From positions 1 to 32,929 of the forward strand of contig CAMDAM010000010.1 of NCBI GenBank assembly GCA_945888575.1: a stretch of DNA of 32,929 nt, written 5' to 3'. The DNA is from Asaia bogorensis. Lineage in GTDB: Bacteria; Pseudomonadota; Alphaproteobacteria; Acetobacterales; Acetobacteraceae. Both the position numbers and the translations under genes were made by a program. Below the pieces are notes generated by a model that saw only the letters and a list, made by a program, of their open reading frames with translations, was not told the origin of the DNA and made no database searches. This document shows positions 1 to 32,929 of the stretch, piece after piece; positions within the stretch are counted from its first letter, which is position 1; the number at the start of each line of letters is the position of its first letter.

Positions 1-120
1 CCAGGGCCAATAAGCAACTCCTGGGAGCTGGCTCTGTCGGAATCCTGGTTTCGGTAACTGGTGCCCACCTGCTCACGCAGGCCTTGGGAGGATGCACCGC
101 CAACGGCCATGGTGGCTCCA
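1..120 (+). ncRNA. ssrS: Probable 3' half of 6S RNA (ssrS), truncated by the window start
   Basis: Sequence ctgggagctggctctgtcggaatcctggtttcggtaactggtgcccacctg...caggc...ggccatggtggctcc resembles the alphaproteobacterial 6S RNA 3' arm from memory, and lies directly upstream of 5-formyl-THF cyclo-ligase, the classical ssrS-ygfA linkage. Boundaries approximate. Confidence 0.65.
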
Positions 121-690
121 CACTCTTCTCCTCCGAACGATGACCTCGCTGCCGCCAAGCGGGCGGCGAGGGTGGCTGCGTTGGCGCGACGGTCCGGGCT
201 GGACCCGGCGCTGGGGCGCGCGCTGGGCGAGCGCCTGCTGGCCGAGATGCCGCCACCTGCGGGCGCGGTGGTGAGCGGGTTCTGGCCGATGGGGGCTGAA
301 ATCGACATCCGCCCGCTGCTGGAGGCGCTGCACGGTCGTGGGCACACAGTGGTTCTGCCGGAGACGCCACCGCGCGGAAATCCCTTGATTTTCAGGCGCT
401 GGGCGCCCGGCATGGCGATGGTGACCGAACGCTTCGGCACGCTGCGGCCCACCGGCGAGGTGCTGGCGCCGGACTGGCTGCTGGTGCCGCTACTGGCCTT
501 CGACCGCGCCGGGCGGCGGCTGGGCTATGGCGGCGGCTACTACGATCGCACGCTAGCCGGGTTGCCCAACGCCGTGGCGATCGGCTGCGGCTGGGCGGCG
601 CAGGAAGTGGCGGAGGTGCCGGCCGATGCGCTGGATGTGCGGCTGCCAGCGATCGCCACTGAGCAGGGGGTGGTGCGGGTGGGCCTGTAG
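109..690 (+). CDS. 5-formyltetrahydrofolate cyclo-ligase
   Basis: ORF with LVPLLAFDRAGRRLGYGGGYYDRTL motif typical of the family. The listed ORF start at 61 lies inside the 6S-like region; the ATG at 109 is more plausible but uncertain. Confidence 0.9.
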   Translation: MVAPHSSPPNDDLAAAKRAARVAALARRSGLDPALGRALGERLLAEMPPPAGAVVSGFWPMGAEIDIRPLLEALHGRGHTVVLPETPPRGNPLIFRRWAPGMAMVTERFGTLRPTGEVLAPDWLLVPLLAFDRAGRRLGYGGGYYDRTLAGLPNAVAIGCGWAAQEVAEVPADALDVRLPAIATEQGVVRVGL

Positions 691-704
691 CCCACCCTGG
701 GTCC

Positions 705-1037
705 TTAGCCTTCCTGGATCGCGTAGAACTTGCGCACGGGCTTCACCGTCTCCCACACGCCCTTGAAACCCTTGGGAATCAGGAAGGTGTCGCCGGCGCG
801 GTAGGTTTCGGTGACGCCGCTTTCGTCCGTCAGGCGCACCTCGCCTTCCAGCAGCGTGCACAGCTCGTCCTTGGTGTAGTGGATGTCGGCACGGCCGGGC
901 TGGGCGGCCCAGAAGCCGGCGCGGAAGCCGTCGCGCTGGTACCAGTTCTTGCTGGTCATGCGCTTGCCCTCATCCGGCTGCGTCGCGGCGTCGAAGCGGA
1001 TGGTGCGGATGGTGGTGGGCTGGGCGTCGTTGGGCAT
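705..1037 (-). CDS. Cupin-domain protein
   Basis: Small cupin-like fold signature (DIHYTKDELCTLLEGEVRLTDESG...YRAGDTFLIPKGFKGVWE). Start at MPNDAQ chosen over the ORF start at 1064. Confidence 0.8.
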   Translation of the reverse strand: MPNDAQPTTIRTIRFDAATQPDEGKRMTSKNWYQRDGFRAGFWAAQPGRADIHYTKDELCTLLEGEVRLTDESGVTETYRAGDTFLIPKGFKGVWETVKPVRKFYAIQEG

Positions 1038-1128
1038 GTCGGACTCCTCTCGTGTGCCAGCCACCCTACCACGGCTTGGCCGGGCGGGGCTCGTTGACTT
1101 CGCGTAAGGCGGCGCCTACGCCGCGCGG

Positions 1129-1944
1129 ATGCGAATACTCTTCCTGGGCGATGTCGTGGGCCGCAGCGGGCGCGATGCGCTGGTGGCGAAGCTGCCGGAC
1201 CTCAAGCGAACCCTGCGCGCCGAGCTGGTGGTGGTGAACGGCGAGAATGCGTCGCACGGCTTTGGACTGGCGCCGGACATGGCGAAGGCGTTCTTCGCCG
1301 CCGGGGCGGACGTGATCACGCTTGGCAACCACGCCTGGGACCGCAAGGAAATCCTCGGCTACATCGCCGAGACGCCCCGCCTGATCCGGCCGCTGAACTT
1401 CCCGCCCGGCACGCCCGGGGCCGGGGCCACCACCGTGGAACTGCCCGACCGGCGCCGCGCCGTGGTGATCAACGCCATGGGCCGGTTGTTCATGGATGCG
1501 CTGGATTGCCCGTTCCGGCTCTCGGCGCAGGAACTGGCCAAATACAAGCTGGGCTCCTCCGTCTCCGCCATCGTGGTGGATTTCCATGCCGAGGCCACCA
1601 GCGAAAAAATGGCCTTCGCGCACAGCTTCGATGGCCAGGTCTCTCTGGTGGTGGGCACGCACACGCACTGCCCTTCCGCCGATCACCAGATCCTGCCCGG
1701 CGGCACCGCCTTCCAATCCGATGCCGGGATGTGCGGCGATTACGACAGCGTGATCGGCATGCAGAAGGAAGGGGCCGCCATCCGGTTCTGGCGCAAGATG
1801 CCAGGCGAACGGCTGGCGCCGGCGGATGGCGAGGCCACGCTGTGCGGCCTGTTCGTCGTCACCGATGACACCACGGGCCTCGCCACAGTCGTGGAACCGG
1901 TGCGCCTGGGCGGGCGACTGTCACAGTCCATGCCATCGGTGTAG
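1129..1944 (+). CDS. TIGR00282/YmdB-like metallophosphoesterase
   Basis: N-terminus MRILFLGDVVGRSGRDAL, NGENASHGFGL, LGNHAWD, VGTHTHCPSADHQILPGGTAFQSDAGMCGDYDSVIGM. Confidence 0.92.
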   Translation: MRILFLGDVVGRSGRDALVAKLPDLKRTLRAELVVVNGENASHGFGLAPDMAKAFFAAGADVITLGNHAWDRKEILGYIAETPRLIRPLNFPPGTPGAGATTVELPDRRRAVVINAMGRLFMDALDCPFRLSAQELAKYKLGSSVSAIVVDFHAEATSEKMAFAHSFDGQVSLVVGTHTHCPSADHQILPGGTAFQSDAGMCGDYDSVIGMQKEGAAIRFWRKMPGERLAPADGEATLCGLFVVTDDTTGLATVVEPVRLGGRLSQSMPSV

Positions 1945-2208
1945 AAACCCCTCGACGCTTCGGCGGCGGAGAGGAAGGAAGGCCAGGGCTCTGCCCTGGA
2001 CCCGCCAGGGGGCGAGCGCCCCCTGGACCCGCGTCTACTTCCGCCTTCGGCGGGGAGGGGCCGTCCGGGCGGTTCGATCGGCCTCGATGGCCCCTCCCCG
2101 CCGAAGGCGGAACAGGTGATGGGTTCCAAGGGCCCCCGCCCTTGGTGGGGTCCAGGGGCAAAGCCCCTGGCCTTGCTTTCTCGCCCTCGCTGAAGCGCCG
2201 AAGGGTTT
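1945..2208. repeat. 264-bp nested imperfect inverted repeat, perfect 24-bp inner stem
   Basis: Inner stem TTCCGCCTTCGGCGGGGAGGGGCC (2039-2062) is the exact reverse complement of 2089-2112. Outer arms AAACCCCTCGACGCTTC (1945-1961) and GAAGCGCCGAAGGGTTT (2192-2208) pair with 2 mismatches. Two further GC-rich hairpins lie in each arm. Confidence 0.92.
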
Positions 2209-2224
2209 CGACAATGAGGGGCAC

Positions 2225-2974
2225 ATGGCCGGGCATTCGCAGTTCAAGAACATCATGCATCGCAAGGGCGCGCAGGACGCCAAGCGGGCCAAGGTGTTTG
2301 CCAAGTTGATCCGGGAGATCACGGTGGCGGCGCGGGCGGGTCTGCCGGATCCCGCGGCGAATCCGCGGCTGCGGGCGGGCGTGCTGGCGGCGCTGAAGCA
2401 GAACATGACGCGCGATGCCATTGATCGTGCGATCAAGAAGGCGGCCGGCGCGCAGCAGGGCGACGACTACACCGAGGTTCGCTACGAGGGCTACGGCCCC
2501 GCGGGCGTGGCGGTGATCGTGGAGGCGCTGACGGACAATCGCAACCGCACCGCCTCCGACGTGCGGGCGGCGTTTGCCAAGCATGGCGGCGCGCTGGGCG
2601 AGACGAATTCTGTTTCTTTTTTGTTCTCTCGGCTCGGCGTGGTGCGGTATGCCGCCAGTGTCGCCAGCGAGGATGCGATGCTGGAGGCGGCGATCGAGGC
2701 GGGTGCCGAGAATGTGGAGAGTAGCGCCGAGGGGCATGAGGTGACGATGCCCGTGGAGGATCTGTTCGCGGTGCGCGATGCGCTGGAGGCGAAGTTCGGC
2801 GCGCCGGAGTCGGCGAAGCTGGAATGGCGGCCGAACACCACGGCGAGCCTGGATGAGGACAAGGCCGCTTCGGTGATGAAGTTGCTGGACGTGCTGGAGG
2901 ACAATGACGACGTGCAGAACGTGTGGGCGAACTTCGAGGTGGACGAGGCGGTGATGGCGAAGCTGTCCGCCTGA
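2225..2974 (+). CDS. yebC: YebC/PmpR family transcription/translation regulator
   Basis: [32 protein letters not shown] and full-length similarity to the family. Confidence 0.95.
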
Positions 2975-3477
2975 TGGCGCTGGTTCGGCTTCTCGGGATT
3001 GATCCCGGCCTGCGCTTCACCGGCTGGGGCATGCTGGAGGTGGACGGCAACCGGCTGCGCCATCTCGGCGACGGGGTGATTGCCACCGACAGTGCCGAGA
3101 GCGTGCCGGACCGGCTGAAGGTGCTGCACGATGCGCTGGGCCAGGTGATGGATGCGTGGCTGCCCGACGAGGCGGCGGTGGAGGAGACCTACGTGAACCG
3201 CAACGGCACCGCCACGCTGAAGCTGGGCTACGCCCGTGGCGTGGCGCTGCTGGCGCCGGCGCTGCGCGGGATTTCGGTGGCGGAGTATGGCGCCAAGACG
3301 GTGAAACTGAGCGTGGTCGGCACCGGCGGGGCGGACAAGGACCAGGTGCAGATGATGGTGCGGCGGCTGCTGCCGGGCTCGATCCTGAAGCGGGCGGACG
3401 CGGCGGATGCGCTGGCGGTGGCGATCTGCCATGCGCATCACCGGGCGAGCCGGATCAAGTGGAGCGCCGCTCAGTGA
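2974..3477 (+). CDS. ruvC: Holliday junction endodeoxyribonuclease RuvC
   Basis: RLLGIDPGLRFTGWGMLEVDGNRL, VEETYVNRNGTATLKLGYARG; start overlaps the yebC stop (TGATG). Confidence 0.95.
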   Translation: MALVRLLGIDPGLRFTGWGMLEVDGNRLRHLGDGVIATDSAESVPDRLKVLHDALGQVMDAWLPDEAAVEETYVNRNGTATLKLGYARGVALLAPALRGISVAEYGAKTVKLSVVGTGGADKDQVQMMVRRLLPGSILKRADAADALAVAICHAHHRASRIKWSAAQ

Positions 3478-4073
3478 TCGCGAAACTCACCGGGAAGATC
3501 GAGCAGATCGAGGCGGATCGCTGCGTGGTGGACGTGAACGGCGTCGGCTACCTGGTGAACGCCTCCACGCGCACGCTGGCGGCGTTGCCGGCGGGGCAGG
3601 TGGCCTCCGTGCTAGTGGAGATGCATGTGCGCGAGGACGCGATTGTTCTTTATGGATTTTTCGAGGGCGCCGAACGCGAGTGGTTTCGCCTGCTGACCAC
3701 GGTGCAGGGGGTGGGCGCCAAGGTGGCGTTGAACATCCTCTCGGCATTGTCGCCGCGCGACCTGATCGCTGCGATCCAGGCCGGTGATCGCGGGGCGCTG
3801 ACGCGGGCGCCGGGCGTAGGGGCGAAGCTGGCGGTGCGGTTGCTGACGGAACTGCGCGAGAAGGCCGGCGCCATGCCCTCTGGCATCGGGTTCTCGCCGG
3901 TGCTGCCGCCGCCGGTGGGCGGTGTGGAGAGCGATGCGCTGTCCGCCCTGGTGAATCTCGGCTACCGGCGCGCAGAGGCGCAGGCGGCGGTGGCGAAGGT
4001 GCTGGAGCGGCTGGGCGAGGATACGTCGCTGGATGCCGTCATTCGTGACGGGCTGAAGGAACTGGCGCGGTGA
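3474..4073 (+). CDS. ruvA: Holliday junction branch migration protein RuvA
   Basis: MIAKLTGKIEQIEADRCVVDVNGVGYLV...; GTG start at 3474 overlaps the ruvC stop. Confidence 0.95.
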   Translation: MIAKLTGKIEQIEADRCVVDVNGVGYLVNASTRTLAALPAGQVASVLVEMHVREDAIVLYGFFEGAEREWFRLLTTVQGVGAKVALNILSALSPRDLIAAIQAGDRGALTRAPGVGAKLAVRLLTELREKAGAMPSGIGFSPVLPPPVGGVESDALSALVNLGYRRAEAQAAVAKVLERLGEDTSLDAVIRDGLKELAR

Positions 4074-4087
4074 GGAGGCAAGGAAGG

Positions 4088-4183
4088 TTCACCACGGAGG
4101 CACGGAGGGCGCAGAGAAGGCACAGAGGGGAACCGCCACACTTCTCCGTGCCTTCTCCGTGTCCTCTGTGCCTCTGTGGTGAA
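4088..4183. repeat. Long inverted repeat of the widespread 'ttcaccacggaggcacggag' type
   Basis: About 43-nt arms (ttcaccacggaggcacggagggcgcagagaaggcacagag... / ...ttctccgtgtcctctgtgcctctgtggtgaa) around a short loop; all arm mismatches I counted are transitions. Confidence 0.9.
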
Positions 4184-4209
4184 TCTTTATTCTCCAGGAC
4201 GCTGGCGCG

Positions 4210-5243
<1,034 letters not shown>

Positions 5244-5247
<4 letters not shown>

Positions 5248-5678
5248 GCCAGAAAATGAAGGCGCACCGCTATCCGGTTCGCGTCTATTACGAGGATACC
5301 GATGCCGGTGGCATCGTGTACCACGCCAATTTTCTGCGCTTTGCCGAGCGTGGGCGCACCGAGGCATTGCGCGACTTGGGTGTTCCGCACGCGGAAATGT
5401 CGGCCCTGCATGGCCTATTCTTCATGGTGCGGCGCATCAAAGTGGATTATCTGGCACCGGCGCGGCTGGATGATTCGCTGGTGGTCGAGACGACAACCCT
5501 GGCGGTCGGCGGCGCGACGGTCGAGCTGCGGCAGGATGTCGTGCGGGCCGGGGATGAGGTGCTGCTGGCGCGGATTGAATTGCAGTTGGTGTGCGGCCGG
5601 ATCTCCGACCAGCGCCCGGCGCGCATTCCGCCCCGCTGGCGGGAGGCGATGCTGCGGCTGCGGCCGGAGCAGGAATAG
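5244..5678 (+). CDS. ybgC: Tol-Pal system-associated acyl-CoA thioesterase YbgC
   Basis: Hot-dog thioesterase motif [27 protein letters not shown]; next to tol genes. Confidence 0.93.
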
Positions 5679-5689
5679 GTCACGGCCAC

Positions 5690-5709
5690 GACTCGGCCAT
5701 GGCCGGGTC
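5690..5709. other. Short palindrome in the ybgC-tolQ gap
   Basis: gactcggcc-at-ggccgggtc, 9-bp arms with one mismatch. Confidence 0.5.
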
Positions 5710-5765
5710 ATGATGCGACCACGATCCGCAACGAGGGTCGTGTTCGGAATGAAAGGGACTGGGCC

Positions 5766-6506
<741 letters not shown>

Positions 6507-6507
6507 C

Positions 6508-7008
6508 ATGGCCGGCATGATGCCCAAGGGCGGTGGCCGCAGAGGGCGCTACCAGCCGCTGTCGGAGATCAACGTCACCCCCTTCGTGGACGTGATGCTG
6601 GTGCTGCTGATCATCTTCATGGTCGCGGCCCCGCTGATGAACACGGCGGTGAACGTGGACCTGCCGAAAACCTCCGCCAGCCCGGTGAACCAGGACAGCG
6701 AGCCGCTGAACGTTTCCGTGGATGCGAAAGGGCAGGTATTCCTGCAGGACCAGCCGATCCAGCTCTCGGAACTGGGCGAGAAGCTCACGGCCATCGCCCA
6801 GGAGCAGAAGGACCGCCGCATCTTCGTGCGCGGAGACCGGGCCAACAGCTATGGCACGATGATGGAAGTGATGGGGGTGATCATCCAGGGCGGTTTCACC
6901 AAGGTTTCCCTGCTGACCGATCCCTCCGGCACGCGCGCCGTGCCCGCCACGCCTGCGCCGGCGCCCGCCACGGCCCCTGCCGCGCCTCGCCCGCCCGGGC
7001 GGGGCTAG
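6508..7008 (+). CDS. tolR: Tol-Pal proton channel subunit TolR (ExbD family)
   Basis: LSEINVTPFVDVMLVLLIIFMVAAPLM motif. Confidence 0.95.
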   Translation: MAGMMPKGGGRRGRYQPLSEINVTPFVDVMLVLLIIFMVAAPLMNTAVNVDLPKTSASPVNQDSEPLNVSVDAKGQVFLQDQPIQLSELGEKLTAIAQEQKDRRIFVRGDRANSYGTMMEVMGVIIQGGFTKVSLLTDPSGTRAVPATPAPAPATAPAAPRPPGRG

Positions 7009-7029
7009 CGGACCCTCAAGGACGCCCCG

Positions 7030-8016
7030 GTGGTGTCGCGGCTGCTCCAGCGCGGAGCCATCCTCTCCGGCGTACTGCATGCCCTGGTGCTGGCTGCGCT
7101 GATCGCGGGCGTGACGCTGCGGTTGCCGACGGAGCCGGAGGAGGAACTGCAGGTGGAGCTGGCGCCGGATCCCGGCGAGCCCAGCCCTGCGCCGATCCTA
7201 AACACTGTGGAAGCGCCCGCGCCGGCCACCGTGCTGGCCCCGGAGGTGACGCCCGCGCCGCCCGCGCCGGAGCCGCCGAAGCCCGAGCCGCCGCAACCAC
7301 CCCCGCCTCCCCCTCCGCCACCACCCCCGCCGCCTCCGCCGCCCCCCACGCCGGAGCCGCCGGCGCCGGAGCCGCCGAAGCCGCAGCCACCGCCGCCGGA
7401 GCCCTCGCCCGCGCCGCCCACGCCACCGCCTCCTCCGCCGCCGCCGGCGCCCCCCGCGCCGCCGTCGCCGCCGCCGCCGGTGCCGCCTCCGCCTGGGCCT
7501 CCGCCCCCGGTGCCGCCGCCGCCTGGCCCGCCCAGCCGCACGGCGCAGCCGAACCCCACGAACAATCCGGCGCCGGACAGCCGCGAGCTGAACAACACGC
7601 TGGAACGACTGCGCGCGCTGCAACGGCAGACCCAGCCGCCCACCGGCCGGCCAAACCCGCCCGCCGCTGCCGGCCCGGTGCTGGGCGGCAGCCGCCAGGG
7701 CGACATCACCGCCAGCCTCTCCACCCGGCAGCAGGGCGCGATCGGCGACAAGGTGCGCGAATGCTGGACCAAGGATGAGGGCCAGCTGGGCATCGAGACC
7801 ATGTCGGCTCAGCTGATCGTGACTTTCGATGAGACCGGCACTGCCCGCGACGCGGTGGTGGGCGACGCCGATCGCGGCAGGATGAGCGACCCCCGCTTTC
7901 GCGCCTTCGTCGAACGCGCAATCCGCGCTGTGAAAAGTCCGCGCTGCGCCAGCCTGCCGATCCCCCGCAACGAACTGGGCAAGGTCGGCACCCTGACATT
8001 CCGGTTCAAGCCGTGA
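7030..8016 (+). CDS. tolA: TolA-like protein with a polyproline-rich periplasmic domain
   Basis: Position after tolQR, N-terminal TM segment (SGVLHALVLAALIAGVTL), long Pro-rich linker, TolA/TonB-like C-terminal domain (LIVTFDETGTARDAVVGD...FVERAIRAVKSPRC). GTG start. Confidence 0.85.
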   Translation: MVSRLLQRGAILSGVLHALVLAALIAGVTLRLPTEPEEELQVELAPDPGEPSPAPILNTVEAPAPATVLAPEVTPAPPAPEPPKPEPPQPPPPPPPPPPPPPPPPPTPEPPAPEPPKPQPPPPEPSPAPPTPPPPPPPPAPPAPPSPPPPVPPPPGPPPPVPPPPGPPSRTAQPNPTNNPAPDSRELNNTLERLRALQRQTQPPTGRPNPPAAAGPVLGGSRQGDITASLSTRQQGAIGDKVRECWTKDEGQLGIETMSAQLIVTFDETGTARDAVVGDADRGRMSDPRFRAFVERAIRAVKSPRCASLPIPRNELGKVGTLTFRFKP

Positions 8017-8513
8017 GGCGCATGATCCTCCCGCTGGGCCTCGGCCTTGTCCTGGGCGGTTGCGCGGCGGAGACGCCAATCAGCCCGGCGCCGCTGCCGG
8101 CACCGGCCGAGCAACGCCCAATGGGGACGATGGAGCGGCTACGCGCGCTGCAGTATCCGGGACGCGCCCGGCTGCGAGCGGAGCTCGCCGGCATCGACGA
8201 TGTCACCGCGCGCCTGTCCATGGCCGAACAGCAGGCAATCGGCGCTCGGTTGCGCGCCTGCCCCACGCGCGACGATTCGCGGCCCCCGCAGGAGCCGGTG
8301 CGACTCATCGCTGTCTTCGATGCGCAGGGCGCGGTGCAGCGGGCATTGCTGGCCGATCCCGACGGGCCGGACGGCATGAATCCGCCACCCGAGCGCGCAG
8401 CCTGGATCGCCCGGGCGGTGCGCGCCGTTGCTTCGCCCGAATGCAACCCGCTTCCTTTGCCGCCCGGTGTGCTAGGAAGACCGGGACGGATCAACCTCCG
8501 AATCAGCCCCTGA
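8013..8513 (+). CDS. Putative lipoprotein carrying a TolA C-terminal-like domain
   Basis: Signal peptide with lipobox LGLVLGGC; GTG start overlaps the tolA stop. C-terminus LSMAEQQAIGARLRAC...RLIAVFDAQGAVQRALLADPD...WIARAVRAVASPECNPLPLP aligns with the TolA C-terminus. Confidence 0.8.
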   Translation: MRRMILPLGLGLVLGGCAAETPISPAPLPAPAEQRPMGTMERLRALQYPGRARLRAELAGIDDVTARLSMAEQQAIGARLRACPTRDDSRPPQEPVRLIAVFDAQGAVQRALLADPDGPDGMNPPPERAAWIARAVRAVASPECNPLPLPPGVLGRPGRINLRISP

Positions 8514-8525
8514 GAGAGACCCCAG

Positions 8526-9947
8526 ATGAACAGCATCCCCGGGCGTGCCGCCCAAGGTGACGCCGCCATCACCCGCACCGCCCTGCCGCCACTGCACTTT
8601 GGCCGTCGGTCGCTTGTTTCGGCCGGAGCGGGCCTGCTCGCCGGCGGTGGATTGATCCTGCCCGGCCGCGCGCTGGGCCAGCAATCCGCCGAGATCACGG
8701 TGGACCGCGCCCGCGCCGAGCCGATTCCCATCGCCATCCCCAACCTGGTGGGCGTGGGCGGCGGCGATACCGCGCAGCTCGGCCGCGACATGGCCGGCGT
8801 GATCAGCAACAACCTCGCCCGTTCCGGCCTGTTCCGCGCCATCGACCGCGCGGCCTTCGTGGCGCAGGGGGCAGGGGATGTGCCGAACTTCGCCAACTGG
8901 AAGGTGATCGGCGCGCAGGCGCTGGTGACCGGCAAGGTGGAAAGCCAGGGCGGCGACCGCGTGCGCGTGGAATTCCGCCTGTGGGACATCCTGCCGCAGA
9001 CGCAGATCCAGGGCACCGCCTATACCGCCACCACCAGCAACTGGCGCCGCATCGCGCACATCATCTCCGATGTGATCTATGAGCGGCTGCTGGGCGAGAA
9101 GGGCTATTTCGACACCCGCGTGGTCTATATCGCCGGCTCCGGCCCGCGCGACCGCCGGGTGAAGCGCCTGGCGATCATGGACCAGGACGGCGAGAACAAC
9201 CGCTTCCTCACCGATGGCAGCGCGCTGGCGCTCTCCCCGCGCTTCCACCCCACGCGCGACCAGATCGCCTACATGAGCTACGTGAACAACCGGCCGCGGG
9301 TGTACACCTTCGACCTCGGCAGCGGCCGCCAGCAGATGCTGGGCAATTTCGAGGGCATCACCCTCTCGCCGCGCTACGCGCCGGATGGCAACAACATCAT
9401 CATGGCGCAGACGCGGGGCGCGGGCAGCGAGATCGTGCTGATCCCCGTGGGCGGCGGCGCACCGCGGCGGCTGACCGATGCCGGCGGCGGCGCGATCGAT
9501 GTCTCGCCCTGCTTCAGCCCGGACGGCCAGCAGATCGTCTTCGAGTCGGACCGCGGCGGCGAGCAGCAACTCTATGTGATGAGCGCCTCCGGCGGCGGGG
9601 CCAAGCGGATCAGCTTCGGGCAGGGGCGCTACGCCACCCCGGTGTGGTCGCCGCGCGGCGACCTGATCGCCTTCACGCGCATCACCGGCGGCACCTTCGG
9701 CATCGGCGTGATGCGGCCGGACGGCTCGGGTGAGCGCATCCTGTCGGAAAGCTTCTACGTGGAAGGCCCGACCTTCGCGCCCAATGGCCGCGTGATCATG
9801 TTCTGGCGTGAAACCGCCGCGCGGGACGCCCGCGGCAATGGCTTCAGCTCGCGGCTGGTATCGATCGACATCACCGGCTTCAACGAACGCCAGATGACCA
9901 CGCCGACCGACGCTTCTGACCCCGCATGGTCGCCCTTGCCGGCCTGA
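8526..9947 (+). CDS. tolB: Tol-Pal system beta-propeller protein TolB
   Basis: Repeated WD40-like PD40 motifs (SPDGQQIVFESDRGGEQQLYVMSASGG), tol-pal context. Confidence 0.96.
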   Translation: MNSIPGRAAQGDAAITRTALPPLHFGRRSLVSAGAGLLAGGGLILPGRALGQQSAEITVDRARAEPIPIAIPNLVGVGGGDTAQLGRDMAGVISNNLARSGLFRAIDRAAFVAQGAGDVPNFANWKVIGAQALVTGKVESQGGDRVRVEFRLWDILPQTQIQGTAYTATTSNWRRIAHIISDVIYERLLGEKGYFDTRVVYIAGSGPRDRRVKRLAIMDQDGENNRFLTDGSALALSPRFHPTRDQIAYMSYVNNRPRVYTFDLGSGRQQMLGNFEGITLSPRYAPDGNNIIMAQTRGAGSEIVLIPVGGGAPRRLTDAGGGAIDVSPCFSPDGQQIVFESDRGGEQQLYVMSASGGGAKRISFGQGRYATPVWSPRGDLIAFTRITGGTFGIGVMRPDGSGERILSESFYVEGPTFAPNGRVIMFWRETAARDARGNGFSSRLVSIDITGFNERQMTTPTDASDPAWSPLPA

Positions 9948-10185
9948 CGGGTGCCGGTGCGGAATGGATGATATGTTGCGCCGCGATGCGAGGAGTCCTT
10001 GACCGCAGTCGTTTCAACGGGCTAATCGACCGCACACAGATCGTCGAAGGGCCTGCAAGGGCTGTTCACGCCGATTCGTTCCTAGACTTCGCCTACTGCA
10101 ACTTCGCCTTACTGCCTGCGCCCGCCGTGACGTCTGCCCAGTGGGCACCCCCAAGCTGCACACTCCTTCCAGGGATCACACTATA

Positions 10186-10644
10186 ATGAACATCAAGATT
10201 CTGGGCACCGTTGCCGCCGTGGCGCTCCTGGCTGCCTGCTCCAACCAGGCTGCGACCAGCACCGGCCCCGTCAGCTCCGGCCCGGTTCCCGGCAGCCAGG
10301 AAGACCTGGTGGCCAATGTCGGCGACCGCGTGTTCTTCGACCTCAACAAGAACGCCCTGCGCTCCGACGCCCGCATCACCCTGGAGCGCCAGGCCGCGTG
10401 GCTGCAGAAGTGGTCGGCCAACAACGTGCAGATCGCCGGCAACTGCGACGAGCGCGGCACCCAGGCCTACAACATCGCCCTCGGCCAGCGCCGTGCCAAC
10501 GCCGCGCGCGACTTCCTGGTTGCCAAGGGCGTGGCCGCGACCCGCATCACCACCATCTCCTACGGCAAGGACCGCCCGACCGCCCTCGGCTCGAACGAGC
10601 AGGCTTGGGCGCAGAACCGCAACGCGATCACGTCGGTTCGCTAA
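10186..10644 (+). CDS. pal: Peptidoglycan-associated lipoprotein Pal
   Basis: Lipobox VALLAACS; OmpA-like domain VFFDLNKNALRSDARITLERQAAWLQ...GNCDERGTQAYNIALGQRRANAARDFLVAKGV. Confidence 0.96.
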   Translation: MNIKILGTVAAVALLAACSNQAATSTGPVSSGPVPGSQEDLVANVGDRVFFDLNKNALRSDARITLERQAAWLQKWSANNVQIAGNCDERGTQAYNIALGQRRANAARDFLVAKGVAATRITTISYGKDRPTALGSNEQAWAQNRNAITSVR

Positions 10645-10717
10645 AGCGAACTGGGGTGCGCTGATCGCATGCGGCGCGGGGTGCCCTCGGGCGCCCCTGC
10701 CATGGGATAGACTATTG

Positions 10718-10750
10718 CCGGCGGCCCCTCGAGGCCGCCGGTTTCGTTTC
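10718..10750 (+). terminator. Rho-independent-like terminator after pal
   Basis: Perfect 9-bp stem ccggcggcc-cctcga-ggccgccgg followed by tttcgtttc. Confidence 0.75.
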
Positions 10751-10836
10751 CGGGGTGCCGCAGCCCCGGCCCGGCGTTTCGTTTTCGCCGGCAATCGGCG
10801 ATACTGCGCGCGGTCCAACGGGATGGGAGAAGCCGG

Positions 10837-11724
10837 GTGAAGCTGTGGTTCGGCGGATTGCCAGGGCTGGCTTTGGCGGGATGGATGCTGGCGGCGCTGC
10901 CAGGGGCGGCGCAGGCGCAGATGGACAGCCGCGAGGCGATCCAGTTGCAGAACCAGCTGCTGGAATTGCGCCGCGACGTGCAGGGGCTGCGCGAGCAGCT
11001 GCGCAACAGCAGCAGCAGCGGTAGCAGCAGCGGCGGCGGGTCGATCTTCGGCGGCCGCTCCTCCGGCGGCAGCAGCGGCGGCGGTGAGATGACGGCCGCG
11101 CTGCTGGACCGCGTGGTGGCGCTGGAAGAGCAGGTGCGCCGGATGCAGGGCCGTCTGGACGAGTCCGAGAACGCCCGCCAACGCCAAGGCGATGAGCTGC
11201 GCAAGGAAATCGAGGACCTGAACTTCAAGCTGGGGCAGGGCGGTGGTGCCCGACCCCCGGCGGCGGCGCCGGCCGCATCGGCGGCGGCAGGCGCGGGCGC
11301 TGCTGCCGCGCGTGCCACGCCCCCGGCTGCAGCAGCACGCCGCACCCCGGAAGTGGCGATGCAGGAGGGCAACGCCGCCCTGGCCCGGCGCGACTATGCC
11401 GCCGCGGAATCGGCCGCGCGCGAGGTACTGCGCTTCCCGCAATCGCCGCGCCTCGGGGATGCGCAGTTCCTGCTCGCCCAGGCGCTGAACGGCAAGCGGG
11501 ACTACCAGGCCGCCGCCGTGGCGTATGACGACACCTACAACCGCAGCAAAACCGGCACCAACGCCCAGCCGGCGCTGCTGGGGCTGGCCAACGCGCTGAT
11601 CGCCCTGAACGAGAAGCGCGCCGCCTGCGCCACGCTGGACAAGCTGAAGGCCGAATTCCCCACCCCGCGTGCCGACCTGCGCGAGCCCGTCAACGGCGCC
11701 CGGCAACGCGCCGGCTGCCGCTGA
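10837..11724 (+). CDS. cpoB: Tol-Pal system protein CpoB/YbgF
   Basis: Signal peptide, coiled coil, Ser/Gly linker and TPR-like C-terminus (AMQEGNAALARRDYAAAESAAREVLRFPQSPRLGDAQFLLAQALNGKRDYQAAAVAYDDTYNRS) after pal. Confidence 0.9.
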   Translation: MKLWFGGLPGLALAGWMLAALPGAAQAQMDSREAIQLQNQLLELRRDVQGLREQLRNSSSSGSSSGGGSIFGGRSSGGSSGGGEMTAALLDRVVALEEQVRRMQGRLDESENARQRQGDELRKEIEDLNFKLGQGGGARPPAAAPAASAAAGAGAAAARATPPAAAARRTPEVAMQEGNAALARRDYAAAESAAREVLRFPQSPRLGDAQFLLAQALNGKRDYQAAAVAYDDTYNRSKTGTNAQPALLGLANALIALNEKRAACATLDKLKAEFPTPRADLREPVNGARQRAGCR

Positions 11725-11759
11725 GCCGGGACCTCCTGCTGCGCCGCTTCACGTCGGCG

Positions 11760-12986
11760 ATGGAGAGGCTGGGGCCGTTCGAACCGGCGCCCGCCCTGGC
11801 GGTGGCGGTCTCCGGCGGTGCGGACAGCACCGCGTTGGCGCTACTGGCCCGAAACTGGGTGATCCCGCGCGGCGGCAGCCTGCTGGCGCTGGTGGTAGAT
11901 CACGGCTTGCGGGCAGAGTCCGGTGCCGAGGCGGCGCTCACGCTCACCCGCCTCGCCCAGCGCGGCATCGCGGGACGGCGGCTCACCCTGCACGGGCTGG
12001 CGAGCGGCCCGGGCCTTGGGGCGCGGGCACGGCTGGCCCGCCATACCGCGCTGGCCGCGGCCTGTGCCGATATGGGCATCCTGCACCTGCTGCTCGGCCA
12101 CCACATGCGCGACCAGGCGGAGACCCTGCGGATCCGCTCGTCCGCCCATAGCGGTCCCGTGGGGCTGGCGGCGATGGCCGCGTTGGTGGAGGGCGAGGCG
12201 GTGCGGCTGCTGCGCCCGCTGCTGGCGGTGCCGCCCGGCTGGCTGCGACTATTCCTGCGCAGCGAGGGCATGGAGTGGGTCGAGGATCCCTCCAACACCG
12301 ATCCCGCCTCCTTGCGCGCGCGCGTGCGGGCCCAGCTCAACGATCCCGACGGCGAGGGGGGCGCGGTGAGGTCCGGGCTGGTGCGGACGCAGCAGTTCGG
12401 CGAGCAACGGGCCGAAGGTGAACGCGCCATGGCGGCGGAACTGGCGCGGGCGGTCCAGCTGCATCCCGAAGGCTGGGCCGTGCTGCCGCCGGGGCTCGTC
12501 TCCCCCCCCGCGCTGGCGGCGCTGCTGCGCACCATCGCCGGCCGCGCCTATCCGGTCGCCTCGGACCAGGTGACTGCCCTGGCCGCAACCCCGCGCGCGG
12601 CCACGCTGGCCGGCACCCGCCTGCTGCCGGCCGGCCGCGCGGGTGAACCCGGGGCATGGCTGCTGGTGCGGGAGGAAGCGGCGATGGCCCCGCCGGTACC
12701 TGCGATGCCGGGCGCCATCTGGGACGGCCGGTTCCGGCTCTCCCCCCGCGCGGGCCCCATGCCGGGCTGGCACCTGGGCGGGCTGGGTCCGGCGGCTGCG
12801 GGCCTGCGCAGGCAGCGGCCGGACTGGCCGGCGGCGGTGCTGCAGGCGCTGCCGGCGCTGTGGGAAGGCCCGCGCCTGGTGGCGGTGCCGGCGCTGGGCT
12901 ACCCCGATGCGACCACTTGCGCTGGGCTCTCCCTGCGTTTCGCCCCCGCCGTGCCGTTGGCCGGTGCCGAATTCCTGCCGATTTGA
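11760..12986 (+). CDS. tilS: tRNA(Ile)-lysidine synthase TilS
   Basis: PP-loop [54 protein letters not shown]. Confidence 0.93.
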
Positions 12987-13182
12987 TCCTGGTTGCCGCC
13001 ATTTAAGGAACGAAGCCGGTGGCAGGGGTGCAAGGAACGTGCAAGCATCCTATGTTATCTGCAAACCAGCGGTGACTGTTGCCGTGGGTATGCCCCGGCA
13101 TCCGCCGTGGCGGCTTCCAGCCAGAGGGGCATCCGCCTCCGAGGCATGGACTGATAGGGCCGGGGTCCGGCCAGGGAATGGA

Positions 13183-15102
<1,920 letters not shown>

Positions 15103-15106
15103 ACGC

Positions 15107-16126
15107 TTGCACCTGATCGAGCCGCTGGGGTTGCTGCACGGCCCCGGCGCCTCTGAGGCGATCGAACGCCGCCTGGCCCTGCCCCTGGCAGGAGGCCCGG
15201 CGGCGTTTTCGTTGGCGCGGCTTGTGGGCGATGCGCGCGGCATCGTCCCCGCCACCGAGATCCCTTCGGAGTTCGCTGAGGCCTGCGCCAAGGCGCGTGC
15301 CCCGCGCCCCGCCTTTGCCGGCCTGCCCGGGCGCGGCCCCTGGGTGATGGGGATCGTCAACGTCACGCCCGACAGCTTCAGCGATGGCGGAAGGCACTTC
15401 ACCCTGGAAGCCGCGGTGGAAGCCGGGCTGGCCATGCGCGCCGCGGGGGCCGACCTCGTGGATATCGGCGGCGAGAGCACCCGCCCGGGCTCCGCCCCTG
15501 TCACGCCGGAGCAGGAGCAGGCGCGCATCCTGCCGGTGATCGAGGCCCTGGCGCGCGAAGGCGTGGTGGTGTCGGTGGATACCCGCCACGCCGCCACAAT
15601 GCGCGCCGCCTTGCAGGCTGGGGCGCGGGTGGTCAACGACGTCACGGCCCTGGCGCACGACCCGCAGGCGGCCGCCGTGGTGGCTTCGGCGCGCGCCCCC
15701 GTGGTGCTGATGCACATGCGCGGCACGCCACAGACCATGATGGACCACGCCAGCTATGCCGACGTGGCCGCGGAGGTCACCGCCGAACTGGCCCAGCGCG
15801 TGGCCGCCGCCGTGGCTTCCGGCATCGCGCCTGGGGATATCGCCGTCGACCCCGGAATCGGCTTCGCCAAGGACCACGCCGAGAACATCGAGCTGCTGGA
15901 CCGAATGGCGATCCTGCACACGCTCGGTTGCACCATTCTGGCCGGCGTCTCCCGCAAGCGCTTCATCGGGCACCTGACCGGCGAGGCGACAGCCGCCCAG
16001 CGCGGGCCGGGCTCCCTGGCCGCCGCACTCGCGGCGCTGGATCGCGGTGCCACCATCCTGCGCGTGCACGACGTGGCCGAAACCGTGCAGGCCGTCCGCG
16101 TCTGGCGCGGCCTGAACGGGCGCTGA
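15107..16126 (+). CDS. folP: Dihydropteroate synthase
   Basis: [58 protein letters not shown]. The TTG start at 15107 is the track's call and is uncertain. Confidence 0.94.
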
Positions 16127-16200
16127 GGGATGCCGGATACCAATCCGCGCCCGGGTGCGATACATCCAGGCGAAATCTGGCTCGGGGAGCGCGCGCCCGC

Positions 16201-17574
16201 ATGGACATGACACGTCGCCTGTTCGGCACCGACGGCATTCGCGGCACGGCCAATGCCGAGCCGATGACAGCCGAAACCGTCCTCCGCCTCGGCCAGGCCG
16301 CCGGCCTGCTGTTCACCCGTGGCGCCCACCGCCACCGCGTGGTGATCGGCAAGGATACGCGGCTCTCCGGCTACATGCTGGAGCCCGCCCTTGTGGCCGG
16401 CTTCATCGGTTCCGGCATGGATGTGGTGCTGGTCGGCCCGCTGCCCACGCCGGCCATCGCCATGCTCACCCGCAGCCTGCGGGCGGATCTCGGCGTGATG
16501 ATCTCCGCCAGCCACAACACTTTCGAGGATAACGGCATCAAGCTGTTCGGCCCCGACGGCTTCAAGCTGTCGGACGCCACGGAGGCGGAGATCGAGCAAC
16601 TGATGGCCTCCGACCTCGCGTCCCGCATGGCCGGTTCACGCAAGCTTGGCCGTGCCAGCCGCATGGAGGATGCCGGCGGGCGCTACATCGAATTCGCCAA
16701 GAACACCTTCCCGCGCGGCCTGCGGCTCGATGGCATGAAGATCGTCGTCGATTGCGCCCATGGCGCCGCCTACAAGGTCGCCCCCACCGTGCTGTGGGAG
16801 CTGGGCGCGGAGGTGATCCGCGTCGGCGTGGCGCCGGATGGCTTCAACATCAACCGCGATTGCGGCTCCACCGTGCCCAACTTCCTCACCGGCGAGGTGC
16901 GCCGCCATGGCGCCGATCTCGGCATGGCGCTGGATGGCGATGCGGACCGGGTGATCCTGTCGGACGAGCGCGGCCAGATCATCGATGGCGACCAGATCCT
17001 GGCGCTGATGGCCCGCTCCTGGCAGCAATCCGGCCAGCTGCGCGGGGGCGGCATCGTCGCCACCGTCATGTCCAATCTCGGGTTGGAGAAGTTCCTGGAG
17101 GGGCAGGGCCTGGCGCTGCACCGCACCCAGGTCGGCGACCGCTACGTGATGGAGAAGATGCGCGCCGATGGTCTGAACGTCGGCGGCGAGCAATCCGGCC
17201 ACATGATCCTGTCTGACTACGCCACCACCGGCGACGGGCTGCTGGCCGCCCTCCAGGTGCTGGCCGTGCTGGTGGAACAGCGCCGCCCGGCCAGCGAGGT
17301 GTGCCGCGTGTTCCAGCGCTGGCCGCAGAAGCTGCGCAGCGTTCGCTTCACCGGCGAATCGCCGCTGGACGCGCCGGATGTGCAACGCGCCATCGCCGCA
17401 GCCGAGGCAAGGCTGGCCGGCCAGGGCCGCCTGCTGATCCGCAAGAGCGGCACGGAGCCGGTGATCCGCGTGATGGCGGAAGCTGAGGACGAGGCGCTGG
17501 TGGAACGGGAGGTGGACGATCTCTGCGCCGTGATCGCCCAGGCCGTTCGGCTGTCCGCGCAAGGCGCCACATGA
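16201..17574 (+). CDS. glmM: Phosphoglucosamine mutase
   Basis: [14 protein letters not shown], active site [35 protein letters not shown]. Confidence 0.97.
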
Positions 17575-18374
17575 AGGGCCGCGTCCTGATCATCGCCGGC
17601 TCCGATTCCGGCGGCGGCGCGGGCATCCAGGCCGATATCAAGGCCGTCACCGCGCTCGATGGCTTCGCGATGACGGCGATCACGGCGCTGACGGCGCAGA
17701 ACACGCTGGGCGTGCAGGGCGTGTTCCCGGTGCCGCTCGATTTCCTGCGCCTGCAGATCAGCAGCGTGGTGGATGATCTCGGCGTGGATGCGGTGAAGAC
17801 CGGCATGCTCGGTGATGCCGCCACGATCGACGTGGTGGCCGCAGCCCTCGATGGCCTGCCCGGCGTGCCTGTGGTGGTCGATCCCGTGATGGTCGCCAAG
17901 GGCGGCCACAAGCTGCTGCTGGACGAGGCCGTGGCCCATCTTCGGCGCGTGATGCTGCCGCGCGCCACGGTGCTGACGCCCAACCTGCCGGAAGCCGAAC
18001 TCCTGGCCGACATGAAGATCGCCAGCGAGGCAGAAATGCGCCAGGCGGCGCACCTGCTGCTGAGCTTCGGCACCCCCGCCGTGCTGCTGAAGGGCGGCCA
18101 TCTCGACAGCCCCGACGTGGTGGACATGCTCGCCACCGCCGCGGGCGTGCAGGAATTCCGCTCCGCCCGCCTGCACACGCGCCACACCCACGGCACCGGC
18201 TGCACGCTGGCCAGCGCGATCGCGGCCGGGCTGGCGCAGGGCATGGCGCTTGCGGCGGCGGTCGATCGCGCGCGGCGCTACGTGCATCGCGCGATTGCCA
18301 CGGCGCCCGGCTACGGCGGCGGCCACGGGCCGCTCGATCATGCCAACACGGTGGATCTCTCCCGCCTCGGTTGA
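17571..18374 (+). CDS. thiD: Hydroxymethylpyrimidine/phosphomethylpyrimidine kinase
   Basis: [60 protein letters not shown]. Confidence 0.95.
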
Positions 18375-18418
18375 TGTTGCGCTGCAGCACCTGATGCGCT
18401 AGCACGGTGTTGGGCCAC

Positions 18419-18456
18419 GCCCCCCCACCGGGGCGCTTCTGTTCTGAAAGGGACAG
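18419..18456 (+). promoter_or_regulatory. Two-hairpin leader at serC, candidate serC RNA motif
   Basis: Hairpin 1 gcccc-cccacc-ggggc (18419-18434); hairpin 2 ctgttc-tgaaag-ggacag (18439-18456) containing the SD-like aaaggga, 4 nt before ATG 18461. Confidence 0.55.
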
Positions 18457-18460
18457 CATC

Positions 18461-19639
18461 ATGGATGCTCCCGCTGCCGCGGCACTGCCGCGCCTGCCTG
18501 CCGTTCGTCCGGCAAATCCCGATTTCTCCTCCGGCCCCTGCGCCAAGCGACCAGGCTTCTCCCTGGCCGCGCTGGAAGGCGCGCTGCTGGGCCGCAGCCA
18601 TCGCGCCAAGGCGCCGAAGGCCAAGCTCGCCGAGGTGATCGACCGCTCCAAGGCGATGCTCGGCCTGCCCGCGGATTGGCGCCTCGGCATCGTCCCGGCC
18701 AGCGACACCGGCGCCGTGGAAATGGCGCTGTGGTCCCTGCTCGGCCCACGCCCCGTCGATATCCTCGCCTTCGAGAGCTTCTCCGAGACCTGGGCCGATG
18801 ACGTGGTGAAGCAGCTTCGCCTCGCCGATGCCCGCGTGCTGAAGGCCGGCTACGGCGCGCTGCCGGATCTCGGGCAGGTGAACCCGGCGCACGACCTCGT
18901 CTTCGCCTGGAACGGCACCACCTCCGGCGTTCGGGTGCCGAACGCGGACTTCATTGCGGCGGACCGCGAGGGCTTGGTGATCTGCGATGCCACCTCCGCC
19001 GCCTTCGCCATGCGGCTGAACTGGGAAAAACTCGATGTCGTCACCTGGTCCTGGCAGAAGGTGCTGGGCGGCGAGGGGGCGCATGGCATGCTGGCGCTGT
19101 CGCCGCGCGCCGTGGCGCGGCTGGAAAGCCACACGCCGTCCTGGCCGATGCCGAAGATCTTCCGCCTCACCTCCAAGGGGAAGCTGACGGAAGGCATCTT
19201 CAAGGGCGAGACGATCAACACCCCCTCCATGCTCTGTGTGGAGGATGCGCTCGATGGCCTGCGCTGGGCCGAAGGCGCCGGCGGGCTCGATGGGCTGGTC
19301 GCGCGCAGCGAGGCCAACCTCGCCGCGGTGCGCGACTGGGTGGCGGCGAGCGAGTGGGCCGCGTTCCTGGCCGAGGATGCGGCCACCACCTCCTGCACCT
19401 CGATCTGCCTGAAGATCACCTCGCCGTGGTTCCTGGCGCTTGCGCCGGACGCACAGGCGGATGCGGCGAAGCAGATCGCGGCTTTGCTGGAGAAACAGGG
19501 CGTTGCCAATGATATCGGCGCCTATCGCGATGCCCCGCCGGGCCTGCGCATCTGGGGCGGGGCGACGGTGGAAACCAGCGACATCAAGGCGCTGCTGCCG
19601 TGGCTGGACTGGGCGTATGAGACGGTGAAGGGGGCTTGA
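18461..19639 (+). CDS. serC: Phosphoserine transaminase
   Basis: [56 protein letters not shown]; followed by serA. Confidence 0.94.
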
Positions 19640-19644
19640 GTTCG

Positions 19645-21231
19645 ATGCCGAAGGTTCTGATTTCCGACAAGCTCTCCCCCGCCGCTGTGGCGATCTTCCG
19701 CAGCCGCGGGATCGAGGCGGATGTGAAGACCGGCCTCTCGCCCGCCGAGCTGCGCGACATCATTGGCCAGTACGACGGGCTGGCGATCCGCTCCGGCACC
19801 AAGGTGACACGCGAAGTGCTTGATGTTGCACCCAACCTCAAGGTGGTCGGCCGCGCCGGGATCGGCGTGGACAATGTGGATGTGAAGTCCGCCACCGCCG
19901 CCGGCGTGGTGGTGATGAACACGCCCTATGGCAACGCCATCACCACCGCCGAGCATGCCATCGCGATGATGTTCGCCCTCGCGCGCCAGATCCCGGAGGC
20001 GAGTGCTTCCACAAAATCAGGCAAGTGGGAGAAGAACCGCTTCATGGGCGTGGAGCTCACCGGCAAGACGCTCGGCCTGATCGGCTGCGGCAATATCGGC
20101 TCGATCGTGGCCGACCGGGCGATCGGGCTGCGCATGCGGGTGATCGCCTACGACCCGTATCTGACGGAAAAGCGGGCGCTCGATCTCGGCGTGGAGAAGG
20201 TGGAGCTGGATGAGCTGCTGTCGCGGGCGGAGATCATCACGCTGCACACGCCGCTGACGGAAGCCACCCGCAACATCCTGTCGCCGGAGGCGCTGGCCAA
20301 GGCAAAGAAGGGCGTGCGCATCATCAACTGCGCCCGCGGCGGATTGCTGGACGAGGCGGCGCTGGCCGAGGCGCTGAAATCCGGCCAGGTCGCCGGCGCG
20401 GCGCTGGATGTGTTCGAGACGGAGCCGGCCACCGACAGCCCGCTGTTTGGGCTGGAGAACGTGGTTTGCACCCCGCATCTCGGCGCGGCCACGGCGGAGG
20501 CGCAGGAGAACGTCGCACTTCAGATTGCCGAGCAGATGAGCGACTTCCTGCTGACGGGCGCGGTGGCCAACGCCATCAACATGCCCAGCGTCTCCGCCGA
20601 GGATGCGCCGCGGCTGAAGCCCTACATGGAGCTGTGCCGCCTGCTGGGCGGTTTCGCCGGGCAGCTGACGCAGTCCCGCGATGGCGTGCTGCGCAAGGTG
20701 ACGATCGAGTACGAGGGGCAGGTGGCGCAGCTGAACCAGCGGCCGCTCTCGGCGGCGGTGCTGGCCGGGCTTCTGTCCCCGGTGATGCACGGGGCCAACA
20801 TGGTCAACGCGCCGGTGCTGGCCCGCGAGCGTGGCATCGACGTGGCCGAGACGGTGCATGACCGGCCGAGCGAGTACCAGACGCTGGTGCGCGTGACCGT
20901 CACGACCGACGACAATACCCGCACCGTGGCCGGCACGCTGTTCGCGGGATCGAAGCCCCGCATCGTGGAGATCAAGGGCATCCGGGTGGAGGCCGATTTC
21001 GGGCGGCACATGCTGTACGTGACCAACCACGACAAGCCTGGCTTCATCGGCCGCTTCGGCGCCACGCTGGCCGGGGCGGGGATCAACATCGCCACCTTCC
21101 ATCTCGGCCGCGCCGAGCAGGGCGGGGACGCGATCTGCCTGGTCTCCGTCGACGAGCGGGTGCCGGACGATGTGCTGGCGATGGTGCGCACGCTGCCGCT
21201 GGTGGTGCAGGCGACGTCGTTGGAGTTCTGA
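19645..21231 (+). CDS. serA: D-3-phosphoglycerate dehydrogenase with C-terminal ACT-like domain
   Basis: [77 protein letters not shown]-terminal ACT-like [30 protein letters not shown]. Confidence 0.96.
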
Positions 21232-21278
21232 TACCAGCCGCCGTCGACCGGTGAAGAATCGGTCGACGGCGGCCGGTA
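21232..21278. terminator. Long hairpin between convergent serA and cio operon, likely bidirectional terminator
   Basis: taccagccgccgtcgaccg / cggtcgacggcggccggta: 19-bp arms with one mismatch, 9-nt loop; no strong poly-U tract. Confidence 0.65.
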
Positions 21279-21281
21279 CGA

Positions 21282-21428
21282 CTATCGCAGGGCCCAGCGT
21301 ATCGCCATGGCAACCACGGCCAGCGCCAGCACGCTGGCTGCCCAGAGTCCCACGAACCAGAGCAGGCGGCGCAGACCGGGGCTCAGTGGTAGCCGCCGAT
21401 TGCGTTCACCTTGCCGCGGAACACCCAA
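21282..21428 (-). CDS. DUF2474-like single-TM microprotein of the bd/CIO oxidase
   Basis: Frame reads ...RRLPLSPGLRRLLWFVGLWAASVLALAVVAMAIRWALR* directly after cioB; present in the track only as the tail of a spurious 535-aa frame. No in-frame ATG; nearest standard start is a TTG at 21428 overlapping cioB. Confidence 0.65.
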   Translation of the reverse strand: MGVPRQGERNRRLPLSPGLRRLLWFVGLWAASVLALAVVAMAIRWALR

Positions 21429-22390
21429 TAGGAATAGGCGGTGTAGGCCAGGATCACAGGCACCAGCACCAGGGCGCCGGCCAGCAGGAAGCCCAGGCTC
21501 GTATCCGGCCCGGCCGCCTGCCACAATGTCACGCTGTTGGGCACGATGTAGGGGTAGAAGCTGATCCCCAACCCGATAAAGCTCACCACGAACAGCCCAA
21601 GCGCGGCCAGGAAGGGGGCCACCTCCTGCCGCCGCGCAAGGCTGCGCAGCAGCACCAACCCTAGAGCGGCCACTGCCAAAGGCACCGGCGCCACAAAAAG
21701 AATCTGCGGCCAACCGAACCAGCGCTCCAGGTAGCGATCGCCAAGCATGGGTGTCCAGGCGCTCACGGCCACGATCGCGGCCAGCGTGGCCGGAGCCAGT
21801 ACGCGGCCGAAGGCGAAGGCACGGTCCTGCACGTGGTGTTCCGTCTTCCACACCAGCCAGGTGGCACCCAGCAGCCCGTACCCGGCCACCAATGCCGCAC
21901 CGGTGAGCAGGCTGAACGGGGTCAGCCAGTTCCACCAGCCGCCGGCATAGGCGCGGCCGGCAACCGGAATGCCCTGCACGAGCGCGCCCAGCGCAACACC
22001 CTGCGCCAGCGCGGCCAGGGTGGAGCCGCCGAAGAACGCCCAGTCCCACAGCACCTTGCCGCGCCTGGTCTTCCAGCGGAACTCGAAGGCCACGCCGCGC
22101 AGCACCAGGGCCAGCAACATGGCGGTGATCGGGGCATAGAGCGCGGGCATGATGATGGCGTAGGCCAGCGGAAACACCGCGAACAGACCGCCGCCGCCCA
22201 GCACCAGCCAGGTCTCGTTGCCGTCCCAAACCGGGGCGACGGAGTTCATCATCTCGTCGCGATGGGCTTCGCCCGAGACGAACGGGAACAGGATGCCCAC
22301 GCCGAGGTCGAACCCGTCGAGCACCACATAGGCGAGCACGGCGAAGGCGATCAGCCCTCCCCAGATCAGCGGCAGGTCGAGCGCGGCCAT
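21383..22390 (-). CDS. cioB: Cytochrome bd-type ubiquinol oxidase subunit II (CydB/CioB)
   Basis: MAALDLPLIWGGLIAFAVLAYVVLDGFDLGVGILFPF, WDGNETWLVLGGGGLFAVFPLAYA. Confidence 0.94.
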   Translation of the reverse strand: MAALDLPLIWGGLIAFAVLAYVVLDGFDLGVGILFPFVSGEAHRDEMMNSVAPVWDGNETWLVLGGGGLFAVFPLAYAIIMPALYAPITAMLLALVLRGVAFEFRWKTRRGKVLWDWAFFGGSTLAALAQGVALGALVQGIPVAGRAYAGGWWNWLTPFSLLTGAALVAGYGLLGATWLVWKTEHHVQDRAFAFGRVLAPATLAAIVAVSAWTPMLGDRYLERWFGWPQILFVAPVPLAVAALGLVLLRSLARRQEVAPFLAALGLFVVSFIGLGISFYPYIVPNSVTLWQAAGPDTSLGFLLAGALVLVPVILAYTAYSYWVFRGKVNAIGGYH

Positions 22391-22393
22391 GGC

Positions 22394-23821
22394 CTATTCC
22401 TTTCCCAGGCGGGCGCTGTCGGGGGCGGTGGCCATCACCGGCCCAGGGGTGATGCCGGCGGCGCGGATCGGCTCGTCGGGCGGCAGGGGTGCCATCGCCG
22501 CGGGCTCGGGGGCGGTGCGCATCAGGCGCAGGATATAGAAGGTGCCGGCACCGAACACGGCGAAATACACCACGATGAAGGCAACGAGGGAGGACGCTAC
22601 CGCCGCGGCATCCACCGGGGCGGCGGAGTCCGCGGTGGTGAGCAGGCCGTACACCGTCCAGGGCTGGCGGCCCACCTCCGTGGTGATCCAGCCGGCCAGC
22701 ACGGCAATGAAGCCGGCCGGCCCCATCGCCACCGCGGCCCGGTGCAGCCCGCGCCATTCGTACAGCCGGCGGCGGGCGCGGGCGACCAGGCTCCACAGCC
22801 CCAGCGCGACCATCAGCAGTCCGAGCCCGACCATCACGCGGAAGCTCCAGAACACCACGGCCACGGGCGGGCGCTGTTCCGGCGGCCATTCCTTGAGGCC
22901 GCGAATGGTGCCGTTCCAGTCATGCACCAGGATGAGGGAGCCGAGACGCGGGATGGCGAGGGCGTAGTCCACCCGCTCCGCCGCTGCATTGGGCCAGCCG
23001 AAGAGATAGAGCGGGGCGCCCTGCACCGTGTCGAAATGCCCCTCCATCGCCGCCACTTTGGCGGGTTGGTGATGCAGGGTGTTGAGCCCGTGGAGGTCGC
23101 CTGCGACCACCTGGATGGGGGCGACGATGGCCGCCATCCACATCGCCATCGAGAACATGGTGCGCGCCGCCGGCTCGCCAGGGGTGCGCAGCAGGTGCCA
23201 GGCGCCGACGGCCCCCACCACCAGCGCCGTCGTCATGTAGGCGGCAAGCACCATGTGGACGAGGCGATAGGGGAAGGACGGGTTGAAGATCACGGCCCAC
23301 CAGTCGAGCGGGATGAACTGCCCGGCCTCGTTCAACCCGTAGCCGGCGGGGGTCTGCATCCAGCTGTTCACCGACAGGATCCAGAAGGAGGAGATGAAGG
23401 TACCCGCAGCCACCATCAGCGTGGCGACGAGGTGCAGCCTGGGGCCGACCCGGTCGCGGCCGAACAGCATCACGCCGAGGAAGCCGGCTTCCAGGAAGAA
23501 GGCGGTAAGGACCTCGTATCCCATCAGCGGACCGAGCACCGGGCCGGTGCGGTCGGCGAAGACGCTCCAGTTGGTGCCGAACTGGTAGCTCATGACGATG
23601 CCGGAGACGACGCCCATGCCGAAGGCGACGGCGAAGATGCGTTTCCAGTAGTCAAAGAGATGCAGGTAGCGGCGCTCGCCGCCTGCCAGGTACAGGCCGT
23701 TGAGTACGGCGAGGTAGCTTGCCAGGCCGATGGAGAAGGCTGGGAAGACGATGTGGAAGCTGACGGTGAAGGCGAACTGCACCCGGGCCAGCAGCAGTGC
23801 GTCGAGCGGTGGCACTTTCAC
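22394..23821 (-). CDS. cioA: Cytochrome bd-type ubiquinol oxidase subunit I (CydA/CioA)
   Basis: ARVQFAFTVSFHIVFPAFSIGLASYLAVLNGLYL, GMGVVSGIVMSYQFGTNWSVF; short Q-loop region suggests CIO type. GTG start. Confidence 0.94.
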   Translation of the reverse strand: MKVPPLDALLLARVQFAFTVSFHIVFPAFSIGLASYLAVLNGLYLAGGERRYLHLFDYWKRIFAVAFGMGVVSGIVMSYQFGTNWSVFADRTGPVLGPLMGYEVLTAFFLEAGFLGVMLFGRDRVGPRLHLVATLMVAAGTFISSFWILSVNSWMQTPAGYGLNEAGQFIPLDWWAVIFNPSFPYRLVHMVLAAYMTTALVVGAVGAWHLLRTPGEPAARTMFSMAMWMAAIVAPIQVVAGDLHGLNTLHHQPAKVAAMEGHFDTVQGAPLYLFGWPNAAAERVDYALAIPRLGSLILVHDWNGTIRGLKEWPPEQRPPVAVVFWSFRVMVGLGLLMVALGLWSLVARARRRLYEWRGLHRAAVAMGPAGFIAVLAGWITTEVGRQPWTVYGLLTTADSAAPVDAAAVASSLVAFIVVYFAVFGAGTFYILRLMRTAPEPAAMAPLPPDEPIRAAGITPGPVMATAPDSARLGKE

Positions 23822-23828
23822 CCCCTCT

Positions 23829-23844
23829 ATTCGTTGTTACGAAT
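23829..23844. promoter_or_regulatory. Candidate operator: inverted repeat attcgt-tgtt-acgaat
   Basis: Perfect 6-bp arms, 4-bp spacer, just upstream of the cioA GTG start in the divergent cioA / molybdopterin-subunit spacer. Confidence 0.4.
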
Positions 23845-23944
23845 GTGCCATCAGGGCCACGGCAACGCCAGCGCCGACCCATGCCTGCCACACTCGACAG
23901 AGGCGCCCCTGGCGGGGGAGAAAGGTGGCAGGGAGACCATTGCC

Positions 23945-26266
23945 ATGAGCGCCTCAGCCATCACTGCACGCAATGCCTTCGGGCAGCCGATCCGCCGCAA
24001 GGAGGATGTCCGGTTGCTGCTGGGGCAGGGGCGCTTCACGGCCGACCTGCTGCAGCCCGGCATGGCGCATGCCGTGATGATCCGCAGCCCGCATGCCCAT
24101 GCTGCGATCACCGGGATCGATGGTTCTGTGGCGGCGGCGATGCCGGGGGTGCTCGCGGTGCTCACCGGGGCCGATTATGCCGCCGATGGGCTCGGTGGGA
24201 TTTCGCCGGGTGGGCCGTTGATCCGCCTGCCGGGCACGCCGGGGGACCAGGGCTTTCTGTTCCGGCCGGAGCATCCGGCGCTGGCGCGGGGGCGGGTCCG
24301 TTATGTCGGCGAGACGGTGGCCATGGTGGTGGCCGAGAGCGAGGTGCAGGCGCGCGATGCGGCCGAGGCGGTGGTGGTGGAATACGACCCGCTGCCGGCG
24401 GTGACGGGTACGGCCGAGGCGGTGGCGCCGGGGGCGCCGGTGGTGTGGGAGGAGGCGCCGGGGAATGCCTGCTTCCATTGGCAGGCCGGCGATGCGGTGG
24501 CAGTGGACGCGGCGTTCGCGGCGGCGGCGCATGTGGTGAAGCTCGATACGCTCAACAATCGTATCCATGTCGCCTCCATGGAGACGCGGGCGGCGATCGG
24601 CGCGTTTGACGATGGGCGTTACACGCTGGCCACCGGCACACAGATGCCGCACGGGTTGAAAGAGGCGCTGGCGGACGAGGTGTTCCGCGTTCCACGCGAC
24701 CAGGTGCGCGTGACGGTGGCCGATGTGGGCGGCAGCTTTGGGATCAAGAACGCGCTGTATCCGGAGCAGATTCTGGTGCTGTGGGCGGCGAAGCGGGTGG
24801 GCCGGCAGGTGGCGTGGATCGGCGAGCGGAGCGACGGGTTCCTGACCGACTACCATGCGCGGGACAATGTCTATTCCGCGGAGCTGGCGCTGGATTCGGC
24901 GTATCGGTTCCTCGGGTTGCGGGTGACGTCCGTGGCGGCGATCGGGGCGTATCTGGCGCCGAAGGGGCAGCTTTCTCCGACGGCCAACACGCCTGCCTTG
25001 GCCGGGGTGTACCGGTTGCCGGCGATCCATGTGCAGGTGACGGGCGCGTTCAGCCATACCTCGCCGACGGAAGTGTATCGCGGGGCCGGGCGGCCGGAGT
25101 CGGTGTATCTGCTGGAGCGCACGGTGGATCACGCCGCGCAGGTGCTGGGGGTCGACCGGCTGGAGCTGCGGCGGCGCAACATGCTGCGGCCGGAGGAGTA
25201 TCCGTATCGCACGGCGCTGGGGCTCAACTACGACAGTGGCGATTTTCCGCGGATGATCGATACCGCGCTGGAACGCGCGGAATACGCGGGATTTCCGGCG
25301 CGACGGGATGCGGCGGCGGCGCGGGGGATGCTGCGTGGCATTGGCTGGGCGCATTACTGTGAGCGGGTGGCGGGGAGCTGGGGCGAGAATGCCTGGCTGG
25401 AACTGCGGCCGGATGGGCGGGTGACGGCATTGCTCGGTTCCATGTCCAACGGGCAGGGGCATGAGACGGCGTATGCGCAGTTGATCGCGGACCAGCTCGG
25501 CGTGGATTTCGACGATATCGATGTGATCCAGGGGGATACGGACAGGATCCCTTCGGGGCATGGTACGGGCGGGTCGGCTTCCATCCCGATCTCCAGCGTG
25601 GCGCTGCGCGAGGCGTCCAACGACCTGATCGCCAAGGCGTTGCCGCTGGCGGCGGATGCGTTGGAGGTGGCGGCGGTGGATGTGGCGTTCGAGGATGGCG
25701 CGTACCGGATTGTCGGCACGGATCGGCGGGTGACGCTTTCGAGCGTGGCGGGGCGGTTGCCGGCGGATGCGATGCTGGGTGGCACCGGGGCGTGGACGCC
25801 GAGCGGGCCGACCTTTCCGAACGGGTGCCACGTGGCGGAGGTGGAGATCGACCCGGAGACCGGGGCGTGGACGCTGGAGCGCTACACCATGCTGCATGAT
25901 TTCGGCCGGGTGCTGAACCCGATGATGCTGGAAGGGCAGCTGCAGGGCGGGGTGGCGCAGGGCATCGGCCAGGCGGCGATGGAGCGGGTGGTTTATGACC
26001 CCGAGAGCGGGCAGATGCTCAGCGGGTCGATGATGGACTACCAGATCCCGCGGGCCGACGAGCTGCCGCCGATGACGCTGGAGACGCTGCCGACCAATGC
26101 GCCGACGCATCCGCTGGGGATCAAGGGGTGTGGCGAGGCCGGTGCGGCCGGTGGGGCGCCGGCGGTGATGAATGCGCTGATGGATGCGATTTCGCGAGCC
26201 GGCGGCGGGTTGCTGGACATGCCGGCGACGCCGGAGCGGGTTTGGCGGGCGCTGCGGGGCGGCTGA
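23945..26266 (+). CDS. Xanthine dehydrogenase family molybdopterin-binding (large) subunit
   Basis: GQPIRRKEDVRLLLGQGRFTADL, SPHAHAAITGID, VYRGAGRPESVYLLERTVD, IKGCGEAGAAGGAPAVMNALMDA. Start ATG 23945; the upstream part of the listed 1477-aa ORF is antisense readthrough. Confidence 0.93.
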   Translation: MSASAITARNAFGQPIRRKEDVRLLLGQGRFTADLLQPGMAHAVMIRSPHAHAAITGIDGSVAAAMPGVLAVLTGADYAADGLGGISPGGPLIRLPGTPGDQGFLFRPEHPALARGRVRYVGETVAMVVAESEVQARDAAEAVVVEYDPLPAVTGTAEAVAPGAPVVWEEAPGNACFHWQAGDAVAVDAAFAAAAHVVKLDTLNNRIHVASMETRAAIGAFDDGRYTLATGTQMPHGLKEALADEVFRVPRDQVRVTVADVGGSFGIKNALYPEQILVLWAAKRVGRQVAWIGERSDGFLTDYHARDNVYSAELALDSAYRFLGLRVTSVAAIGAYLAPKGQLSPTANTPALAGVYRLPAIHVQVTGAFSHTSPTEVYRGAGRPESVYLLERTVDHAAQVLGVDRLELRRRNMLRPEEYPYRTALGLNYDSGDFPRMIDTALERAEYAGFPARRDAAAARGMLRGIGWAHYCERVAGSWGENAWLELRPDGRVTALLGSMSNGQGHETAYAQLIADQLGVDFDDIDVIQGDTDRIPSGHGTGGSASIPISSVALREASNDLIAKALPLAADALEVAAVDVAFEDGAYRIVGTDRRVTLSSVAGRLPADAMLGGTGAWTPSGPTFPNGCHVAEVEIDPETGAWTLERYTMLHDFGRVLNPMMLEGQLQGGVAQGIGQAAMERVVYDPESGQMLSGSMMDYQIPRADELPPMTLETLPTNAPTHPLGIKGCGEAGAAGGAPAVMNALMDAISRAGGGLLDMPATPERVWRALRGG

Positions 26267-26891
26267 GATGGTTTTCTCGAAATAATACGATATCGCAATA
26301 AATAGGGCGTGCGGCTGCGGTGCGGCCCGGTGGCGTTTTTGCTGCTGGGGGCGGCGGTGGGCGCGCGCGTGGTGGCGTTCGGAGGTTGCGCGGGACGAGC
26401 GCGCGGCGTGCGGTGGGCGCGGTTGGGCGATCGGCGTGTGGAACTGCCCGAGGGGAGGCGCAGGGGGGTGCCGATTCGGCCGGGCGTGCGGGCGGTGCGA
26501 GGCGCGGGGTGGCGCGGCTGGGCCGGGCGCAGGCCTGGTGGGGGCGCACGGAGGAGCGGCGGGGGGCCGGTTCCCGATCGAAGGACAGATCGAGGAAGGA
26601 GGGGCGCAGGAGCCCCATCAGCCAGGCGAGTGGGGCGAAGGGTTGGGGGGCAGGAGCCCGACGCGGGGCGGGCGGAATGCTGGGGGCTGCGCGGGGCGCG
26701 GGCGGCGGGGGGAGGGTGCCGGACTGCCATTTCTCGAACAGATCGAGCAACGCGGCGAGGGCGCGGGCCAGGGCGGCGTGGCCGGCGGCGATAAGGGGGG
26801 CGAGCAGGAGGTCGCGGGCGCGCAGGGCCAGGCTGCGGGCGGAGTCCTCCCGTGACGCCTGGGGCGCCGGGGGGAGGAGGGGTGATGACAT
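26121..26891 (-). CDS. Hypothetical Pro/Arg/Ala-rich protein, uncertain
   Basis: Minus-strand ORF MSSPLLPPAPQASREDSARSLALRARDLLLAPLIAAGHAALARALAALLDLFEKWQSGTLPPPP...; N-terminal half has mostly G/C third positions. 3' end runs antisense into the molybdopterin-subunit gene. Confidence 0.35.
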   Translation of the reverse strand: MSSPLLPPAPQASREDSARSLALRARDLLLAPLIAAGHAALARALAALLDLFEKWQSGTLPPPPAPRAAPSIPPAPRRAPAPQPFAPLAWLMGLLRPSFLDLSFDREPAPRRSSVRPHQACARPSRATPRLAPPARPAESAPPCASPRAVPHADRPTAPTARRALVPRNLRTPPRARPPPPPAAKTPPGRTAAARPIYCDIVLFRENHLSRPAAPAKPAPASPACPATRRRLAKSHPSAHSSPPAPHRPHRPRHTP

Positions 26892-27009
26892 GATGTTTTT
26901 ATTAACAGACGACATCTTCGGCGCCAAGGAAAAAATGCGTGTCATGAAGATTTTTTTAGGCGGGTGGGCTGGCCGGGTTAGGGTTAACGAGCAGCAGCGG
27001 GAGGCGGGT

Positions 27010-27768
27010 ATGGCGGGACGGTTTGTTTGGCATGAGCTGATGACAGCGGATGCGCCGGCGGCGGCGCGGTTCTATGCCGAGGTGGTGGGCTGGACGGCGC
27101 GGGATTCCGGGATGCCCGGGATGGAATACACGCTGCTGCTGGCTGGGGAGCGGCAGGCGGCGGGGCTGATGGCGCTGACCGAGCAGGCCAAGGCGGGCGG
27201 GGCGGTGCCGGGCTGGACCGGGTATGTGGCGGTGGATGACGTGGATGCGGGGGCGTCCCGGGCGGTTTCGCTGGGCGGGACGGTGTGCATGCCGCCGATG
27301 GATATTCCCGGGGTGGGGCGTTTCGCGGTGGTGGCGGACCCGCAGGGGGCGGTGATCGCGTTGTTCAGCAGTGACGGGGAGATGCCGACGGCGCCGATGA
27401 TGGCGCCGGGGTCGGTGGGGTGGAATGAGCTGATGGCGGCTGACTTTCCGAGTGCGTGGCCGTTCTATGAGGCGATGTTCGGGTGGGCGAAGGGGGATGC
27501 GCTGGATATGGGGCCGATGGGCACCTACCAGCTGTTCGCCGTTGATGGGGTTGTGTGTGGGGGGATGATGACGAAGCCGGCGGCGATGCCGGTGCCTTAT
27601 TGGGGTTATTACTTCGCGGTGGAGGATATCGATGCGGCGCTGGCGCGGGCGGTGGAGCGGGGGGCGCGGGTGATGAACGGGCCGATGGAGGTGCCGGGCG
27701 GGGCGTGGGTGGTGCAGGCTTTGGATCCGCAGGGGGCGGGGTTTGCGCTGGTGGGGATGCGGACGTAA
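27010..27768 (+). CDS. VOC (glyoxalase/bleomycin resistance-like) protein with two domains
   Basis: Two repeats: FVWHELMTADAPAAARFYAEVVGWTA... and VGWNELMAADFPSAWPFYEAMFGWAKGD...; SD gggaggcggg before ATG. Confidence 0.88.
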   Translation: MAGRFVWHELMTADAPAAARFYAEVVGWTARDSGMPGMEYTLLLAGERQAAGLMALTEQAKAGGAVPGWTGYVAVDDVDAGASRAVSLGGTVCMPPMDIPGVGRFAVVADPQGAVIALFSSDGEMPTAPMMAPGSVGWNELMAADFPSAWPFYEAMFGWAKGDALDMGPMGTYQLFAVDGVVCGGMMTKPAAMPVPYWGYYFAVEDIDAALARAVERGARVMNGPMEVPGGAWVVQALDPQGAGFALVGMRT

Positions 27769-27792
27769 GCCAGAAAGCAAGCAAGAAGAAGA

Positions 27793-27822
27793 TTCACCAC
27801 AGAGACACAGAGGCACGGAGAA
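27793..27822. repeat. Half-copy of the 'ttcaccacagagacacagaggcacggag' repeat
   Basis: ttcaccacagagacacagaggcacggagaa, closely matching the left arm of the 4088-4183 inverted repeat. Confidence 0.8.
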
Positions 27823-27845
27823 GAAAGGCAAGGGAGAAGGCAGGT

Positions 27846-27869
27846 GGCGGGTCCGCTTCGCGACCCGCC
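27846..27869. repeat. GC-rich hairpin ggcgggtc-cgcttcgc-gacccgcc
   Basis: Perfect 8-bp stem followed by ctacg; resembles common intergenic 'GGCGGGT...ACCCGCCCTACG' repeats (from memory). Confidence 0.6.
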
Positions 27870-27897
27870 CTACGCGTGGTTGGTTTGGTAGTTTATG

Positions 27898-27939
27898 AAG
27901 TTTTTTTGCTTCTTTTTGTTCACAAAAAGAAGAGTCTTA
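27898..27939. terminator. A/T-rich hairpin (copy B) at the convergent VOC / CaiB junction
   Basis: cttctttttg-ttca-caaaaagaag, 10-bp stem, abutting the CaiB stop codon. Confidence 0.7.
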
Positions 27940-29070
27940 CTTGAGGACTTCGCTGGTGTGCTCGCCCAGCGCTGGCGCTCCCTTCTCGTAGGCGGGGCGT
28001 TGGCCGTTGAAGCTGACGGGCAGGCCGATGGTTTGCAGGGTGCCGTTGGGGATGGTTTGCAGGATGCCCAGTGCCTCGGTTTGGGGGTGGGTGACGACCT
28101 GGTCCAGGGTTTGGACGGGGCCGCAGGGGACGCCGACGGCTTCCAGTTTTTCCTGCCAGTGGCTGCGGGTTTGGGTGGCCAGGGCGGCGGAGAGGATGGG
28201 GATGAGGGTTTCGCGGTGCTCGACGCGGCCGGCGTTTTTCGTGAAGCGGGGGTCGTCGGCCAGTTCGGGCTGGCCGATGACGTTGCAGACCTTGCGGAAG
28301 AGGTTGTCGTTGCCGGAGGCGACCATGAGGTGGCCGTCGGAGCAGGGGAAGGCCTGGTAGGGTACGATCATGCCGACGCCGGAGCCGGTGCGCTTGGGCA
28401 GGACCTGGCTGGCGATGTAGTCCGCCAGCGGGATGGCCATCCAGGCGCAGGAGGTTTCGTAGAGCGAGGTATCGACGATGCCGCCTTTTCCCGTGCGGGC
28501 GCGTTCGGCGTGGGCGGCGAGGATGCCGATGACGGTCCACATGCCGGTGGCGAGATCCATGATGGAGACGGGGACGCGCACGGGGGGGCGGCCGTCTTCG
28601 CCGAGCATGGACATGAGGCCGCCGAAGGCCTGCATCAGCGGGTCGTAGCCCGGCAGCGCGCTGAGCGGGCCGGTGCGGCCGAAGGCGCCGATGTTGCAGA
28701 AGATGAGGGAGGGTTTTTCGGCCAGGAGGCCTTCGGCGCCGAGGCCGAGCTTATCGAGTGCGCCGGGCTTCAGGTTGTGGAGGACGACGTCCATCTCATC
28801 GAGGATCAGGGCGCGGACCTTGGTGCGGGTGGCATCGTCTGACAGGTCGGCGGCGATGCCGCGCTTGTGGCGGTTCATGCTGTGGAAGACGGTGGAGGTG
28901 CCTTCGACGAAGGGAGGGCCCCAGCCGCGGGCGTAGTCTCCGGCGCCGGGGTTTTCGAGCTTGATGACGTCGGCGCCGAGTTCGGCCAAGACCATGCCGG
29001 CATAGGGGGCGGCGATGGAGTGGCCGATTTCCAGCACCTTCATGCCGGCGAGCGGCTTGGTCGACGACAT
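27937..29070 (-). CDS. CaiB/BaiF family CoA-transferase
   Basis: MSSTKPLAGMKVLEIGHSIAAPYAGMVLAELGADVIKLENPGAGDYARGWGPP, NRHKRGIAADL. Confidence 0.94.
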   Translation of the reverse strand: MSSTKPLAGMKVLEIGHSIAAPYAGMVLAELGADVIKLENPGAGDYARGWGPPFVEGTSTVFHSMNRHKRGIAADLSDDATRTKVRALILDEMDVVLHNLKPGALDKLGLGAEGLLAEKPSLIFCNIGAFGRTGPLSALPGYDPLMQAFGGLMSMLGEDGRPPVRVPVSIMDLATGMWTVIGILAAHAERARTGKGGIVDTSLYETSCAWMAIPLADYIASQVLPKRTGSGVGMIVPYQAFPCSDGHLMVASGNDNLFRKVCNVIGQPELADDPRFTKNAGRVEHRETLIPILSAALATQTRSHWQEKLEAVGVPCGPVQTLDQVVTHPQTEALGILQTIPNGTLQTIGLPVSFNGQRPAYEKGAPALGEHTSEVLK

Positions 29071-29182
29071 CTGCGGTTCCTCCGAGTCTCGTGGCGGAGG
29101 CTAGGCAGGGTGGGGAGGGGGGTCAACGAGGGTTGCCCCTTTTCCGGAGTGGCCATATGCCGGGGGGACGACGGAGGAGACG

Positions 29183-30373
29183 ATGATGGACGCGGAACAG
29201 GCTGACCTGACGATGGTGCCGGCGGGCAATGATTATCCGGAGTTGCGCGAGGGCATCCAGCGCATCTGCGCGAAATATCCTGGCGAATACTGGCGCGGGC
29301 TGGAGGAGCGGGAGGCGTATCCGACGGCGTTCATCACCGAGCTGACCGAGGCGGGGTATCTGGCGGCGCTGATTCCGGAGGAGTACGGCGGGACGGGGCT
29401 GCCGCTGCGGGCGGCGGCGGTGATCCTGGAGGAGATCAATGCCTCCGGCTGCACGGCCAGCCAGGGGCATGCGCAGATGTACATTATGGGCACGCTGCTG
29501 CGGCATGGGTCGGCGGAGCAGAAGAAGAAGTATCTGCCGAAGATCGCCACGGGGGAGCTGCGGCTGCAGGCCTTCGGGGTGACGGAGCCGACGAGCGGGA
29601 CGGATACGACTTCCTTGCGGACGCGGGCGGTGCGGGATGGCGATTCCTATGTGGTGAACGGGCAGAAGGTTTGGACCTCGCGCGCGGCGCATTCCGATCT
29701 GCTGTTGCTGCTGGCACGGACGACACCGCTGGACCATGTGGCGAAGAAGTCCGACGGGTTGAGCGTGTTCCTGGTGGATATGCGCGAGGCCGTTGGGAAC
29801 GGGCTGGAGATCCGGCCGATCAAGGCGATGATCAACCACAACACGACGGAGCTGTTCTTCGACAACCTGCGGATTCCGGCCGATAGCCTGATTGGGCAGG
29901 AGGGCAGGGGGTTCCGGTATATTCTCGATGGGATGAACGCCGAGCGCATCCTGGTGGCGAGCGAGTGCGTGGGCGACGGGAAGTGGTTCGTGAAGAAGTC
30001 CGTCGCCTATGCCAATGAGCGGCAGGTGTTCGGGCGGCCGATCGGGCAGAACCAGGGGGTGCAGTTTCCGATCGCGCGGGCCTGGGCGGAGCTGGAGGCG
30101 GCGGACATGATCTGCCGGCGGGCGGCGGCGCTGTTCGAGGCCGGGCGCGACTGCGGGGCGGATGCCAATATCGCCAAGATGCTGGCCAGCGAGGCGACCT
30201 GGAAGGCGGCCGAGGCGGCGATGCAGACGCATGGTGGGTTCAGCTATGCGCGGGAATACGACATCGAGCGGAAGTGGCGCGAGGCACGGCTGTACCAGAT
30301 CGCGCCGATCTCGACGAACCTGGTGCTGAGCTATGTCGGGCAACATGTGCTGGGGATGGCGCGGAGTTTCTAG
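29183..30373 (+). CDS. Acyl-CoA dehydrogenase family protein
   Basis: LIPEEYGGTGLPLRAAAVILEEI, QAFGVTEPTSGTDTTSLRTRAVRDGDSYVVNGQKVWTSRA, RQVFGRPIGQNQGVQFPIA, QTHGGFSYAREYDIERKWREARLYQIAPIS. Confidence 0.95.
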   Translation: MMDAEQADLTMVPAGNDYPELREGIQRICAKYPGEYWRGLEEREAYPTAFITELTEAGYLAALIPEEYGGTGLPLRAAAVILEEINASGCTASQGHAQMYIMGTLLRHGSAEQKKKYLPKIATGELRLQAFGVTEPTSGTDTTSLRTRAVRDGDSYVVNGQKVWTSRAAHSDLLLLLARTTPLDHVAKKSDGLSVFLVDMREAVGNGLEIRPIKAMINHNTTELFFDNLRIPADSLIGQEGRGFRYILDGMNAERILVASECVGDGKWFVKKSVAYANERQVFGRPIGQNQGVQFPIARAWAELEAADMICRRAAALFEAGRDCGADANIAKMLASEATWKAAEAAMQTHGGFSYAREYDIERKWREARLYQIAPISTNLVLSYVGQHVLGMARSF

Positions 30374-30380
30374 GGAAGGA

Positions 30381-30502
30381 AGAGTCTTCTTTTTCTGAAG
30401 AAAAAGAAGCAAAAAGACTTTTCTGACTTTGTGCCCGGTTCCCCAGGGAAATCGGGTGCAAAGTTTCGGAAGTTTTTTGGTTCTTTTTTTCAAAAAAGAA
30501 CC
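30381..30502. repeat. Composite palindromic element: two A/T-rich hairpins (copies A and C) flanking an imperfect inverted repeat
   Basis: Hairpin A cttctttttct-ga-agaaaaagaag (30386-30409); central ctttgtgcccg / cgggtgcaaag (2 mismatches); hairpin C ggttctttttt-tc-aaaaaagaacc (30479-30502). Confidence 0.8.
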
Positions 30503-30594
30503 GCTTTCTTTCTTTTGTCCTCGGCTTGCCGATTTCCGTTGCGCTCCGGTGCCGCGCTGCGCTGCACTGGTGTGGGCGGACGGGAGTGCGGGGC

Positions 30595-31317
30595 ATGCGG
30601 CGGCGCGCGGTTCTGGCGGCGGGGGGTGCTTTGGCACTCGGCGGCGGGGTGCGGGCCGAGGGGGCGGGGCCGGTGGATTTGCTGCTGGTTCTGGCGGTGG
30701 ATGTGAGCCGGTCCATCGACGAGGAGGAGGCGCGGCTGCAGCGCGAGGGCTACCAGGCGGCGATGATGGACCCGCAGGTGGTGGCGGCGATTACCGGGGG
30801 GCCGGCGGGGGCCATTGCGGTGGCGTATCTGGAATGGGCGGGGATCCAGTATCAGCGGGTGGTGATCCCGTGGGTGCGGTTGGGGTCGGCGGCAGAGTGT
30901 GCTGGGTGGTCGGCGCGGTTGGCGCGGGCGTCGCGGGACAGCATGAGCTGGACGAGCATTTCCGGGGCGCTGATCGCGGCGGGGCGGGCGCTGGAGGAGT
31001 GCCCGTTCCTGGCGACGCGGCGGGTGATCGATGTCTCGGGTGATGGGGTGAATAATTCCGGGCCGCCGCCGGAGCTGATCCGCGATGCGCTGGTGCGGGA
31101 TGGGGTGGTGATCAACGGGCTGCCGATCGTGAACGACCGGCCGAATTTTGGCCGGGCGCCGGAGCAGGACCTGGAGGAGCATTATCGGGAGCGGGTGATC
31201 GGGGGGGAGGGCGCGTTCCTGGTGGTTGCGGAGGATTTCGAGAAGTTCGGGGCGGCGGTGCGGCGCAAGCTGATGACGGAGATTGCGGGGGTGGCGGGGC
31301 CGGTCCGGCTAGGCTGA
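30595..31317 (+). CDS. DUF1194 (VWA-like) exported protein
   Basis: Signal peptide MRRRAVLAAGGALALGGGVRAEG; VDLLLVLAVDVSRSIDEEEARLQREGYQAAMMDPQVVAAI, RRVIDVSGDGVNN. Confidence 0.88.
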   Translation: MRRRAVLAAGGALALGGGVRAEGAGPVDLLLVLAVDVSRSIDEEEARLQREGYQAAMMDPQVVAAITGGPAGAIAVAYLEWAGIQYQRVVIPWVRLGSAAECAGWSARLARASRDSMSWTSISGALIAAGRALEECPFLATRRVIDVSGDGVNNSGPPPELIRDALVRDGVVINGLPIVNDRPNFGRAPEQDLEEHYRERVIGGEGAFLVVAEDFEKFGAAVRRKLMTEIAGVAGPVRLG

Positions 31318-32652
31318 CCAGAGCGGGGCCAGGGTGGCGACGTTGGGCGCGCTGTCGATGGCGGCCAGGGCGTCGCCGAGGGCCAGGGCGCGGGGGGTGC
31401 CGAGGAGCGGGGCCACCAGGCCGTCGAACTTGGCGCGGATGCGGGTGCCCTGGTGGGAGACGCTGGCGGCGGGGATGCCGGCGTCGTGTTCGGCGGAGAG
31501 GGTGGTCTGGTCGGTGAGGCGGATGTCCATGGCGGCGTGGGTGACGCCGAAGCCGGGCTGGAGCTCGATCGTGACCTTGTCGCGCAGGGCGGTGATGCGG
31601 GGATCGGCGGCGACCTCGGCGGTGAAGCTGTCCAGCCGGCTGGTTTCCAGGCCGGCGAGCGCCATGGCGGCGGTGAGGCGGTGGGAGAACTTGGCTTCGA
31701 GGCCGGTGCGCGGGGCGGCGATGTTGCAGACGCGGTCGGTGGTTTCGTCCACGCGCAGGGTGATGGCGGCGATGCGGTCGGCGGTGATGGCGGGATTGGC
31801 GCGCAGGGTGCGGGCGGCTTCGATGCCGGCGTGGGTGAGGTAGCAGGCGGCGTGGTATTTGAAGAGGTTGGCGCGGATGTGCCAGCCGCCTTCGGGTTCG
31901 GCGAGGGCTGCTTCGGGGTTGAAATCCGGCGAGTGGGTTTTCGCGAAGCCTTGCGCGCATTCCAGGCTGTCTGGCCGGGCGGTGAAGCCGCGGGCGGCGA
32001 GCTTGGCGGCGAGGAGGCCGTTCTGGGCGGCCTTGCCGGCGTGCAGCGGCTTGCACATGGTGCCGAACATGGATTTGAGGCCGGCGGCCTGGGTGGCGGC
32101 GATGCCGAGCGCGTGGAGGGTTTGGTCCTCGTCCAGCCCTAGCAGGTGGGCGCAGCCGGCGGCGGCGCCGAAGGTGCCCACGGTGCCGGTGGCGTGGAAG
32201 CCGACCTGTTCGTAGTGCGAGGGGGCCATGACGGGGCCGACGCGGCAGGCGGTTTCGTAGCCGACGACGAAGGCGGCCAGAACTTCCGCCCCCGAGGCGC
32301 CGCGGGCTTCGCCGAGGGCCATGACGGCGGGAAGGATGGCGACCGTGGGGTGGCCGGGCATGGAGAGGTTGACGTCGTCGTAGTCCAGCGCGTGGGCCAT
32401 GGTGCCGTTGAGCAGGGCGGCGGCGCCGGCGGGCAGGCGCATTGTGCTGCCCCAGACGCTGGCCTGGGGGGTGCCGCCGGCTTCCTCCAGCTCTGCGCGC
32501 AGGATGCGGACGAGGTCGTCCTCGGCGCCGGCCATGGCGACGGCGATCGCGTCCTGCATGCATTGCCGGGCGAGGTCGCGCACTTCCGCGGGCATCGCGG
32601 CATAAGTGAGCGCGCGGGTGCGGCGGACGATGCTGCGGGTGAGGTCTTTCAT
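31309..32652 (-). CDS. MmgE/PrpD family protein
   Basis: NGTMAHALDYDDVNLSMPGHPTVAILPAVMALGE, HATGTVGTFGAAAGCAHLLGLDEDQTLHALGIAATQAAGL; 9-nt convergent overlap with the DUF1194 gene. Confidence 0.93.
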   Translation of the reverse strand: MKDLTRSIVRRTRALTYAAMPAEVRDLARQCMQDAIAVAMAGAEDDLVRILRAELEEAGGTPQASVWGSTMRLPAGAAALLNGTMAHALDYDDVNLSMPGHPTVAILPAVMALGEARGASGAEVLAAFVVGYETACRVGPVMAPSHYEQVGFHATGTVGTFGAAAGCAHLLGLDEDQTLHALGIAATQAAGLKSMFGTMCKPLHAGKAAQNGLLAAKLAARGFTARPDSLECAQGFAKTHSPDFNPEAALAEPEGGWHIRANLFKYHAACYLTHAGIEAARTLRANPAITADRIAAITLRVDETTDRVCNIAAPRTGLEAKFSHRLTAAMALAGLETSRLDSFTAEVAADPRITALRDKVTIELQPGFGVTHAAMDIRLTDQTTLSAEHDAGIPAASVSHQGTRIRAKFDGLVAPLLGTPRALALGDALAAIDSAPNVATLAPLWSA

Positions 32653-32677
32653 GGCGCGTTTCCTCCGCCGGGGAGCG

Positions 32678-32929
32678 TCAGATCGCCCGCATCCGGTTGT
32701 TGCGCGGATTATGCTCGACCTCGGCCCAGCCGAGAACCTCCATCACCGGGGGAATGTAGTTGGCGAAGCGGCCGCGCAGGCCTTTCTTGAGGCCGTACCA
32801 GCCGCCGATGGGGTTGGCGGGGTCGCGGCCCCAGGCTTCCACGGTGCCGGAGGCGGCTGGCTTCTGCTCGTCAGCCGAGCCGAGAGGCATCCAGTCGCCA
32901 TGGGCCTGGAGCATCGCGCGCAGGTCTTC
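32678..32929 (-). CDS. C-terminal fragment of an unidentified protein, truncated by the window end
   Basis: Frame stays open to the window edge (EDLRAMLQAHGDWMPLGSADEQ...GGWYGLKKGLRGRFANYIPPVMEVLGWAEVEHNPRNNRMRAI*). Confidence 0.6.
   Translation of the reverse strand, partial: EDLRAMLQAHGDWMPLGSADEQKPAASGTVEAWGRDPANPIGGWYGLKKGLRGRFANYIPPVMEVLGWAEVEHNPRNNRMRAI

Follow-up and report, generated by a model that had tools for sequence, protein, structure and literature searches.

A dispersed REP/BIME-like palindromic element of Acetobacteraceae, its arms probably matched by copying, with a putative role at mRNA 3′ ends

REPINs depend on RAYT transposases. They are inverted REP doublets dispersed as a unit (PMC3116915), a trait shared by the palindromic element described here. 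REP/BIME repeats, with their GTAG and CGTC REP dimers (Di Nocera 2013, PMC3733652), are short GC-rich hairpins that occur outside genes in hundreds of copies, form head-to-head pairs, often heterodimers with structured spacers, and lie mostly in convergent or unidirectional spacers, less than 20 bp from 3′ ends, where their ends may supply stop codons; our element resembles them in all these respects. It differs from REP dimers in having no GTAG/CGTC tag, in its two-hairpin half-module with an AAGGCC end, and in being a composite of 190–240 bp with a very long central stem of exchangeable sequence. CGTC repeats were reported missing in Acetobacteraceae (PMC3733652), and for Lichenicola cladoniae, which is likened to our case by host family only, a RepRanger count of 1,369 REPs was reported (PMC12306157). 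ERIC, YPAL/RU-2, RPE and similar families (PMC2229807) are, like our element, palindromic, non-coding and intergenic, with lengths of 100–200 bp and with sites that occur both empty and filled. For YPAL, targets coincide with regions of dyad symmetry and show duplications of 3–26 bp (PMC2229807), whereas no target duplications were seen for our element; compared by description, a sequence consensus is characteristic of the ERIC/YPAL-type families, whereas our element has its core exchanged and preserves the layout alone. Finally, template switching homogenises the arms of inverted repeats and inverts their spacers (PMC8604942), two signatures that our element displays too, and it can maintain hairpins (PMC8794818); these papers describe the process in yeast genes and RNA genes, not as a means of maintaining a repeat dispersed in bacteria. 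In the open-access literature searched we found no paper with the unit sequences of the element, and none that combines Acetobacteraceae, repeat, hairpin, intergenic and terminator.

The window, that is the whole stretch of 32,929 nucleotides of Asaia bogorensis DNA that was analysed, carries around the gap of interest genes for 5-formyltetrahydrofolate cyclo-ligase, a TIGR00282 metallophosphoesterase, YebC, RuvC and RuvB, with ruvC and ruvB following yebC. The gap between the TIGR00282/YmdB-like gene, whose stop codon occupies 1942–1944, and yebC (1945–2224) is one nested quasi-palindrome, as the first-pass annotation had proposed: its DNA fold reaches −121.6 kcal/mol against −67.4 ± 4.2 in 200 shuffles (z = −12.9), and the RNA fold gives z = −13.1. 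Elsewhere in the window, a serC leader (Rfam RF00517) lies at 18408–18461 (+) with a score above the gathering threshold. The features of the locus are as follows.

1129–1944, + strand: upstream gene, TIGR00282 family metallophosphoesterase (YmdB-like), E 5.7e-74, just under the curated cut-off
1946–1970, + strand: outer arm A (inverted repeat I2), locus-specific, outside the dispersed unit and not in other copies
1973–1982, + strand: left terminal purine tract GGAAGGAAGG, from the consensus of 208 edges
1983–1999, + strand: hairpin B, short type B1, CCAGGGC-TCT-GCCCTGG, self-complementary
2005–2026, + strand: hairpin C, CCAGGGGGC-GAGC-GCCCCCTGG, self-complementary
2039–2062, + strand: stem D, left arm, pairing perfectly with D′ and matched across its own genome
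2063–2088, + strand: loop of D, occurring in both orientations among copies
2089–2112, + strand: right arm of stem D (D′), complementary to the left arm over all 24 bp
2126–2145, + strand: hairpin C′, CCAAGGGC-CCCC-GCCCTTGG, self-complementary
2152–2170, + strand: hairpin B′, long type B2, CCAGGGGC-AAA-GCCCCTGG, the sole terminator-like match in the gap
2171–2180, + strand: right terminal pyrimidine tract CCTTGCTTTC, from the edge consensus and the terminator scan
2187–2209, + strand: outer arm A′ (inverted repeat I2), locus-specific
2225–2974, + strand: downstream gene yebC, NF001030, E 1.6e-106

Much of the earlier account of this anatomy holds, namely the perfect 24-bp stem D/D′, the self-complementarity of each of the hairpins B, C, C′ and B′, and the joining of two hairpin modules head to head; indeed, half-elements consisting of B and C only occur elsewhere in the genome. 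Two of its statements need refining. The outer arms exist, yet instead of 17 bp with 2 mismatches they extend over 49 nt with 82% complementarity (1940–1988/2165–2213), and of the 264-bp element the palindrome is real but only about 1973–2180 is dispersed: since related copies have only query positions ~28–236 in common, A and A′ are specific to the ymdB–yebC locus. The dispersed unit thus runs from GGAAGNAAGG through B, C and the stem D with its loop to C′, B′ and CCTTNCTTCC; from the outside inwards the order is GGAAGNAAGG, B, ACCCG, C, ACCC, D (~24 bp, mostly perfect) and loop, followed by the mirror image. RNAalifold places AAGGC:GCCTT, GACCC:GGGTC and D in a common trunk, from which B/B′ and C/C′ stand off as paired side hairpins. 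The two sides differ, a short B (B1) being paired with a long B (B2) in 94 of 104 complete elements, and the architecture is that of a head-to-head heterodimer of two-hairpin half-modules round a long central stem. Shorter forms without D are present in genome G004, and in other genera the layout is unchanged while the letters of D differ (e.g. AGGATTTTTCTGGAGGGGCGC in a single contig of 3.9 Mb). As a separate variant, four loci of genome G005 (L189, L192, L194 and L228) have a central palindrome of 32–33 bp with a 3-nt loop and a GGATC-nnn-GATCC centre; their outer parts differ from one another, yet pair almost perfectly. One copy (L027:3001-3313, G000:C324) has a right half that breaks off within C′ with unrelated sequence beyond, possibly an insertion or a misassembly.

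The search for dispersed copies that the first-pass annotation had suggested was productive. The own genome (4.95 Mb in 504 contigs) gave 79 matches corresponding to ~40 scored copies on either strand, and the D arm, allowing up to 2 mismatches, was found there 25 times in forward and 26 times in reverse orientation, against 0 for the control. As in REP-like repeats generally, these are short palindromic units in many extragenic copies: 82 exact B units were counted in the own genome and 97, 92, 113, 55 and 105 in five congeners. The element is present in all eight same-genus genomes, and B units were found in 111 of 300 Acetobacteraceae genomes, covering 48 of the 102 genera sampled, with the highest count in G175 (Acetobacteraceae, 66% complete), which holds 556 exact B units in 3.4 Mb; copy numbers from draft genomes are minima, as several copies run into contig ends. 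None of 140 genomes of other alphaproteobacterial families contained B units, and among the genomes sampled the element was found only in Acetobacteraceae. Several contigs of G000 (e.g. C34, C102, C293, C379 and C414) start or end inside the element, and the palindromes probably break this draft assembly. Such contig ends, together with the fragmentation of most genomes, might suggest an artefact of short-read metagenome binning and assembly; this is scarcely credible, given that the same architecture is seen in the 3.9-Mb contig and in other well-assembled genomes, that orthologous copies recur in independent assemblies, and that the reversed-pattern control for B was 0 everywhere.

Orthologous sites differ in whether and how they are filled. 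Both empty and filled sites, which the first-pass annotation had proposed to look for, were found: G003 is empty at the L203 site, G008 and G004 at the L103 site, and the ymdB–yebC gap measures just 28–29 nt in two relatives (L119 and L121). As more than half of the sampled genera are without the element and relatives live with empty sites, it is dispensable. At the L189 site, the element of G005 stands directly behind a TGA, and in G000 an ordinary GC hairpin followed by GTTTCCC stands directly behind the same TGA, with the two flanks 4.8 kb apart. Filled sites vary as well. The outer B–C order is reversed between species at six sites with flanks that are ~90–98% identical (yebC in the window versus L091, L016/L217, L018/L097, L025/L275, L023/L196 and L022/L103), and at five of the six the outer reversal occurs without reversal of the loop; here the unique flank/B junctions lie within short-read reach, while the inner loop orientations are less certain and may be partly misassembled, the majority of genomes being short-read MAGs. 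In the pair L019/L228, the flanks, B and C are in common and the D stems are wholly different. The ymdB–yebC copy is itself conserved at its site within the genus, and G003 and two other genera carry there different D stems within the same frame.

How might such an element move? A MITE mobilised by some transposase with specificity for the GGAAGNAAG/CTTNCTTCC ends, and perhaps for a hairpin too, that leaves the inside free to vary, would account for the empty and filled sites, for terminal inverted repeats (GGAAGNAAGG/CCTTNCTTCC) whose ends recur in a second, unrelated family (see below), and for the high copy number in genomes such as G175. We nevertheless consider it improbable. No target-site duplication is visible at the two empty sites looked at closely, where the empty relatives have diverged. 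Y1_Tnp searches were negative in four of six element-rich genomes, with one match each in G001 and G005, which speaks against RAYT-driven mobility and sets the element apart from REPINs; nor was a longer copy with a gene between the D arms found in the own genome, where the solo B modules looked at were half-elements. Phage records contained no match to the element and plasmids one weak match. Since neither a duplication nor a transposase was found, we do not file the element as a MITE. Of the suggestion that it is of MITE/REP type, the REP part therefore stands, carried by the copies within and beyond the own genome and by the empty and filled sites, and the strict MITE part is not established. 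Independently of this, the B1 unit was found in 12 viral contigs.

Assignment to a described REP class was also considered. GTAG REP/REPIN was rejected, as there is no unpaired GTAG tag and the alignment shows AAGG and ACCC on either side of B, and so was CGTC REP (CGTC end, 8–9 bp stem, CCA tail), a tag that B and C are without. Likeness to CGTC REPs is confined to small inserts within a few copies, CGTC-GC hairpins of ~23 bp lying within hairpin B or C′ (L014:823-1013, L191:8358-8572, L269:426-641 and L099:3007-3224).

In an alignment of 42 copies, 99.1% of cells are paired, 23 pairs show two-sided change, and cells changed on both sides outnumber those changed on one side by 157:3, where each cell stands for a sequence and not for an event, and the structure was taken from this same alignment. 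None of 500 shuffles reached the observed covariation, which drops sharply when the alignment is slid by one column, and this agrees with the earlier proposal that structure is maintained. The covariation fits a conserved structured RNA, but copying between arms at the DNA level can give the same signal. Between the near-identical copies L339 and L344, and between the orthologues L282 and L284, most differences fall within D and are mirrored on both arms, and in near-identical copies the D arms change faster than the adjoining linkers; L024 has the same C type on both sides. Among distinct arm pairs, D mismatches comprise 7 G-U, 8 A-C and 11 others, and as there is no G-U excess, selection at the RNA level on D is not supported (the corresponding counts for B and C are biased by the hairpin finder). 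Homogenised arms and flipped spacers are what template switching does, while selection on structure may act too; mutation bias alone could keep the arms matched. We propose that the arms would be re-copied from each other by replication template switching at the inverted repeats, or alternatively from other copies by ectopic conversion; either route would change both sides together and let the spacer flip.

The same data lend themselves to another reading, in which the element is functionless palindromic DNA, either selfish or neutral, that persists where it does least harm, behind stop codons, its perfect arms being a by-product of template switching and inter-copy conversion. Patchy presence with empty sites, two-sided changes with almost no one-sided intermediates, D arms that outpace their linkers and the missing G-U preference in D are all in line with it. 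Retention of the ymdB–yebC copy across one genus and two further genera, with D wholly replaced, is less easily explained in this way, and the position relative to genes is a further difficulty. Across 52 stop-side edges, the median distance between element and stop codon is 7 nt. Several copies supply, with the AA of their AAGG end, the last two letters of a TAA stop (offset −2), and 17 of 19 half-modules have the AAGG end facing the stop codon. Of 39 elements none lies between divergent genes (p = 1e-5 when intergenic bases are the reference, 2e-4 when spacers are counted) and 13 lie between convergent genes against a background of 10% (p = 6e-5), figures that rest on six-frame codon model gene calls in the fetched loci of two genomes, with a background drawn from the same loci and approximate start codons. 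Placement at 3′ ends in convergent or unidirectional spacers is that of REP-like repeats. Avoidance of harm predicts gene-free spacers generally, not by itself a median distance of 7 nt, nor a fixed orientation of half-modules to the gene. Selfish or neutral upkeep is a serious rival, one that we judge possible, if on the whole unlikely.

We favour a putative two-way 3′-end element. Read outward, each end presents a GC hairpin followed by CCTTNCTTCC, and in the 8 nt of the outward tail 78% of edges have four or more T, compared with 4% of random positions. The share with five or more falls to just 19%, a weak T tract by the standards of intrinsic terminators; the terminator scan of the gap gave one match, B′ with CCTTGCTTTC, where shuffles give 0.6. 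As the 3′-terminal part of transcripts from the upstream gene or genes, the element would form a branched rod that offers a GC hairpin and a pyrimidine tail in either direction. Such a rod could mark or protect mRNA 3′ ends and limit transcriptional read-through to the adjoining gene, which at this locus would concern the ymdB-like gene and yebC–ruv. Placement, structure and end motif are observed, and they suggest that the element probably acts at mRNA 3′ ends. The first-pass annotation had envisaged a structured RNA or strong attenuator between the two genes. A cis-regulatory RNA or attenuator dedicated to yebC is unlikely as the primary meaning and in our view highly improbable: the element does occupy all of the space before yebC, has a strong fold and is conserved here within the genus, but the same element stands behind dozens of unrelated genes, often convergent ones, where a leader role is impossible, Rfam has no match within the gap, and some relatives manage with the 28–29 nt mentioned above.

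A second family of palindromes bears on these readings. In another genus, the ymdB–yebC slot (L110, with ymdB 84% identical) is occupied by a sequence-unrelated, A+T-rich palindrome (z = −9.1), which has 108 matches in its genome and related pieces with 117 matches in G000 and 121 in G005. In G005, two different hairpins of this family stand head to head round an inner stem, near stop codons; the hairpins are CTTCTTTTTGTGAACAAAAAGAAG and GTTCTTTTTTGAAAAAAAGAAC (L110:4817-5086, G005 loci L352–L371 and L193:5057-5162). The outward motif CTTNCTTCC, which ends the element of the window (120 of 208 edges match at 8 or 9 of 9 positions), also terminates the A+T-rich family: 24 of 40 outward tails there match it equally well, compared with 0.35% of random positions. 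That an unrelated palindrome family should share both slot and ends argues against selfish or neutral upkeep. It also invites the more speculative thought, which we regard as rather doubtful, that Acetobacteraceae hold structure-defined, sequence-free elements: any insides forming the branched layout between GGAAGNAAG/CTTNCTTCC ends would do, machinery that reads shape and ends, or selection, would place them behind stops, and template switching would rewrite and flip the insides. When pairs of such ends were scanned for a third family, most of those obtained were unrelated or lay inside ORFs. One further locus of G005 (L359:2821-2983) is an imperfect inverted repeat with arms of the ACACTAAGACACAAAG type, whose purine ends are similar.

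In summary, the gap between the ymdB-like gene and yebC holds what we consider, with somewhat better than even confidence, to be one copy of a non-coding, REP/BIME-like element that is dispersed in Acetobacteraceae, has its arms matched by copying and plays a putative role at mRNA 3′ ends. From ordinary repeats one would not expect two families that are unrelated in sequence and yet similar in layout and ends. With dozens of near-identical copies that have swapped cores, flips, half-copies and empty orthologous sites, the element is a natural test bed for a REP-like role at gene ends and for whether selection or copying from one arm to the other maintains perfect hairpins.
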